From: Acidobacteriaceae bacterium KBS 83 | Lineage (GTDB): Bacteria > Acidobacteriota > Terriglobia > Terriglobales > Acidobacteriaceae | Assembly (NCBI GenBank): GCA_000381585.1 | Contig: KB906738.1 | Span: forward strand, 310,001 to 374,000 | Direction of reading: 5' to 3' | DNA: 64,000 nt | Made by a program: the position numbers and the translations under genes | Shown: piece by piece, positions 1 through 64,000 of the stretch | Layout: the number at the start of each line of letters is the position of its first letter | Position numbering within the stretch: position 1 is the first letter of the stretch | Notes under the pieces: model-generated | What the model saw: only the letters and a program-made list of their open reading frames with translations | Database searches by the model: none | Told to the model about the DNA's origin: nothing

Positions 1-91
1 CGCACTGAGCGGTTGAACCAGGCCGAAGGAAAATGCTCTCGATGCACAGGATACCGCCACCCGAACACAGCATCGGCGTAAAATCGCCGCG

Positions 92-922
92 ATGCTCACC
101 GGGACCGTCCGCACACGCCTTCGTCTTGTAGAAAGCCGCCAGAATCCTCGTGTCAAAGAGCTCCGCGCTGCGCTCGCCCGCACCGGGAGAACCCCCGCTG
201 GCCTTATCGCTATCGAAGGTCAGCACCTCATCACCGAGGCCATGCGCAGCCATCTCCGCTTCGCGACCGTCTTCCTGCGCGAAGGCTATAATCCGCCATT
301 CCCCATTCCCGGCGAGGCCGAACACCTGCTGCTGCCGGCCGATCTCTTCTCGAGCGCCGTCGCGACCGAGCAGCCTCAGGGCATCGCCGCCCTCGTCCAT
401 CCGCCGACGTTTTCACCAGAGACTATCTTCCGTGCCTCCGCCCCCCTGATCCTCGTTCTCGCCGGCCTGCAGGACCCCGGCAACGTCGGCACGCTCCTCC
501 GTTCTGCCGAAGCCTTCGCCGCGAGTGGTGTTCTGTTGCTGCCTGGCGCCGCAAGCCCCTGGAATCCCAAGACCCTCCGGGCCTCTGCCGGGTCCGCCTT
601 CCGGGTGCGCACAATGAGTGCAACCGAACCGGAAGCGCTCAACCTCTTCGACCGCCATCGCATCCCCGCCATTGCCGCCGTCGCGCGCAAAGGCACTCCC
701 GTCAGCGAGGCGCCGCTGAGAGGCCCGTGCGCCCTGCTCATCGGCAACGAGGGCGCGGGTCTCAGCAAAATCCTTCTCTCCTACGCGGCGTACCAGGTCA
801 CCGTTCCCACACCAGGCAAGGTAGAAAGCCTTAACGCCGCCATCGCCGGAAGCCTTCTTCTCTACGAGGCATCGCGTCAGCGAGCCCGCAAAGCCCGGCA
901 CAGCGAGGATGTGTCATCCTGA
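92..922 (+). CDS. TrmH/SpoU-family RNA 2'-O-methyltransferase
   Basis: This 276-residue protein is a SPOUT-class methyltransferase that would transfer a methyl group from SAM to a ribose 2'-OH in tRNA or rRNA in the cytoplasm. The three SpoU signatures are visible in order: DPGNVG (about 128-133) followed by LRSAEAF, IGNEGAGL (217-224), and SLNAAIAGSLLLYE (246 on). They form the knotted SAM site. The N-terminal 100 residues resemble the substrate-binding domain of this family (VESRQNPRVKELR, then IEGQHLITEA). Length is normal for RlmB-like enzymes. The RNA target cannot be told from sequence. It lies just upstream of rarA on the same strand with a 58-bp gap. Confidence 0.9.
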   Translation: MLTGTVRTRLRLVESRQNPRVKELRAALARTGRTPAGLIAIEGQHLITEAMRSHLRFATVFLREGYNPPFPIPGEAEHLLLPADLFSSAVATEQPQGIAALVHPPTFSPETIFRASAPLILVLAGLQDPGNVGTLLRSAEAFAASGVLLLPGAASPWNPKTLRASAGSAFRVRTMSATEPEALNLFDRHRIPAIAAVARKGTPVSEAPLRGPCALLIGNEGAGLSKILLSYAAYQVTVPTPGKVESLNAAIAGSLLLYEASRQRARKARHSEDVSS

Positions 923-937
923 GCGCAGCAAAGAGTC
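911..937 (+). repeat. dispersed 'TCATCCTGAGCG-AGC' repeat copy
   Basis: The end of the methyltransferase gene and the gap before rarA carry a copy of a short repeat (core CATCCTGAGCGCAGC) that recurs near 39.88 kb. If read through in frame with rarA it encodes HPERS, which would give a false N-terminal extension of rarA. Related sequence also sits inside the gene ending at 46.77 kb. Confidence 0.6.
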
Positions 938-980
938 GGATACCGCGGCACTCCATGCACCACCGGCGTTCAACCTCACC

Positions 981-2321
981 ATGAGTCTGTTCGGCAACAC
1001 ACCCGATCTCGCCCCGGCGTCCACTCGCCGCAGCACACCGCTCGCCGAGCGCATGCGCCCACATACCCTCGACGAATACCTCGGTCAGCAGCACCTCGTC
1101 GGCCCCGGCAAGCCGCTCCGCATGCAGATCGAATCCGACGACCCCGCGTCCATGATCTTCTGGGGACCGCCCGGCGTCGGCAAAACCACCCTCGCCAAGA
1201 TCATCGCGGAGCAGACCAACGCCACCTTCATCGAGTTCTCGGCCGTCCTCTCCGGCATCAAGGAGATCAAGCAGGTCATGGTCGACGCCGAAAAAGCCGC
1301 GCACTACGGCTCACGCACCATCCTCTTCGTCGACGAGATCCATCGCTTCAACAAGGCGCAGCAGGACGCCTTCCTTCCATATGTCGAGCGCGGCACCATC
1401 CGGCTCATCGGCGCCACCACCGAGAACCCTTCCTTCGAAATCATCGCCGCGCTGCTCTCGCGCTGTCGCGTTTACACCCTGCAGCGGCTCACCGAAGAAG
1501 AGCTCATCACACTTCTCCACCGCGCGCTCGCCGATGAGCGTGGTCTCATTAAAGACAAGCTCACCGCCGACGACGAAGCGCTCGCGCTCATGGCCTCCTA
1601 TGCGTCTGGAGACGCGCGCGGCGCCTACAATGCGCTTGAAATCGCCGGCCGTCTAGCCGCAACCAAACCCGACCGCCGCATCACCCGCGAGATCGCTACC
1701 GAAGCCCTGCAGAAGCGCGTCCTGCTCTACGACAAGACCGGCGAGCAGCACTACGACCTCATCTCCGCGCTGCACAAATCCATTCGCAACAGTGACGTGG
1801 ACGCATCGCTCTATTGGCTCGGGCGCATGCTCGCAGCAGGAGAAGATCCGCTCTACATCGCGCGCCGCTTGGTCCGCATGGCATCGGAGGACATCGGCCT
1901 CGCCGCACCGGAGGCGCTCAACCTCGCGCTCTCGGCGCGCGACGCCATGGATTTCCTCGGCTCACCCGAAGGCGAGCTCGCCCTCGCCCAGGCCGCCGCC
2001 TATCTCGCGCTCGCGCCCAAATCGAATGCGGTTTACAGCGCCTGGAGCGCGGTCACCGAGGACATCGAGAACACCCGCGCCGAGCCTGTCCCGCTGCACC
2101 TGCGCAACGCGCCGACCAAACTCATGAAGGATCTCAACTACGGCCGCGACTACCAGTACGCCCACGACATCGAAGGCAAGGTAGCTGGCATGAACTGCCT
2201 CCCCGAAAGCCTCCGCGATCGCCGTTACTACCGCCCCACCAGCGAAGGCCGCGAGAAACTGTTGAAGCAGCGCATGGACGAGATCGAGCGCATCCGAGAA
2301 GAAAACCGGAAGCACGAATAG
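981..2321 (+). CDS. rarA: Replication-associated recombination protein A (AAA+ ATPase, MgsA/RarA)
   Basis: RarA is a DNA-dependent ATPase of the clamp-loader AAA+ class that acts at stalled replication forks. From the ATG at 981 the protein has 446 residues, the usual size. It shows a Walker A motif GPPGVGKT (62-69), a Walker B/DEAH-like [12 protein letters not shown] (DEIH about 118-121), the sensor-1 region GATTENPSF, and the conserved C-terminal tetramerisation region with [10 protein letters not shown]-like and YYRPT sequences. A longer reading starting at 909 adds 24 residues, but these are encoded by a dispersed repeat (HPERS) and are not RarA-like, so 981 is preferred. Confidence 0.95.
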
Positions 2322-2354
2322 CGCATCTTCCGCCTGCTCCGGATGGCGTCTGTT

Positions 2355-3029
2355 TCATTCGGCTGCTGCAAATATTTCGTGGGACTTGCTGGCCGCCTGC
2401 ACAAGCCGCGCGATCTGACTGTCATGGGTCCGCGTAAGCAGTAGCAGAGCCGCAGCCGCTCCGATCAGCGCACAGAACATGTCGCTCTGCGTATCGAATG
2501 GGTCTCCCTGCGTTCCGAGAAATGCATCAGCTCCGCTCCCTTCCCAGAGCGCCACCCCCCACTCCAGCAGCTCGTAGCAAGCGCTAATCGCCATGCAGAC
2601 GCACATGACCAGAAATACAAGCCACCACCCGGTTGCCACCACGCGTCGGCGAATCAATATTTCACGTGCAATGATCGCCGGCACAAATCCCTGCGTCAGG
2701 TGGCCGAGCTTGTCATAGTCGTTTCTGTGAAGATGAAAATGATCGCGGATCAGGTTAAAAAGAGGAACGCGCTCATAGGTGTAATGCGCGCCAACTAATA
2801 AAATGCACGCGTGCAAAGCGATCAGCACAAACGCCAATCGAGTGAATTGGAATCGCTTGTAAGTGATTGCCAGCACCGGTAAAGCTATCAGCGCAGGAAA
2901 CGCCTCCAGCCACCACGTCATCCGGTCTGCCGCTCCGATCCACGACCAGGCGAGGACGAGGCACACAAAGAACAGAAGGCCTAACGGGAATGCCGGGGCA
3001 GTTTCATCAGACCGCGATAAGAAAGTCAT
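2355..3029 (-). CDS. DUF2238 (YjdF-like) inner-membrane protein
   Basis: A 224-residue polytopic membrane protein with about six hydrophobic segments. The motif HLHRNDYDKLGHLTQGF followed by EILIRR, and the ACYELLEW ... GDPFDTQSDM block, are hallmarks of the DUF2238/YjdF family, whose function is not established. The acidic and His residues lie in loops next to membrane segments, which suggests a metal or small-molecule site, but that is inference. It is the last gene of a minus-strand series and starts 36 bp after the DUF4019 gene ends. Confidence 0.85.
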   Translation of the reverse strand: MTFLSRSDETAPAFPLGLLFFVCLVLAWSWIGAADRMTWWLEAFPALIALPVLAITYKRFQFTRLAFVLIALHACILLVGAHYTYERVPLFNLIRDHFHLHRNDYDKLGHLTQGFVPAIIAREILIRRRVVATGWWLVFLVMCVCMAISACYELLEWGVALWEGSGADAFLGTQGDPFDTQSDMFCALIGAAAALLLLTRTHDSQIARLVQAASKSHEIFAAAE

Positions 3030-3064
3030 TGCTGTGGTTGGTCAGGATACACAACGCAACTGCA

Positions 3065-3517
3065 TCACTGTACCGCATACCCCACCATCTTCCAGTTCTC
3101 ACCCTCATGCACCATCACCAGCGACTCAGGCTGCGGATGTCCATTCGCAAACGTGGTCTGGTACACAAATGCGACATACTCGCCCTTCGGCAGATTCGGC
3201 ACCTCATTCATCCATTCGGTTGCCATCAGATCGCGCACCAGCACTGGATCGATTGCCTTGCGCATCGTCTCCATGCGTCGCACCCAGCCCTGCTCCGGCA
3301 CCTGCGAGCGAAAATAATCCGACCCCGCAGCCCAGCTCTTGTCGTAGGTCTGCGCGTCTTCGATCTTCAGCCACGCCTCGGCCGCCGTCCGCGCCGCGCT
3401 GATCGCATCAGCATGCTGCGCGTTGATCTTCTCCTGCTTCTTGCTGATCTGCGCGCTGCCGGCGAGAGCCTGTACCAACAATAGCGCCAGCAGCGCGACA
3501 GCGCCGCCTTTACTCAT
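3065..3517 (-). CDS. Secreted DUF4019 protein
   Basis: A 150-residue protein with a clear signal peptide (hydrophobic AVALLALLLVQALAG, cleavage near GSAQ) and a single DUF4019 domain: AAEAWLKIEDAQTYDKSW near the N-terminus and YQTTFANG ... ENWKMVGYAV at the end. The fold resembles NTF2/cystatin-like small domains; function is unknown. The chosen ATG at 3517 overlaps the end of the upstream redoxin gene by 8 bp, which suggests translational coupling. A second ATG 18 bp upstream (3535) is also possible. Confidence 0.8.
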   Translation of the reverse strand: MSKGGAVALLALLLVQALAGSAQISKKQEKINAQHADAISAARTAAEAWLKIEDAQTYDKSWAAGSDYFRSQVPEQGWVRRMETMRKAIDPVLVRDLMATEWMNEVPNLPKGEYVAFVYQTTFANGHPQPESLVMVHEGENWKMVGYAVQ

Positions 3518-4154
3518 ACTTGACCGAACACCCATAAGGCCGCGTCGAAGCCACCTGCACTGGTTGGCCCGCCATCGCCTCCGTCAACGCCGCGGAGACG
3601 TAATTCTTCGCGCCCTTCACATCCGACACGTCCGTCGTCGCCTTATCATCGATCGCGCCCGCATAGATCAGCTTGCCGTTGGGATCGATGATGAACATGT
3701 GCGGCGTCGTCTTCGCGCCGTAGAGCTTACCGATCTCACCGCTCGGATCCAGAATTGCCGCCGTCGGATCGGCATGCGCACGCGCTATCTGCGCGTTCTC
3801 ACCGGCTGCGTCCAGGTAGCCGTCTTCGTCCTTCGCCGATGAAAGCACCGTAAGCCAGACCACACCCTTGCCGGTCCACTCCTTCTGCAGTGCCTGCATG
3901 TTGCCGCTGTCGTACTGTTTCTTCGTGAAAGGGCAATCGCGGTTTGTCCACTCCAGCACCACGTACTTGCCGCGATACTCACTGAGCGACACCGTCTTCC
4001 CCTGCGAATCTTTCCCGTTAAATGTCGGCGCCGCTTGACCTACGGTAGCCGCACGCGCCGCCAACACGATCACCAGCGCGGTCACTGCAATCGCGACATA
4101 CACGACCGCTCGCCAGGTCCCGAGCCGGCGAACATATTGCTGTCCACTCGCCAT
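3510..4154 (-). CDS. Membrane-anchored peroxiredoxin-like redoxin (PRX-like-1 type)
   Basis: A 214-residue thioredoxin-fold protein with an N-terminal membrane anchor (about 17-36), so its domain faces the periplasm. The AhpC/TSA region starts at VGQAAPTF; the active site is NRDCPFTKKQY with Cys74. This is the single-cysteine CPFxxK signature of the PRX-like family rather than the CxxC of thioredoxin. The conserved C-terminal PYGCSVKY is also typical of that family. It lies between a DsbD homologue and a DUF4019 gene, so the reductase next door may keep it reduced. That link is inference. Confidence 0.85.
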   Translation of the reverse strand: MASGQQYVRRLGTWRAVVYVAIAVTALVIVLAARAATVGQAAPTFNGKDSQGKTVSLSEYRGKYVVLEWTNRDCPFTKKQYDSGNMQALQKEWTGKGVVWLTVLSSAKDEDGYLDAAGENAQIARAHADPTAAILDPSGEIGKLYGAKTTPHMFIIDPNGKLIYAGAIDDKATTDVSDVKGAKNYVSAALTEAMAGQPVQVASTRPYGCSVKYE

Positions 4155-4180
4155 CCCTCACCTCCAGCTTTGCGTTATCG

Positions 4181-6337
4181 CTAAGGATGCAGCGACGCCG
4201 TTCGAGAGCTGCCCGCGTCCGTACTCGAGTTGGGCAGTGCCTTCAAAGCGTCCAGCACCGTGTTGGTCGTCAATACTTCAGGTAGCACCCGCGCGGGCGC
4301 GCCCGGGGTCCCTGGATACAGCGCATACGTCGGCACGCTCGAGCGGCCCAGTGTCGCCAGCGCACGCGCTATCTCCTCATCGTGCCGCGTCCAGTCCGCG
4401 CGGACCAGCGCAATCTTTCCATCCTGCAGCTTGTTCAGCACCTCAGGCCGCTCCAGCACCACGCGCTCATTCACCTGGCAGCTAAGGCACCAGTCTGCCG
4501 TAAAGTCCACAAACACCGGACGCCCCTGCGCCTGATACTGCGCAACAACATCGGGAGTAAACGGCTGCCACCGACGCGTGTGGTCTACCTTTGTTCCGCT
4601 TGCGCGGGCAGCCACGCTCTCCGGCGCCGGAAAAGTCCGTACCCCATACACGGACGCCGCCACCGCCAGCATCACGATCGCCACCGCCGTCGCGGTAGCG
4701 GGCAGCCGCGCCGGCCAGCGTCCCAGCACCCAGCCCGCAATCCCCAGCAGCAGAAACGCCGTCAGCAGGCCGATCAGCGCCGTCGCTCCTGCAAGCTGCG
4801 CGAACACCCATACCAGCCAGATCACTGTTCCAAAAATAGGCACCGCCGTCGCCTGCTTCAGCAGCTCCATCCATGCGCCCGGCTTGGGCAGCAATCTGGT
4901 CCACGCCGGTTGAAAAGCCAGCAGCAGATACGGCAGCGCGAGCCCCACACCCAGCGCGGTAAACACCGCAAACGCCACCGCCGCTGGCTGCACCAGCGCA
5001 AAGCCGATCGCGGCCCCGAGGAACGGCGCAGCGCACGGCGTCGCCACCACCATCGCCAGCACGCCGGTAAAGAAACTCCCTGCCAGCCCGTGCTTCTTCG
5101 CCAGCGATGAGCCCGCGCTCGTCACGCTCAGCCCAATCTCAAACATCCCCGCCAGCGACAGTCCGAGGAAGAACAGCAGTAGCGCGATCATCGCGACAAA
5201 CACCGGCGACTGGAACTGGAAGCCCCACCCCAGTTGCTTACCGCCCGCGCGCAGCGCAAGCAGCACCGCCACCACAATCCAGAACGACACCAGGATGCCT
5301 ACGGTATACGCGATACCCTGCACCCGCATGCCGCGCCGCTCTGCGGTCGAGGACTGCACCAGCGCCAGCGCCTTGATGAACAGCACCGGAAAGACGCACG
5401 GCATCAGGTTCAGCAGCAGACCGCCGATCAGGGCAAACCCGATATAGCGCGCAAACCCCGCGCTCTCAGAAACCGAAATTGGTGGCGGCGGAATTGTCCC
5501 GTGCCCCGCGCGCACCATATACGACGTTCCATCCGCCAGCACTACGATGCCGTTCAGTGTCTGCGGAGCCTTGGCCAGGCTCTCGTCCTGTTTCAGCCCG
5601 ATCACTGCTCCGTCCCCACGTGGGATCACCGGCTGCGGCGCGGCATTCGCAATCACGTTCTGATCGACGGGAAAGAACTGCGCACCCTCCACCCGGCTCC
5701 CTGTCAGCACCGCCAGTTGGAAGCCATTCGGAACCTGCGAGAAGATCGCCTTCGCCCGCGCCGGCAGCACCTTCGGCATTTCCGCGAATGTCTTCTGGAA
5801 GAGTGGCGCCGCCGCGCTCGCGCCGCCGTCACCCACCGGCAGCGTCATCGTCAGGTGCGCCTTGCCGGGTATGCACGCCTGCCGGCACACCAGCCAACTC
5901 ACATCCGCCGCAATCGGCACCCCATTCGCGCTGTCTGCATGAGTATGCATCTCGGCCGGAAACAACACCTGCGTCTCATAGCCAAAGTCCATCAGCGGAC
6001 CCAGGGGCAGCCGCTTCGGCACAGGAAACTGCAGGGGCCCAACCGTCACTCCCGTCGGCAGCGTCCACTTCACCGCCGGCGGCTCGCCCGAATCCCCGGC
6101 GTTCGTCCAGTACACATGCCAGCCCGGCTCCAGATCGAACAGCAGTCCGACATGCTGCGGCACCGCAGTATGCGAGGAGTTGGCGGAAATCGACGCCTGG
6201 TCCGACAGCAGCGACACTTTCAAGTGCCGCGCCTCGACGATCGTCTGGGCATTCGCGCGCACACACAGCAATGCCGCCGTCGCGACGACCAAAAAGGCGA
6301 ACAGCAGGCGCAAGCGGCAAAGGGGGCGCGCATTCAT
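4181..6337 (-). CDS. Thiol:disulfide interchange protein DsbD-like (protein-disulfide reductase)
   Basis: A 718-residue, three-part transmembrane reductant carrier that would move electrons from cytoplasmic thioredoxin to periplasmic thiol proteins. A signal peptide (1-30) leads into a periplasmic N-terminal domain with the DsbD-alpha-like GWHVYWTNAGDSGEPP block. An eight-helix CcdA-type core follows, with one cysteine in NLMPCVFPV and one in ATPCAAPFLG, the expected redox pair. The C-terminal thioredoxin domain has ADWCLSCQ (Cys617 and Cys620). All expected redox cysteines are present. It is followed after 26 bp by the redoxin gene, a likely client. Confidence 0.92.
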   Translation of the reverse strand: MNARPLCRLRLLFAFLVVATAALLCVRANAQTIVEARHLKVSLLSDQASISANSSHTAVPQHVGLLFDLEPGWHVYWTNAGDSGEPPAVKWTLPTGVTVGPLQFPVPKRLPLGPLMDFGYETQVLFPAEMHTHADSANGVPIAADVSWLVCRQACIPGKAHLTMTLPVGDGGASAAAPLFQKTFAEMPKVLPARAKAIFSQVPNGFQLAVLTGSRVEGAQFFPVDQNVIANAAPQPVIPRGDGAVIGLKQDESLAKAPQTLNGIVVLADGTSYMVRAGHGTIPPPPISVSESAGFARYIGFALIGGLLLNLMPCVFPVLFIKALALVQSSTAERRGMRVQGIAYTVGILVSFWIVVAVLLALRAGGKQLGWGFQFQSPVFVAMIALLLFFLGLSLAGMFEIGLSVTSAGSSLAKKHGLAGSFFTGVLAMVVATPCAAPFLGAAIGFALVQPAAVAFAVFTALGVGLALPYLLLAFQPAWTRLLPKPGAWMELLKQATAVPIFGTVIWLVWVFAQLAGATALIGLLTAFLLLGIAGWVLGRWPARLPATATAVAIVMLAVAASVYGVRTFPAPESVAARASGTKVDHTRRWQPFTPDVVAQYQAQGRPVFVDFTADWCLSCQVNERVVLERPEVLNKLQDGKIALVRADWTRHDEEIARALATLGRSSVPTYALYPGTPGAPARVLPEVLTTNTVLDALKALPNSSTDAGSSRTASLHP

Positions 6338-6402
6338 AAGATTGCTCTATTGTAGGACTTCCGAATCGGCGTTCGGTTACTGCTTAGGAAGCCCGGTGTC
6401 CT

Positions 6403-6487
6403 GCCGGGTGCCACACATTCTCGAAGAGATGTGGGTTCAAGTCAGGTCGCAACCTACCCAAAGGTGAGCGACCAAAGGGAGCGAACC
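6403..6487. repeat. Dispersed intergenic repeat, related to 17.49-17.58 kb
   Basis: This gap holds CCGGGTGCC followed by a small inverted repeat CACATTCTC/GAGATGTG, then GTGAGCGACCAAAGGGAGCG (6464-6483) and AACC. The last 24 bases match 17552-17575 with two differences, and the flanks are also similar. The first half resembles the 'GGGTGCCCCAT...GGGTGGG' hairpin family seen elsewhere in the window. Confidence 0.6.
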
Positions 6488-6502
6488 CCACGAAACGCGC
6501 CA

Positions 6503-6564
6503 CCGGCGCGTCTGCCCGGATAGCAAATCCCGCCGCAGGCGCATCTGCCTGGATGGCAAATCCC
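6503..6564. repeat. Two 29-bp tandem direct repeats (33-bp period)
   Basis: Copies at 6503-6531 and 6536-6564 differ at only five positions and share the core TCTGCC-GGAT-GCAAATCCC. The second copy ends exactly at the stop codon of the CoA-binding-protein gene (complement, 6565-6567). They follow the dispersed repeat at 6403-6487. Confidence 0.7.
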
Positions 6565-6999
6565 TCAAGCCCGCGCTCGGTCCCGCGACCATGCCGAGTG
6601 CGCCTTCAGGATGCAGCGATCCATCACCACCCCGATGCCATCCGCTTCCGCCCACCCCGCAGCCTCGTCGTGGCAGACGCCCTCCTGCAGCCACAGGTAG
6701 GGGATCTTCAGACGCATCACGTCCTTCACGATCTCCGGCACATACACCGGATCGCGAAACACATCCACCACATCGATGTCGCCCACCGCCGCGCAAGCAT
6801 CGTCCAGCGAATCGAAGACCGGTTCGCCCAGGATCGTCTTATGCCTTGCCTTGGGATTCACAGGCACAATGCGATAACCCTGCTGCTGCATATAGTGCGA
6901 TACCTGCAAACTCGGCCGCCCCGGCCGGTCTGACAGCCCCACTACGGCAATCGTCTTCGCGGTCTTTAGAATCGTCCCTATCGTCTCCGGCTCATTCAT
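6565..6999 (-). CDS. CoA-binding domain protein (YccU type)
   Basis: A 144-residue single-domain Rossmann-fold protein of the YccU/CoA-binding family. The N-terminal TIAVVGLSDRPGRPSLQVSHYM gives the nucleotide-binding glycine loop. YRIVPVNPKA, the DVVDVFRDPVYVPEIV block and LWLQEGVCHDEAA are conserved in this family. The family is thought to bind CoA thioesters; no reaction is firmly assigned. The ATG at 6999 (MNEPETIG) fits family starts; an upstream in-frame ATG would add 19 unlikely residues. Confidence 0.88.
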   Translation of the reverse strand: MNEPETIGTILKTAKTIAVVGLSDRPGRPSLQVSHYMQQQGYRIVPVNPKARHKTILGEPVFDSLDDACAAVGDIDVVDVFRDPVYVPEIVKDVMRLKIPYLWLQEGVCHDEAAGWAEADGIGVVMDRCILKAHSAWSRDRARA

Positions 7000-7072
7000 G
7001 CGGCGTCCCTTTTGCCCTTCGCTGCTTTGGATGACAATCCAGCGCCTAAGGTCCAAAACGTCTCCAATTCAT

Positions 7073-7549
7073 CTACTCGGTGATCACCCGGTCCGCCCAC
7101 TCCACGAGACCCACAAAGATCGCCGGGTTGCCATACTTGGCGCCGAAGTTCGCAAGGTCGCCATCCCCCACACCTCGCGCACGCGAGCACGCACCGCACG
7201 CAAAGATGGGAATCTTTCTCGCCGCAACCTTGTCGAGTGTTTGCACCAACGGCGGCCAGCCCACAGGCACCACCGCTTCTGCAACGTTCTTACGCATCAG
7301 CCCGACCGCTTCGCCCAATAGGAATATCTGCACGGAGTGACCTGCCTCGGCCAGGGCGAGCCCGTGCAGAAATGGAAACGCCGCCTTGGTCGGATCGTCT
7401 GATCCCCATGCGCTCTTCATCATGATGTTGAGTGATTTCCGCTGGCTCGGCGATGAGGGCACCTGCATGTCATGCGTCGCGGAGTCCCCACTCACAACCG
7501 CGAGGAACGGAAATGCCGCCAACCGAGAGAGAAAGGATCGACGAAACAC
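7073..7549 (-). CDS. Secreted DsrE-like family protein
   Basis: A 158-residue protein of the DsrE/DsrF-like sulfur-relay fold with an N-terminal signal-like segment (SRLAAFPFLAVVSGDS). The core reads LNIMMKSAWGSDDPTKAAFPFLHGLALAEAGHSVQIFLLGEAV, then IPIFACGACSRARG, with Cys residues where DsrE proteins carry a persulfide-forming cysteine. Initiation is probably at a GTG (7549), because an AGGAGG lies six bases upstream on the coding strand. Its substrate is unknown. Confidence 0.82.
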   Translation of the reverse strand: MFRRSFLSRLAAFPFLAVVSGDSATHDMQVPSSPSQRKSLNIMMKSAWGSDDPTKAAFPFLHGLALAEAGHSVQIFLLGEAVGLMRKNVAEAVVPVGWPPLVQTLDKVAARKIPIFACGACSRARGVGDGDLANFGAKYGNPAIFVGLVEWADRVITE

Positions 7550-7616
7550 GGAACGCCTCCTGAAACGTAGAGGGCCCGTCGCCAGTTATACGCTGCGCGC
7601 CTCGTTTTCGCCCTCT

Positions 7617-8393
7617 TCAGGATTTCGTTCGTATCGTCTCAGGATCATTGATCTCCCGGCTCCTGCCAAAGCTCGGTTCCGGTTTTCGCCCTTCCACCAG
7701 CGTCAATGGCGGAAACGTATCCCACGGGTGATAGGAACGCCGTACCGTCAGTCCCGCTGCCTGAAACACCTCTGCGTACTGGCCGGTGTGCTTAAAGTCA
7801 GAGATGATCGCCGCGCCTCCGGGTTTTAGCAACCGCACAATCTCGCGACAGGCTGCGTCCCGTTCCTCTCTCGATGAAATGTTGTGCAGACACAGATTGG
7901 AAACAATCACATCGAAGGTTGCATCGGGCAGCCCGGTGTCCTGCGCCGGCCGCTCCAGCAACCGGCAGCGATCCGCCACGCCCTCCTGCTCCAGCACCGC
8001 TTGCGTGCTGGCGCGCGCATTGTCGCTCAAGTCGCTCGTCTTCCAGATATCCAGCCCGACCGCTCGGCCCGTCACCAGCTTCTTCGCCGCCCCTACCAGC
8101 AGCAGCCCTCGTCCTGTCCCCACATCCAAGACATCTTCGTCGCCGCGCAACTTCGCCAGCGCCAGAATGCGATCTCGATGGTGAAACTTTCCGCGCAGGC
8201 TATAAAGCAGCATCAGGCCGCCAAAAAATAGGAAGGACACTCCGGTAATCCAGAAGCCGCGCGGCTCGACATAGGCGCTCCCCAAGTGAAACGGGGGAAT
8301 CAGCAGCGCCCCCGCAAGCACCACGACGCCGATCACCAGCATGTTCCGGACTACGCCTGGCGCGTCGATGCCATAATCAATCCGTTTCGTCAT
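7617..8393 (-). CDS. Membrane-anchored class I SAM-dependent methyltransferase
   Basis: 258 residues. Two hydrophobic helices near the N-terminus (MLVIGVVVLAGALLIPPF and FWITGVSFLFFGGLMLLYSL) precede a Rossmann methyltransferase domain: motif I VLDVGTGRGLLL, motif II region GLDIWK, motif IV FDVIVSNLCLHNI, and post-motif LLKPGGAAIISDF. The target is unknown. Its ATG overlaps the prfB stop codon in an ATGA arrangement, so it is almost certainly co-transcribed and translationally coupled with prfB. Confidence 0.85.
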   Translation of the reverse strand: MTKRIDYGIDAPGVVRNMLVIGVVVLAGALLIPPFHLGSAYVEPRGFWITGVSFLFFGGLMLLYSLRGKFHHRDRILALAKLRGDEDVLDVGTGRGLLLVGAAKKLVTGRAVGLDIWKTSDLSDNARASTQAVLEQEGVADRCRLLERPAQDTGLPDATFDVIVSNLCLHNISSREERDAACREIVRLLKPGGAAIISDFKHTGQYAEVFQAAGLTVRRSYHPWDTFPPLTLVEGRKPEPSFGRSREINDPETIRTKS

Positions 8394-9524
8394 ACGTCCA
8401 GATCATCACCGGTAGCCGCCACCGGCACACCGCCCTGCCGCCGCATCAGCAGATAGCCCCGAATAAACGGCGCCAGCGCTCCATCGAGCACGCTATCCAC
8501 ATCGCCGACCTCGACCTTCGTGCGATGGTCCTTCGCAATGCGATATGGCTGCAGCACATAACTCCGGATCTGGGAGCCGAAATTGATCTCCAGCTTCGCG
8601 TCCTCCACCTTCCGCGACGCTTCCTTCTTCTTGTCCAGCTCGTATTCATACAGCCGCGAGCGCAGCATCTTCATCGCCTTCTCGCGGTTCTTGTGCTGGG
8701 AGCGCTCGTTCTGGCACTGCACCACGATGCCGGTCGGAATGTGCGTGATGCGCACCGCCGAATCCGTCGTGTTCACATGCTGGCCGCCCTTGCCGCCGCT
8801 GCGGTAGGTATCGGTGCGGATTTCATCCGGCTTGATGTCGATTTCGATCGAGTCGTCGATCTCGGGCGACACAAACACACTGGCAAATGATGTATGCCGC
8901 CGCTTCGCCTGGTCGAACGGCGAAATCCGCACCAGCCGATGCACGCCGGTCTCGCCGCTCAGCAATCCGTACGCCGACTCACCCGTGATAGTGAATGTGG
9001 CCGACTTGATGCCCGCCTCTTCCCCGTCCTGGTAGTCGTTGATCTCCGTCTTGAAACCCTCGCGCTCGGCCCACCGCAGGTACATGCGCGTCAGCATCTC
9101 GGCCCAGTCCTGGCTCTCTGTGCCGCCCGCTCCCGGATGCACGGTCACAATCGCATTCAGCGCATCCATCTCGCCGGAGAGCATCGTGCGTGTCTCCAGC
9201 TCCTCCGCATACTTGCCCAGCGCCGTGATCTCGCGCTCCAGCTCAGGCTCTACCGCCTCGCCTTCGCGTGCCAGCTCGAAGTACGCCTCGACATCGCCCG
9301 CGCGGCGTTCCAGCTCCACATCAAAGGCAAGCTGCTGCTCCAGGCGCTTGCGCTCGCGCATCAGCACCTGCGACTCCGCAGGCTTGCCCCACACCGTGGG
9401 ATCCGCCAGCTTCTCTTCAACTGTCTTTAAATCCGCGCGCAGCCGTGCGGCGTCAAAGATACTCCCGCAGGTCGCGCACGCGATCGCGCACGGGAGCGTA
9501 GGCAAATTCCAGATCGTTCAACAT
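8390..9524 (-). CDS. prfB: Peptide chain release factor 2, made by programmed +1 frameshift
   Basis: RF2 terminates translation at UGA and UAA. The ATG at 9524 opens a 23-codon zero frame (MLNDLEFAY... ending REYL) that stops at an in-frame UGA (9455-9453) in the context CUU UGA C. A GGGAG stretch lies three bases before CUU. This is the classical RF2 autoregulatory slip site. Moving +1 at CUU joins the main frame at GACGCCGCA and gives about 377 residues. In that protein SPF (about 201-203, stop-codon recognition) and the GGQ peptidyl-hydrolysis motif (about 246-248) are present. A start at 9505 in the main frame would be an artefact. Confidence 0.95.
9447..9469 (-). promoter_or_regulatory. 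RF2 programmed +1 frameshift site
   Basis: On the coding strand the order is CTGCGGGAGTATCTTTGACG: an internal Shine-Dalgarno-like GGGAG, a three-base spacer, then CUU UGA C. When RF2 is scarce the UGA is read slowly and the peptidyl-tRNA slips from CUU to UUU, restoring RF2 synthesis. All elements described for bacterial prfB autoregulation are present. Confidence 0.93.
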
Positions 9525-9554
9525 AAGATTTGGGCCTGACCTGACTTGATGTAC

Positions 9555-11207
9555 TTAGATAGAAGGCGACAGCACCCGCCTGCGCTCGATTGTTAGCCGC
9601 ACTGCACGCGCCAGCGTCGCTATCGACAGTATCCCACACACCAGTGCGAAGACATCTCCGAAGCGCGTGTAGAAGGTCAGGTCGTCGTTGAACCCATACC
9701 GCACCGCCAGTGATGTGTACTCATGTCGCGGCGTGCTCTGCGTGATCCGCCCGTACGGATCGATCGCCGCCGTCACCCCGGTATTCGTATCCCGCAGCAG
9801 CCATCGCCGGTTCTCCACCGCGCGCATCCGAGCCATGTTCAGGTGCTGCCATGGCGCGCTGGTGTCTCCATACCAGCCGTCGTCCGAGATATTCACCAAT
9901 ACCTCCGCGCCATTCACCACGAACTGACGTATCTCAGCCGCGAAGATCGACTCATAGCAGATAAAGATGCCGTAGTGATGTCGATTCAGCCGGAAGACAG
10001 ATCGCTTCCAGCCATGCGTGAAGCGTCCTGCATTCCGCGTCAGTCCACGCGCAAAGCTGAAGAACTTCGCGAATGGTACATACTCGCCCCACGGCACCAG
10101 GTGGATCTTCGCGTAACGCCCCAGCAAAGCGCCATCCGCGCCAAATACACTCGCTGCGTTGTAAAGATCCACGTGCGCCCCGCGGACATCCGCCGCCGCA
10201 TTGCCGACTATCGCCGCTGCACCGGTCTCGGTTGTCATGTGTTGCATCAAGGCGCGGAATCGCGGGTCGCCTTCCGTTATCGCAGTGGGCGCCTCCGGCC
10301 ACACAATCAGGCTCGCAGGTGCGCCGTCGCACTCCGGAGTCACCACTGGCGCGTGTGTCTCCGGCATCCCCGCGATGTAAGGCGTGCAGGTGCGCTTGCT
10401 CCACTCCGTGAAGCGGTTCGTATTCACGTCCCACTGGTCAACGTACTTGCCCGTCTTCGGGTCCCACTCTGCGCCTGCCCAGCTGTTGTCCTGTTGCACA
10501 CTCAGGTTCTCCTGCAGCAGCACGGCAGTTGCCGTGGTAGGCGAAGCTGCCGGATGCCAAAGCACTCCCGCTTCCAGCACCAGCATCGCCACCACACCGG
10601 TGGCCCACCATTGCTTCTTCTGGAGAACAAACCCCGCGGCCAGGCACGCATTCACGGCCAGCAGCACAAACGTGATCCCATAGGTGCCCGTCCACGGAGC
10701 GATGCTCGTCAGCGCCGCATTATCGATCTGCGAGTAGCCAAGCTGGTCCCATGGCACCTTGATCAAATGCGCGCCCAGCAGGTCGATCGCTGTCCATAGA
10801 AATGGCGCAAGCAGGAGCGGCGCACGCACGCAGCCTGTGGCGTGCCACACAAACGCAACCAGCCATCCAAACAGCCCGTAGTACAGCCCCATGATCAGGC
10901 TGAAAAGCAGCAGGATGCCCACCGCCGCCGGCGACGGCAGCCCGCCATATAGATACATCGTTTGGTAGATCCAGTAGCAGTTGATCGCGTACCAGAGAAC
11001 ACCGAAGACCCAACCCGTAAAGAAGCCGCGCCACAGCCGCCGCCCTCCCTCTTCCTTCCATACCAGCGCCAGCAGCAGCGGCACCGCTCCAAACCATGCA
11101 AAGAGAGCGCGCCACACCGGCAGCGGGCCCGCTATGGGAAAGCATAGGTTCAGCAGCACAGCAGAAAGAATCGCCAGGCCGAGGCGAGCTTGGCTCGTTC
11201 TTGTCAT
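9555..11207 (-). CDS. lnt: Apolipoprotein N-acyltransferase
   Basis: Lnt adds the third acyl chain to the N-terminal cysteine of lipoproteins at the periplasmic face of the inner membrane. From the ATG at 11207 the protein has 550 residues. Several membrane helices fill the N-terminal half (for example LGLAILSAVLLNLCFPIAG). A CN-hydrolase-type domain follows with the catalytic triad in the right order: Glu in VWPEAP, Lys in AKIHLVPWGEYVP, and Cys in GIFICYESIF. It is 30 bp upstream of prfB on the same strand, so they probably share a transcript. An in-frame start at 11243 is less likely. Confidence 0.93.
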   Translation of the reverse strand: MTRTSQARLGLAILSAVLLNLCFPIAGPLPVWRALFAWFGAVPLLLALVWKEEGGRRLWRGFFTGWVFGVLWYAINCYWIYQTMYLYGGLPSPAAVGILLLFSLIMGLYYGLFGWLVAFVWHATGCVRAPLLLAPFLWTAIDLLGAHLIKVPWDQLGYSQIDNAALTSIAPWTGTYGITFVLLAVNACLAAGFVLQKKQWWATGVVAMLVLEAGVLWHPAASPTTATAVLLQENLSVQQDNSWAGAEWDPKTGKYVDQWDVNTNRFTEWSKRTCTPYIAGMPETHAPVVTPECDGAPASLIVWPEAPTAITEGDPRFRALMQHMTTETGAAAIVGNAAADVRGAHVDLYNAASVFGADGALLGRYAKIHLVPWGEYVPFAKFFSFARGLTRNAGRFTHGWKRSVFRLNRHHYGIFICYESIFAAEIRQFVVNGAEVLVNISDDGWYGDTSAPWQHLNMARMRAVENRRWLLRDTNTGVTAAIDPYGRITQSTPRHEYTSLAVRYGFNDDLTFYTRFGDVFALVCGILSIATLARAVRLTIERRRVLSPSI

Positions 11208-11312
11208 CCGAACAGGTAGGTCATGCGAGTCGGAGTCTACCATCCGCGGTATTTTGCCCCGCCAACCGAACCTCTTGAAGCCCCAGGATTCGCGGCGCGG
11301 TACACTTCTTCT

Positions 11313-11474
11313 ATGTCCGTCATTCTCTTCGGCATGCGTCTGTTGGAAGTCATGTTCTTCGTTGGCATCGCAGGCTCCGCCGTCGTGGTTCTCATCGCCT
11401 CGGTGGAGGACGCTCGGGAACTATTCAGCAAGTCCGACCACGCTCCGTCTGCAGAGAAGACGCCCTCTGCTTGA
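11313..11474 (+). CDS. Small single-span membrane protein
   Basis: A 53-residue protein beginning MSVILFGMRLLEVMFFVG, with one strongly hydrophobic helix (about 5-29) and a short charged tail rich in Asp, Glu and Lys. It lies divergently from lnt. A longer in-frame reading starts at 11223 but its first 30 residues are not membrane-like. Small proteins of this kind are common in acidobacterial genomes; the function is unknown. Confidence 0.6.
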   Translation: MSVILFGMRLLEVMFFVGIAGSAVVVLIASVEDARELFSKSDHAPSAEKTPSA

Positions 11475-11675
11475 GGCCGTTGCACATGTAACTTCTGGTC
11501 CGCCTCGCCGCTCGCTCAAGGAGTCGTAACAGGCTCGTAATTCTTCCACCCCATGACAAATCGCCCCTCCGGGAGCGTTGACGCTCCTATCCATCCGCTC
11601 TACACTCAGCCGAGTACGCCCGGCAGGCAGTAGCGCGCTTTTCAGACACAGCGCACCGCCGGACGTCAGGACCGA

Positions 11676-14048
11676 ATGGCTTTCGAAAAAACTGTCGCAG
11701 CACCCTCTGGTCGCGTACGACTCGTCGTTGCCTCCTCGGTCATGCTGTCGTTTATCTCCTTCTGGCGCGCAGCCGCCATCGTCCTCAATGACCTCGGCTC
11801 CTCCGCCTTCTATGCAGGCGGCATCTCGGAGCAGTTAGTCGGAAAATCCGCGCCCTGGTTCATCCTCGGCGTCATGCTCTTCTCCTTCGCTGTCCGCGCT
11901 GTCTATGTGGAGAGCTGTTCCATGTTCACGCGCGGCGGCGTCTATCGCGTCGTCAAGGAGGCCCTAGGCGGCACCTTCGCCAAACTCAGCGTCTCCGCGC
12001 TGATGTTCGACTACATTCTCACCGGCCCGATTTCTGGCGTGTCTGCCGGTCAATACATCACCGGCCTTCTCGACGAGCTGCTGAAGCTCGGAGCGCAGCA
12101 TAACTGGCTGCCTCACTCCTTATTGGCGCACGGTCATGTGCCCCAGTTGCCGATGGATTTCACCTCCGCGGGCTTCGCCGTAGTCGTCACCATTTACTTC
12201 TGGTGGCAGAACATCAAAGGCATCCACGAATCCAGCGACAAGGCCCTGGAGGTCATGAAGATCACCACCGTCATGGTGGTCATCCTGCTTCTCTGGGGCT
12301 TCTACACCGCCTTTCATACGGGCGCCCATCTGCCGCCGCTGCCGCGGCCTTCTACGCTGACCTTCAGCACGGACGCGTTCGGCTTTCTCAAGCACACCCG
12401 CTACACAGAGATGCTCGGCCTCTTCGGCATTCTCATGGCCTTCGGCCACTCCGTGCTGGCTATGAGCGGCGAAGAAACCCTCGCCCAGGTCAACCGCGAG
12501 ATCGAGCATCCCAAGCTCAAGAACCTCAAGCGCGCGGCAATCGTCATCGCGATCTACAGCCTGCTCTTCACCGGTCTTGCCACCCTGCTGGCCGGCATGC
12601 TCATTCCGGACTCAGTCCGCGTCCCCGTTTACAAGGACAACCTCATCGCGGGGCTTGCCATGTATATGGCCGGACCGCAGTTGCTGCGCATCATCTTTCG
12701 CATCTTCGTAGTCGTCGTCGGCTTTCTTATCCTCTCCGGCGCCGTGAACACCTCCATCATCGGCTCCACCGGCGTGCTCATGCGCGTCGCCGAAGACGGC
12801 GTCCTCACCGACTGGTTCCGCAAACCCAACCGCCGCTTCGGCACCAGTTATCGCATCGTCAATCTCGTTGCGATCCTGCAGCTCTTCACCATCGTTGCAA
12901 CGCGGGGCAACGTCATCACCCTCGGTGAGGCCTATGCCTTCGGTGTCATCTGGAGCTTCACCTTCAACGCGCTGGCCATGCTCGTCCTGCGCTGGAAGTA
13001 CAAAGGCGTCCGCGGCTGGAAAGTCCCTCCGAATATCCGCATCGGCAAAACCGAAATACCTATCGGTCTGATCTCCGTCTTCATGGTGCTGTTCTCCACC
13101 GCCGTGGTGAACCTCTTCACCAAGTCAGTCGCCACTATAAGCGGCATCGCCTTTGCCGCGTCCTTCTTCATCATCTTTTCGTTCTCCGAGCGGCAGAACC
13201 AGCGCCGCCACGCGCTTACCGACCGCCAGATGCGCGAACACTTCCAACTCGAGCACGAAGACACCATAGGCCGCGAAGCACTCCAGATCCGCCCAGGCTG
13301 TCTCATCGTTACCATGCGCGACGCTGCCAATCCATTGGCCTTGAAGTGGGCGCTCGCCCGCACCGATACCGAGGAGCAGGATGTGGTCGTTCTCACCGCA
13401 CGCATGGTAGGTGCCGGCGGTCCCGAACTACTCGACGCCTCCGAGCAGTCTTTCTCCGAACACGAGCAGATGCTATTTACCAAGGCAGTCTCTGTCGCGG
13501 AAAGTTTCGGCAAGCACGTCAACCTGTTGGTCGTCCCCGCCGGCGATATCTTCGCCGCCCTCGTACAGACGGCAAACTCGCTGGAAGCTACTTCGGTCGT
13601 CTCCGGTATCTCATCGAAACTGACGCCGCAGGAACAGGCCTACTATGTCGGCCAGGCGTGGGAGGCCCTTCCCGAGCCCAAGCGTCAATTCACTTTTGAC
13701 GTGGTCATGGAAGATGGCAGCGCGCAGGCCTACCACATCGGCCCGCACGCGCCGCATCTGCAACCGGATGACGTACAACTCGTTCACCGTCTCTGGCTGA
13801 ATTTCCGCCGCGACCCTGAACTGACGTCACTGCATCACAGCGATATCGTGACTTACGCATTAACACGGCTCGCCACGGAATACGCGCGTGATAAGCAGGA
13901 AACCCTCAAAGGGCTGAAGCGAAGCTCGGCCAAAGATACTGCTCCCACGCGTGCCTTCGGCAAACCCCAGGCCGCCCGGGAAGGCGCAAATGACTACAAC
14001 GTGCTTGCGCCCAAACCAAATGCCGATAAGACCGACATTTCTTTCTGA
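11676..14048 (+). CDS. APC-superfamily amino acid permease with C-terminal cytoplasmic extension
   Basis: A 790-residue protein. The first 510 residues contain about twelve membrane helices of the APC transporter fold, with FYAGGISEQLVGKSAPWFILGVMLF near the start and FGHSVLAMSGEETLAQVNREIEHP, a permease-like GEET segment, in the middle. The last 250 residues are soluble. They include a two-part alpha/beta region (GCLIVTMRDAANPLALKWAL ... VVLTARMVG, then VNLLVVPAGDIFAALVQTAN) that resembles universal-stress-protein domains attached to some permeases. Substrate unknown. It stands alone, with no convincing operon partner. Confidence 0.85.
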   Translation: MAFEKTVAAPSGRVRLVVASSVMLSFISFWRAAAIVLNDLGSSAFYAGGISEQLVGKSAPWFILGVMLFSFAVRAVYVESCSMFTRGGVYRVVKEALGGTFAKLSVSALMFDYILTGPISGVSAGQYITGLLDELLKLGAQHNWLPHSLLAHGHVPQLPMDFTSAGFAVVVTIYFWWQNIKGIHESSDKALEVMKITTVMVVILLLWGFYTAFHTGAHLPPLPRPSTLTFSTDAFGFLKHTRYTEMLGLFGILMAFGHSVLAMSGEETLAQVNREIEHPKLKNLKRAAIVIAIYSLLFTGLATLLAGMLIPDSVRVPVYKDNLIAGLAMYMAGPQLLRIIFRIFVVVVGFLILSGAVNTSIIGSTGVLMRVAEDGVLTDWFRKPNRRFGTSYRIVNLVAILQLFTIVATRGNVITLGEAYAFGVIWSFTFNALAMLVLRWKYKGVRGWKVPPNIRIGKTEIPIGLISVFMVLFSTAVVNLFTKSVATISGIAFAASFFIIFSFSERQNQRRHALTDRQMREHFQLEHEDTIGREALQIRPGCLIVTMRDAANPLALKWALARTDTEEQDVVVLTARMVGAGGPELLDASEQSFSEHEQMLFTKAVSVAESFGKHVNLLVVPAGDIFAALVQTANSLEATSVVSGISSKLTPQEQAYYVGQAWEALPEPKRQFTFDVVMEDGSAQAYHIGPHAPHLQPDDVQLVHRLWLNFRRDPELTSLHHSDIVTYALTRLATEYARDKQETLKGLKRSSAKDTAPTRAFGKPQAAREGANDYNVLAPKPNADKTDISF

Positions 14049-14167
14049 TTTCCTCGCTTTTCGAAATAATAAAATCATTCAGCTCTTGATTTTTTTGCGC
14101 GATTAGGCAATTTCCTTCATAATGGACTTCGCTTCGCATTCTTTATGCGATGTCCAAGGGAGGGTAC

Positions 14168-14425
14168 GTGAAAGTAGAAGAAATACTGGCCGGCATCGAC
14201 CAGGAAATAGCTCGCCTGCAGCATGCGCGCAATCTGCTCGCCGGCGACCAGCCTCGGCGCGGCCGGCCCCGTGGGTCGACATCGAAAAAAACCGCAAAAG
14301 CCGCTAAGACAGTCAAACCCACTGCTCGCAAAAAGCGGAAACTGTCTGCCGAGGGTCGTAAGCGCATTGCGGAAGCGATGCGGAAGCGTTGGGCGGAACG
14401 CAAAAAGGCAGCATCCGGAAAGTAA
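14168..14425 (+). CDS. Small basic protein with AT-hook-like and Lys/Arg-rich tail
   Basis: 85 residues from a GTG at 14168, or 91 from the ATG at 14150. The GTG is preceded by AAGGGAGGG, which would be a strong ribosome site, so it is preferred. The N-terminus is a short helix (VEEILAGIDQEIARLQHARNLL). It is followed by RRGRPRG, an AT-hook-like core, an Ala/Lys-rich linker, and LSAEGRKRIAEAMRKRWAERKK. This build suggests a nucleoid-associated or DNA-binding protein, but that is inference from composition and motif only. Confidence 0.65.
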   Translation: MKVEEILAGIDQEIARLQHARNLLAGDQPRRGRPRGSTSKKTAKAAKTVKPTARKKRKLSAEGRKRIAEAMRKRWAERKKAASGK

Positions 14426-14549
14426 GTAGTTTCTTAACTTTCCTTCATAAAAGTCGTTCAGGTAGCACGTCGACTTTGGGACCAGCAGCAAATTCTGATG
14501 TGCCTTGGAAAAGGACACCAGCCCGGCCCCGGAATTCAGATCCAGTAGA

Positions 14550-14577
14550 AAGAGGGCAGCCAGACGGCTGCCCTCTT
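14550..14577. terminator. Bidirectional hairpin terminator
   Basis: AGAGGGCAGCC (14551-14561) pairs perfectly with GGCTGCCCTCT (14566-14576) around an AGAC loop, extended by one A-T pair. It lies between the small basic-protein gene and the convergent MBL-hydrolase gene, so it could stop both. T-tracts are short on either side. Confidence 0.65.
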
Positions 14578-14667
14578 CTGTGCGTGTCATCCTGAACGTA
14601 ACTGACAGTGGAATGAAGTATCTGCTGCCCTTTCCTTCCAATATCAGCGCCGTTCCGGCAAAAATCG

Positions 14668-15396
14668 CTACTGCACACTCTCGCCCGGTTTTGGTGCCGC
14701 CATTGCGATCCCCGTGCCTTCCAGGTGAGTCCTCAGCTCCTCAGGTGTCCCCGTCAGCGCCGGGAAAGTCCCGTGGTGCACCGGAATTACGGTCTTCACG
14801 CCAAGATACTTTGCCGCCAGCGCCGCATGTTTCGGTCCCATCGTGAAGTTATCCCCGATTGGCAGAACCGCCACTGTCGGTTCGTACAGTTCTTTGAATA
14901 GCTTCATATCTCCAAACAGCGATGTGTCCCCGGCAAGATAGATCGTCGGCGCTCCCTCGATCGCCAGCACATACCCGCACGGATTCCCTGCATAGAATGT
15001 CTTGCCGCCATCCACAATGCTCGAGGAATGCCGCGCCTCGACCATCGATATGCCCACATCTCCCACCTGCAGGTTGCCGCCATAGTTCATCGGGCTGATG
15101 TTATCGACACCCTGCCCCTGCATCCAGCTTGTCAGCTCGTAAATCCCCACCACCTTCGCCTTCGACTTCTTCGCCACCTTCACCGCATCGTGAAAGTGGT
15201 CGTCGTGCCCATGTGTCAGCAGCAGCAGATCGATCTTCTCCGGCAGCTTGTAGTTCTTCGGAGAAGAAGGGTTCCCCTCAAACCATGGATCGACCAGGAT
15301 GGAACTCCCACCCGCCGTCTGAATATGTATGGTTGCGTGACCAAGCCACGTCAATATGCTTCCACCCAAATGCTTCTCGTTGTCCAGTTGCGCCAT
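14668..15396 (-). CDS. Metal-dependent hydrolase, UPF0173 MBL-fold family
   Basis: A 242-residue metallo-beta-lactamase-fold hydrolase. Visible motifs: LTWLGHATIHI, SILVDPWFEGNPSSP, the zinc motif LLTHGHDDHFHDA, a later EARHSSS, LAGDTSLF and VIPVHHGTFPAL. All are typical of UPF0173 (YtkL-like) proteins, whose substrates are unknown. The ATG at 15396 (MAQLDNEK) has a GAGAGGAG on the coding strand just upstream. A longer reading to 15513 adds 39 residues without family similarity. Confidence 0.88.
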   Translation of the reverse strand: MAQLDNEKHLGGSILTWLGHATIHIQTAGGSSILVDPWFEGNPSSPKNYKLPEKIDLLLLTHGHDDHFHDAVKVAKKSKAKVVGIYELTSWMQGQGVDNISPMNYGGNLQVGDVGISMVEARHSSSIVDGGKTFYAGNPCGYVLAIEGAPTIYLAGDTSLFGDMKLFKELYEPTVAVLPIGDNFTMGPKHAALAAKYLGVKTVIPVHHGTFPALTGTPEELRTHLEGTGIAMAAPKPGESVQ

Positions 15397-15601
15397 GCTA
15401 TTTTCGAACTCCTCTCGCAAGTTAAGATGCACCGAGACAGTTCGCGACTCAATTCGCAACCGCTCCGGATGTCCCCACATCTCGCTTGTGAGACGTGGAA
15501 TCCAGGCGGACACGCTGAGAAAAGAACCCGGTTCGACGAAAGTTCTTAACCGAAATTAAGAAACTCCGAGCATCTATGTGTCGATACCGTCCAACCCACA
15601 C

Positions 15602-17014
15602 ATGACCTCGCCTCTTGAACCTCGTATCCTCGCCGGACCGCCCGGTCCCTCCTTCGTGCGCCGCGCGCTCACCGGTCAGATCTTTCGCGCCAGCACTATC
15701 GAATTGCTCCGCGCCAACGCCGCCCTCTACGGCGACCTCGTCCACTTCCGCGCCGCCGGCCGTCATGTCTTTCAGCTCAACCACCCCGCTCTAGTCCAGG
15801 AGATGCTCGTCCGCGACGCTCCGCATCATCACCGCGGCATCGTCATGCAGCGTGCCCGCTTCGTTCTCGGCGATGGCCTGCTTACCAGCGAAGAGCCGCT
15901 GCATCTTCGCCAACGCCGCCTCACCCAGCCCGCCTTCCATCGCGACCGCATCGCTGCCTACGGCTCCATCATCGGCGACTACGCCCTTCAGATGACCCGC
16001 ACCTGGCAATCGGGCGACACCCGCGATGTTCATCACGACATGCTGTTGCTTGCGCTCCGCATCGTCAGCAAGTGCCTCTTCAACGCCGACGTTCAATCCG
16101 AGGCCCGCAATATCTCCGCCGCGGTCGACGCCTTCATGGGCTTCCTTCCGCTCGCCTTCCTTCCCTTCTCCGCGCAGATCACGCGCCTTCCGCTCCCGCT
16201 CATGCGCCGCATCCATCGCGGCGAGGCAGAGCTCGACGCGCTCATCTACAGCCTCATCCGCCAGCGCCGCGCCAGTGATCCCGGGCAACATGCAGTCGGC
16301 AATCCAGACCAGGGCGATCTGCTCTCCATGCTTGTGGCCGCCGTCGACACCGAGGGTCAGACCGGCAGCATGTCCGATCGCCAAGTGCGCGATGAATGCC
16401 TCACTCTTCTGCTCGCGGGACACGAGACCACAGCCAATGGCCTCAGCTTTGCGCTCTGGCTCGCCGCGCTTCATCCCGAATGGCAACAGAGTCTGCGCGA
16501 TGAAGCGCGACAGGTACTCACCGGCGAAGCTGCCACCGCCGCGGACTACACGCGTCTCCCACTCACCTGGCAGCACTTCGCGGAAACGCTTCGCCTCTAT
16601 CCACCCGTCTGGGTCACAGCCCGAACCGCAGCAGAGCCTTATGCCTTTCGCGGCCTCTCCATCCAAAAGGGATCGCTCCTCATCGCCCCGCAGATCGTCA
16701 TCCATCACGACCAGCGTTGGTGGCCCGACCCTGAACGCTACGATCCCGACCGCTTCGCCGGCCAGGCACCATCGCAACGCGGGCAGGAGAATAGCACCCG
16801 CCCCCGCTTCGCCTGGTTCCCCTTCGGCGCAGGCACACGTCAATGCATTGGAGAGGGATTCGCCTGGATGGAAGGTGTGCTCGCCCTCGCCACCATCCTG
16901 CGCGAATGGCGCGTGTCGTTACCGGTAGATCACAGTGCCGCACTTGAGATTCAGCCGCGCATCACCCTGCGCCCCAAAGCAGGCGTCCACCTGCAGTTGC
17001 ATCGGTACTCGTGA
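15602..17014 (+). CDS. Cytochrome P450
   Basis: A soluble bacterial P450 of about 470 residues that would hydroxylate or epoxidise an unknown hydrophobic substrate using O2 and reductant from a partner. The I-helix oxygen-binding motif AGHETTANG, the K-helix ETLRLYPP (ExxR), and the heme-ligand loop FPFGAGTRQCIGEGF with its proximal Cys are all present. The C-helix WxxxR region is represented by HLRQRRLTQPAFH. No ferredoxin or reductase gene lies beside it. An in-frame GTG at 15578 would add eight residues. Confidence 0.92.
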   Translation: MTSPLEPRILAGPPGPSFVRRALTGQIFRASTIELLRANAALYGDLVHFRAAGRHVFQLNHPALVQEMLVRDAPHHHRGIVMQRARFVLGDGLLTSEEPLHLRQRRLTQPAFHRDRIAAYGSIIGDYALQMTRTWQSGDTRDVHHDMLLLALRIVSKCLFNADVQSEARNISAAVDAFMGFLPLAFLPFSAQITRLPLPLMRRIHRGEAELDALIYSLIRQRRASDPGQHAVGNPDQGDLLSMLVAAVDTEGQTGSMSDRQVRDECLTLLLAGHETTANGLSFALWLAALHPEWQQSLRDEARQVLTGEAATAADYTRLPLTWQHFAETLRLYPPVWVTARTAAEPYAFRGLSIQKGSLLIAPQIVIHHDQRWWPDPERYDPDRFAGQAPSQRGQENSTRPRFAWFPFGAGTRQCIGEGFAWMEGVLALATILREWRVSLPVDHSAALEIQPRITLRPKAGVHLQLHRYS

Positions 17015-17068
17015 TTCCTCGCGTCCAGCGCTAGTTGAATCACCTTTGAAAATGATTAGAAGGACGAG

Positions 17069-17461
17069 TCACGCATAGCCGTGCGATGAGACCACGATGT
17101 AACCCGCGATCACAATGCCAATCACCGCCAGCAAAACCGCAAGGACGACTGCATTTCTCGACACTCGACCCGGTTCCCAGCTTCCGTTTCGCAGCTGGGC
17201 CACAACTCGAAAATGCTCCGTCACGGCGCTGATATTCACCAACACGCCGAGCACAACGATCGCCACACCAGACCAGACCGATAGGCCGTTCGTCCGCGTC
17301 GATTCACCGACTGCACTCGCATGCAGCTCGCGCAGAAAAAACCCGAATCGAGCCACGGCAAATCCCACGCCCATCAGCCCAAGACCGGTCCGGATCCACG
17401 CGAGGAAAGTCCTCTCCGCGGCGAAATAGACTCGGGGATCGCGCTCGGCAGGCTCTGCCAT
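17069..17461 (-). CDS. DUF202 (YidH-like) membrane protein
   Basis: A 130-residue protein with three predicted membrane helices. RVYFAAERTFLAWIRTGLGLMGVGFAVARFG is the family signature of YidH/DUF202, a small family of inner-membrane proteins of unknown function. The ATG at 17461 (MAEPAERD) is the natural start; an upstream in-frame reading to 17563 runs into repeat sequence. Confidence 0.87.
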   Translation of the reverse strand: MAEPAERDPRVYFAAERTFLAWIRTGLGLMGVGFAVARFGFFLRELHASAVGESTRTNGLSVWSGVAIVVLGVLVNISAVTEHFRVVAQLRNGSWEPGRVSRNAVVLAVLLAVIGIVIAGYIVVSSHGYA

Positions 17462-17487
17462 GTGCGCAACGTTAGCATATACTGCCG

Positions 17488-17592
17488 GGTTGTCTTGTCG
17501 AGTGCCTCGCAGGCGAGGAGGTGTGGGAGTCAGATCGGCAATTAACTCACCGTAAGCGACCAATGGGAGCGAACCGCAGGCGCATACGCGCG
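17488..17592. repeat. Dispersed intergenic repeat, second copy of the 6.4-kb element
   Basis: The 24 bases at 17552-17575 match 6464-6487 with two mismatches. Upstream, GTGGGAGTCAGATCGGCAA resembles GTGGGTTCAAGTCAGGTCGC at 6431 on. It sits between the DUF202 start and the end of the next minus-strand gene. Confidence 0.6.
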
Positions 17593-17602
17593 GACGGCAG
17601 TC

Positions 17603-18085
17603 CTAGTCCGGCTTCGAAGACTGCGGCTTCACCGTCTTCTCATCCGCCTGTCCGCTCTGGTCTCCCGTCGCATTCCCCTTGTAAATCGAGTACTGCGACT
17701 TCGGCCGCTCCATCTTGATCGTGATCTCCTTGGCATCGGCATTCGCCACATAGTCATTGCCGAAGGTCTGGAAGCCATTCGCAATAATCTGCAGCCGCAC
17801 CGTCGAGCCGATCGGAATCACGTCCAGCGTGGTCTTGCCGTCCAGGTCGGTCTTCAACTCCATGGCGCCCTGCGCCTTGCCCTTCTCATTCACCGGGTGG
17901 AAGATCACCGCCGCATTCGGAATCGGTTTGCCCGTGGTCGCGCGCACCACGCTGATGTCGATCTTCATCGTCTCCGGCGGCGCTTTGTACTTCCGCCCCC
18001 GGCGGTCCTCCTGTCCAAAGGCGAAAACAGTCGAGATGGTGATCAGAAAAAGAGTGGCAATGCGAAAGAGGCGACGCGACGACAT
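17603..18085 (-). CDS. Secreted protein with carboxypeptidase-regulatory-like (CnaB/TTL-type) domain
   Basis: A 160-residue exported protein. The signal peptide reads LFRIATLFLITISTVFAFG. The mature part holds one beta-sandwich domain with the pattern DISVVRATTGKPIPNAAVIF ... LKTDLDGKTTLDVIPIGSTVRLQIIANGFQ, typical of carboxypeptidase-regulatory-like domains, which are very common in acidobacterial envelope proteins. The tail (DQSGQADEKTVKPQSSKPD) is polar and probably disordered. A role in surface binding or scaffolding is possible but unproven. Confidence 0.78.
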   Translation of the reverse strand: MSSRRLFRIATLFLITISTVFAFGQEDRRGRKYKAPPETMKIDISVVRATTGKPIPNAAVIFHPVNEKGKAQGAMELKTDLDGKTTLDVIPIGSTVRLQIIANGFQTFGNDYVANADAKEITIKMERPKSQYSIYKGNATGDQSGQADEKTVKPQSSKPD

Positions 18086-18125
18086 GCTGTCTATTTTAGT
18101 AGCTCTCTTCATCTCTTTCCACAGA

Positions 18126-18398
18126 CTACCCGCGATTGGTCGTTACCGGCTCCGAGGCCGTTTCCTTGCGCCGCGATTGCCCCGCAGAAACCTTGCTCGT
18201 CTGTCGCTTCACCCATTTCAGGCAAAACGAGGCCCAGGTGTATCGGGCGGACAGAATAAACAATCCGGCAAAAAGGAAAGGAAGACCCGGAATGATAGGC
18301 AGCACCACACCGAGAACTCCGATGCAGACGCAGACCCACCCCACGATAGCTCCCAACAGCGATCCGGGTCTCTTCAGATTCGTGATCCAGCCGGGCAT
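18126..18398 (-). CDS. Small DUF454/YbaN-like membrane protein
   Basis: A 90-residue protein with two hydrophobic helices: LLGAIVGWVCVCIGVLGVVLP and GLPFLFAGLFILSARY. The IGVLGVVLPIIPGLPFLF turn is characteristic of DUF454/PGPGW-type small membrane proteins. The tail is basic. Two ATGs are available; the AGGAG at 18406-18410 on the coding strand lies one base from the first (18404) but seven bases from the second (18398), so the second is the likely start. Function unknown. Confidence 0.7.
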   Translation of the reverse strand: MPGWITNLKRPGSLLGAIVGWVCVCIGVLGVVLPIIPGLPFLFAGLFILSARYTWASFCLKWVKRQTSKVSAGQSRRKETASEPVTTNRG

Positions 18399-18441
18399 GT
18401 CCATACTCCTTAGACTATGCCCGGCCCTAAAACGTTCACCG

Positions 18442-19476
18442 TCACATCGTCAGAACCACACGGAACTGTGCTTTGCCGCTCATCATCCGCTCATAAGCCT
18501 CGCCCGCTTGTTCCAGCGGATAGGTCTCAATCATTGGACGCACCCCGGTCAGTTCGGCGAAGCGCAACGTGTCCTCGGAATCGGTTGGCGTTCCCGAGGA
18601 CCAGCCTAGAATGGTTTTCATCCCGCCAATGAGCTGTATCGGCGTGACTTCAATCGGATCCATCGACGCACCGACCACCATCAGCTTCCCGTTCGGCCCC
18701 AGACCGTCGATCAGCTCGGACATCGCCTTAGAGTTCGGGGCCGTCGCAAGAATCACCTGCGCCCCGCCTAGCTTCTGCAATTCCTCTGCGGCATTCGTCG
18801 CTTTGCTGTCGATGTACACGCTGGCTCCCAGCTTCGTTGCGAGCGCACCGTTTTCCCCCCCGCGGCCAATCGCCGCGACCTTGTAACCAAACTTGCTCGC
18901 AAATTGAATTCCCAGGTGCCCCAGACCGCCGACGCCTTGGATCGCAACCAGATCACTGGGAAGCGCACCGCTGTGCCGCAGCGCATTAAAGGTGGTAATT
19001 CCCGCGCAGAGCAGCGGCGCCGCATCCACATCACTCAGGCTTTCCGGTATCGCCACCAGGGCCTCCACCGGTGCCACCATGTACTGCTGGTATCCCCCGT
19101 CATAGCTGATGCCGGAAATTTTTAGATTTCGGCAATTGCCAAAATCTCCGCGCCTGCACGACAGGCACGTGTTGTCCTGCCCGCCGTGCCAGCCCACACC
19201 AACGCGCTGTCCCTTCTTCCACGTGGAAACACCAACGCCCACCTCCGCGATCACGCCCGCAACTTCATGTCCCGGAATACGCGGATACTCGATCCCCGGC
19301 CAGGCGCCTTCTTTCGTGAACATGTCGCTGTGGCACACACCACATGCCTGCACCTTGATGAGCACGTGTCCCGTACCCGGCTTCGGAATCTCCCGCTCGA
19401 CGATCTGGAAAGTTCCTCCGGGATTGGCCACTTGTGCCACCTTCATCGTTCCAACTGCGACCGCTGTAGCTGCCAT
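18442..19476 (-). CDS. Zinc-dependent alcohol dehydrogenase (MDR family)
   Basis: A 344-residue medium-chain dehydrogenase that would oxidise alcohols or reduce aldehydes with NAD(P). The catalytic-zinc motif ACGVCHSDMF and GHEVAGVIAEVG are present, as is the coenzyme loop GVGGLGHLGIQFA. The structural-zinc loop reads DNTCLSCRRGDFGNC. Compared with the usual Cx2Cx2Cx7C, the first cysteine is replaced, apparently by Asp, leaving three cysteines. That may weaken or change the structural zinc site. It has no operon partner. Confidence 0.92.
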   Translation of the reverse strand: MAATAVAVGTMKVAQVANPGGTFQIVEREIPKPGTGHVLIKVQACGVCHSDMFTKEGAWPGIEYPRIPGHEVAGVIAEVGVGVSTWKKGQRVGVGWHGGQDNTCLSCRRGDFGNCRNLKISGISYDGGYQQYMVAPVEALVAIPESLSDVDAAPLLCAGITTFNALRHSGALPSDLVAIQGVGGLGHLGIQFASKFGYKVAAIGRGGENGALATKLGASVYIDSKATNAAEELQKLGGAQVILATAPNSKAMSELIDGLGPNGKLMVVGASMDPIEVTPIQLIGGMKTILGWSSGTPTDSEDTLRFAELTGVRPMIETYPLEQAGEAYERMMSGKAQFRVVLTM

Positions 19477-19745
19477 GAATCCTCCTCTGCGTTCTCAATC
19501 GTGGTCTTTTCAATCGTAGTGTCGGAAATCACTCGCTGACGGTCAATCTTGCGGACGTGCTGCCGTCAGTGGACTTGTGAGCGTGATCGTTCAGGCGTCG
19601 GCCTTATGTTCGTGGCCCCGGGGTATCTTCCATTCAGCCGGAAAATGCGGAGCAGGCGCTCCAGATCAGCGAGTATACCGCCATTCTTTTGCGCGCACGT
19701 TGAAGGAGTGGCTCTTCAACGGACGCCGCCGGAATCGCTCGGCAA

Positions 19746-20393
19746 TCACAACCCGGATCCGGGAGCGCCCCGCGCCCCGCATTCCTTCCACACCTTCTCC
19801 CAATTCCACAGCCCGGACATCACTCCCAGCGGCAGCGGAAACCCGAGCTGATGCGCAAGCATAGAGACCTGTCCGCGATGGTGCGCCTCGTGCGAAAGCA
19901 TGTAGCAAAGCATCTCTACGCCCACCGGCCATGGCTGGGCCCAGCCGTCCCTGCGAAACATCTCAATGCGGCCGCTGCCATCGAGCGCTTCAGCAAGCAT
20001 CTCCTCACAGCGAAGGGCGCTCTCGCCCAGTCCCGCAAGCGCCTGCTCCGGCGTGCAATGCGCGCGGTCGAGCTGCCCTGGCACCTTCAGGTGCGGAGCC
20101 GTCAGCCGCACCCACTTCGTTCGCACGTTGTGGACGTGCGTGAAGATCGCCGCAATAGTGCGCACCTTGCCGGGCGGGGAAGCTCGCCACACGACCGGGT
20201 CAAGGTGCTCGATCAGCAACTCGTTCATGCGCTCATTGGCAGCAAATATTTGCACCGCGGTTCGACCAAAGTCCGCGTGGGCCGTCTCCAGCCGTGTGCT
20301 CTCGGGACCTGTGCCGTCCTGACGTGAGCTCTTTCGACGCGAGTTCTCCCGACGCGTGCTATCTGGACGCCCCGTATCTCGACGCGCGGTCAC
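19746..20393 (-). CDS. DinB-family protein with N-terminal pentapeptide-repeat extension
   Basis: 215 residues. From about residue 35 the protein is a DinB/YfiT four-helix domain with metal-ligand histidines in IFTHVHNVRTKW and LSHEAHHRGQVSML. Members bind a divalent metal and include thiol transferases; the reaction here is unknown. Residues 5-34 form six degenerate five-residue units of the pattern x-[D/E/K]-x-[S/T/G]-[R/G] (RDTGR, PDSTR, RENSR, RKSSR, QDGTG, PESTR), encoded by a 15-bp tandem repeat. The real start could be downstream if this segment is not translated. Confidence 0.75.
   Translation of the reverse strand: MTARRDTGRPDSTRRENSRRKSSRQDGTGPESTRLETAHADFGRTAVQIFAANERMNELLIEHLDPVVWRASPPGKVRTIAAIFTHVHNVRTKWVRLTAPHLKVPGQLDRAHCTPEQALAGLGESALRCEEMLAEALDGSGRIEMFRRDGWAQPWPVGVEMLCYMLSHEAHHRGQVSMLAHQLGFPLPLGVMSGLWNWEKVWKECGARGAPGSGL
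20292..20381 (-). repeat. Six degenerate 15-bp tandem repeats inside the DinB gene start
   Basis: On the plus strand the units end in GACG at 15-bp intervals (for example TGAGCTCTTTCGACG and CGAGTTCTCCCGACG, CGTGCTATCTGGACG). They encode a pentapeptide repeat at the protein N-terminus. Such arrays change length easily by slippage; a multiple of 15 bp keeps the frame. Confidence 0.75.
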
Positions 20394-20579
20394 GGCTCCC
20401 CGCTCCTTACTTCCCTAACCTGACTTACCTATCGTAGGCCTCCCTATCGTACTTCCGAGCTGTCGGCCCCATCCGGTTACCGTTGATTTCCAACTCAAGT
20501 ACGCCAATACGGCATACACTTACCGGCGCCCAGGAAGGCAGGATCGAATCTTGGCTGTAGTACGAAAGGAAAGACAATC

Positions 20580-21362
20580 ATGAACGAAACAAGGGGGAAA
20601 GTTATTGCGGGCCTGTGCGCTCTCGGTATGGTTGCAGCAATCGCTGTGCCGGCTGTTGCGCAGACGTCAGAGGTCAAGGAAAAACCGCCGCTGTACTCCT
20701 ACATCGGCAACTGGACTATCCCCCGCGCCCAATGGGCCGATATGGCAAAGTCGGCCGAGGCGGATCGGCCGGCCCTCGAGAAAGCTCTCGCAAGCGGCAC
20801 CATCGTCGCCTATGGCAGCGATGTCAATCTGATTCACAGCCCTGAAGCGGAAACCCACGACGATTGGTGGTCAGCCACCTCGATGGCCGGAGTGCTCAAC
20901 GTACTCGAACAGTTCTACCAGAGCGGCAACACCGCTACTCCGGTACTGGCCAGCGCCACGAAACACTGGGACGACCTCCTCGTCAGCCGCTATTACAACT
21001 GGCATCCAGGATCGGTCAAGAATGGATACACCCATGTGGGTATCTATAAGTTGAAACCGGATGCCCCGGATGACGCCGTTGAGGCGATCAGCAAAAACCT
21101 GGTCGTACCGCTGCTCGAAAAACAACTTGCCGCGGGCAACATCGCTGAGTACGAAATCGATACCGAGGCGATTCACACCGGAGCCCCCGACACCTTTCTG
21201 ATCGTCTACGTCACGCCGAACGCCGAAGGTCTGGACAAGGTTCAGGCAGCCGTCCAGGAATCCCTGAAGGGCAACCCTCTCGGCGGTCAGGCATTCGGTT
21301 CCATGACCGATATGTCACACCACCGCGATGAGCTCATTCGCACCAACGCAACCTACAAATAA
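20580..21362 (+). CDS. Secreted protein of unknown function
   Basis: A 260-residue protein with a clear signal peptide (VIAGLCALGMVAAIAVPAVAQ, cleavage after VAQ). I do not recognise the family with certainty. The mature part seems to contain two similar alpha/beta halves. The first has YSYIGNWTIPRAQWADMAKSAE; the second has THVGIYKLKPDAPDDAVEAISK. The layout recalls duplicated dimeric-alpha/beta-barrel (ferredoxin-like) domains, but this is only a shape argument. AAAGGA lies upstream of the ATG. It is monocistronic. Confidence 0.75.
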   Translation: MNETRGKVIAGLCALGMVAAIAVPAVAQTSEVKEKPPLYSYIGNWTIPRAQWADMAKSAEADRPALEKALASGTIVAYGSDVNLIHSPEAETHDDWWSATSMAGVLNVLEQFYQSGNTATPVLASATKHWDDLLVSRYYNWHPGSVKNGYTHVGIYKLKPDAPDDAVEAISKNLVVPLLEKQLAAGNIAEYEIDTEAIHTGAPDTFLIVYVTPNAEGLDKVQAAVQESLKGNPLGGQAFGSMTDMSHHRDELIRTNATYK

Positions 21363-21368
21363 GTCCCG

Positions 21369-21447
21369 GCTCTCCTCCCCCTGGGTTCCTCCCCTCGGCT
21401 CCTCTCTCAGACTCCTTTTGTCCTCCCCTGTTCCTCCTCCCGCCCCA
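21369..21447. other. Polypyrimidine tract between convergent genes
   Basis: About 79 bases made almost only of C and T on the plus strand, with loose repeats of CTCCTCCCCT. It fills the gap between two convergent genes. It may act as a weak terminator or could form triplex-like structure; no function can be shown from sequence. Confidence 0.4.
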
Positions 21448-21457
21448 CGATCGCGAA

Positions 21458-22108
21458 TCACAGTTGAAAAACAAGCGGAAGGTGCGGCCTGAAATCCGCA
21501 GTCTCTTTGCGGAAGCTCCCGTCAAATCCAATCTCGAGCAAAGATGTCGTACCCGCTTGCGCCGTAAGTACTCCGCTCTCCAGCACCCTCTGCGACGCGA
21601 CAGAGCGAAGCGGGATCGGTGTCGTCAATCGAAGACTCGTGACCTCACGAACGCCTCTAGCATTCTCTTCAAACCGCGCTTCGCGATCGACCCGGCGCAT
21701 AAAGCTCAGATACACCCACATGGGCTCCTTCACTCCTGAATCGCCGATCTGAAAAGCGAGCGGATCTGGCAAATAGGACGGTCGATATTCCCAGGCAGGA
21801 AATGGAAGCCCTGTGTCTTGAGCATCGACAGGGCGAAGACAAATCCCGAAGGGAGACGCTGCACCAGTCCGACCCGACCACCGCTCCCAAAGCAGCGTGA
21901 GCCGTGAGGATTCGCTTTGAGCCTCCTCTACGTCGCTCACCCAAAGCAATTCAAGCATGGCGTTGACGAAGGGAAAACGCCGACACGACGTGCCCTGCCC
22001 CGGATGTCGATTCGGAGGCCCTTCGCGCAAACCGAATCGAACCAGTTCGTCACCTTCCGGAGCACCCGGAGCGGCACAGACGAATACATGATCCAACTCA
22101 ATACGCAT
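21458..22108 (-). CDS. VOC-family (glyoxalase-like) protein
   Basis: A 216-residue protein beginning MRIELDHVFVCAAPGAPEGD, followed by REGPPNRHPGQGTSCRRFPFVNAMLELLWV, the conserved N-terminal block of a glyoxalase-like VOC subfamily. VOC enzymes usually use a metal held by His and Glu from two beta-alpha-beta modules; His residues appear in the first module, but the second half is diverged. The ATG at 22108 fits the family; an in-frame GTG at 22117 adds three residues. Substrate unknown. Confidence 0.8.
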   Translation of the reverse strand: MRIELDHVFVCAAPGAPEGDELVRFGLREGPPNRHPGQGTSCRRFPFVNAMLELLWVSDVEEAQSESSRLTLLWERWSGRTGAASPFGICLRPVDAQDTGLPFPAWEYRPSYLPDPLAFQIGDSGVKEPMWVYLSFMRRVDREARFEENARGVREVTSLRLTTPIPLRSVASQRVLESGVLTAQAGTTSLLEIGFDGSFRKETADFRPHLPLVFQL

Positions 22109-22175
22109 GCGAGCCACTGTAATTAAATTGGTTCACGAGCCGGACCCGTCCACAACGCGCTTTACGCGAAATGAA

Positions 22176-22823
22176 TCATTGATCGTGCCAGTGAAAGAGC
22201 TTATGCGTGATCTTCCACTCGCCATTCCGCTTGAGCAAAGTGAATACATCGGAAGCGCGTGCATTGGCTCCGGCTAATTTGCCCGACCAGTGTTGTACTT
22301 CCAGATGAACCACGGCAATACTCTCGATGATCTCGATGCGGGCGAAGCGAGGATTGATATTCGGCGCCGGACCGTTTTCATCGATCCATTGAAACACGTG
22401 TTCAACGGAGCCCGTATACTCCACTCCCAGACAGTAGCCAGAGATAGTTGCGGAAGGATGAAAAGCGGAGCGCATGAGATCACTGTCACCCGCACGCGCG
22501 CCCGCGATATAGCGATGCATAGTGCGCGTGATCGCGTCATGTTCGACAAGGTACTTGTTGACAATGGGTGTCGGCGCGGGAAGGTTGTCGGTGTCGGCTC
22601 CGTCGACGGAGGATGGATTCGGACTTGCAGTTCGTAAACGGCTCCAGGCCTCTATCTCGTGCCTGTACGCGAAAACAGTGTCCTGCCTTTCGTGCTCATG
22701 GCGGTGAACAGGAAGCCCTTCAGTCGCCTCCCAGCGCCGGACCGTCCGTTCGCTTCGATCCAGATAGGCCGCAATCTGCTTCCACGATTCCAGAGTCTTC
22801 TGCGGAGTGTTGCGCTCGGGCAT
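22176..22823 (-). CDS. Excisionase-type HTH fused to an NTF2/lumazine-binding-like domain
   Basis: 215 residues in two parts. Residues 1-65 are a MerR/excisionase-like winged HTH (SWKQIAAYLDRSERTVRRWEATEGLPVHRHEHERQ), a type often placed at the N-terminus of acidobacterial TolB-like regulators. Residues about 95-215 are an NTF2-fold putative lumazine-binding domain (MRSAFHPSATISGYCLG ... DVFTLLKRNGEWKITHKLFHWH). A DNA-binding sensor with a small-ligand pocket is a reasonable inference. The downstream gene is a free-standing copy of the second domain, with a 30-bp offset. Confidence 0.8.
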   Translation of the reverse strand: MPERNTPQKTLESWKQIAAYLDRSERTVRRWEATEGLPVHRHEHERQDTVFAYRHEIEAWSRLRTASPNPSSVDGADTDNLPAPTPIVNKYLVEHDAITRTMHRYIAGARAGDSDLMRSAFHPSATISGYCLGVEYTGSVEHVFQWIDENGPAPNINPRFARIEIIESIAVVHLEVQHWSGKLAGANARASDVFTLLKRNGEWKITHKLFHWHDQ

Positions 22824-22853
22824 CTCACAACCCCGGCGAAGACTATACCAAAA

Positions 22854-23258
22854 CTATGCCGCCAGTCTCTGTTCTGCGGCATGCCAGTGAAAAGCCTTCT
22901 GGATGATCTTCCACCCGCCCGGTGTTTTGAGAAGGGTAAATAGGTCCGACATACGAACACCCGAGCCGGCCAGTTTGCCCGACCACTCGGCCACCTCAAG
23001 GCGAACGACAGCGATCGAGTCGAGAATGTCTACGCTCACAATGCGGGGCTCAATATTAGGAGCGGGACCATTCTTATCAATCCAGTCGAACAGGAACTGG
23101 GTTCCTATGGCTAGTTGTTCCCCGGCATAGCCGAAGAAAGAAGCATTCGGGTGGAAGGCGGGGCGCATAAGCTCGCTTTTGCCTTGCTTGCATCCATCGA
23201 TGTACAGCTGCATGGTCCGCACGATGTTGTCGTATTCGCTTAAATATTCGCTTTTCAT
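22854..23258 (-). CDS. NTF2-like putative lumazine-binding protein
   Basis: A 134-residue single-domain protein. RPAFHPNASFFGYAG, FDWIDKNGPAPNIEPR, and SDLFTLLKTPGGWKIIQKAFHWH align block for block with the C-terminal domain of the neighbouring HTH fusion, so the two arose by tandem duplication. The fold is a small cone-shaped pocket; ligand and reaction are unknown. It is transcribed in the same direction, upstream of the HTH fusion. Confidence 0.82.
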   Translation of the reverse strand: MKSEYLSEYDNIVRTMQLYIDGCKQGKSELMRPAFHPNASFFGYAGEQLAIGTQFLFDWIDKNGPAPNIEPRIVSVDILDSIAVVRLEVAEWSGKLAGSGVRMSDLFTLLKTPGGWKIIQKAFHWHAAEQRLAA

Positions 23259-23335
23259 GATATGCGGACTGTAGGAGCTGAGATTTCAGGGCGTCAACTG
23301 ACAAAGATGGCCAAAGTTGGCCGAATGCCGGCTAT

Positions 23336-24295
23336 TTACTTCCCTTCCTGCATGAACCTGTCCACCAGCTCCGCGATCTCGTCTGCTTTCGTATCAAGCG
23401 CGAAGTGGCCGGCGTCCAGAACATGCACCTCAGCCTTCGGCACATCTTTGCGATACCGCTCCGGCTCGCCCAGGTCGAACGAGAGATCGTGCTTGCCCCA
23501 GATCACCAGGAGCCGCGGCTGTGTCTTCTGCATCCACGCCTGCCACTTCGGATACGCTTCGACATTCGTGCGGTAGTCGTAGAAGAGATCGCTTTGGATC
23601 TGCGCCTGGCCCGCCGCGTTCAGAAAGTAGAATTCATCCGTCCAGAGGTCGGGATCGTACAGTTCGACCTGAGGATCATCGCCCACATGGCGAGTCTTCG
23701 TCGTCTGCAACGAAAGAAGATTGGTTCGAAGCGCATCCTCGTGTGCAGCTCGGTCAGCCCAGAAGGCGCGTCGAGTCGCCCAGTTCGCGCCAAGACCCTC
23801 GTTATGCGAAACGGCATCCTGCACAATCAAAGCATTCACGCGCTCGGGATGCGCCAGCACCATCCGAAAGCCTACTGGGCCACCGTAGTCTTGCATGTAG
23901 AGCGTGTACTTGGTCAGTCCGAGACTTTCCGTGAACTGTGTCATCGCTGAGGCCAGATTGTCGAAGGTGTAGGAATACTGCTTCGGGTCGGGCCAGTCGC
24001 TGTGGCCGAAACCGGGATAATCCGGAGCGACCAGATGATACCGGTCCGAAAGCCGGGCAAAGAGCGGATCGAACATCCGCGAAGAAGACGGCAGGCCATG
24101 CAGCAGCAGGATCGTCGCCGCATCCTTCGCTCCCGCCTCGCGATAGAAGATGTTCAGTCCATCGACCTTCACACTCCGGTATGAAACAGGCTGCGCTTGC
24201 ATCGGGAATTCCTTTCGCTGCGCCATGATCGCAGTTGGCAGTGCGGCAATAAGCAGACATTGCATGAAATGGCGTACGGATTTGCTGGAACGCAT
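23336..24295 (-). CDS. Alpha/beta hydrolase (haloalkane dehalogenase/epoxide hydrolase-like), probably exported
   Basis: 319 residues. The N-terminus has a hydrophobic signal-like stretch (FMQCLLIAALPTAIMAQ). The hydrolase domain shows the oxyanion HGLPSSSR, nucleophile elbow MQDYGGPVGFRM with Asp as nucleophile, VIWGKHDLSFD with an acidic residue, and a C-terminal DAGHFALD histidine. An Asp nucleophile points to dehalogenase or epoxide-hydrolase chemistry rather than esterase. The natural substrate is unknown. Confidence 0.85.
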   Translation of the reverse strand: MRSSKSVRHFMQCLLIAALPTAIMAQRKEFPMQAQPVSYRSVKVDGLNIFYREAGAKDAATILLLHGLPSSSRMFDPLFARLSDRYHLVAPDYPGFGHSDWPDPKQYSYTFDNLASAMTQFTESLGLTKYTLYMQDYGGPVGFRMVLAHPERVNALIVQDAVSHNEGLGANWATRRAFWADRAAHEDALRTNLLSLQTTKTRHVGDDPQVELYDPDLWTDEFYFLNAAGQAQIQSDLFYDYRTNVEAYPKWQAWMQKTQPRLLVIWGKHDLSFDLGEPERYRKDVPKAEVHVLDAGHFALDTKADEIAELVDRFMQEGK

Positions 24296-24449
24296 GTATC
24301 GGGACCTTACAATGTCATTTCATTGTCTGATCATGAGCCGCTCGACAAGATCAAATCCATCTGCCAATAAGCAACGTGACGTCCACTTGTCGGGACAAAG
24401 CACTTCCGCGGCAATCTGTTTCGTGCGTGATGCTCCTCACGAGTTTACT

Positions 24450-24467
24450 TGTCAAAAATATTTGACA
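24450..24467. promoter_or_regulatory. Operator 1 (near-palindrome) overlapping a -35 box
   Basis: TGTCAAAAATATTTGACA is an 18-bp near-perfect palindrome. Its right end supplies TTGACA (24462-24467), a consensus -35, with TAATGT (24485-24490) 17 bp downstream as a possible -10. A related site lies 47 bp away. The HTH regulator encoded just downstream is the likely binder. Confidence 0.6.
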
Positions 24468-24496
24468 CATGCCGCCGCCAGCGCTAATGTTCTCCG

Positions 24497-24514
24497 TGTC
24501 AAACATTTTTAACA
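24497..24514. promoter_or_regulatory. Operator 2, related near-palindrome
   Basis: TGTCAAACATTTTTAACA shares the TGTCAAA-ATNTTT-ACA pattern with operator 1, about four and a half helical turns downstream and just before the membrane-protein start codon. Two matched sites next to a HTH gene suggest autoregulation by looping or cooperative binding. Confidence 0.55.
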
Positions 24515-24527
24515 CGGGGTGATCGCG

Positions 24528-24956
24528 ATGGCGACAAGCCTTTCTTACCGCGAGAAGTCGCTTTACGCTTCCCTAGCGGCTGAGTTTTTGGTGTACGGCC
24601 CCTATTTCTTCCTGCACCACCAGAACTCCGTGAACAAGGTTGCCGGCATGATCATCGCAATCATCGTGCTGCAGACGATCCTGCAGTTGGCCATCGCTAT
24701 TTTCACCCGCAACCGCGTTACAGACGAACGCGACCGTCTGATCGAGCTGCGCGGTTATCGTGCCGGCTATCTGACCATCACGTCACTGATGGTTCTCGGG
24801 TTGGGCATGTTGTGGTTTCACGCGGCTGCTGGCCATCTTCGATTGGACAGCCGGATGATGGGACTTCATTTCCTGAACGTCTTCTTCGGCATGCTGGTCA
24901 TCGCCGATATCACGAAGACCGCCACGCAGATTGTTGCTTATCGGAGAGCGCTCTGA
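24528..24956 (+). CDS. Four-helix membrane protein paired with an XRE regulator
   Basis: A 142-residue protein beginning [20 protein letters not shown]. It has four predicted membrane helices (about 13-30, 38-58, 85-103, 113-130), with a charged cytoplasmic loop [20 protein letters not shown] between the second and third. This loop with DERD resembles DUF2178-like membrane proteins that are usually encoded next to a small HTH repressor, as here. An in-frame ATG lies nine bases upstream. Its stop codon overlaps the regulator start by one base (TGATG), so the pair is translationally coupled. Confidence 0.8.
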
Positions 24957-25171
24957 TGCCCGCCATACGCAATCAGATTCGAGAGCTTCGCGCCACGCGG
25001 GAAATGACCCAGCAGGAACTCGCCGATCGCATTGGCGTCACCCGTCAGACCGTCATCGCCATCGAGCAGGACAAATACTCCCCTTCGCTTGAGACTGCGT
25101 TCAAAGTCGCCATCGTGTTTGGCGTCTCGCTCGAGCAGTGCTTCCAGTACGACCCTCACGGTAAGCGTTAG
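24956..25171 (+). CDS. XRE-family HTH transcriptional regulator
   Basis: A compact 71-residue regulator consisting of little more than a helix-turn-helix: [45 protein letters not shown]. It resembles the small YozG/Cro-like repressors that sit next to DUF2178-type membrane proteins. It overlaps the preceding gene by one base. The two TGTCAAA...TTTGACA-like sites upstream of the pair are the obvious candidate operators. Confidence 0.9.
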
Positions 25172-25203
25172 ACTGCGCCGGCAATCCGCACAAATCGCAA
25201 TAA

Positions 25204-26355
25204 TTCCGCACCGGCCCGTTGAACAAGGACCGAATCATCAACTTCAACGGGCGCACGTTCTACGGCACCGGCTTCGATACAACCATTCCCCACAACACCA
25301 AGCTCGTGTCGCGCTCCGCGTATGCCTACACCAACGGCGATCACCTGAACACGGTGGACACACGTGCCCTGCGCCATTTCAAGACCGGAAACTGGAAGCA
25401 GACCGTGCTCTTCGGCTACGACTATCAGCACATCGGTATCCGTGAGACAGATGGCTTCGCTGCGGCGCCGGACATCAACATCTTTCATCCGGTCTATGGG
25501 CAGACCACGTTCCCGGACCTCTTCTACTACCTGAATAACAATTCGGTGCTGCAGCAGCAGGGCCTCTATGCTCAGGACCAGATCAAGTACCGCGACCACC
25601 TGGTCTTCACCCTGGGCGGCCGTCAGGACTTTGCGAAGAACAACATCACCAACTTCCTGAGCGACGGTCCGGACTTCTCCCATCGGGACGCACGCTTCAC
25701 GGGTCGCGCAGGAGTGACGTGGCTCAGCACATCCGGTATCACGCCCTACTTTGCATACTCAACCAGCTTCCTGCCGAATGCCGGCACCTTTATCTACAAC
25801 AGCACGACGAAGCAATCGACGGATCCGGCAAAACCAAGCGATTCACGTCAGATTGAAGGCGGGTTAAAGTTCCAGCCGCGTACGTGGACCAGTTTTATGA
25901 CGGCCTCGATCTTCCAGATCAACCAGACAAACGTCATCGTCGCGGACGCCGCATTTAACAACATTCAGGACGGCGAGGTGCGCTCGCGCGGAGTGGAACT
26001 GGAAAGCGTGGCGGCGCTGGGGCGCGGCCTCAACCTGCACGGCAGCTACACGCTGACCGCGACCAACACAATCAAAACCCTGCCGGGCGCAACACCCGAA
26101 ACAGATGCAAGTCTGGGCAAGTGGCTGCCCCAGACACCCCGCAACCAATTCTCCGCGATCGCGGATTACACGCAGCCAGAGGGGCGGTTTGCCGGACTCG
26201 GCGGGAACTTCGACGTGCGGTTTGTTGGAACGAATGCTGCGGATACAACGAACTCGTTCTTCGTCCCAAACTACACCCTGCTCGATGCCGGGTTGCGCTT
26301 CGGGTACAGGCATACGCTGTTCCGCGTGAACGCGACCAACGTCACCGACAAGCGA
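25204..26355 (+). pseudogene. TonB-dependent siderophore receptor, fragment of the beta-barrel
   Basis: The reading frame is open from just after a stop at 25201 but has no signal peptide, TonB box or plug domain; it begins inside the barrel (RTFYGTGFDTTIPHNTKLVSR). Visible barrel blocks include GYDYQHIGIRE, LYAQDQIKYRDHLVFTLGGRQDF, TPYFAYSTSFLPNAGTF and RSRGVELE. It stops at NATNVTDKR, normally followed by the last barrel strands and terminal Phe, and then runs into unrelated sequence in the wrong frame. Both ends are therefore missing. It is a relic of an outer-membrane ferric-siderophore receptor, probably with FhuA/FpvA-like barrel. Confidence 0.85.
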
Positions 26356-26608
26356 CGTTCTGCACCGCGACATTGTGCGGATCGACGCGACCAGTGGGCG
26401 CGTGATCAGCATCTGGCATTACGCCGAGAAACATTCCATCGGGGACTGGGTGATGTGGCTGATGCATCCCCTTCACTTCGGAACGCTGTCGGGAATGGCC
26501 GTGAAAATATTGTGGGCAGTCCTTGGCGTGTTGCTCGCGGTGCTGGCGGTCAGTGGGTTGCTGATGTATTGGAACCGCGCCCTGCGGCATATGCTGCGAC
26601 GAGCGTAA
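26351..26608 (+). pseudogene. PepSY-associated membrane protein, C-terminal fragment
   Basis: In the frame from about 26353 the sequence reads SDVLHRDIVRIDATSGRVIS then HYAEKHSIGDWVMWLMHPLHFGTLSG and a membrane helix ending GLLMYWNRALR. This is the last quarter of a PepSY-TM protein, which is normally encoded directly after a TonB-dependent siderophore receptor. The first three quarters are absent; the receptor fragment meets it at about 26351-26356. A deletion has thus fused the two genes out of frame. Confidence 0.85.
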
Positions 26609-26630
26609 ACTTTGCGCCTGATAACACGGC

Positions 26631-27104
26631 TTAAGTCCGTTCCATAAAGCTGCCCACGATGGCCGCGCATTTTTCCAGGAACTCTCGGTCTCGCGCAGAG
26701 AAGGCTCCAAGATCGTGGCTGTCGATGTCGATCTCACCCACCACCGCACCATGCGCGCGAATCGGAACGACAATCTCGGATCTGGTCTCGAGCGAGCAGG
26801 CAAGATACCGCGGATCGGAGACGACGTCATCCACAATGACCGAGACGTTCTCCGCGACAGCCGCTCCGCAGATTCCCGCGTTTACGGGGATGCGGACGTG
26901 CTCAGTTGGCGCTCCATGGAACGGGCCAAGCACAAGCATCTCCGGATCGTTGTCGTCGAGCATATAGAAGCCCGTCCAGTTGTAGTAGGGCAGCCGATTC
27001 GGAATGATCTCAACGATGAAACGTTGCAGATCCGTAAGAGTGGTCGCTTCCTTCGCAAATGTACTCACTTCGGAAAGAATCTGGGCGAATGCGGCTTCGG
27101 GCAT
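26631..27104 (-). CDS. GAF-domain protein, probable free methionine-(R)-sulfoxide reductase
   Basis: A 157-residue single GAF domain. It carries YYNWTGFYML, VNAGICGAAVAE (Cys79) and YLACSLETRSEIVVPI (Cys103). The two cysteines match positions used by free methionine-(R)-sulfoxide reductases (YebR/YtsP group), where one is catalytic and the other resolving; the third, dispensable cysteine of the E. coli enzyme is missing. It would reduce free Met-R-O in the cytoplasm. It could also be a plain sensory GAF protein. Confidence 0.8.
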   Translation of the reverse strand: MPEAAFAQILSEVSTFAKEATTLTDLQRFIVEIIPNRLPYYNWTGFYMLDDNDPEMLVLGPFHGAPTEHVRIPVNAGICGAAVAENVSVIVDDVVSDPRYLACSLETRSEIVVPIRAHGAVVGEIDIDSHDLGAFSARDREFLEKCAAIVGSFMERT

Positions 27105-27610
27105 GGCTCTATTCTGCGCCGCTGCACGAAACTAGAAAAACTTCAGCACCAGGATAGGGTCCGCGCAACCTGCGCATGCGCTCAGCAGACGAGAAAGGCC
27201 AGAAGCGTCACCAGATTCTGGAGATTCATTTCGTCGAACGAAAGCGCCAGATTGGCGGTTTCTTTGAAGAACTGCTGACCGTGGGATGCGAAGACCAGCC
27301 CTCATAAGGAAGACCAGTCCTCCTAAGTCGGACTACTTGGAGCCATATTTACGCTCGACTCGGCTCTAGTGAATCGACACTTTGCGCATCGACTGGAAGT
27401 TGAATCGGGAGTGGCCCGCCAGCAGGGTGGACGAGTACTATGGCGGCAAGGTGAGAGCTGCGCATTGACCTCCGTCTGCCTCTGGGGTCGCAGACGGCAC
27501 CGGGTCCCTTCTGTCACGTTTTTTCGGTGGCCCTTCTGGACTACGACACATTGAATGAAACATCGGGCCAGTGAGGCTCTCTCCGCCATTTTTTCCGAGG
27601 AGATATTCAC
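27105..27610. other. 506-bp intergenic region
   Basis: No convincing gene is seen. A short minus-strand open stretch (about 27182-27301) reads HGQQFFKETANLALSFDEMN followed by LQNLVTLLAFLVC and a stop. It looks protein-like and may be the tail of a lost gene, but it has no start and is preceded by a stop codon. The right end contains the AGGAG ribosome site for the SBP56 gene. Confidence 0.4.
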
Positions 27611-29020
27611 ATGCCTATGATGCGTCCGGACCCAACGTTTTATCCGTCACCCGCAATGGCGATGCAAGCCCCGCCAGAACGCCTCGCTTATGTCGCGCTG
27701 CTCAACGTCGGCAAGAACGGCGAGCACGACGCCATGGGCGTCATTGATCTCGATCCGAGTTCCTCCGAGTATGGTCGGCTCGTCGGGCAGGTTGATTTTG
27801 GCCGTGGTGATAATGAGTTGCATCACTTCGGCTGGAACGCGTGCAGCGCATGCCTCTGCCCGCAGGCTTCGCATGCTCACATGGAGCGTCGCTACCTGAT
27901 CGTGCCGGGCATCGGGTCATCCCGGATTTACATTCTGGACACGAAGCCGAATCCCAAACAGCCGAAGATCGTGAAAGTGATCGAGCCCGAAGAGTTCATA
28001 CAGAAGACCGGCTATACATCGCCCCATACGTTTCACTGCGGACCAGATGCCGTCTACGGCAGCGCCCTCGGATCAGCCAGCGGAGACGGTCCCGGTGGCA
28101 TCTTCCTGATGGACCCAAACACATTTGAGCTGAAGGGCCAATGGGAGAAGGATCGTGGCCCACAGCAATTGGCTTACGACTTCTGGTGGCACCTGGGACA
28201 CGACACGATGATCACCTCCGAATGGGGCACGCCGAACATGGTAAAGAACGGCATCAACCCGGAGTTGCTGCTGGCCGGCAAGTACGGCCACAAAATTCAC
28301 ATTTGGGACTTGGACAAGCGCACTCATCTGCAGGAGATTGACCTCGGTCCGGAGCAACAGTGGGTGCTCGAACTGCGGCCCTCTCACGATCCCAATAAGA
28401 CCTACGGTTTCGCCAGCGTCGGTGTTTCGCTCAAGGACCTTTCTGCCTCCATCTGGATGTGGTATCGCGAGGAAGGCGCCAACGGCAAATGGGCAGTCCG
28501 CAAGGTGATTGAGATTCCCGCCGAACCCGCCGATCCGGAAAGCCTTCCGCCATTGCTGAAAGGCTTCAAGGCAGTGCCGCCCGTGATAACGGACATCAAC
28601 CTCTCACTCGACGACCGCTTCCTCTATGTTTCGTGCTGGTGCACCGGCGAGTTCATCCAGTACGACGTCTCCGATCCCGCTAACCCCAAGAAGACGGGCT
28701 CAGTGCACCTCGGCGGAATCGTTCGCCGTGCTGCTCATCCGAGCAAGCCCAACCAGCCACTCAACGGCGGTCCGCAAATGGTCGAGATCAGCCGCGACGG
28801 CAAGCGGGTCTACTTCACCAACTCGCTCTACGCTCCTTGGGACGAGCAGATCTATCCCGACGGGTTAAAGAGCTGGATGGTAAAGCTCGACGTGGACCCG
28901 AAGGGCGGAATGAAGCTTGATGAAAAATTCTTCGTCGAGTTCGACGGGCTACGCGCGCACCAGGTTCGGCTCGACGGCGGCGACGCTTCATCGGATTCCT
29001 ACTGCTACTCGGAGGCGTAA
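27611..29020 (+). CDS. Selenium-binding protein (SBP56/methanethiol oxidase family)
   Basis: A 469-residue beta-propeller protein homologous to human SELENBP1, for which methanethiol oxidase activity (to H2S, H2O2 and formaldehyde) is established. Visible family blocks: HHFGWNACSACLCPQASHAHMERR with a CSAC motif, TPHTFH-like SPHTFHCGPDAVYGS, DFWWHLGHDTMITSEWG, DINLSLDDRFLYVSCWCTGE, and the C-terminal RAHQVRLDGGD. The His and Cys residues of the expected metal site are present. AGGAG precedes the ATG by eight bases. It overlaps the next gene by one base. Confidence 0.92.
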   Translation: MPMMRPDPTFYPSPAMAMQAPPERLAYVALLNVGKNGEHDAMGVIDLDPSSSEYGRLVGQVDFGRGDNELHHFGWNACSACLCPQASHAHMERRYLIVPGIGSSRIYILDTKPNPKQPKIVKVIEPEEFIQKTGYTSPHTFHCGPDAVYGSALGSASGDGPGGIFLMDPNTFELKGQWEKDRGPQQLAYDFWWHLGHDTMITSEWGTPNMVKNGINPELLLAGKYGHKIHIWDLDKRTHLQEIDLGPEQQWVLELRPSHDPNKTYGFASVGVSLKDLSASIWMWYREEGANGKWAVRKVIEIPAEPADPESLPPLLKGFKAVPPVITDINLSLDDRFLYVSCWCTGEFIQYDVSDPANPKKTGSVHLGGIVRRAAHPSKPNQPLNGGPQMVEISRDGKRVYFTNSLYAPWDEQIYPDGLKSWMVKLDVDPKGGMKLDEKFFVEFDGLRAHQVRLDGGDASSDSYCYSEA

Positions 29021-29682
29021 TGACGCATGCCCAGATGGGCTCGACGATGGGCTCAACGGCGTTGTGGCTCATGCTGCTCCTCGGCGCCTACCACGGAATC
29101 AACCCCGCAATGGGATGGCTCTTCGCGGTAGCGCTGGGGATGCAGGAGCGCAAAGGCAGTGCAGTTGCCAGAGCGCTCGTCCCCATCGCGCTGGGCCATG
29201 CGTTGGCCATCGGCATCGTTGTTCTGGCGGCAGCGTTTCTCGGCATGGCGCTGCCGCTCAAGGCGATCCGCTATCCCGTCGCTGCAATCCTGGTCGGTCT
29301 TGGGATCTTCTCTCTGGTACGGCACTATCACCCGCGCTGGGTCCGCATGCGGGTGGGCTTCCGCGACCTGACGCTCTGGTCGTTTCTGATGGCCTCGGCA
29401 CATGGCGCAGGCTTGATGGTAGTGCCGGTCCTGCTGGGCAGCAGCACGGTCGAAGCGGCGGAGCAGATGGCAGGCCACCACCATATGGCCGCGACCACTC
29501 CTCTCGCGGCCCTACTCGCCACTGCAGTCCATACGACGGGCTATCTTGTGGTCACGGGAGTCGTCGCGTGGGTGGTCTATAACAAGTTCGGCCTCGCGAT
29601 TCTTCGCAAGGCTTGGCTCAACCTCAACCTGATATGGGCGGTAGCGCTCGTAGTCACCGGCCTGGTCACCTTGGCGATGTGA
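29020..29682 (+). CDS. Polytopic membrane protein coupled to SBP56
   Basis: A 220-residue protein with about six membrane helices and two His-rich features: GAYHGINPAMGWLF in the first helix and a HHHMAATTP loop near 155. The first motif recalls the HGxxPxH-type signatures of HupE/UreH/RcnA metal or sulfur transporters. The second helix group has IALGHALAIGIVVLAAAFLG, also like that superfamily. A role in metal supply to, or thiol/sulfide export for, the SBP56 enzyme is inferred from the one-base overlap with it. Substrate unproven. Confidence 0.75.
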   Translation: MTHAQMGSTMGSTALWLMLLLGAYHGINPAMGWLFAVALGMQERKGSAVARALVPIALGHALAIGIVVLAAAFLGMALPLKAIRYPVAAILVGLGIFSLVRHYHPRWVRMRVGFRDLTLWSFLMASAHGAGLMVVPVLLGSSTVEAAEQMAGHHHMAATTPLAALLATAVHTTGYLVVTGVVAWVVYNKFGLAILRKAWLNLNLIWAVALVVTGLVTLAM

Positions 29683-29722
29683 TGGCGAGTCGCACCTTTC
29701 GCAACACGCCCAACCTTCGTCG

Positions 29723-30607
29723 TCATTCCTTGAGGCGAAGCGTATCGATCAGCGCAGCAAGAGCTGCGGGTTGATTGCGACGACTTGGGTAATACAGAAA
29801 ATACCCGGGAAACGTTGGGCACCAGTCCCGCAATACTTGAACCAGATGTCCCTTAGCAATCCTCTCCCGCACGGTTTCCTCCATCGCAGTCCCGATGCCG
29901 ATGCCCTTCAGCACTGCCTGTATGACGAGGTCTGGATCGTCGAACGTCGCCGGTCCTCGCGGATTTACCGTGACGGCTTTCCGGCCCTTTTCGAACTCCC
30001 AACGGTATACGCCGCTGCTGAAACGAAAGCCGATACAAGCGTGGTCCTTTAGATCGCGTGGATCCCCTGGGATGCTGTGGGACTTGAAGTATTCCGGTGA
30101 GCCGACCACGGCAAGGCGCAGGTCCTTGCTGACGCGGACGGCAATCATGTCTCGTTGAATGAATTCGCCGATGTGAATGCCGGCGTCATATTCCTGAGCC
30201 ACAAGATCGACCGGGTCGTTCGACGAAGTAACTTCGAGAACGATCTCCGGATACGTGTGCGCGAATCGCGCCAGCTTCGGCAAGAGCACGAGATAGGACG
30301 CCGTGCGTGAAAGGACAAGGCGAATACGTCCTGCGGGCCGTTCCCTCAGCTTTCGCGCCTCCGCCAACGATCGCTCAATGCGCTCCAGGGCGGGCACAAG
30401 TTCGTCCAGGAGAGCATTCCCCGCTGCGGTCGGCGAAACGCTCCGCGTCGTGCGAGCCAGCAGTTGCAGACCTAACTTCTTCTCAAGACCTCGAATGGTG
30501 TGGCTGAGTGCTGATTGAGAGACACCGAGCCGTGCGCCGGCACGCGTGAAACTACGTTCTTCAGCAACCACCGCAAACGTCGCCAGTTCACTCAGATCGC
30601 TTTTCAT
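29723..30607 (-). CDS. LysR-family transcriptional regulator
   Basis: A 294-residue LTTR. The N-terminal HTH reads LATFAVVAEERSFTRAGARLGVSQSALSHTIRGLEKKLG, followed by a periplasmic-binding-like effector domain (GRIRLVLSRTASYLVLLPKLARFAHTYPEIVLEV ... DAGIHIGEF). The domain style matches the LTTRs that act on oxidoreductases. It is divergent from an aldo/keto reductase gene, its probable target. A perfect 15-bp palindrome covers its own start codon. Confidence 0.9.
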   Translation of the reverse strand: MKSDLSELATFAVVAEERSFTRAGARLGVSQSALSHTIRGLEKKLGLQLLARTTRSVSPTAAGNALLDELVPALERIERSLAEARKLRERPAGRIRLVLSRTASYLVLLPKLARFAHTYPEIVLEVTSSNDPVDLVAQEYDAGIHIGEFIQRDMIAVRVSKDLRLAVVGSPEYFKSHSIPGDPRDLKDHACIGFRFSSGVYRWEFEKGRKAVTVNPRGPATFDDPDLVIQAVLKGIGIGTAMEETVRERIAKGHLVQVLRDWCPTFPGYFLYYPSRRNQPAALAALIDTLRLKE

Positions 30608-30617
30608 GATTCATGAA
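30603..30617. promoter_or_regulatory. LysR-type palindrome over the regulator start codon
   Basis: TTCATGA-T-TCATGAA is a perfect inverted repeat containing the T-N11-A pattern of LysR binding sites. It overlaps the lysR start codon (complement of 30605-30607). Binding here would repress lysR and could activate the divergent aldo/keto reductase. Confidence 0.5.
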
Positions 30618-30774
30618 TATTGCTCATAACTGTATGCCGTTGCAACCTACTAGTCTCATAAGCCATGCGACAACTAGACTCAAATTCAGTCGGCCGTTCG
30701 AGTTTCCGTGAACCGAGGCGGCTTGCAGGATCGGTCATCGCGCTAAGCCGGGATTCTCCCGATTGCAGCAGTGA

Positions 30775-31797
<1,023 letters not shown>

Positions 31798-31821
31798 TTC
31801 AATAGAAGTTCGCTGTTTGAG

Positions 31822-31850
31822 AGGGCTCCTTGTTTTCGGGAGCCCTTTTC
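31822..31850 (+). terminator. Rho-independent terminator of the aldo/keto reductase gene
   Basis: AGGGCTCC (31822-31829) pairs with GGAGCCCT (31839-31846) and is followed by a short T run (31846-31849). Confidence 0.8.
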
Positions 31851-31900
31851 GGTACAGAATCCGCTGTACCGATAGGCGAAGAGAACTGGGCGGATATTGG

Positions 31901-32278
31901 CTATTCGCTAAAGGGAACACCATACGCAAGCTGGGCGCTTCGAGGCGGCCTCTTTTGTACGTCGATGATGTGAATCCGCCTGCCCATAGCCCTCCATACA
32001 CCAAGAGCTGCCGCATTCATGTACAGAAGGCGAACCTGCTCACGGCTCTTGCCGCGTTCGCTATACACGCTGATGGATCGCAGGAGTTCCGTCTGTTCCG
32101 AGTTGATCAGGTACGGTCCCATGCTGATGGCCGGCGAATTTTGAAGATCCTGCACATCGTTGGCTGTTTGCGCGATCGTTCCGTAAGTGAAAGTGTTCTT
32201 TGGATGATGTGAGGTAAGTAGCAGCAGCAGATCGTTGGATGTAGGGCTGTAAGTCTCCCTCGTACCGAATTCAGTCAT
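31901..32278 (-). CDS. Hypothetical protein
   Basis: A 125-residue open frame starting MTEFGTRETYSPTSNDLLLL. No domain is recognised and no membrane or signal segment is seen. It overlaps the end of the upstream zinc-ribbon gene by eight bases, which is the main support for its being real. The amino-acid composition is ordinary. It may be spurious. Confidence 0.35.
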   Translation of the reverse strand: MTEFGTRETYSPTSNDLLLLLTSHHPKNTFTYGTIAQTANDVQDLQNSPAISMGPYLINSEQTELLRSISVYSERGKSREQVRLLYMNAAALGVWRAMGRRIHIIDVQKRPPRSAQLAYGVPFSE

Positions 32279-32519
32279 GGGACACCACTCCCGACCTCAC
32301 AAACCAGTAGTAGCGCCGCCAGCAGATAGCGCAACGCACGCGCCGAAGGGCGAAGACGTGCAACATCCTGTCGAAGGGAGTCGGCTCACTTCCGCTGAAG
32401 TGGATGGAAGTGCAGAAAGGGCACTCCCGGTGCAACCAAATCATTCTTGGAAGCCAGACAGGTCGTCGCAGCCTCAATGTCCACTCGACGAGCGTATGGG
32501 CAGCACGAATTCGCTGCAA
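32271..32519 (-). CDS. Small zinc-ribbon protein
   Basis: An 82-residue frame whose central part, ECPFCTSIHFSGSEP then FDRMLHVFALRRVRCAICWRRYYWF, has two CxxC pairs (Cys33/36 and Cys63/66) separated by a basic-hydrophobic segment. This is the layout of small acidobacterial zinc-ribbon proteins of unknown function. The first 28 residues are not conserved in type, so the true start may be a later codon such as the Met at 26. Confidence 0.55.
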   Translation of the reverse strand: MQRIRAAHTLVEWTLRLRRPVWLPRMIWLHRECPFCTSIHFSGSEPTPFDRMLHVFALRRVRCAICWRRYYWFVRSGVVSHD

Positions 32520-32683
32520 GGCTTCAACGGCTCTTGGGAGCTTCCGCTGGCGGTGCCGATGTTGTCGGCATCGACCGAAAAGTGCTCAGCAGGAATTTGC
32601 CCCATGGTTGAGCCCCGCAGAATATGATGCTTTCTCAGTTTTGCGGCAAGGTGATTCTTAACGTCAGCTTTCTTGATCAGCAT
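32474..32683 (-). CDS. Small hypothetical protein
   Basis: 69 residues beginning MLIKKADVKNHLAAKLRKHH. A GGAG lies five bases before the ATG on the coding strand, a good ribosome site. It overlaps the zinc-ribbon frame by 46 bases, so one of the two starts is probably further downstream. No domain is recognised. Confidence 0.4.
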   Translation of the reverse strand: MLIKKADVKNHLAAKLRKHHILRGSTMGQIPAEHFSVDADNIGTASGSSQEPLKPCSEFVLPIRSSSGH

Positions 32684-32990
32684 GATGGCTCCAGTTTCTG
32701 TCGCTTGCGTGAAAGGTGCTCGTCTGGAGCGAAGCGTTCAAAGCTGGAGGCGAGAAAAAGAAGGTCCTGCCACAAGCATACGCTCTTCGGTGATTGAGCG
32801 TTCCAGCGTTATTCAAGGCAGATTATTCGGCAAATATTGATGGCTTGTGTGTCGCGAAAAAGTAGCGACTTATCTTGCGTCGCATAGCGACTACATCTAG
32901 CTGCAACCTTGGAGGCGGCAGACATAAGATTGGAGACCTACCAACGGAGCCCCTCGAAGATGCTCCGAACATCTCAAAAGGAGAATCGTC
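32684..32990. other. 307-bp intergenic region
   Basis: Divergent promoter region between a small minus-strand gene and the DUF1348 gene. I see no repeat, RNA gene or clear promoter. The right end carries AAGGAG at a good distance from the DUF1348 start. Confidence 0.4.
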
Positions 32991-33467
32991 ATGGCGACTT
33001 CTACGCAGCCTTCGCTTGTTCCGCCCTTTACTCGGGAGAGCGCAATTCTCAAGGTGAGGAAGGCCGAGGACAACTGGAATTCGCGCAATCCTCACCAGGT
33101 TTCGCTGGGATACACACCGGATAGCATCTGGCGAAATCGTGCTGAATTTATTCACGGGCGCGAGGAGATCGTCCGGTTCCTGACGCGCAAATGGCATCGG
33201 GAGCTTGACTATCGACTCATTAAGGAACTCTGGGCATTCGATAACAGCCGCATTGCTGTTCGTTTTGCATACGAGTATCACGATGACAGCGGACAATGGT
33301 ATCGCGCCTACGGGAACGAAAACTGGGAATTTGCAGACGATGGATTGATGCATCACCGGCATGCCAGCATCAACGATCTGCGGATCACCGAAGCAGACCG
33401 GCTGTATTTCTGGCCGCTGGGACGCCGGCCTGACGACCACGCCGGCCTCAGCGATCTCGGTCTATGA
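32991..33467 (+). CDS. DUF1348 family NTF2-like protein
   Basis: A 158-residue NTF2-fold protein. [63 protein letters not shown], and [23 protein letters not shown] are signature blocks of DUF1348. The reaction is unknown. AAGGAG is seven bases upstream of the ATG. It ends four bases from a convergent DoxX gene. Confidence 0.9.
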
Positions 33468-33471
33468 GTCA

Positions 33472-33864
33472 TCAACCGGGACCAAGTCGGCGGGATGGCG
33501 GACGAAGCGCCCAGGACGCAACTGTAACGCCCGTCATTACGATCGGGTATGCCATCGTACCCGCACTGATCAACCCCGCGGCCGATAGCGATGCAACGGC
33601 GCCCGTCAAGTCGAAGAACACACCGGCGTAGGCCCACTCCTTGAGTCGGGGAAACCGCGGAATGACCAGCGCGATAGCGCCGAGCAGTTTCCAGATCCCC
33701 AGGATGATCAGGAAATAGAGAGGATAGCCCAACCGTTCGATGAGACCGCGAACCTGGGGCACTCGCAAGATATCCCATACGCCTCCCATAGCTAGTTCGA
33801 AGACGACCAATGCGGTGGTCACCCAGTAAGCAATGACGTGACCGCGCGAATTGAAGTTAGTCAT
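33472..33864 (-). CDS. DoxX-like membrane protein
   Basis: A 130-residue protein with four membrane helices. GYPLYFLIILGIWKLLGAIALVIPRFPRLKEWAYAGVFFDLTGA is the DoxX-like (DUF6640-type) core. Family members are associated with thiosulfate or quinone redox or have no known activity. It is convergent with the DUF1348 gene. Confidence 0.87.
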   Translation of the reverse strand: MTNFNSRGHVIAYWVTTALVVFELAMGGVWDILRVPQVRGLIERLGYPLYFLIILGIWKLLGAIALVIPRFPRLKEWAYAGVFFDLTGAVASLSAAGLISAGTMAYPIVMTGVTVASWALRPPSRRLGPG

Positions 33865-34094
33865 GGCGTTGATCTCTATTAGCCGATTTCAGAAGCAGAG
33901 TATCGTCTGTATAGCCCGTGATCCAATCGCAATTGGGAACTCACCGTTCAGTCCAGCCAACTTTTCGAGCGGTCGGTTATGATTTCTCCTGCCAAATCAA
34001 CCGCGATCCGACTCCAACTTCACCCGCGTGCTCCAGCAGGATACCCAACAAGAGACATCATGGAGTGCCGCCTGTTCAATACGAGAACAATGAG

Positions 34095-34532
34095 ATGACA
34101 ATCGCAACTGACCTCTTGCAGCAACACATCCAAACGCTGGTTGACGACAATGCGCGATGGCAGACGCTGATCGCCGATGACATTTTGTGGGAACTCGCCT
34201 ATGCGCCTTCGCTTGGCCATCCGGCGCAACTGGCGGGGCGGAAGGAAGCGGTTCGTCACGCAACCTGGTTTGTCGGTGCAGTGGAGAACTTCCGCTTCTC
34301 TGACCTCAATATCTATGCCTTGGCCGATGCGCAAGGCGCAGTCGCCGAGGTCAAGGGTGAGGGGCTCATTAAGTCCACGGGCCGCATGTATCGCCAGGAT
34401 TATGTGGTCTTCCTGCGAGCTGCGCACGGCAAGATCGCGTTCCTGAGGGAATATTTTGATCCGGTGCGCGCTGCCCAGGCACTGGACACACCGATTCTCG
34501 GACAACTGATTGCGGAAGGTCCCGCAAGTTGA
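34095..34532 (+). CDS. SnoaL/NTF2-like protein
   Basis: A 145-residue NTF2-fold protein: LLQQHIQTLVDDNARWQTLIADDILWELAYAPSLGHPAQLAGR, then GEGLIKSTGRMYRQDYVVFLRAAHGKIAFLREYFDPVRAAQAL. The C-terminal REYFDPVRAAQAL is typical of SnoaL-like ketosteroid-isomerase relatives. Substrate unknown. The ATG at 34095 is the family-type start; an in-frame extension to 33918 has no similarity. Confidence 0.85.
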   Translation: MTIATDLLQQHIQTLVDDNARWQTLIADDILWELAYAPSLGHPAQLAGRKEAVRHATWFVGAVENFRFSDLNIYALADAQGAVAEVKGEGLIKSTGRMYRQDYVVFLRAAHGKIAFLREYFDPVRAAQALDTPILGQLIAEGPAS

Positions 34533-34561
34533 CCGTTATCTTCTTGGGACGACATATGCCG

Positions 34562-35635
34562 TCAGGCGGCCACAGACGGCTGGTCCGCGGACCGCATCCG
34601 GTTGTCAGCTTTTTCGAGGAAGACTGAATCGCCAAACTCGTGCGTGCGATAGTGGTGGGCGTTCAGTTCCTGATCGATGCGGCCCAGGGTTTCATCGTCG
34701 GCAAAAGCGCGCAAAAGTTCGTAGTGACTGCTGCCCCGTTCGTGGGTGCCGGAGAGAATCGCATCGACGATGCGCAGCCTGCTGGATGCACCGAGCCGCT
34801 GCGTAGCCAAACGTTCACCCGGTGGCACAGATCCATTAAAAATCGCCGCCGTATGTTCCAATGCTCGGACGACCGTAGTACCGATCGCAATGACGCGTCC
34901 GCGGGACGCTTGAGCGTGCTCTATCATCGACGCGGTTGACCGGGGAATCCTGTACGGTTCAGCGAACGGCAATAGCGCGTCCAATTGTGGATCGCCGGTT
35001 GATGAGAGCCCCGCTGCATGCGTGATTGTTCCGAACCGGATTTTTCGTGCACTCATGGCTGCGAGCATGTTCCAGTCAAGTGCAAAACCGGCGGAAGGCG
35101 GCTCGAACGCCACCGGCGGCCCCGCTATCGTTGTCCATGTGTCCCACACGGCAAGAGGTATGGGAACGTGTGAATACTGAATGGGTCGCCCGTGCCAAGC
35201 TAAACCTTCCCAGATTTCCCGTGATGATCCTTGGAATCGCATCAAAATGAAGCGCGGATGACTCAGCAATCGCACCACAGTCGCCCGTAGGGGCCCTAAC
35301 TCCAGTTGATCGCCGGGATTCAGGGTTGGTGGTTCAGCCCGGCTTTCCGTACGGGTGTGGAAGTCGCCCTCCCCGAACACGACAGCAGAATACTGCCTGA
35401 CTTCGTCGAGCGAGGCGCGGCCCGCAAGACGCACTTCAATCGAGCGGCCGGTGCGGCCATGTCGACCGGAAAGACTCGCTGGCAGTGTGGCAGCATCATT
35501 TGCCACCGCCACATCGCCTGGACGTAAGAGGTTCGCTAACTCGGATCGAACATGGTGCTTGATATTGCCCCTACCGTCAGCCATGAGCATCTTTGCGTTC
35601 GACGGGCGTTGGACGGGTTGATTGGCGGCTATCAA
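34562..35635 (-). CDS. QueA-like S-adenosylmethionine:tRNA ribosyltransferase-isomerase homologue
   Basis: A 357-residue QueA-fold protein. QueA adds the ribosyl moiety of SAM to preQ1-tRNA. Visible blocks: LLRPGDVAVANDAATLPASL, SAGFALDWNMLAAMSARKIRFGTITHAAGLSSTGDPQLDALLPFAEPYRIP, and IAIGTTVVRALE, all aligning with QueA. The canonical LFNNTRV and other blocks are altered (VANDAATLPASL), so this may be a paralogue with another role. It overlaps the SDR gene by four bases in a SoxR-controlled operon, an unusual place for queA. Confidence 0.8.
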   Translation of the reverse strand: MIAANQPVQRPSNAKMLMADGRGNIKHHVRSELANLLRPGDVAVANDAATLPASLSGRHGRTGRSIEVRLAGRASLDEVRQYSAVVFGEGDFHTRTESRAEPPTLNPGDQLELGPLRATVVRLLSHPRFILMRFQGSSREIWEGLAWHGRPIQYSHVPIPLAVWDTWTTIAGPPVAFEPPSAGFALDWNMLAAMSARKIRFGTITHAAGLSSTGDPQLDALLPFAEPYRIPRSTASMIEHAQASRGRVIAIGTTVVRALEHTAAIFNGSVPPGERLATQRLGASSRLRIVDAILSGTHERGSSHYELLRAFADDETLGRIDQELNAHHYRTHEFGDSVFLEKADNRMRSADQPSVAA

Positions 35636-36417
35636 GCAAATGCCTCCTGCACTATTGGCCGCCTCGACAGCACCTCAGCAACCGCGTCGGCGAGCTCGAG
35701 GGCTGCGACCTCCGGGCGCTTCAATGTTGAGATATCCGCATCGGGCACGGCAGCGGCGTGCATAGGTGTATCCATATCGCCTGGATCGATGGAGAAAATT
35801 CGGACGCCCTCTTGACTGAGTTCTTCATCCCAGATGCGACTCAGGTGAAGCAACGCGGCCTTGCTCGCGCCATAAGCTCCCCAACGCGCGTACGCATTCA
35901 ATGCGGCGTCGCTCGAGACATTGATTACCACTGCTTCGCGACCTTCCCGCGCGGACGCAGCCAGTGAACCAAGAAGTGCTTTGGTCAGCCGAAAAGGGCC
36001 GAGGACATTCGTCGCTACCGCACGTTCAAGCTCTTCGCACTCTGTGTCGGCTAATAACTTCAACGGCATCGGGCCTAGGTCCGATGCATTGTTGATGAGA
36101 ACATCGAGTCCCCCGAGCGCTCCAACGATCTGCATTGTGATTGGGTGTATATCTTCTTTCCGGGACACGTCGCCGACAATGCCGTGTGAGTCCGGCAACT
36201 CGTGTCTGACTTGTTCCACCCTGTCCCGACGGCGCGCGACGAACGCTACTCTGGCCCCGCGATTCAGCAACTCGCGGACGAGAGCTAGCCCAAGGCCGGA
36301 AGTGCCGCCAGTGATGGCTACTCGAAGACCTACGAATGGATTGCCAGGATGACGGTCTGGCGGCGCCGGCACAGGCGAAGACGCAGTGGAATCCGCGGAT
36401 TCGTGATTGCTTTTCAT
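35632..36417 (-). CDS. Short-chain dehydrogenase/reductase
   Basis: A 261-residue Rossmann oxidoreductase. It shows the coenzyme loop ITGGTSGLGLALV (TGxxxGxG), LINNASDLGPM (NNAG variant), a catalytic Ser in INVSSDAALN, and YGASKAALL (YxxxK). The N-terminal 25 residues are polar and non-conserved. It is the first gene of a two-gene operon with the QueA-like gene (four-base overlap) and faces a soxR-type gene across a shared promoter region. Confidence 0.92.
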   Translation of the reverse strand: MKSNHESADSTASSPVPAPPDRHPGNPFVGLRVAITGGTSGLGLALVRELLNRGARVAFVARRRDRVEQVRHELPDSHGIVGDVSRKEDIHPITMQIVGALGGLDVLINNASDLGPMPLKLLADTECEELERAVATNVLGPFRLTKALLGSLAASAREGREAVVINVSSDAALNAYARWGAYGASKAALLHLSRIWDEELSQEGVRIFSIDPGDMDTPMHAAAVPDADISTLKRPEVAALELADAVAEVLSRRPIVQEAFA

Positions 36418-36462
36418 GAGTTGCTCCCTCTCGAAGAGGCCGTAAAGTTTTGACCTATCTCG

Positions 36463-36493
36463 AGGCTACAAGTTAAAGTGAACTTGAAGTCAA
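36463..36493 (-). promoter_or_regulatory. MerR/SoxR-type promoter with 19-bp spacer and operator
   Basis: On the minus strand TTGACT (36493-36488) and TAGCCT (36468-36463) are separated by exactly 19 bp. The spacer contains the inverted repeat CAAGTTCACTTTAACTTG. A 19-bp spacer carrying a palindrome is the hallmark of MerR-family-activated promoters, and CAAGTT...AACTTG matches the half-sites of the known SoxR box. It would drive the SDR-QueA-like operon. Confidence 0.75.
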
Positions 36494-36516
36494 GCGGATT
36501 TTGCTGTTCTCCTCCC

Positions 36517-36969
36517 ATGCCCGACCTGCTCACCATCTCCGAGGTTTCTCGACGCAGCGGAGTCGCCGCGTCGGCGTTACGGTTCTATGAAGAACGACAC
36601 CTCATCGAATCGGAACGTGCCGGCTCAGGTCATCGTCGCTATCCAAGGGCGGCGCTTCGGCGGATCGCGTTCATTGTCTTCGCCCAGCGAATGGGTCTGA
36701 CGCTCGAAGAAGTCGGCGTCGAACTGGCGAAGCTACCTGCAAATCGTGTGCCCGAACGCGCTGATTGGGCGAAGCTTTCTTCGAGTTGGACAAAGCGTAT
36801 TGATGAACGCATCGCAGAGCTCGAGCGCCTCCGCGCCGGCCTCACTCGCTGCATTGGTTGTGGCTGCTTGTCACTACGAGACTGCCAATTTGCCAATCCT
36901 GGCGATCGTGCGAGCCGACTCGGTCCCGGCCCTCGCTACTGGATCGGAGAAAAGCGCAGTTCGGACTAA
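36517..36969 (+). CDS. soxR: SoxR-type redox-sensing MerR-family regulator
   Basis: A 150-residue MerR protein. The HTH (LTISEVSRRSGVAASALRFYEERHLI) and dimer helix (IDERIAELERLRAGL) are followed by the SoxR [2Fe-2S] ligand motif CIGCGCLSLRDC: Cys112, 115, 117 and 123, exactly CX2CXCX5C. Oxidation of such a cluster by redox-cycling compounds switches on the target promoter. A matching operator lies between it and the divergent SDR operon. The ATG at 36517 is the family start. Confidence 0.93.
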   Translation: MPDLLTISEVSRRSGVAASALRFYEERHLIESERAGSGHRRYPRAALRRIAFIVFAQRMGLTLEEVGVELAKLPANRVPERADWAKLSSSWTKRIDERIAELERLRAGLTRCIGCGCLSLRDCQFANPGDRASRLGPGPRYWIGEKRSSD

Positions 36970-37055
36970 GTGCTCCCATGCGAAATCCCCTCTGGTTTAC
37001 CGGCCAGTCGGATTCGGGCACACACGAGGATGGATTCTTCGCTCACCTCGAGTGT

Positions 37056-37775
37056 TCAGGCGATGGCGAGAATGGCTCGGCCGAGGGCACCCGTCAATGC
37101 GTCCTGCGAGTTGAGAGCGAAGTCGCGGCGGAGCCCGTCGAGGCCTCGCAGATGGTTGGCGAAGTCCCAGGCAAGATCGCGGGCGCGGCAGATATCCCAG
37201 AAGGCGAGCAGACGACCGATTCTGCCGGTGTCTTGTGCGATTACGCCCAAAGTATCGGCTGCGAGCATTGTCAGGGCCGAGGGCATCACCATATTGAGCA
37301 GCCCGTTGACGGATTGGTAGTCGGCGAATTCGGGACTGCCCGGTGCTGGAACCACATTCAACTCTGCGTCAGTGGCCAGCAAGGCCAGCGCGAGGTCGTG
37401 ATTGATGTGAGCGTTCATGCCGGCGAGCGCAAACTGGATGCGGTCGATGCCGGTGCGATAGCGTGCCTCAAACAGCGCGTTCCATGCCGAGGGCACGGAG
37501 TGTCCGGCGAGGAAACCGGCTAAACCGCTGAAGTAAAGACCGGCGAACACGACATCGAGGCGGTTGAGCCAGACCGGGCTCGCCCACGCGCCACCAGGAG
37601 GGTGCAGATCCACCTGCTGCGTCACCATGAGATAGAGCTGGTTGAACCACTTGATGCCGTCGTTTACCCGCAGCAGTGCGTCGATGGCCTGCATGCGCGT
37701 GATTACGTCCGCGATCGTTACCGGAGCAGGGCCGTTGACGAGATCATCAAGTGGCTGGTCTGCAGCTTGGGGCAT
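37056..37775 (-). CDS. DUF5995 family protein
   Basis: A 239-residue mostly alpha-helical protein. TIADVITRMQAIDALLRVNDGIKWFNQLYLMVTQQV and the very conserved FALAGMNAHINHDLALALL mark the DUF5995 family. The paired His residues of NAHINHD resemble a metal or heme contact, but no activity is established. It is monocistronic, with no signal peptide. Confidence 0.85.
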   Translation of the reverse strand: MPQAADQPLDDLVNGPAPVTIADVITRMQAIDALLRVNDGIKWFNQLYLMVTQQVDLHPPGGAWASPVWLNRLDVVFAGLYFSGLAGFLAGHSVPSAWNALFEARYRTGIDRIQFALAGMNAHINHDLALALLATDAELNVVPAPGSPEFADYQSVNGLLNMVMPSALTMLAADTLGVIAQDTGRIGRLLAFWDICRARDLAWDFANHLRGLDGLRRDFALNSQDALTGALGRAILAIA

Positions 37776-37931
37776 GCGCGGTCTCCGGGAAATAGCCTGC
37801 AGCAGTATAGGCGATCACTTTTCATAAGCCGAGACATAGGTCCGATCTGGCGTCGCTGAGTGCATTGGTGTTTTCCGCCAGGACCTTTCGGGCATGCCTG
37901 CCGAATAACCGGTTGCTTCTCCCCGCCACTA

Positions 37932-39242
37932 CTAAGCCGTGACCATCTCGCGCCGAGCAGGACTATCCAGCTTCGCCTTCGTAGACCACAACCCCGCCGA
38001 AGGCGTGCTGATATAGAACACCTCTTCCCCATCCGGCATCGTGTTCCAACCCTCCGCCATATGCTCCGGCGCATACCGTGTCAACGCCTCGCTCAGGTCG
38101 GCATACTCGTAGCCCACGCCTTCAATCTCTGTCCGGCTCAAGTGCCCCGGCGCATAGCGAATCGTGAAGCGCCCTTCGCTCGATCCGTGAATCAGGTGCG
38201 CCGTTCCATGCGCAATCTCCTGAAGATCTTTCTCCGTGCGATAGAGCCGCAGGATGCGCTCCGTACCCGTGTATCCATACTTGCGTATCAGCGCATCCAC
38301 CTCCGGCTGCTCGCCGAACCGCTCCAGGCCCGGCGCAATCACCAGCAGCTCGCCGCCATCGGCCAGAGCCATGCGCGTGCGATACACCGCCTTGTTCGCC
38401 ACCCACGTGCTCCGAAACTCATCGGCCTGCATCACCGCCACTATCTTCTGCACGGGTTTGTCGAACGTCATCACATTCTGCTTCCGGCTTGCGCGCGCCG
38501 CCGCTAAGTACGTTTCAAGATCATCGCCGACATAGATACCGCTCGTGACCAGCTTCTCGTCTTTGTCGCGCCGCATCACGATCTGCAGGTATACGTCCGG
38601 CAGGTGACCCAGATACTTTTCTTCCGCCCAGTTGAAGCAAGCTCGCAACGGAGTCACCAGCGTGCCCAGGTTGTTCTCGATTCCATACACCGCTGCCGCA
38701 ATGTGCGACGCACAGATCGACTCCTTGCCGCCCAGCCCGATGAAGTAGTTCTTGTTGTGGTTGGCAAAGCCCAGCACCTCGTGCGGCACCACATGCCCCA
38801 CGTTGATCACCAGGTCCCACGGCTGAGTCATCAGCCTCGTGTTCAGATCCACGGGGATCTCCCAGTCCGCCACGCCTCCGGTCGTCTCCGCCACCATCGA
38901 CGCCGGAATCGTTCCCACCCGGGTCACGCCCTCCCGCCAGTCATGCGGATAAATGATCCGGTGCGGGATCGACCCGAACATCCAGCGGTTCTCCTCCTCC
39001 GTGTGCGGCTGATGCTGCCCCAGAGTCGGGATCACCGCCATCTCCGAACCTGCCAGTCCCTCATACAGCATCTCGGTGATCCGGCCGGCGCCGCTGTGTG
39101 CCCGCGTCAGGTCCGGCGGCAATAGCAGGACCCGCCTCAAATCCCGCTTGATTCTTGTCCGCGCCTCTTCCAGCAGCCGGGTCACCGCCCCGCGAGTCTG
39201 CTCTTCGCCCAGTGCATCGCCTTCGATCTGAAACCACGGCAT
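37932..39242 (-). CDS. Lactate racemase-like protein (LarA/DUF2088 family)
   Basis: A 436-residue protein of the nickel-pincer-nucleotide LarA family, which racemises 2-hydroxy acids. RVLLLPPDLTRAHSGAGRITEML is the conserved N-terminal block; HHRIIYPHDW-like PHDWREGVTRVG, NVGHVVPHEVLGFANHNKNYFIGLGGKESICASH supply the His-rich active-site region. No larB, larC or larE genes are nearby, so the cofactor must come from elsewhere or the enzyme works differently. The ATG at 39242 (MPWFQIEGD) is preferred over 39305. Confidence 0.85.
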   Translation of the reverse strand: MPWFQIEGDALGEEQTRGAVTRLLEEARTRIKRDLRRVLLLPPDLTRAHSGAGRITEMLYEGLAGSEMAVIPTLGQHQPHTEEENRWMFGSIPHRIIYPHDWREGVTRVGTIPASMVAETTGGVADWEIPVDLNTRLMTQPWDLVINVGHVVPHEVLGFANHNKNYFIGLGGKESICASHIAAAVYGIENNLGTLVTPLRACFNWAEEKYLGHLPDVYLQIVMRRDKDEKLVTSGIYVGDDLETYLAAARASRKQNVMTFDKPVQKIVAVMQADEFRSTWVANKAVYRTRMALADGGELLVIAPGLERFGEQPEVDALIRKYGYTGTERILRLYRTEKDLQEIAHGTAHLIHGSSEGRFTIRYAPGHLSRTEIEGVGYEYADLSEALTRYAPEHMAEGWNTMPDGEEVFYISTPSAGLWSTKAKLDSPARREMVTA

Positions 39243-39359
39243 GAGCTCACAACCTCCCAAACCTGCCTGACAATCTAACAGGTTAGCTACCGTCTCTTCG
39301 CCCACATCACGTTAAAGCTGCTACTCCGGCACTCGCAAGCACGAAACCTCCGAATTAAC

Positions 39360-39378
39360 ATGAGTGAAATACACTCAT
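39360..39378. promoter_or_regulatory. Inverted repeat upstream of the groE promoter
   Basis: ATGAGTG-AAATA-CACTCAT is a perfect 7-bp inverted repeat with a five-base centre, 18 bp upstream of the -35 box of groES. It may bind a regulator; no factor can be named. Confidence 0.45.
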
Positions 39379-39395
39379 ATTTCGCCCTTGCCCAC

Positions 39396-39425
39396 TTGAC
39401 ACCTCTGCCTCGCCTCCCATACCTT
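39396..39425 (+). promoter_or_regulatory. groES-groEL promoter
   Basis: TTGACA (39396-39401) is a perfect -35; TACCTT (39420-39425) is a weak -10 with an 18-bp spacer. It directly precedes the CIRCE-like operator. Confidence 0.6.
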
Positions 39426-39451
39426 TGGCAGTTGAAGGGTGACAGTGCTAA
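39425..39451 (+). promoter_or_regulatory. CIRCE-like HrcA operator
   Basis: TTGGCAGTT-N9-CAGTGCTAA fits the CIRCE consensus TTAGCACTC-N9-GAGTGCTAA: eight of nine positions match in the right arm and six of nine in the left, with the exact nine-base spacer. Its position at the likely transcription start of groES is classical for HrcA repression. Confidence 0.65.
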
Positions 39452-39536
39452 AGGGCCGTTCGGTCCCGTCCACCCCTCAACCCATTGGAAACCTCACCCG
39501 CACGGGCCAAACCCGCGCAACCAATAAGGAGAAGCA

Positions 39537-39857
39537 ATGCCAACAGCAACAGCATCCGCAGCGACCACCTTCACCCCGCTGCATGACCGTATCCTCGTTC
39601 GTCGTGTCGAAGAGACCGAGTCCGTCCGTGGCGGCATCATCATCCCCGACACCGCCAAGGAAAAGCCACAGGAAGGCGAAGTCATCTCCGTCGGTAAGGG
39701 CAAGTCCAACGACGAAGGCAAGGTATTCCCCCTCGATGTCAAAGCCGGCGATCGCATCCTCTTCGGCAAGTGGGGCGGAACCGAGATCAAGATCGATGGC
39801 GAAGACTTCCTCATCATGAAGGAAGACGAAGTCCTCGGCATCCTCAAGTCCAAGTAA
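39537..39857 (+). CDS. groES: Co-chaperonin GroES
   Basis: A 106-residue GroES, the heptameric lid of the GroEL folding chamber. It shows [45 protein letters not shown], including the mobile loop GGIIIPDTA, and ends [14 protein letters not shown]. The N-terminus carries about nine extra Ala/Thr residues compared with typical proteins. AAGGAG lies seven bases upstream. It is the first gene of the heat-shock operon with groEL 103 bp downstream. Confidence 0.97.
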
Positions 39858-39870
39858 GCACCCCAACCTC

Positions 39871-41625
<1,755 letters not shown>

Positions 41626-41735
41626 GCTCGCCGCTCGGCAGACGCGCCTCTCGGCGCCAATCTGCTGGTCGAATCAGCTCAGTGGTTGCTACAAACAGAA
41701 AGCCCCTCGCGCAAGCGAGGGGCTTTCTGTTGTGG
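41626..41735 (+). terminator. groEL terminator within a dispersed composite repeat (copy A)
   Basis: CAGAAAGCCCCTCGC (41696-41710) pairs perfectly with GCGAGGGGCTTTCTG (41715-41729) around GCAA, followed by a T-rich stretch. The preceding sequence CTCAGTGGTTGCTACAAAC recurs before similar hairpins near 43.39, 49.16 and 52.97 kb, so the terminator is part of a repeated unit. Confidence 0.85.
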
Positions 41736-41767
41736 TTTCTATCTGGTTCGCAACTTCACTGATTAAC

Positions 41768-43099
41768 TTAGCGGTTGTGGTCGTCGTCTTGTGGTCGCAA
41801 TGCATGAGTCAGAACGTAGTTCCCAACGGATCGCCCCAAATCGTTGCCGATTTCACATGAGGTTCGAAAGTGGATGCCGCCAAAGACGCGTGCATCCGCT
41901 ATCTCCGCCAAGGCAGACGAGAAGCTGGAAAAGGAGCGCGTGCCAGGAAAGATGTTTGAGGTTGCCGTGAAGGGAGTGTCGTCGCCAAAGGTACTGGCGA
42001 GAACGTAGGCAATAGCTCCACTAACAACAGCGTGGGCCGAGGGGTATTCGGGGTGACTCGGAGTGCCGCCATTGGAATCAAGCCATGGCGTCCACGTGGG
42101 GTTGGGGTCAGTAGCGGCATTACCGTCGGCGTCGCCATTCTGGATGGCGGTGATTGGACGCCAGAATCCGTAGCGGTACTTGGCATCCCATACGGCGACA
42201 AAGCCGTCGGCCATGGCGAGATCCATCAGCGCGAACAGGTGCGCGTTCTCCGCGAGTGTGAGACCGTGATTGGCGGCAAGCTGAAGCGCAATCCGGACCC
42301 AGATGAGAGGGGGATTGCCGTTCCAGAAGATCACGAGGTCAGACTGGTCCTGGGTTCTCCCGGATCCACTGTAGACACCCATGACCTTGATTTCGTTGTA
42401 GTCAGTGGCGTATTGAGCGCTGGTGAGGGCGTAAGGAGGCGGAACGCGAAATTGCGATGGCCGCTTAAGCACCCATGGCGTAATCGTAGCTAGCTGTGGA
42501 ACGGCGCCGGGGGCATTCAGTGGAGGGGTTGGCCGCCACGCGCCTACAGAGGCTGGCGTTCCGGCGATGCTCTGGACGCCGAAAAAGGGAGGCGGCGGTG
42601 GCGGGTTGAAACCGTCGGTCAGCCGCCAGTTCCAGATTGCATCGGCGACGCTCTGCCCCCAATTCATGCCCTCTTTGATGGCCGTTGGACTATCCGTGAG
42701 AGCGGCGATGGAAGCGTCGCGCTGTGCAGTGAGCGATGGCTCGAGGGTTGGGTAGAAGAGAACCAGGATCTCATACGCGGCTTCAACGGCGGCTGCCCGC
42801 TTCGAGGCGTGACGAGGAGCATCGGGGCGCACATGATATGGGCGGTAACGAGGATCGATCCCGTTGACGGCATCGAACATGGATGCGGAGACCAGAGCGA
42901 GAAGGCGTCCGGTAAGGACGGGGTTCGCAACGGTGATGCTGGAGGAGAGCGCGGTGTCATTGGTGATCTGCATCCAGTCGAGGACCTCATCTGATGCGAA
43001 GGCGGAGGAGACGGCTGGTTGCATGGTGAGCAAAGCTGCGATGAGCAGCGCGAAGCGATAGGATGCGCGTTTCCGGAAACAACAAATGAGTGGTGACAT
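41768..43099 (-). CDS. Vanadium-dependent haloperoxidase-like/PAP2 protein, exported
   Basis: A 443-residue exported protein. The signal segment is FALLIAALLTMQPAVSSAFA. The C-terminal domain has the vanadate/phosphate site of the VHPO-PAP2 superfamily: Lys and Arg in AKYRYGFWRPITAIQ, the SGxxH-like TPSHPEYPSAHAVVSGA, and ARVFGGIHFRTSCEIG with Arg and His. It could oxidise halides with H2O2 or act as an acid phosphatase; sequence alone does not decide. The ATG at 43099 is preferred, because 50 extra residues from 43249 precede any signal peptide. Confidence 0.87.
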   Translation of the reverse strand: MSPLICCFRKRASYRFALLIAALLTMQPAVSSAFASDEVLDWMQITNDTALSSSITVANPVLTGRLLALVSASMFDAVNGIDPRYRPYHVRPDAPRHASKRAAAVEAAYEILVLFYPTLEPSLTAQRDASIAALTDSPTAIKEGMNWGQSVADAIWNWRLTDGFNPPPPPPFFGVQSIAGTPASVGAWRPTPPLNAPGAVPQLATITPWVLKRPSQFRVPPPYALTSAQYATDYNEIKVMGVYSGSGRTQDQSDLVIFWNGNPPLIWVRIALQLAANHGLTLAENAHLFALMDLAMADGFVAVWDAKYRYGFWRPITAIQNGDADGNAATDPNPTWTPWLDSNGGTPSHPEYPSAHAVVSGAIAYVLASTFGDDTPFTATSNIFPGTRSFSSFSSALAEIADARVFGGIHFRTSCEIGNDLGRSVGNYVLTHALRPQDDDHNR

Positions 43100-43761
43100 A
43101 CGACCCCCTGTGCACGGACGTGCGTGCACGTTGGCCGACGGGTCTGTCAATGATGTTGGATGGGGCAGGCTCGTCGGATGCGAAATATCCCGACAATGGA
43201 GGGCCCGTGAAGTGCGCGAAGGGTACAGCCGTTGGAGACGGTCTGTCAATGAAACATATGCCAGTTATTTATCAAGTGATAAGCCGCAGCAGCCGACACG
43301 GCTGCGGCATGGTGATATGTACTAGTCTGCGCAAACCGCGAAACGCGACCTCCGGTCGCCACTACGCTGCCCAATCAGAACTCAGTGGTTGCTACACAAA
43401 AAGCCCTCGCGCAAGCGAGGGCTTTTTCCATTACTTGGCTTACCAGTGAAGAGAAGCCGACTTCTATGAGCAGGTCGCTGAAGTCAACGACCTGCTCATC
43501 CCATTTATTCGTGCGGACGCATTTCTCAATGAGCGCATCGGCGATTTTGCATAGATTGACATGGCGGCCCGGGAGAGCGAGGTTACAGCTCTTCTTTGTT
43601 ACCGATAATCCCGTTTTCGAGACGCTGACGTATCTGGTCAAGTTGACGAACAGAATGGTTTTTTCAGCAAACACTGTCACTTCCGCCAGTTTACCGTGCT
43701 GGCCCCGGCGAGTAACCTGCGAGGTCAGAAACTGCACGTAAGACCTCGGAAGGAGACCCAA
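43100..43761. other. 662-bp non-coding region with composite repeat copy B
   Basis: This divergent region holds repeat copy B at about 43333-43430. I see no convincing gene in the rest; the two open frames of about 120 codons between 43375 and 43761 look like ordinary shadow sequence. The right end contains AAGGAG before the phosphoesterase start. Confidence 0.5.
43333..43430. repeat. Composite terminator repeat, copy B
   Basis: The 5' part GCGAAACGCGACCTCCGGTC with GCCACTACGCTG is followed by CAATCAGAACTCAGTGGTTG and then a hairpin, AAAAAGCCCTCGC/GCGAGGGCTTTTT with GCAA loop (43398-43427). It is the most complete copy seen. Confidence 0.75.
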
Positions 43762-45075
43762 ATGAGAAATGCTATGAGGGTTTGCTCCACCTCGTTCCTA
43801 TTGGCTGCTGTGATCGCTCTTCAGCCAATCGCGGCCAGTGCGCAGCAGTCTTCATCAGGAGCTAAGGAGTCCGCGTTTTCGTTTGATGTATACGGCGATT
43901 CGCGATCGATGATGTACCTGCCATACAAACAGGACCAGGAGGCGGAGGCGCGCCAGCTTATGGTTGACATGTTTGAACTGGCTCTTCCGGCCAAAGTGGC
44001 GCCCGAGGTGGTGCAGAAGGATGTCAAGTTGATCTATGACCCCTCTAACAACGAGTTAGTGCAGATGGTCATGCCGTTCATGACGGCCAGCGAAGTTACC
44101 ACGCTCACGTTCGACAAGGGCTGGGTGACGGAGGCCTCGGTCGAGGACGTGAAATTGCTGCCGGGCGTGCGCCGCACGATGTTCCGTCTGGAAGGCGGCG
44201 ACTGGGTTGCCCGCGAGGTAGTGAAAGACATCAAGAGTGGAAATACCGATTTTCTTGTCAATACCGGCGACCTCGTGTGGTGGGGCAAGCAGGGCAACAA
44301 ACCCTCCGACAACCCGTACTGGAAGCTGGTGAACGAGGACGTGTTGAAGCAGTTGCCGGGCCCCAGCAGAAAGATGCGCGAAGCCGGTCTGGATGGGCGA
44401 GTTTTCCCCGCAGTCGGCAATCACGAAGTCTGGAACGATTCTGATGTAGAAGGCCTGTTGGCCTCCTTCCCGTATCTGAAAAAGTTTGGGGTTTCCGACC
44501 AACGGCTTATCTACACCTTCGACTACAGCGGGGTTCGCTTCATCTTCCTTTGGACTGGCAAATACGACTATCGCGATCCGACCGGTTGGGGTGCGACCCG
44601 GCCCGCCTACGAGGAGCAGATGAAGCAGCTGCAGGCGTGGATGGATGATGCCAAGGCCAAGGGGATCAAAAAGGTCTTCATCAGCTTTCACGCCCCCGCC
44701 TTTTGCCGCTCTGGCATGGGCCCCATCCCCGAGGATCAGAATCCCCACAAGACCATCGCCGCGTACGCAAAGGATATGGATATCGTTGTCTTCAACGGGC
44801 ATGTGCACACGACGGAGGTCTACGAGGTGGACGGCGTGAAGTACCTGGTGCTCGGTGGCGGCGGCGCGGAACAGGATCCAATTCTTCCAGGCAGAACTCA
44901 CATCAAGATGCCTGACGGTTATCCGTTAGACCAATATTGGAAGGGCGACTCTCCCAAAGAAGACTACAACTTTTTGCACGTCGAGATAAAACCCGGACAA
45001 CCGACGACGTTCACGTTAAATCGCTTCCGGCCCTGGTCTGCGACGCCCTTTGAAACTGTGGAGCTGTTCAAATGA
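43762..45075 (+). CDS. Calcineurin-like metallophosphoesterase, exported
   Basis: A 437-residue secreted protein with signal peptide FLLAAVIALQPIAASA. Metallophosphoesterase motifs in order: FDVYGDSRSM, NTGDLVWWG (GDxxx), AVGNHEVWND (GNHE), SFHAPAF, and FNGHVHTTEVYE (GHxH). These provide the two-metal site of purple acid phosphatase-like enzymes. Substrate not known; a role in phosphate scavenging is plausible. AAGGAG lies about six bases before the ATG. It overlaps the next gene by four bases. Confidence 0.88.
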   Translation: MRNAMRVCSTSFLLAAVIALQPIAASAQQSSSGAKESAFSFDVYGDSRSMMYLPYKQDQEAEARQLMVDMFELALPAKVAPEVVQKDVKLIYDPSNNELVQMVMPFMTASEVTTLTFDKGWVTEASVEDVKLLPGVRRTMFRLEGGDWVAREVVKDIKSGNTDFLVNTGDLVWWGKQGNKPSDNPYWKLVNEDVLKQLPGPSRKMREAGLDGRVFPAVGNHEVWNDSDVEGLLASFPYLKKFGVSDQRLIYTFDYSGVRFIFLWTGKYDYRDPTGWGATRPAYEEQMKQLQAWMDDAKAKGIKKVFISFHAPAFCRSGMGPIPEDQNPHKTIAAYAKDMDIVVFNGHVHTTEVYEVDGVKYLVLGGGGAEQDPILPGRTHIKMPDGYPLDQYWKGDSPKEDYNFLHVEIKPGQPTTFTLNRFRPWSATPFETVELFK

Positions 45076-45344
45076 CAGTGCATGGCCCCGTGCCCTTGCG
45101 TTTTACCCTCCCTTTACCCGCCTTCGTACTGCACCCGGTCACAGCGGTGGTCATTGCCACCTTGCACGTTTACCTCGGCGCCGGCCATCTCTTGAAGCTG
45201 TTCGGCGGCGATGTGGAATGGACACACCTCTGGAAAGGTTTCGGCGCGCTGGCTGGCGCGTATGTGTTCGCAGCGCTCGCGTCGCGTGGGTTTGTTCGAT
45301 TTCAAGATCGCCACCTTCAGCAAGACTTTGTGCAGCGAGGCTGA
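45072..45344 (+). CDS. Small membrane protein coupled to the phosphoesterase
   Basis: 90 residues, beginning MTVHGPVPLRFTLPLPAFV, with one or two membrane helices (about 21-38 and 57-70). Its ATG overlaps the phosphoesterase stop in an ATGA arrangement, the main evidence that it is real. No family is recognised. It may anchor or assist the secreted enzyme, which is inference. Confidence 0.65.
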   Translation: MTVHGPVPLRFTLPLPAFVLHPVTAVVIATLHVYLGAGHLLKLFGGDVEWTHLWKGFGALAGAYVFAALASRGFVRFQDRHLQQDFVQRG

Positions 45345-45989
45345 GTTGGCGAACCTGAGATGCGGTCCGGGCGAATCGCCTTGGCGATTGTGTCTTGATT
45401 ACCGGCGAACCGGAAGTAGCTCTGAATTGACGCCTCCAGGCCAATGCGCTCATTGAGCTCTGGTTGAGCTTCGCTCCAGGGTTTCCTATCGCGAGAAACC
45501 GCTCTTATCAGAAGCAAACGTGGCACCCATTTCGGGAACGGATCACCAATCACACATCAAAAACCTGCCAATTAATTCCATCCAATTCGCTACACTAAAA
45601 ATAGGGACCAACTCCGGCCACAACCCGCAAGATCCAAAAAACGCCACCTTTACCGTGCCATTTCCTGATCGTCCGATAGGACACTGCTCTAGAGGCAGCT
45701 TTTCCGTTAAGAAAAGCTGCTCATAATTGCAGCCCGGCGAATCAACCTAGGGAAATGGAACGGCGACGGTGGCGTTTTTCATTTGTAACCGGCGTTGGTC
45801 CGTGTCCCGCGATTGCTAACTCCAATCGCTGGACATATTTACAGCTAAGTCCTTTAGGAAGACATTTTTATGCTCCGTACACCCCATATCCTTTACATTC
45901 GATTGCTGTTGTACCGTGCCCTCCCGCACCGGAGGGGGGGATACGGGTCACATCACCAACCCGCGTCACGAACTCAGGAGACGACTCAG
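45345..45989. other. 645-bp intergenic region
   Basis: I see no supported gene here. The middle (about 45545-45650) is more AT-rich than its surroundings. The right end holds an AGGAG (45976-45980) nine bases before an ATG at 45990. Confidence 0.4.
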
Positions 45990-46767
45990 ATGTATCCGGA
46001 ATGTCGACATGTTTTGGCCAAGCGGTGAGGGCTGCCGCGCAGCTGCCCTCCAGGGCAGTCACTGGTGCTACTTCCACGCGCGCATGCACTCCCGCCAAGC
46101 GCAACGCCACGCCGAGCGCGACCTGCTCCAGTCCATCCGCCGCGAGACCGCGCGCCGCCAGCACCGCCAACTCAACGGTCGCTTCGCGCCTGCCCTCGCC
46201 ATTCCATCGCATCCCAGCCTGGACGCACGGCCGGGCCAGTCACCCCATCCCCAAACCCTCACGGAGTTGTCATCGCGACCAGAACGAAGCGAAGTCGGGG
46301 GATCTGCCTTGGGCCTTGCCACTGAGACTGGCACAGACGAGACCGGCACGGAAACATATGACTACGGGGCCTTCCCCGTCGACAGCGACCACCGCGAGCA
46401 GCTCAATGCGCACGGGAGTGCGTCCGCCGAGGCAGCATCGCTCGATCTTCCGCCCATCGAGGACACCGCGTCCATCCAGCTCGCCCTCATCGAGGTCCTG
46501 CAGGCGCTGGCCGCGAATCAGCTCGACACCAAACGCGCCGGCCTTCTCCTCTACGGCCTGCAGGTCGCCTCGGCCAATGCGAAGCACTGCAAAATCCCGA
46601 GCCACGGCGTCCGCTTCATCACCCACACCGACGACGGCATCCCCCTCGCCCCGCAGGAATACGGCTACGATCTCGAAGACATAGAAGAAGAGATCCGCCG
46701 CGACGAAGAAGGAGAGGATGAAGAAGTCGACGAAGAGTTGGAAGAGAACAATAGCGAAGAGAAATAA
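45990..46767 (+). CDS. Hypothetical protein with Cys/His N-terminus, apparently frameshifted near its start
   Basis: The main frame runs GEGCRAAALQGSHWCYFHAR at the N-terminus, then a Ser/Pro-rich middle, the helical block SIQLALIEVLQALAANQLDTKRAGLLLYGLQVASANAK, and a long acidic tail. This architecture recurs in acidobacterial hypothetical proteins. A good ribosome site and ATG at 45990 give MYPECRHVLA in another frame, which meets a stop at 46026. Deleting one A at 46020/46021 would join MYPECRHVLA to SGEGCRAAAL. As written, translation could begin at an internal ATG (46009). The middle contains a RPERSE segment encoded by a dispersed repeat. Confidence 0.7.
46262..46296 (+). repeat. Dispersed repeat-derived segment inside a coding region
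   Basis: GTCATCGCGACCAGAACGAA followed by GCGAAGTCGGGGG encodes RPERSEVGG and matches the 'HPERS' repeats found between genes elsewhere. It suggests a repeat inserted in frame into the gene. Confidence 0.5.
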
Positions 46768-46774
46768 AACCAGA

Positions 46775-46832
46775 CCCATCCTTAGCGCAGCCAAGGTGGG
46801 GTAGTTCTCTCGCGAAAGCGAGGGAACTTTTT
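46775..46832. terminator. Repeat hairpin plus bidirectional terminator
   Basis: First a repeat-type hairpin CCCATCCTTAGCGCAGCC followed by AAGGTGGGG (46775-46801). Immediately after it AGTTCTCTCGC (46803-46813) pairs with GCGAGGGAACT (46818-46828) around GAAA and is followed by five Ts. It separates two convergent genes. Confidence 0.8.
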
Positions 46833-46875
46833 GCACTTCAACTTAGTCATATGTGCTCGCGTGGAGGCCACTTTA

Positions 46876-48375
46876 TCAACGCTTACAAATATCAGCGTAG
46901 GCCTGATTGATCGCCTGCGCTCTTCGCTTCGCAAGCTGCTGAAGCTCATCGCCGAGGTGAGCCACCTTATCCGGATGATATTTGGAGATTTCCCGATGGT
47001 ATGCATTTCGGATTTCGATCGAACTGGCACCCAGTGCAACGCCCAGAATAGAAAAGGGATCTGAAGAACTGATGAATCCATACTCCCATTCATTTGATCG
47101 CGCATCGTCGGCTTCGACACGAGCGGAATATCTCCGGTCAATCCAGCGCACGAGATCTTGGCCAGAGATTAGGGAGATCGGCTTGCCTCGTGCGAATGCA
47201 CGAGCGTTGACGCTAAAATCGGCCGTGGTCACGATGAACCCGTGTCGAGCGTCAGCGTGCATCATTGCCCCATAGAAATCGTGCACTACGGGAGATCGTA
47301 TGTCGCTCTTCCACCGCATGCACTGAACAACATCGGTAGACGTGGACATTTTGATAATGAGGTCTATGCCATCGTCTCCAGAACGGCCGCGCCGTTGCAC
47401 TTCATAACCATCGTCTCGAAATAGAGATTCGATCAGTTCTTCGAATTCGCTGCCCGTAAGCTTATGGAGTCCTTCTATAGTTCGCAGTCGTCCCCGTCTC
47501 TCCCTCTCTTCTCGTTGCCTGCGTTGTATCTCTGCTTCTCGCGACCCCTCCTCGGTTTCTTTGTGCTCATGTGCTATTTCAGCCTGTTTCCGGGCTGCGC
47601 GATCCGCTTCATTCTGTTTGTGAAGGCAGGATGAGCAGAGTGCGCCGGTCGAATCAGCCACAGCTTGGCAACGAACGCACTTTCTCTTGCGTCGAAGGAC
47701 TTTGCCGAGGCTTAGGAGAAAGACTACAAAAGCTCCGCGCAATAGCCAGGGAACACCTTCTCGCCCCGTTTCTGAATTGCTTGACGGTGCGGTAGAGCCT
47801 GTCCGCCAACCGTCGTACGAACCCGTCGCCAGTGGCTGTACCCCCTCTGGCGATTTTTCGGGTTGAGTTTGTTTAGGAGACGTATAGCGGGGTAACGTCT
47901 TCCCCTTGACCGGACCAGCTGACGACAGCGGGTCCGGCGACGAGAGAGATCGATCACGAACAACATCGCCTGATCGAAGATTGGTATCCGTTCTAAGAGA
48001 AATTGGCCTTTTTAGCCGATCTTGCAAGCACCGATCATACGCAGCTGGCCCGGAAAACAACTTCTCGACGGAACAGGCGGACTCGATGGAACGCCGCTCC
48101 TCAGCATTGAAGACGGAGAGATCCGGTGCTTTCGGTCCACGGGACCAGTCTTCGAGTTTCCCCTGCAGACACCGATCATAGGCAGCGGGTCCATAAAGCA
48201 GCTTCGTCCTTGAGCAGGCCGACTCGATGGACAGCTGCTCCTCAGCATTTAGGACGGAGAGATCCGGCCTAACCTGCGGATGAGCTGGAATTGCCGTCAG
48301 GAGCAAGCACACCGCAACTCCCAGTCTTCGGCTCCCCCTCGATATTTCTGGCCCAAAGAATGTGAGATATTCCAT
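46876..48375 (-). CDS. Membrane-anchored Mrr-nuclease-like/J-domain fusion protein
   Basis: A 499-residue multidomain protein. In order: a signal-like hydrophobic segment (17-31); two 34-residue repeats (about 39-72 and 85-118) of the form LSVxNAEExxSIESAC...GPAAYDRCL; a polar linker; a membrane helix (211-226); a zinc ribbon (Cys233, 236, 247, 250); a charged coiled coil (253-297); an Mrr-type nuclease domain (about 302-418) with FEELIESLF, GDDGIDL (Asp338) and VVQCMRW (351-355); and a J domain (439-499) with HPD at 467-469. The expected catalytic QxK reads Gln-Cys-Met, so cleavage is doubtful. Repeats should face the periplasm, the rest the cytoplasm. Confidence 0.85.
   Translation of the reverse strand: MEYLTFFGPEISRGSRRLGVAVCLLLTAIPAHPQVRPDLSVLNAEEQLSIESACSRTKLLYGPAAYDRCLQGKLEDWSRGPKAPDLSVFNAEERRSIESACSVEKLFSGPAAYDRCLQDRLKRPISLRTDTNLRSGDVVRDRSLSSPDPLSSAGPVKGKTLPRYTSPKQTQPEKSPEGVQPLATGSYDGWRTGSTAPSSNSETGREGVPWLLRGAFVVFLLSLGKVLRRKRKCVRCQAVADSTGALCSSCLHKQNEADRAARKQAEIAHEHKETEEGSREAEIQRRQREERERRGRLRTIEGLHKLTGSEFEELIESLFRDDGYEVQRRGRSGDDGIDLIIKMSTSTDVVQCMRWKSDIRSPVVHDFYGAMMHADARHGFIVTTADFSVNARAFARGKPISLISGQDLVRWIDRRYSARVEADDARSNEWEYGFISSSDPFSILGVALGASSIEIRNAYHREISKYHPDKVAHLGDELQQLAKRRAQAINQAYADICKR
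48040..48265 (-). repeat. Internal duplication encoding two 34-residue repeats
   Basis: Two tandem stretches of the gene encode LSVLNAEEQLSIESACSRTK...YGPAAYDRCLQ and LSVFNAEERRSIESACSVEK...SGPAAYDRCLQ, with clear DNA-level similarity (for example GGACTCGATGGA-type segments on the plus strand at both sites). The period is about 138 bp. Confidence 0.75.
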
Positions 48376-48752
48376 CGAAAGATGAATCTGTAGGCGATGC
48401 AGCACTATAGTGTCATTGCCCCGCCCTGACGGGAGCAATTAGCCATTAGTTGTAAGGATGGGGTAACAGCGAGTCATTCTTTCCCGGCCGCCGCGACTTG
48501 GCAGTGTAGGAGACTCGACGCGATCTGTACCAGGATGGCAGAACCTATCCACGTAAACTAACACCTACACCCGCTCCAAATCCAAGCCGGGCCCATCCTG
48601 GCGCAGCTTGGGTGCGCCTGTTCGTTCGTACACCAAGCTCGTCATCTTCTGAGAGCGCAGTTCGCCGGGTTCCATAGTTGAGGTTCCCTATGCGACAATC
48701 CTCCGGTCAATGTGAAGGCCCAACCTTCGCTGTCCTTCCAGGAGCAACCCAC
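48376..48752. other. 377-bp intergenic region with one repeat copy
   Basis: The divergent region between the Mrr/J-domain gene and the STAS gene. It contains the repeat-type hairpin CCCATCCTGGCGCAGCTTGG with GTG after it (48592-48614) and, at its right end, AGGAG (48740-48744) for the STAS gene. No other gene is supported. Confidence 0.5.
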
Positions 48753-49100
48753 ATGCCTGAAGAATCCCAAAAAGTTCTAACCTTTGAAATCGGGTGCGAT
48801 GGGGACACCACCATGGTGAAATGTCACGGCCGGTTAGTAGCAGGCACAAGCGACGAACTCTACCGGGCGGTAAAACCGCTGCTCCCGCAGACAAAACTCG
48901 TAGTCATAGATCTGGCAGAGCTTAGCTACGTGGATAGCATGGGGCTTGGCACCTTGGTGCGACTGTATACATCCGCCCGGCACGAGGGATGCGAGTTCAA
49001 GTTGCTTCACCTCGGGAAACAAGTCCGCAATGTGCTGAAGATGACGAACCTCCTTTCGGTCTTCGCCCAGGCTGAGGAACAAGGCATTAACATTGCTTGA
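48753..49100 (+). CDS. STAS-domain anti-sigma factor antagonist
   Basis: A 115-residue single STAS domain of the SpoIIAA/RsbV type, which frees sigma factor by binding a kinase anti-sigma protein. FEIGCDGDTTMVKCHGRLVAGTSDEL forms the first strands. IDLAELSYVDSMGLGTLVRLY carries the conserved Asp-Ser with Ser62 at the usual phosphorylation site. No kinase gene is nearby. AGGAG lies eight bases before the ATG; an earlier in-frame start (48678) is not needed. Confidence 0.9.
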   Translation: MPEESQKVLTFEIGCDGDTTMVKCHGRLVAGTSDELYRAVKPLLPQTKLVVIDLAELSYVDSMGLGTLVRLYTSARHEGCEFKLLHLGKQVRNVLKMTNLLSVFAQAEEQGINIA

Positions 49101-49185
49101 CGGTGGGCAATCTTCGGTCGCACCTACGCTGTCCAATCAGAATTCAGTGGTTGCTACAAACAAACGCTCTCACCAAGCAAGGAAC
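49098..49185. repeat. Composite terminator repeat, degenerate copy C
   Basis: CCTACGCTGTCCAATCAGAA followed by TTCAGTGGTTGCTACAAAC matches copies A and B, but the hairpin part (CGCTCTCACCAAGCAAGGAAC) is decayed and no longer pairs well. Confidence 0.6.
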
Positions 49186-49306
49186 TTTTGCCTGACCGCA
49201 AAATGCACCAACTGCCTGTAAGCTCAGCCCGAAACGTACGACCCTTTGCGACCGCACGCCATCCCATCTATCGATCCATCTATATTGATTGAATCCCGGA
49301 GATTCC

Positions 49307-50017
49307 ATGGCCGAAGCCAAATCCTTCACTCCCGCACGCGAGCTCGCCGCCAGCAACCAGGCCCATTTCCCTAACGAGAGCCCCGAATACCGCGCCGCCC
49401 GCAACGCACTCCTCGCCGAAGAGATCGAGCTGCGCCGCCACCTGGAGCGCGTCGCCGAGCAGCGTCGCGCATTGCCGCCCGGAGGAGAGATACCGCAAGA
49501 CTTCGCGTTCGCGTCAGAATCCGGCCCCGTCCGCCTCTCCCAGCTCTTCAACGGCAAAGACACGATCATGATCTACAGCATGATGTTTGGCCCGCAGCGC
49601 AAAGCGCCCTGCCCCAGTTGCACATCCTTCCTTACCTCCTGGAATGGGACCGCCGTTAACCTGCGAGAGCGCGCAGCCATCGCCGTCTCTGCGCGCTCCC
49701 CCATCGAGAGACTGAAGGAGTACAAGCAGCAACGCGGCCTCCCCAACCTGCCCTTTCTCTCCGACACCTCCGGCGACTACACCCGCACCTACGTCAACGC
49801 CCAGGATGCGGACGTCCCCGGCTTCTCCGTCTTCACCCGAAACAACGGTACAATTCGTCACTTCTACAGTGGCGAAATGAGCGGAGAGATGTCCGACCCC
49901 GGTCAGGATCCGCGCGGCGCCCCTGAGATGGATCCCCTCTGGTCGATGCTGGACTACATAAGAGAAGGCCGGGGCACCGACTGGTACCCGAAGCTCGACT
50001 ACGGCCACAAGGACTAA
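49307..50017 (+). CDS. DUF899 thioredoxin-like protein
   Basis: A 236-residue protein of the DUF899 family, a thioredoxin-fold group without known substrate. The blocks ARNALLAEEIELRRHLERVAEQRRALPPGG, TIMIYSMMFGPQRKAPCPSCTSFLTSWNG with a CPSC motif, and DPLWSMLDYIREGRGTDWYPKLDY are all typical. CGGAG lies upstream of the ATG at 49307. A terminator repeat follows it. Confidence 0.9.
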   Translation: MAEAKSFTPARELAASNQAHFPNESPEYRAARNALLAEEIELRRHLERVAEQRRALPPGGEIPQDFAFASESGPVRLSQLFNGKDTIMIYSMMFGPQRKAPCPSCTSFLTSWNGTAVNLRERAAIAVSARSPIERLKEYKQQRGLPNLPFLSDTSGDYTRTYVNAQDADVPGFSVFTRNNGTIRHFYSGEMSGEMSDPGQDPRGAPEMDPLWSMLDYIREGRGTDWYPKLDYGHKD

Positions 50018-50028
50018 CCGTCCAGGCT

Positions 50029-50120
50029 CACGCGCCTTCGGCCGCCACTTCGCTGATTGAATCAATTGCTACAGTAGGTGCCACTAGAAAAAGCCCTCGC
50101 GCAAGCGGGGGCTTTTTGTT
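50029..50120 (+). terminator. Composite terminator repeat, copy D
   Basis: AAAAAGCCCTCGC (50088-50100) pairs with GCGGGGGCTTTTT (50105-50117), with one G-U pair and a GCAA loop, then TTGTTTTG. Upstream GCCGCCACTTCGCTGATTGA and ATTGCTACAG are diverged repeat parts. It ends the DUF899 gene and may also serve the convergent HAD gene. Confidence 0.8.
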
Positions 50121-50159
50121 TTGTCTTTTGGGTGGGTTTATCCCCGCGCAAATACACCG

Positions 50160-51005
50160 CTAGCAATTCCCCACCGAAAGCTGAACGGTTTCTCGCGCAA
50201 TACGTCCGAGGATGCCTTTCACAATGATCTCCAGTTGCGAACGTTCTTCGTAGTTTGCTGGCGCTACAAAATCAGCGCGGCCATCGGCTATTAAAGCGTG
50301 GATCTTTTCGAGATCACGACTTCCACGTTGTTCATCGTATACCGCGACGGAGTGTCCGCCTTGATAAGTCAGCATTTTCATCGTCGGAATGTCCGTGTCA
50401 CCGTCGCCTAAAAAGATCATTCGTTTGAACGGAATTGGTCGTGATCCCTCAGACATGTATTTATTGATGTCAGCATTGTTCCAGTGGTTCTCCACCCCCT
50501 TGTTGATCCGAAATAGATATTGAGTCTTAGTCGTATAGTTGATCGCTACGCCAGGCCACGCGGCGACCTCTCCATCATAGATGTATTTGGAAGCGTAGAT
50601 TCTTCGAAATGCGCTTTGTATAGAACATCCTCGAATCATTTCCTCTATACCGGAGGAAACGATGTAATGCTGCAAGTCGAGATCATGTTGCGTTGCGAAC
50701 TTGTTGACGCGATGGAACCACGTTTGATCAACTAAACCGTTGAACAGTTTGGCGTCCTTGCCATGCTCTCGCAGCATTTGCTTGGTAACGACCTCGCCTG
50801 CTTCTCTCGCCCGTTCAAGCATGAGGTGCATATAGACGAGGATTTCATCGGCGTCTTCATCCTTCGTGCGCCTCTTGACTTCTGCCCAGAACTCCTCGCG
50901 CGACAGTTTCATTTTAGGAATAAAGCTGCATTCTTGGAGATTGCCGCGAGCCAATGTGCCGTCAAAATCGTAGATTATTGCCGCTTCTGTCAGTCGATCA
51001 TGCAT
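50160..51005 (-). CDS. HAD-superfamily hydrolase
   Basis: A 281-residue cytoplasmic phosphatase-like protein. Motif I is YDFDGTLARGN; motif II is YIVSSGIEEM; motif III and IV lie in MIFLGDGDTDIPTMKM. The helical cap between I and II (FWAEVKRRTKDEDADEILVYMHLM) points to a SerB/phosphoserine-phosphatase-like cap. Substrate unknown. Its codons look more AT-rich than neighbouring genes, which suggests later acquisition. The ATG at 51005 (MHDRLTEAA) is preferred over 51041. Confidence 0.87.
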   Translation of the reverse strand: MHDRLTEAAIIYDFDGTLARGNLQECSFIPKMKLSREEFWAEVKRRTKDEDADEILVYMHLMLERAREAGEVVTKQMLREHGKDAKLFNGLVDQTWFHRVNKFATQHDLDLQHYIVSSGIEEMIRGCSIQSAFRRIYASKYIYDGEVAAWPGVAINYTTKTQYLFRINKGVENHWNNADINKYMSEGSRPIPFKRMIFLGDGDTDIPTMKMLTYQGGHSVAVYDEQRGSRDLEKIHALIADGRADFVAPANYEERSQLEIIVKGILGRIARETVQLSVGNC

Positions 51006-51217
51006 TTCAGATCCTTGCAATCCCTTAGTATGCGACAACAAATCGGTGCCGGGTGTCCCATGCTAGCGTAGTTGCGCCGGGCTATCCAGTAGCCACGCAA
51101 AGGCATACCGCAAAAGACGTAGGTTGGTGGGTACCAATCCGTAAAAGCACGCTTGCTAAATGTTCCATCGCCCAGTTACATTCATGCGGCCTCCAAACTA
51201 TCCATCCAAAGGATCGC

Positions 51218-51685
51218 ATGAAACGAACCCTTGCACTATTCCTCTGTCTGCTTGTTCCCACCATTGCCTTCGCCAGCGGCAACGGCTACAAAGTCATGTA
51301 CGACGGCGGCTCCCTTTCTAACGTGAAGACCGGCGCAAAACTGGAATTGACGCTCGGCGAAAAAGACATCCACTTCCGCGAGGGCGGCCAGGAGGTCATG
51401 GTCATTCCCGCTTCCGCTGTCACCGAAATCACCTACGGACAGGACGTGCATCGCCGTATCGGCGCCGCCATCGGTCTAGCCGTTGTTAGCTTCGGAGTGG
51501 GTGGGCTCATGGCCCTCACGAAATCGAAGAAGCACTTCGTCGGTCTCACTTGGCAGGACGGTGACAAGAGAGGCGGCTTCGCCATGCAGTGCGACAAGAA
51601 CGACTACCGCGGAGTTCTGGCCGGCCTCGAAGGTCTCACCGGGAAAAAAGCAGTAGACTCCGAAGCCATGACTGTCAAAAATTAA
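51218..51685 (+). CDS. Secreted or membrane-associated protein of unknown function
   Basis: 155 residues. A signal peptide (LALFLCLLVPTIAFASG) leads into a beta-rich domain with YKVMYDGGSLSNVKTGAKLELTLGEKDIHFREGGQEVMVIPASAVTEITYGQD, then a hydrophobic helix (IGAAIGLAVVSFGVGGLMAL) and FVGLTWQDG...GGFAMQCDKNDYRGVLAGLEGLTG. The pattern recalls bacterial PH-like domains that read cell-envelope or lipid states, but this is only a resemblance. A repeat hairpin follows the gene. Confidence 0.75.
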   Translation: MKRTLALFLCLLVPTIAFASGNGYKVMYDGGSLSNVKTGAKLELTLGEKDIHFREGGQEVMVIPASAVTEITYGQDVHRRIGAAIGLAVVSFGVGGLMALTKSKKHFVGLTWQDGDKRGGFAMQCDKNDYRGVLAGLEGLTGKKAVDSEAMTVKN

Positions 51686-51697
51686 CCGTAGCTATGT

Positions 51698-51724
51698 CCC
51701 CATCCTAGCGCAGCTAGGATGGGG
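51698..51724. terminator. Perfect repeat-type hairpin
   Basis: CCCCATCCTAGC (51698-51709) pairs with GCTAGGATGGGG (51713-51724) around a three-base loop. It is the most symmetric member of the dispersed 'CCCATCC...GGATGGG' family and probably ends the preceding gene, although T residues after it are few. Confidence 0.7.
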
Positions 51725-51745
51725 TTGTTACATCTCATGGGGAAT

Positions 51746-52275
51746 ATGGCCCCCAAACAAATCCAAACCCAGGTCCACTACAACCGCTGGGCCAACCAGC
51801 GCCTCCTCGAAGCATCCGCCGCCCTCACACCCGAAGATCGCGAGCGCGATCTCCACGCCAGCTTCGCTTCGCTCCAGGGCACGCTCATCCACATCCTTTG
51901 GGGCGAGCGCAGCTGGCTCAGACGGGAAACTTCGTCCCCCGCCCTGCACCGAATGACTATGCTGACTTCCCTGCTCTGCAGTGCGCATGGGCCGCGCACG
52001 ACGAAGCCTATGCGAGCTACCTGTGTAATCTCACACAGCCCGAGCTTGACGCGCCGCGCACCCTCGACGCCACCACCTACACTCTCGGCGAGCTCATCCA
52101 TCACGCCCTCAACCACTCCACCTATCACCGCGGACAACTCGCGCTCCTCCTCCGCCAACTCGGCCACACCCCGCCCTTCACCGACTCCACGACTTCCTGG
52201 CCGAATCCCGCTCCTGAATCAAGCCGCACCATCTCATTTCCGAGAACAAGTTTCGACGGGAACTGGCGAAACTGA
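51746..52275 (+). pseudogene. DinB-family protein, frameshifted
   Basis: The first part, in one frame, reads QVHYNRWANQRLLEASAAL then SLQGTLIHILWGERSWLRR, the N-terminal half of a DinB/YfiT protein. After about 51925 this frame turns into Pro/Ser-rich nonsense. The -1-related frame picks up DYADFPALQ, HDEAYASYLCN and TLGELIHHALNHSTYHRGQLALLLRQLG, the C-terminal half with its metal-binding HxxxH. The break lies near the GACGGGAAACTTCG stretch. A one-base indel explains it; a sequencing error cannot be excluded. Confidence 0.82.
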
Positions 52276-52377
52276 CAGTTCCCAACTCGATTTACAGAAG
52301 TGAAAGATAGCCGCAGTACCCTTGAGGCCACCCAACCAGGGCGTATCAAAAACCGAAGCGGAATCTGCGAGGAACCC

Positions 52378-52899
52378 ATGAAATGCCGACTCCTTCTCGT
52401 TGTGATCGCAATGCTCCTTTTGCCTGCTATCCGGATATCTGCGCAACAAGCTGCTTCACCATCCTCCATTCCGGAAGCATCCAGTGATGTAGTTGCCTAT
52501 TGGGTCGCGTACTGGGCAAAGCCACCTATCGTTCTCTTTGGTCCGGAGCAGGAAGCGTTCAATAACAACGTGCACGAAGTCCCCTTTCCCTGGGACAACT
52601 ACGACCGGCCTCTGAACCCTGACGTCCTCGATACTGATGCCCAATGGTTGAAGGCGCATGCAGCGAATCACTTTTACCTTGAGGGCTACGCCTCCGCGGA
52701 AGGTGACGCGGGCTACAACCTCACCCTTTCCAAACAGCGAGCAGATTGGGTCAGACAAGCTCTCATCAGCAAGGGCATTCCGGAAAGCCAGATTCTGCTG
52801 GCAACAGGATGGGGACAGACCTATCCCGTCTGTGCCGAACTCGACGACCAATGCCTGACTAAGAATCGCCTCGTCCGCTTCGTCTACTCTCCGCGTTGA
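52378..52899 (+). CDS. OmpA-like domain protein, exported
   Basis: A 173-residue exported protein with signal peptide LLLVVIAMLLLPAIRISAQ. The second half is an OmpA/peptidoglycan-binding-like domain: LEGYASAEGDAGYNLTLSKQRADWVRQALISKGIPESQI, LATGWG, and NRLVRFVYSPR. The domain would bind diaminopimelate in peptidoglycan. The fold is complete except that the first strand is not obvious. GAGGAA lies upstream of the ATG. Confidence 0.8.
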   Translation: MKCRLLLVVIAMLLLPAIRISAQQAASPSSIPEASSDVVAYWVAYWAKPPIVLFGPEQEAFNNNVHEVPFPWDNYDRPLNPDVLDTDAQWLKAHAANHFYLEGYASAEGDAGYNLTLSKQRADWVRQALISKGIPESQILLATGWGQTYPVCAELDDQCLTKNRLVRFVYSPR

Positions 52900-52904
52900 G
52901 GTCC

Positions 52905-53010
52905 TGCGCAGACGGCGAAACGCAAACTCCGGCCGCCAACTTGCAGCCCCAACAGATTTCAACGGTTGCTACAAATGAAAGCCCTCGCAGAAGCGAGGGC
53001 TTTCTGCTGG
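52905..53010 (+). terminator. Composite terminator repeat, copy E
   Basis: GCGAAACGCAAACTCCGGCC, then TTCAACGGTTGCTACAAAT, then the hairpin GAAAGCCCTCGC/GCGAGGGCTTTC around AGAA (52977-53004). It ends the OmpA gene and lies just before a convergent GNAT gene. Confidence 0.8.
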
Positions 53011-53023
53011 CGAGTCACTAACG

Positions 53024-53476
53024 CTATGCCGTTTTTCGCATCAGTATTCCAGAGCCGAAACGAGTCTCGGTCGTTCCGACAACCTTGAAACCACATGAAC
53101 TGTAAAAGTCGTAAGCATGGGGATTCCCGATTACGCAAAGCGCGGCAGATCCTTGTCTGCGGACGACTTGGACACAGTAGTCGACCAGCGATCTTCCAAC
53201 GCCGCAGCGCCGGACGTCGGGGTCAACGAACAAACCGTCTAGTTCGACGTCACCATCCGGCCTTGGTAGCAACGCAGCAAATCCAACGATCGCGCCATTT
53301 CGTTCCGCGACGAACACCGCACCCGCAGCGATCTGATCTACCGGCAACTCAATCGCATCGGGGTGGGTGAGTAAGGCGTCACGATCGCCGGCATTGGTAA
53401 GAGAGGCACGCAGTTGTAGCGCCTCAAGCTCTCTTTGCTCAGAGACGACCGCGCAGCGAATGAGCAAACCACTCAC
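53024..53476 (-). CDS. GNAT-family N-acetyltransferase
   Basis: A 150-residue acyl-CoA-dependent acetyltransferase. GAVFVAERNGAIVGFAALLPRPDGDVELDGLFVDPDVRRCGVGRSLVDYC supplies the strands beta2-beta4 and the acetyl-CoA loop (RRCGVG). The end reads AYDFYSSCGFKVVGTTETRFG, the common GNAT FYxxxGF. Acceptor unknown. Confidence 0.92.
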   Translation of the reverse strand: MSGLLIRCAVVSEQRELEALQLRASLTNAGDRDALLTHPDAIELPVDQIAAGAVFVAERNGAIVGFAALLPRPDGDVELDGLFVDPDVRRCGVGRSLVDYCVQVVRRQGSAALCVIGNPHAYDFYSSCGFKVVGTTETRFGSGILMRKTA

Positions 53477-54047
53477 AAGCTCAGGAGTGTAGCATCCTGC
53501 GCGTAACTCTTACTCACCTAGGACAGAGGGTTGCCGGGTGCCCCATTCGGGGCGAAGCCTGGGTGGGTTAGCGATGACTGAGTAAGAACCGCTTCCGCTT
53601 CGTCTACTCCATACGCTGAGGTCTTGCGCGGACGGCGAAGCCCAACCCCGGTGAATTTCACCGCAATTGACTTTGCCGATCAATCGCCGCATAATCTTCA
53701 CCGGCTGCCGCTTCCCACCTCTGCACCTCTCTATGCGGCCCGGAACAACAACTGCGGCTCGGAACGACAGCTGCGGCCCCTGAACGACAGCTCAAGCCGT
53801 CTCGGCAAGACCGGAGATACGTCAACCGACCCCTAATTATTTCCAATGCACCTCCGCTGCGGGCCAACGAGCGCGAGCTAAAAATCGCTTCCGCCAATTC
53901 GAAAAAGACATTCGAATTGACGACTACCGTGCAACTTTCACGGAGAAATTGGTTGGGAAGTGCATTCGCGGTAAGGCCGCTTCTATTTGCAGCAAATCCT
54001 GGCCATTTCCCCCCGACAATCGCTTGGAGAACACAGGAGAGTGGACC
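53477..54047. other. 571-bp intergenic region with OmpA-gene relic and repeat copy
   Basis: It contains a repeat copy GCCCCATTCGGGGCGAAGCC with TGGGTGGG (53541-53566) and, at 53581-53650, a decayed copy of the 3' end of the OmpA gene and its downstream repeat. The middle (53690-53830) repeats GGAACGACAGCTGCGGC-like segments. No gene is seen; AGGAG (54035-54039) serves the following gene. Confidence 0.55.
53581..53650 (+). pseudogene. Relic of an OmpA-like gene 3' end
   Basis: AACCGCTTCCGCTTCGTCTA, followed by CTCCATACGCTGAGGTCTTG and CGCGGACGGCGAAG, aligns base for base with 52864-52920, covering the last codons of the OmpA gene (NRLVRFVYSPR and stop) and the repeat after it. It would encode NRFRFVYSIR and stop. 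Confidence 0.7.
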
Positions 54048-54746
54048 ATGGATCGCATGCTGGTTGTTGTTTTCGACAATGAAAGCAGAGCCTATGACGG
54101 AAAGAGCGCCCTTCAGCAACTGGCCAAGGAAGGCAGTATCGGCCTCTACGCCTACGCCGTGCTTACCAAGAACGCAGACGGCACATCGTCAGTAAAACAA
54201 GGGGATGACGCCGGACCACTCGGCACCTTGCTCGGCACCTCTTTTGGCACTCTTATCGGCGCGTTGGCCGGTCCTGCAGGGGCTGCAATCGGCGCAGCTG
54301 CCGGAATGAGTTTTGGCATGGGGGTTGACCTGACCAACGTAGGTGTGGGCGCCGATTTCCTCGACGATGTCGCAAAAGCTTTAGGACCAAACAAGGTCGC
54401 AGTGGTGGCCGAGGTCGAAGAAGAATGGACCACTCCTGTAGATACCCGCATGGAGCAGATTGGCGGGACCGTGTTCAGACGCTCCGTAGCGGACGTTCAG
54501 GACAAGATCGACGAGGAAAACGTCGCGGCCATGAAGGTAGATTATGCGCAATTCAAGGCGGAGCACGCCCAGGCCCAGGCTGACCGCAAGGAAAAGATCA
54601 CGGACAAGATGAACCAACTTGACTCCAGAATCCAGGCTTACCTGCAAAAAACAAAGGACCGTCGCGAGGTGGACAGAGTCAAGGCCCAGGTAAAAGCCGG
54701 TGTAAAGAAAGTCGAAGCAGACGTGGCAAAAGCCAAGGCGTCATAA
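54048..54746 (+). CDS. DUF1269 stress-type protein with glycine-zipper segment
   Basis: 232 residues. Starts MDRMLVVVFDNESRAYDGKSALQQLAKEGSIGLYAYAVLTKNADG, the DUF1269 opening. A glycine-rich hydrophobic stretch follows (TLLGTSFGTLIGALAGPAGAAIGAAAGMSFGMGVD), then VGVGADFLDDVAKALGPNKVAVVAEVEEEW. The C-terminal 90 residues are a charged coiled coil of Lys, Glu, Gln and Ala. The function of the family is unknown; it is often linked to stress proteins. AGGAG is eight bases upstream of the ATG. It precedes hdeD-like and M48 genes. Confidence 0.85.
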   Translation: MDRMLVVVFDNESRAYDGKSALQQLAKEGSIGLYAYAVLTKNADGTSSVKQGDDAGPLGTLLGTSFGTLIGALAGPAGAAIGAAAGMSFGMGVDLTNVGVGADFLDDVAKALGPNKVAVVAEVEEEWTTPVDTRMEQIGGTVFRRSVADVQDKIDEENVAAMKVDYAQFKAEHAQAQADRKEKITDKMNQLDSRIQAYLQKTKDRREVDRVKAQVKAGVKKVEADVAKAKAS

Positions 54747-54784
54747 GGCCCTGCGTCTTTTCGCTCATCGTTCCTGGACATGTT

Positions 54785-54814
54785 GATAAGGGAGGTCGCT
54801 GGACCTCCCTTATC
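54785..54814 (+). terminator. 13-bp perfect hairpin
   Basis: GATAAGGGAGGTC (54785-54797) pairs exactly with GACCTCCCTTATC (54802-54814) around GCTG. There is no T-tract, so it may be an attenuating or mRNA-protecting structure between the DUF1269 and HdeD genes. Confidence 0.6.
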
Positions 54815-54848
54815 GCATGACAAGACGGACAGCTAAGGAGGAAACGAA

Positions 54849-55424
54849 ATGTCTGCTGACACCATAACTGGAGAAGTGAAAAAACGCGCTACATGGACAA
54901 TGTTCATGGGCTTTCTGATAGCGGTTCTCGGCCTGTTCCTCATCGTTTACCCATTCCTTGCCGGGGCCATCACGGCCGTCCTGCTCGGCTGGATATTGAT
55001 ATTCGTTGGCATCGCGCAGTTTATCTTTGCACTTCATTCGCGCTCCGCGGGCAGATTTTTCCTCAAGGTGCTGCTCGGCGTGCTCTTTGGACTCTGCGGC
55101 ATCGTGTTGGCGTTCTTTCCCATCGCGGGTCTCGCAGTTCTTACCGGGCTTTCGGCAGCGCTGCTATTGATGCATGCAGTCTTGCTGATTGCGATTGCGT
55201 TCCAGATAAGACCTATACGCGGCTGGGTATGGTTTCTTGCTGATGGCCTCGCCAGTCTGCTCTTGAGCGTACTGATTCTCGCAAAGTGGCCCTCGAGTTC
55301 CCTTTGGGCGATCGGGACGCTGGTTGGTATCGCCGTGCTAACGAGTGGAATCACCAGGATTTGCATCGCGAGCGGTATACGGGGCGGTGCTAGCGCCGTC
55401 GGAAACGTGGTTCGGCATGCATAG
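54849..55424 (+). CDS. HdeD-family membrane protein
   Basis: A 191-residue protein with six membrane helices of the DUF308/HdeD type. Repeated pairs such as FMGFLIAVLGLFLIVYPFLAGAITAVLLGWILIFVGIAQFIFA, then LGVLFGLCGIVLAFFPIAGLAVLTGL, are typical. E. coli HdeD aids acid resistance at high density. AAGGAGG lies before the ATG. It sits between a DUF1269 gene and a M48 peptidase gene on the same strand. Confidence 0.9.
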   Translation: MSADTITGEVKKRATWTMFMGFLIAVLGLFLIVYPFLAGAITAVLLGWILIFVGIAQFIFALHSRSAGRFFLKVLLGVLFGLCGIVLAFFPIAGLAVLTGLSAALLLMHAVLLIAIAFQIRPIRGWVWFLADGLASLLLSVLILAKWPSSSLWAIGTLVGIAVLTSGITRICIASGIRGGASAVGNVVRHA

Positions 55425-55433
55425 GCCGTTACG

Positions 55434-56276
55434 ATGCAAATGACAAGAAGGTCGATTCGTGGAATCTGCACAGCATGGCTCTTCACTGTACTCTGCGTCC
55501 CGACAGTCGCGCAGGCCCCACGTCCCGAGCCGGTTACAGATCAAGAGACTGAACTTGGGATGGCAGCTTACAAGCAGCTGCTGGACAAGGGGGAAATCGT
55601 CGAGTCGTCGCCCCTCTATGGAACTTTGAAGCCGTTGGCGGATGCGATCTCAGGGGTGGCGCAACCACGCTACCCTCATCCTTTTAAGTTCTTCATCGTT
55701 CATGAGACCCAGCCCAATGCGTTCGCCACGCCCGGTGGGAACGTTTATGTTGTGGACTCCCTTCTTTACTTCGCGAAAAATACGGAAGAACTGGCTGGAA
55801 CTCTTTGCCACGAAGTGGCACATACGGTTCATCGTGACGGCGTTACCCTCATGGAGAAGGAGCAGAGGATCAAGAGGCACGAAGTTGAGGCTGCAATTCT
55901 GCTGGGACCAACGCGCGCCCACGTGATCGCGATTATCCTGCTCGGGAAGTTGAAGTCGCTTGGATACTCGCGTGATGTGGAGTCAAAAGCTGATGTGACT
56001 GGATCGGATATTTGCGCGGCGGCCGGCTACAATCCCTGGGGACTGGTGTGGCTCTTTCAGGCTTTCCAAAACACGGATGTCCATCAGCTGCCAGCACTAC
56101 TTTCTGACCATCCCGCCGACGGCTCGAGAATAACTACGTTGGAGACGCATTTTCGAACGAACCCGTCCACATTCTCGAAATTCAGCCAGGATCCTAAGTC
56201 GGCGACTCCCTTCAACGTGCCCAAAAATGCGCCTGAGACGTTCCTGCATCCAGGCGCGACACGAACAAGTCAATAA
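55434..56276 (+). CDS. M48-family metallopeptidase, exported
   Basis: A 280-residue exported zinc peptidase of the Ste24/HtpX/BepA class. A signal peptide covers about 10-28. The zinc site is LCHEVAHTVHRDG (HExxH, 126-130) with the third ligand Glu183 in DVESKADVTG. NAFATPGGNVYVVDSLL upstream is also conserved. Family members clear misfolded envelope proteins. It starts nine bases after the HdeD stop codon, so an operon with DUF1269 and HdeD is likely. Confidence 0.9.
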   Translation: MQMTRRSIRGICTAWLFTVLCVPTVAQAPRPEPVTDQETELGMAAYKQLLDKGEIVESSPLYGTLKPLADAISGVAQPRYPHPFKFFIVHETQPNAFATPGGNVYVVDSLLYFAKNTEELAGTLCHEVAHTVHRDGVTLMEKEQRIKRHEVEAAILLGPTRAHVIAIILLGKLKSLGYSRDVESKADVTGSDICAAAGYNPWGLVWLFQAFQNTDVHQLPALLSDHPADGSRITTLETHFRTNPSTFSKFSQDPKSATPFNVPKNAPETFLHPGATRTSQ

Positions 56277-56339
56277 AGCTCGAGCCAGAACAGAAGTGAG
56301 AGCGGCTTGCCGGGCGGTCCGCGCAGGATCTCAACGTAG

Positions 56340-56380
56340 AGAGAGACGAACCGGACCAGCGGCGAAACGCAAACTCCGGT
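56340..56380. repeat. Partial composite repeat (5' half only)
   Basis: GGCGAAACGCAAACTCCGGT with CGACGACG matches the 5' part of repeat copies B and E, without the TGGTTGCTACA part or hairpin. It lies between convergent genes. Confidence 0.6.
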
Positions 56381-56455
56381 CGACGACGTGATCCTCAGCC
56401 AGGCGAATGATCCGCAGGTTGTTCGTTGCGGCTGACTCATTGACTCGCCGTCGCG

Positions 56456-56959
56456 CTATCTCTCCGTCTTATCCATCCAGACATCCCACGTAACCGGCCC
56501 AATCGCCTCATCATCGAACGGCTTCCCCGCCGCCTTCAGCGCCAGCTTGATCTGCCCATGGTGATACCCCTCATGCCACACCATGTGCTGCAGAAACAGA
56601 ATCGGATGGTCGTAGTGCTCCTTCATCTCCTGGCCGGTCTCCACTCGATCCTTCACCGCCTCGCGCACCGCACGCGCGCTCTCGTTCAGCATCGCGGCAA
56701 TGCGGTCCGGGTCGCGTTCCTTCCGCCACTCCTTCTCCGGCAGCGGGCTCGCCAGTTCCGGCACATCCTCAGAGAGAAAAATCAGCCGCACATAATGCAT
56801 GTGGGTGAACATCTCTGCCACCGAAGGGCTGCCTTCGAGTGCCCTGGCCTCAAGCCCGCCCTGGGGTAGCGCACGCAGCAGATTCACCAGAATGGTGTTG
56901 TTCCGGTCCCATGAGTCAAGCAGAGCTTCCAGCAGCTTCTGGTCGTGTGTTGTGGACAT
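56456..56959 (-). CDS. DinB-family protein
   Basis: A 167-residue complete DinB/YfiT four-helix protein. LLEALLDSWDRNNTILVNLLRALP opens it; HMHYVRLIFL and LQHMVWHEGYHHGQIKLALKAAG supply the metal-ligand histidines. GGAGG is five bases before the ATG on the coding strand. It is one of three DinB genes in the window and is intact. Reaction unknown. Confidence 0.9.
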   Translation of the reverse strand: MSTTHDQKLLEALLDSWDRNNTILVNLLRALPQGGLEARALEGSPSVAEMFTHMHYVRLIFLSEDVPELASPLPEKEWRKERDPDRIAAMLNESARAVREAVKDRVETGQEMKEHYDHPILFLQHMVWHEGYHHGQIKLALKAAGKPFDDEAIGPVTWDVWMDKTER

Positions 56960-57148
56960 CAACGCCTCCGTTCGGCGCCATCATACATAGGCAGTGCTCA
57001 ATTGACCGCGAAGCCTCGCAGATTGTCTTCTAGGTCTCCCGCAGGTTCCTGGTCTCTCTGGCACTTCTGCTAGTTCACTTCGCTCCATACGACAGCCTAG
57101 ACTCATGTTCCACGGGCGAATATCTGGAACGCGATGGGAAGGATTTCT

Positions 57149-58594
57149 ATGAAGATCAAGAGCTCGCACGCGTCTGCATCAACGCTACTATGCATTCTCG
57201 CAGCAACGCTTGTTACAGGTTGTGAGAAGAAAAACGCCAGCGGTGTTGCAGCTCCCGGCCTCGAAGAGACCAAGGCGATTGCCGAGGAAAGCTTCATCTA
57301 CGGTCTGCCCATCGTCATGAACTACGCGGTGATGAATGAGTACGCAGTGGACAAGAGCAACCCGCAGTTCAAGGCGCCGTTCAATCAGATTAAGAATGAA
57401 GCCCGTGTCTTTACCTACCAGGATACGGCCATTGTCACGCCAAACAGCTACACCCCTTACTCCTTTGTCTGGCTCGATCTGCGCGCAGAGCCGATGGTGC
57501 TCTCGGTGCCGGCCGTGGACAAGAAGCGCTATTACTCCGTCATGCTCTGCGACGGCAACGTCTACAACTTCGGCTATATCGGGAGCCGCGCCACGGCGAG
57601 CGAGCCAGGCAATTATCTCGTCGTTGGACCGGACTGGAAAGGCGAGACGCCTCCGGGCATCAAAAAGGCATTTTCCTCGACCACCCCTTTCGCGCTCGTC
57701 GGCTATCGGACTCAGCTCTTCAATCCTGCTGACATGCCGAACGTGGTCAAGGTGCAGGCCGGATACAAGGTCGAGCCTCTCTCCGCGTTCCTTAAGCAGC
57801 CCGAGCCGCAGGCCGCGCCTACGATCGATTTTCTTCCGGCCACCACCGCAGGTATCAAAGCGAACTTCTTCGAGTATCTGGATGCCGCCCTCCGATATGT
57901 CCCACCGGGCCCGGAATCCAGCGACATCCGCGCCAAACTGGCCAGAATAGGTGTCGGCCCGGGCAAGACCATGGAGTTCAAGGACCTCTCGGAGGCACAT
58001 AAGGGCGCCGTCCTGCTGGGCATGAAGGATGGCGACAATAAAATTGACAAGTACCTGACTGATGGAGTGAAGGACATCAATGGCTGGAAAATCGGTTCAT
58101 TTATGGGCGACCGTGCTTTCTACAACGGTAATTGGCTGATGCGCGCCGCCGCTGCCAAAGGTGGTATCTATGGCAATGATGCGGTTGAAGCCACGTATCC
58201 TCTTACCCGAGTCGACGGGAAGGGCGAAACGCTCGACGGTAGCAAACATAACTACACCCTCACCTTCCCGCACGGTCAGCTTCCGCCGGTGAACGCTTTC
58301 TGGTCGGTGACGATGTACGACGGCAAGAGCCAGTTCCTGATCAAAAACCCGATCAATCGCTACCTCATCAACTCGCCGATGATGCCGCAAATGAAGAAAA
58401 ATCCCGATGGCTCGCTGACGCTTTACATTCAGAAAGACTCACCCGGCAAGGCAAAGGAGTCGAACTGGCTGCCCGCGCCCAACGACACCATCTACTTGGT
58501 GATGCGCCTCTATTGGCCGAAGGAGACGCCACCCTCCGTCCTGCCTGCCGGCGAAGGCACATGGCAGCCGCCACCCGTTGTCGTGGCGAGCTAG
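57149..58594 (+). CDS. DUF1254/DUF1214 lipoprotein
   Basis: A 481-residue lipoprotein. The signal peptide ends in the lipobox LVTGC with Cys25. DUF1254 covers about 45-190 (EESFIYGLPIVMNYAVMNEY, NSYTPYSFVWLDLRAEPMVLSVP, RYYSVMLCDGNVYNFGYIGSR). DUF1214 covers about 330-460 (LPPVNAFWSVTMYDGKSQFLIKNPINRYLINSP). This two-domain layout is common but its function is not established. GGAAGG is placed well for the ATG at 57149. Confidence 0.92.
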   Translation: MKIKSSHASASTLLCILAATLVTGCEKKNASGVAAPGLEETKAIAEESFIYGLPIVMNYAVMNEYAVDKSNPQFKAPFNQIKNEARVFTYQDTAIVTPNSYTPYSFVWLDLRAEPMVLSVPAVDKKRYYSVMLCDGNVYNFGYIGSRATASEPGNYLVVGPDWKGETPPGIKKAFSSTTPFALVGYRTQLFNPADMPNVVKVQAGYKVEPLSAFLKQPEPQAAPTIDFLPATTAGIKANFFEYLDAALRYVPPGPESSDIRAKLARIGVGPGKTMEFKDLSEAHKGAVLLGMKDGDNKIDKYLTDGVKDINGWKIGSFMGDRAFYNGNWLMRAAAAKGGIYGNDAVEATYPLTRVDGKGETLDGSKHNYTLTFPHGQLPPVNAFWSVTMYDGKSQFLIKNPINRYLINSPMMPQMKKNPDGSLTLYIQKDSPGKAKESNWLPAPNDTIYLVMRLYWPKETPPSVLPAGEGTWQPPPVVVAS

Positions 58595-58662
58595 TTTTTG
58601 TATTTGAGTTTGATACCTTGGCGCGGACAAGAAGGCGAACTGGTTGCCTGCCGCTGCGCCAT

Positions 58663-58860
58663 CTAAAGCGAACAATCTGAACTTCGTATGCCGGCGAGTC
58701 GGTTCTTCGGCTCATACCGGTTCAGGGCGATTCGCTTGCCGTGCAAGCGGATCGTAAAGTAGATTGCTTCGTCATTCCATCCAAGGTTGCGAAGTTGCTG
58801 GACGTCCTCCTCTGCCATCGCGGGCAGATTTCTGGTTATCTTGCTCGCGAAGCGCAGCAA
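58663..58860 (-). pseudogene. Relic of a carboxymuconolactone-decarboxylase/AhpD-like gene
   Basis: The frame reads FASKITRNLPAMAEEDVQQL then RNLGWNDEAIYFTI, which resembles the C-terminal part of peroxidase-related CMD proteins (motif ..LTxxPxxMTEEDVxxLRxAGxxDEAI). The part with the catalytic CxxC/His that should lie upstream is missing, and the end departs from the family. It lies in the 336-bp gap before the antiporter gene. Confidence 0.5.
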
Positions 58861-58930
58861 CGCTTTTTCCGACTCAGCTCATCCCACGCAGACGAGATCG
58901 CACTGATTCAACCAGGAGCACGGAAGTTCA

Positions 58931-60493
58931 ATGACATTCTTCGAAAGCCTGCTTGTCCTTCTGCTTGTCGCGATCGCTCTATTGCAGGTAGCCCGCCGCC
59001 TGTCATTGCCCTATCCTGCGATGCTCGCCGGAGCAGGCGTCGTGGTCGCGCTCATTCCTGGAGCACCAGCGATCTCGATCGAACCCTCTACGTTTCTGGC
59101 ACTCTTCATTACGCCGGCACTTGTAGATGCTGCGTTTGATTTTCCGCCTGGTGCAACCCGGCGCTTTCTGGCCCCGCTGCTCATGTACGCGGTCGTCGCC
59201 GTCATCCTGACAACTGGCATCGTGGCCTGGATCGCGCAGGCTTTTCTCGGCCTGCCGCTCGCCGCCGGCATCGCATTAGGCGCCATCGTGGCTCCTCCGG
59301 ATGCTGCCGCAGCCACCGCAGTGTTAAGGAAGTTCTCCCTCCCGCGCAAAACAGATGCCGTGCTGAAGGGTGAGAGCCTCTTCAACGACGCGACCGCCCT
59401 GCTGCTGTTCAGCGGCGCTCTGACGGTGCTTGCAGGTAAAGGACTCACCTTGCCCGTCGGCCTGCGCCTCGGTTTCGCGGCACCGGGCGGCTTGCTGCTG
59501 GGAATCCTCTGTGCCTACGTTGTCCGCTATGTGAATCGGCTCGTCAAAGACACCCTCGGAGGCAACGTACTTCAGTTCGTCTTTGCTTACCTCATATGGA
59601 TCGTTGCGGTCCATCTCCGTCTTTCCGCGGTGCTCTGTGTGATCGGATTCGCCATGACTCTGTCGCGCAAAATGACCTCGGCCGAGTTTGATGCTCGCAT
59701 GCGCGTGCAGTCCTATGCCGTGTGGGGTTCGGTCGTCTTTACGCTCAACGTCTTTGCCTTTCTGCTGATGGGCATGCAAGCGCGATCGATCGTGATGAGG
59801 CTTGAGGGATCTCATCTGCATGAAGCTCTGGAATTCGGCGGACTGGTCATCCTGGCGGTCGTATGCACTCGGCTCTTTGTCGTGCTCGGCTTCAGCCGCC
59901 TGGAGGCATGGCGGGAATGCTCCGGAGGCGCGCACACACCCGGCACGCTCGGAGAATCGTTCTTCGTCGGCTGGTGCGGCATGCGGGGCTTCGTAACCAT
60001 CGCAGCCGCCTTCGCATTGCCCACCTCCTTTCCTCATCGTGACACGGTTGTCTTGACTGCGTTTTCCGTCGTCCTCGCCACGCTGGTACTCCAGGGGCTC
60101 ACGCTCGCGCCCATCGTACGGCTATTCAAGCTGGATCGAACAGATGAGGCCATCAGTGAACTTGCGTCCGCTCGCGTCGTTCTGGCCGAAGTGGCGCTCT
60201 CGAGCATCGAAGACCAGCAAGGGCCCGAGGCAGACAATCTCAGATATCGGCTCTCTCTCAATCTGCAGAACTGCATAAATCTGCAAAGCTGCAATGACGA
60301 TGCGAATGTTGCGGCCTTGGACCGCATTCGCGACCTCGGATTGAAAGCCATAGAATCCCAGCGCGATGCGTTGGAGACTCTGCGTGACGACGACGATATC
60401 GGCCCCACAGAGTACCTCGGCCTTCAGGAACAGCTCGACTGGCACGAGCTCACGTTGCTGCGCGACGCAGATCGGCAAATCGAGGAAATTTGA
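58931..60493 (+). CDS. Na+/H+ antiporter (CPA1 family)
   Basis: A 520-residue antiporter with about twelve helices in the first 400 residues. GAIVAPPDAAAATAVLRKF contains the PDA-type ion-site segment of CPA1, and LKGESLFNDATALLLFSGAL gives the conserved GESLFND with the paired Asn-Asp. The cytoplasmic C-terminus (about 410-520) is charged. It would exchange Na+ or K+ for protons. It has no partner gene. Confidence 0.93.
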   Translation: MTFFESLLVLLLVAIALLQVARRLSLPYPAMLAGAGVVVALIPGAPAISIEPSTFLALFITPALVDAAFDFPPGATRRFLAPLLMYAVVAVILTTGIVAWIAQAFLGLPLAAGIALGAIVAPPDAAAATAVLRKFSLPRKTDAVLKGESLFNDATALLLFSGALTVLAGKGLTLPVGLRLGFAAPGGLLLGILCAYVVRYVNRLVKDTLGGNVLQFVFAYLIWIVAVHLRLSAVLCVIGFAMTLSRKMTSAEFDARMRVQSYAVWGSVVFTLNVFAFLLMGMQARSIVMRLEGSHLHEALEFGGLVILAVVCTRLFVVLGFSRLEAWRECSGGAHTPGTLGESFFVGWCGMRGFVTIAAAFALPTSFPHRDTVVLTAFSVVLATLVLQGLTLAPIVRLFKLDRTDEAISELASARVVLAEVALSSIEDQQGPEADNLRYRLSLNLQNCINLQSCNDDANVAALDRIRDLGLKAIESQRDALETLRDDDDIGPTEYLGLQEQLDWHELTLLRDADRQIEEI

Positions 60494-60662
60494 CGACGGG
60501 CTTGCCTTGTAAGAATCAGGTCGTCGCGCGAGCCTCACTGAAAGTGGACCTCATTACACAAAAGCCATCATGCCGAGACTGTTGCGGAACCGGGCGTTGG
60601 AGAGGCAGCGAGCCGAGTCGTTTTGTTGCTATGTAGTGTTTCTTACGCAATGCCAGCTCGCA

Positions 60663-62009
60663 TCATGCCTCGGGCTTGATATTTTGGTTCACGCGGAAAA
60701 AATTGTCGGGATCAAATTTCTTCTTTATGGCAGCCAGGCGTTGTAGATTCTGGCCAAAAGCAGTATTCACCACCTCGTCCGTTTCGACGTCAAGCGCGGA
60801 GAGAAGGTGCGCGTTCGCAGAGAAAGGACGAAGCATTTCCTCGCCCGATCGCGCCCAGTCTCGATGGATCACGGTCTCTTCCACCTGGGTCCACTGCGCG
60901 ATGAAGAGAATATCCCACGGCAAGTCTCGGTGAGGATATGCTGTAGCGTCCTTGGAAACGCGGGCTGCGGCGCCGCCATAGTTTTCCAGAACCACGAACG
61001 ACAGGGGCGAACTCATGCGCTTCCCATGGTCAACAATCAATCTGATCGCGTCGTCGGATAATTCTCGCTGCAGCGTGGACTTCCAATAATTCTGATTTCC
61101 ATCGGGGAAAGCAGGAGCCAACAACGACTGCATGGCAGGAAAGGGCAGAGGCTGAATGCCGTCCATGACCGGTGCCCCGAACGTACGCAGCGGCCGCAGC
61201 ACGCGTTCGCCATCTGCACTGCTGCCGCAATAGCAAGAGATGATACCGACAAGCGGAGTGCCGTCCGGGCCGTGAAGAAGAGCGGCGTAGGCCGTCAATT
61301 CGTCCGGAGCTGACTGAATGTAGTCGCGGTAATGGCGAATGACATCAAAAGCAGCTTCACGAGGATAAAGAAGAAAGCCACCCAGAACCGTATCGACTGA
61401 GCGTGTTTGAAATTCAAACGATGCGACCACACCAAAGTTCCCACCGCCGCCGCGGAGGGCCCAAAAGAGATCATCGTTTTCGGACAGACTGGAGGTGAGG
61501 ACTTGACCGTCGGCACTGACAATCTGGACAGACACGAGATTGTCGATGGTCATTCCGTACTTACGAACAAGCCAGCCAACGCCACCGCCAAGTGTGAGAC
61601 CACCGATACCCGTCTTGGGCACGATGCCAGTGGGCACTGACAGACCGAAGACGTGCGTTTCGCGGTCCAGATCGCCAAGCGTTGCGCCGCCTTGGACGCG
61701 AACTCTTTGAGTTGCAGTATCCACAAAAACCGATCGCATTCGCGAAAGGTCTATCACCAGTCCGTCATCGCAAAGCCCACGTCCGCCAACATTGTGCCCG
61801 CCCCCGCGAATAGCGGTCAGCAGATTGTTTTCGCGACCAAAGTTGATCGCAGCAATTGCGTCAGCGATGCCTGAGCATCGGGCAATCAATCCGGGACGCT
61901 TGTTGACGCTTGCGTTCCAGATCCTGCGGGCTTCGTTGTAGCCGGCATCTTTGGGCTCGAAAAGCTCACCAAGGAATCCAGCCCGAAGAGATTGAATGTT
62001 GTAGGACAT
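60663..62009 (-). CDS. FAD-binding PCMH-type oxidoreductase (berberine-bridge-enzyme-like)
   Basis: A 448-residue flavoprotein. The PCMH FAD domain reads AIRGGGHNVGGRGLCDDGLVIDLSRMRSVFVD, with the His that carries FAD covalently in this family; TGIGGLTLGGGVGWLVRKYG and FWALRGGGGNFGVVASFEF follow. The C-terminal BBE block ends FDPDNFFRVNQNI. The Cys needed for bicovalent FAD is not at the usual place (PTGIVPKTGIGG), so it is probably monocovalent. It would oxidise alcohols, sugars or ring systems. Confidence 0.92.
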   Translation of the reverse strand: MSYNIQSLRAGFLGELFEPKDAGYNEARRIWNASVNKRPGLIARCSGIADAIAAINFGRENNLLTAIRGGGHNVGGRGLCDDGLVIDLSRMRSVFVDTATQRVRVQGGATLGDLDRETHVFGLSVPTGIVPKTGIGGLTLGGGVGWLVRKYGMTIDNLVSVQIVSADGQVLTSSLSENDDLFWALRGGGGNFGVVASFEFQTRSVDTVLGGFLLYPREAAFDVIRHYRDYIQSAPDELTAYAALLHGPDGTPLVGIISCYCGSSADGERVLRPLRTFGAPVMDGIQPLPFPAMQSLLAPAFPDGNQNYWKSTLQRELSDDAIRLIVDHGKRMSSPLSFVVLENYGGAAARVSKDATAYPHRDLPWDILFIAQWTQVEETVIHRDWARSGEEMLRPFSANAHLLSALDVETDEVVNTAFGQNLQRLAAIKKKFDPDNFFRVNQNIKPEA

Positions 62010-62336
62010 AGGATGGATGGCCAGCAGTATATGTCCAACACCATAGCCCGCGTCAGGGCGTTTCTAAGCGATACGAAATAACTTTGCCCATGCCGTACTT
62101 CCCACTTTTGGCGGTCGCCTATCCCCTTCTTGGATCGCGACTTACAAGCCGACCTTCAACAGCGGTCGACGTTGGTGAGAGCGTGGAGCCTGCGGCCAAT
62201 CGAGGAAATTTGAGTTCCGCGCGGATCACGACCGCGACTCCGGTCATCGAGCCAAGGTCCCGAGTTGGAGAGCCTGCTGTTTCGTTACGCTATCAGCACG
62301 GAGCTCCCCAACCACTATCAGGACTCCTCCGAGGCC
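62010..62336. other. 327-bp intergenic region with possible antiporter-gene relic
   Basis: The 16 bases at 62198-62213 (AATCGAGGAAATTTGA) are identical to the last codons and stop of the CPA1 antiporter gene (60478-60493). Upstream, the same frame reads DRDLQADLQQRSTLVRAW, similar in type to the antiporter tail. No intact gene is seen in the gap. Confidence 0.5.
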
Positions 62337-62762
62337 CTAAACACCACTCACATAAATGGTTACTTTGTTCGGGCCATCTGCGTAACAGGTGAAGGTGCCG
62401 GACTCGGCATTTAGAATATCGCTCCAACTGCCGCTGCTCCCGGACAGGTACTTGTATTGCACCCGCGCACGCACACCCTTTTCCCCACCCACATGTTCAA
62501 AGTCGCGTGTGCCCATTTTGCTTGAACCGCCATCTGGTGCTACAACGACGTTCTTAATGCCGAATTCCTCCCTCCATTTCGCGTCCTCATTGTCCCAAAA
62601 ATCCATACCCACGACTTTGATTTGCAGCTTGTTGCCGGCATGCGTGAAGTTGTTAACCACCGTCACGGTTACATCTTTGCAGTTGTTCGCCGAGGCGATC
62701 CCACACGAACCCGTGAAGGCCAGCAACGCTGCAACACCATTTATTACCATCTTCGCTTTCAT
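62337..62762 (-). CDS. Small secreted protein of unknown function
   Basis: 141 residues with a signal peptide (VINGVAALLAFTGSCGIASA). The mature domain is beta-rich: NCKDVTVTVVNNFTHAGNKLQIKVVGMDFWDN near the start and GVRARVQYKYLSGSSGSWSDI near the end, then TFTCYADGPNKVTIYVSG. Two Cys (in NNCKD and TFTCYA) could form a disulfide. AAGGAG lies close upstream. It is monocistronic and I do not recognise the family. Confidence 0.75.
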   Translation of the reverse strand: MKAKMVINGVAALLAFTGSCGIASANNCKDVTVTVVNNFTHAGNKLQIKVVGMDFWDNEDAKWREEFGIKNVVVAPDGGSSKMGTRDFEHVGGEKGVRARVQYKYLSGSSGSWSDILNAESGTFTCYADGPNKVTIYVSGV

Positions 62763-63131
62763 GTTCTTTTCTCCTTAGACTCAGTTTTTCCCTGCGGTTT
62801 TTCACCCGAGTAAGTCTGCTGGGACCGCCCAACGTGTCGCATAATCTCGACGGCTTGCTGTTCGGCATCCCTAGGACGCTCGAGTCAGGTTGAACTTTGT
62901 CGCAAGCCGGGTTTTGGATCAATCCCGCGGTGATTCCCTGCTGGTGGAATGTAAATTCCCTGCGTATTCGGGAACCCTGAAACGCTCCGCCGTTCACGAT
63001 CACCATGTAGTTGCATATGACGGCGTCGCGCGCCTTCCCCTGTATTTATGAATGAGTTAGACACGGCAACCACTATTCGCCTGCGGCAACCGGTGGTAGA
63101 CTTCTCCGCAAATGTCCCCAGGGTGCGGCCA
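62763..63131. other. 369-bp divergent intergenic region
   Basis: It lies between the divergent secreted-protein gene and the winged-helix regulator. I see no repeat, RNA gene or supported coding frame in it, and no promoter that I would name. Confidence 0.4.
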
Positions 63132-64000
63132 ATGGATCCTCCGTCCAAGCCTCCGGTCTATCGTTTCGGGACATTTAGGCTGGATTCCCGCACCGGCGAA
63201 ATTTCTAGCAATGGCACGAAGACCCAACTCCGCGAACAGCCCTTCCAACTCCTCTTAGCCCTGCTTGAGAAGCCCAGCGAACTGGTGACGCGAGAGGATC
63301 TAGTCCGCCGGCTCTGGCCAACTGGCACCTTTGTCGATTACGACCGCGGCCTCAACAAAGCGATCCTCAGCCTCCGCGAAGCTCTGAATGATTCTGCGGA
63401 GAAGCCGCAATTCGTCGAGACCCTTCCACGCAAAGGCTACCGTTTCATAGCGTCCGTCGCTCCCGAGCAGCAGGAATCCTCAGCGGTGCCGGCTCCCCCG
63501 CATCCCGAACGCGCTTCCCGATCAAAACGATGGATTGCTGTCGTGGCCGTGCTCGCGGCATTGGGCATTGCCTTGGCAGCAAATCTCGGCAGACTCCGCG
63601 ACTGGATGACGAATCGGTCACGGCACAGCTCGCAAATCACCGCCCTTGCCGTCATTCCTCTGGAGAATCTTTCCCGCGATCCCGACCAGGAGTACTTCGC
63701 CGATGGCATGACTGACGAGCTGATCACCGATCTCGCCAAGACGGCTACTGCCCGTATGACTTCCCGGACTTCCGTCATGCGCTACAAGGGCACAAAGAAA
63801 TCCGTGCGTGAAATTGCCCGCGAGCTCGGCGTCGACGCCATTGTGGAAGGCACAGTGACCAGATCCGGTGATCGTGTTCGTATCACCGCTCAGTTGATTC
63901 AGACGGCCACCGACATGCATCTCTGGGCCGAAACCTACGAGCGTGATGCCAGCGAAGTTCTCCGCCTTCAACGCGAAGTCGCAACCGACATCGCCAGCCG
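63132..64000 (+). CDS. Winged-helix/TolB-like regulator, truncated by window end
   Basis: At least 289 residues from the ATG at 63132; the frame is open to the last base. Residues about 5-105 are an OmpR/CadC-type winged helix (VYRFGTFRLDSRTGEISSNG, LVTREDLVRRLWPTGTFVDYDRGLNKAILSLREALND, FVETLPRKGYRF). A Pro-rich linker and one membrane helix (IAVVAVLAALGIALAANLG) follow. Then comes a TolB-like/adenylate-cyclase-associated domain starting AVIPLENLSRDPDQEYFADGMTDELITDLA. TPR repeats usually complete such proteins. It would be a one-component membrane-bound regulator, a type abundant in Acidobacteriota. Confidence 0.92.
   Translation, partial: MDPPSKPPVYRFGTFRLDSRTGEISSNGTKTQLREQPFQLLLALLEKPSELVTREDLVRRLWPTGTFVDYDRGLNKAILSLREALNDSAEKPQFVETLPRKGYRFIASVAPEQQESSAVPAPPHPERASRSKRWIAVVAVLAALGIALAANLGRLRDWMTNRSRHSSQITALAVIPLENLSRDPDQEYFADGMTDELITDLAKTATARMTSRTSVMRYKGTKKSVREIARELGVDAIVEGTVTRSGDRVRITAQLIQTATDMHLWAETYERDASEVLRLQREVATDIAS

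What the first reader, a model, noticed from the sequence alone, without database searches (positions are those of the whole stretch)
46876..48375. Membrane-anchored Mrr-like nuclease fused to a J domain, with the catalytic lysine lost
Seen directly: a signal-like segment, two 34-residue repeats with conserved Cys pairs, a membrane helix, a four-Cys zinc ribbon, a coiled coil, an Mrr-like domain and a C-terminal HPD-containing J domain in one 499-residue frame. Known: Mrr-type enzymes use Asp and Q/ExK; J domains stimulate Hsp70 ATPase. Here the motif is Gln-Cys-Met (codon ATG where AAG would be expected). Inference: the domain may bind DNA at the membrane without cutting it and recruit DnaK there, or it may sense envelope state through the periplasmic repeats. 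I know of no system with this exact order.
Basis: partly seen in the sequence, partly recalled or inferred. Interest (0 to 1): 0.88.

Follow-up and report, generated by a model that had tools for sequence, protein, structure and literature searches.

The report
Membrane Mrr nuclease with J domain
A bacterium carries a rare one-piece membrane protein that joins cysteine repeats, probably facing the cell wall, to an inside part made of a DNA-nuclease fold and a chaperone-recruiting J domain; its closest intact relative keeps the catalytic lysine that this copy has lost.

Summary
Window 46876-48375 (minus strand) encodes 499 residues in the stated order, with Mrr_cat (E 9.8e-30) and an HPD J domain (E 5.2e-8) over their cut-offs; structure comparison confirms the Mrr fold (AF1548 Z 13.2, AspBHI 12.0, MspJI 11.6). 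The lysine is really Met353. But an intact orthologue (G328, 47% identical) has the same order, four repeats and QCK. Of 43 Mrr domains compared, 41 have Lys; the other two are this copy (Met) and a broken remnant (Pro). Loss is thus a private change of this copy, whose other 13 most conserved Mrr positions are kept. In my samples the fusion is rare: two intact copies and one remnant. Relatives without Mrr (repeats-membrane-ribbon-J) show that the nuclease part is optional. G328's copy sits in plasmid-like DNA. Best reading: an envelope-anchored DNA-guard or defence protein with a DnaK-recruiting tail, catalytically dead or impaired here. No function is shown.

The parts
46876..48375 (-). whole gene, 499 residues plus stop (P0001)
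   Evidence: only Mrr_cat match found in its own genome at E 0.001
48274..48375 (-). signal-like N-terminus, residues 1-34
   Evidence: sequence; helix 15-27 in the model at low confidence; cleavage not tested
48148..48267 (-). CX14C repeat 1, residues 37-76
   Evidence: helices 44-61 and 63-78
48007..48126 (-). CX14C repeat 2, residues 84-123
   Evidence: helices 91-108 and 110-122
47695..47757 (-). single membrane helix, residues 207-227, then RRKRK
   Evidence: hydropathy; helix 210-232
47626..47679 (-). four-Cys ribbon C233, C236, C247, C250
   Evidence: Cys conserved in P0002 and P0003; CxxC pairs also read by eye in L057 and L094
47479..47625 (-). charged coil, residues 251-299
   Evidence: helix 248-297 in the model
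47140..47469 (-). Mrr_cat domain, residues 303-412
   Evidence: Pfam PF04471 E 9.8e-30; fold match to AF1548, AspBHI, MspJI
47317..47319 (-). Met353 codon ATG at the catalytic lysine position
46894..47061 (-). J domain, residues 439-494
   Evidence: Pfam PF00226 E 5.2e-8, over cut-off; its first part is poorly modelled (pLDDT 44-56)
46969..46977 (-). HPD motif, residues 467-469
   Evidence: sequence

Best explanation
A type-I membrane protein of the Mrr/PD-(D/E)XK kind that guards or watches DNA at the inner membrane. Shown: the domain anatomy, the Mrr fold, the intact HPD, an orthologue with a complete active-site signature in plasmid-like DNA, and a broken remnant in a third genome. Inferred: (1) the CX14C repeats are periplasmic helical hairpins, perhaps disulphide-locked, that touch or read the envelope or wall; (2) the ribbon, coil and Mrr domain lie in the cytoplasm and engage DNA near the membrane, such as entering phage or plasmid DNA; (3) the J domain recruits DnaK to assemble, remodel or release the complex; (4) in G328 the Mrr domain can cut, while in the window's copy K353M abolishes or strongly lowers cutting and leaves a DNA-binding or assembly role.
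For: Mrr_cat and DnaJ over curated cut-offs. Orthologue with the same order and E-D-QxK complete. Fold match. 13 of the 14 most conserved Mrr columns kept, only K353 changed. The coil+Mrr stretch matches PADLOC models PDC-S02 (E 3.2e-16), ZorD (6.9e-13) and mREase_IV (8.2e-13). The G328 copy lies with RepA_C, TrbI, an integrase-HNH fusion, TnsA, QueC-like and Ogg-HhH genes; the G439 remnant lies about 1.7 kb from a frame that looks like a tyrosine recombinase (identified by eye only). Repeats share a polypeptide with a peptidoglycan-binding domain in an Aeromonas plasmid protein.
Against: No activity, binding, localisation or defence phenotype is known. Of six neighbouring window frames scanned, four had Pfam matches over cut-off, all ordinary (STAS, DUF899, HAD, metallophosphatase), and two had none. 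PADLOC models have no curated cut-off here; of eight G328 neighbours only the QueC-like and integrase-HNH proteins matched PADLOC models, the latter through its HNH part. Loss of the lysine argues against a nuclease role in this strain. The wall-reading role of the repeats rests on one co-occurrence.
Confidence: 0.45

Rival explanations
1. Early decay of a mobile defence gene: K353M is a first inactivating change in a gene that has lost its use, and nothing positive follows from it.
For: A third copy (G439) is already a broken remnant with Pro at the same site. Third-position GC is 0.52 against 0.72-0.85 for three neighbours, consistent with foreign origin. The fusion is very rare in the samples searched.
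Against: Frame intact over 499 codons; Cys pairs, ribbon, HPD and 13 of 14 conserved Mrr columns kept; one neighbour (HAD) has equally low third-position GC, 0.53.
Confidence: 0.25
2. The Mrr domain is still an active nuclease, with a neighbouring basic residue (R354 or K356) or another lysine standing in.
For: Asp, Gln and helix-A Glu are kept. Migration of the lysine and a PD-EXQ site are described for the superfamily (PMC1189080, passages).
Against: Leaving out the window and the G439 remnant, all 41 Mrr domains with a letter at this column have Lys, including G328, which also has R354 and K356.
Confidence: 0.12
3. Primarily a membrane J-protein: repeats-membrane-ribbon-J is the basic machine, delivering DnaK under an envelope signal, and the Mrr insert only tethers it to DNA.
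For: Relatives without Mrr keep repeats, membrane helix, ribbon and J: P0003, L057, L094. J domain 66% identical between window and G328.
Against: In L057 and L094 the HPD His is replaced (DPD, SPD), so the J activity itself is not constant. The Mrr domain is as conserved as J between the two fusions.
Confidence: 0.15

Closest known systems
Mrr_cat restriction endonucleases (PF04471), AF1548, MspJI, AspBHI
   Same: fold and D-QxK-type signature; Mrr_cat 103.5 bits, Z 11.6-13.2
   Different: membrane-anchored, with CX14C repeats and a C-terminal J domain; Met in place of Lys in this copy
Membrane-anchored PD-(D/E)XK proteins: RmuC, COG4741 (PMC1189080, passages)
   Same: membrane helix, coil in RmuC, and a predicted nuclease domain (cytosolic by prediction in COG4741, tabulated as a membrane-associated guard against foreign DNA)
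   Different: no periplasmic repeat region, ribbon or J domain described in the passages read
Zorya (PMC11890865, passages)
   Same: a membrane part whose presumed wall-binding domain is needed for defence works with a nuclease; ZorD is reported to carry a Mrr-like domain
   Different: Zorya uses a ZorAB motor and separate proteins; this is one chain without motor domains
Repeats-membrane-ribbon-J proteins found here (P0003, L057, L094)
   Same: the whole plan but the Mrr domain
   Different: no nuclease domain; HPD lost in L057 and L094
NA-iREase1 (PF22722)
   Same: REase fold described as inactive; 41.8 bits against a cut-off of 27
   Different: Mrr_cat scores far higher (103.5); the lysine-bearing G328 orthologue matches it as well (40.2 bits); no NACHT domain in the protein

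Membership tests
Mrr_cat (PF04471) | score over curated cut-off across the whole domain | tested here: met
   103.5 bits against 21, profile 1-115 of 115
Mrr_cat (PF04471) | PD-(D/E)XK fold of the Mrr type | tested here: met
   AlphaFold helix-strand order and Z 13.2, 12.0, 11.6 to AF1548, AspBHI, MspJI; the block 331-340 with D338 is modelled at pLDDT 61 only
Mrr_cat (PF04471) | Glu, Asp and Q/E of the active-site signature | tested here: met
   E312, D338, Q351; that these are catalytic is recalled
Mrr_cat (PF04471) | catalytic lysine of QxK | tested here: not met
   Met353, codon ATG; the G328 orthologue has Lys. So: homologous Mrr domain, not claimed as an active Mrr nuclease
Mrr-type restriction enzyme | cleaves (modified) DNA in a metal-dependent way | not testable with these tools
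   needs protein
J-domain proteins (PF00226) | score over cut-off and HPD motif | tested here: met
   33.3 bits against 27.8; H467 P468 D469
J-domain proteins (PF00226) | stimulates Hsp70 ATPase | not testable with these tools
   needs assay
NA-iREase1 (PF22722) | attached to a NACHT protein (from the family's name) | tested here: not met
   over the model's cut-off (41.8 against 27), but no NACHT model among the protein's Pfam matches up to E 1
Zinc ribbon | model score over cut-off | tested here: inconclusive
   four Cys in two CxxC pairs conserved in relatives, but DZR_2 11.6 bits against 27
Zorya | ZorA and ZorB motor genes beside the nuclease | not tested
   the window's other frames were not scanned with defence models; only the protein itself was

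The most novel reading that the evidence does not exclude
In the window's strain the nuclease has been turned into a non-cutting DNA tether: a single-chain, envelope-spanning co-chaperone that couples the wall or redox state of periplasmic cysteine hairpins to DnaK recruitment on DNA held at the membrane.
Probability: 0.15. Interest if true: 0.75.

Novelty: new variant of a known kind. Interest (0 to 1): 0.45.

Why it matters
If real, it puts envelope sensing, a nuclease fold and Hsp70 recruitment on one polypeptide, a compact alternative to multi-protein membrane defence such as Zorya. The natural pair (Lys in G328, Met here) gives a direct way to separate DNA cutting from DNA holding. It also points to a small periplasmic CX14C repeat that recurs in several membrane proteins and had no Pfam match over cut-off in the proteins scanned.

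Tried and rejected
Two genome-contig scans matched 24 and 36 stretches by pattern and confirmed none as a relative. Viral contigs gave six loci matching only within residues 289-414, the Mrr part, none and one further Mrr relative. Plasmids: 223 records for P0001 and 529 for P0002, with 0 covering 80% of the query; I saw the best 40 rows of each. Repeats alone hit 1 record. Phages: 15 records, 0 covering 80%. Rfam and tRNA scans of the window were empty. PDB sequence search: all 45 matches lie on residues 431-496, the J domain, best E 1.2e-4, so the Mrr part has no PDB match by this search; the repeat profile gave one weak match, E 0.25. The repeat model (pLDDT 84) had no Foldseek match at E 0.001 and no VIA Z of 5 or more among 31 chains; this does not show a new fold. 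The viral structure library gave mainly restriction-endonuclease entries at its top, 13 at E 0.001. A synteny test failed: the neighbouring HAD protein was found at E 1e-40 in 1 of 21 genomes, its own. An assembly error at the Met codon cannot be excluded without reads.

Limits of the counts: searches scored only 3 candidates per genome, up to 16, eighteen and five; one search missed the window's own gene, so absences are weak. Samples overlap. Most matches (136 of 399 genomes; 14 of 80; 25 of 398) are partial, to the Mrr domain, the repeats or the J domain alone. I read full frames only for loci that were fetched. The 43 Mrr domains come from loci returned as best matches to my queries, not a random draw; one row of 44, a partial second match in L004, has a gap at the column and was dropped; identical domains were collapsed.

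Literature: searches were aimed at a Mrr-J fusion or inactive Mrr domains; others returned nothing, 13 two papers, 90 and 91 forty-eight each, of which ten each were listed. None seen describes a Mrr-J fusion; this covers only this open library and these words. Searches looked for Zorya and PDC-S02. All others were seen as search listings only.

Full report
What is there. The minus-strand frame 46876-48375 encodes 499 residues. Pfam gives Mrr_cat at 303-412 (E 9.8e-30, 103.5 bits, cut-off 21) and DnaJ at 439-494 (E 5.2e-8, 33.3 bits, cut-off 27.8). Two 104-nt direct repeats 141 nt apart, 79% identical, encode CX14C units on a 47-residue period. One hydrophobic helix (208-226) is followed by RRKRK, then CxxC-x10-CxxC, then a long charged helix. 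The protein is the only Mrr_cat match in its 6.25-Mb genome and one of four J-domain matches, at E 0.001.

Structure. AlphaFold on P0001 with five viral Mrr segments gave mean pLDDT 70. By blocks of ten, the repeats are at 78-90 and the Mrr region at 80-96, except 331-340, which holds D338, at 61; the ribbon is at 57-70, the linker 124-205 is under 50, and the J domain runs from 44 at its start to 84. Structure comparison places residues 298-423 with AF1548 (Z 13.2, rmsd 2.6, 108 residues), AspBHI (12.0, 3.1, 121) and MspJI (11.6, 3.4, 124); Foldseek agrees. Lower rows include RPB5, recalled as a non-catalytic relative of this fold. The J domain rests on sequence, not on this model. The repeats model as helical hairpins without a convincing PDB match.

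The lysine. Position 353 is ATG, Met. A full-length orthologue in genome G328 (same family, other genus by the tool's labels) has 618 residues, the same order and four repeats, and reads VVQCKRWK with codon AAA. In an alignment of 44 distinct Mrr rows, 43 have a letter there: 41 Lys, one Met (the window), one Pro (a remnant in G439). Of 14 columns at least 85% conserved in the other 41 domains, the window differs only at 353. Between window and G328 the Mrr and J domains are each 66% identical, the repeats 58 and 67%, the coil 49%, the ribbon 36%, the membrane helix 20% and the linker 15%. So the fusion was catalytically complete in signature, and the window copy has lost one presumably essential residue while the rest of the domain is kept.

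Distribution. With the whole protein or the two-row profile, intact fusions were found only in G000 and G328: 399 class genomes, 2 of the own genus, 80 of G328's genus, 398 of the family; samples overlap and only three candidates per genome were scored. G439 holds a remnant: an Mrr piece and a J piece in different frames. Other collections gave no full-length member. The single-repeat profile matched 3 of 396 phylum genomes at E 1e-4; the Mrr-less profile 2 of 396 at E 1e-15.

Relatives and modularity. P0003 (G146) is three repeats, membrane helix, ribbon and J with no Mrr. L057 (G671) and L094 (G678) have the same plan, with DPD and SPD instead of HPD (read by eye). Other proteins put a J domain first, then a membrane helix, then repeats (L009, L024, L031, L079). 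An Aeromonas caviae plasmid protein has a membrane helix, PG_binding_1 and four repeats. Hydrophobic segments plus Mrr without J also occur (L004, L007, L008, L020; read by eye). The fusion therefore looks like a coil+Mrr cassette placed between ribbon and J of an existing membrane J-protein, or the reverse; no tree was made.

Context. The window gene stands alone between frames on the other strand; of six neighbouring frames scanned, four gave ordinary Pfam matches and two none. Its third-position GC is 0.52 against 0.85, 0.72 and 0.79 for GroEL, the metallophosphatase and DUF899, but a neighbouring HAD gene has 0.53. The G328 copy lies in an 18-kb stretch with RepA_C, TrbI, a Phage_integrase-HNH fusion, TnsA, a QueC-like protein, a PfkB/nucleoside deoxyribosyltransferase protein and Ogg-HhH, that is plasmid-like mobile DNA. 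The coil+Mrr region matches candidate-defence models.

How it most likely works. The repeats face the periplasm and the nuclease-J half faces the cytoplasm (positive-inside rule; inference). The Mrr domain engages DNA at the membrane; G328's can probably cut, the window's probably cannot, or only weakly. The J domain probably brings DnaK to build up or clear the complex. [quoted passage not shown] Zorya, in which the presumed wall-binding domain of ZorB is needed for defence and ZorD is reported to have a Mrr-like domain (PMC11890865). PMC7159879 passages mention Mrr-like effectors and, separately, DnaJ-fused proteins in other conflict systems.

Verdict. New variant of a known kind; interest 0.45. 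Names of these genomes are withheld by the tools; I recall this gene content as Acidobacteriota-like, which no call confirms.

Noticed in passing
L060 15277-16569 (G328): Tyrosine integrase fused to an HNH nuclease domain in one frame (Phage_integrase E 1.8e-13, HNH E 3.7e-8).
   Followed up: partly
L060 11372-14655 (G328): Cluster of PfkB/nucleoside deoxyribosyltransferase, QueC-like, weakly nitroreductase-like and Ogg-HhH genes in plasmid-like DNA, possibly a base-modification or defence cassette.
   Followed up: no
L064 590-5645 (Aeromonas caviae plasmid NZ_AP026371.1): AAA ATPase gene followed by a membrane protein with PG_binding_1 and four CX14C repeats, then a 640-residue protein without a Pfam match over cut-off.
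   Followed up: partly
L057 1111-2319 and L094: J domains of these Mrr-less relatives have DPD or SPD in place of HPD.
   Followed up: no
45916-46767: Unassigned plus-strand frame with CRAAALQGSHWCYFHAR near its start and a very acidic tail; no Pfam match over cut-off.
   Followed up: no
39919-41598: 559-codon open frame antisense to GroEL, probably a high-GC artefact.
   Followed up: no
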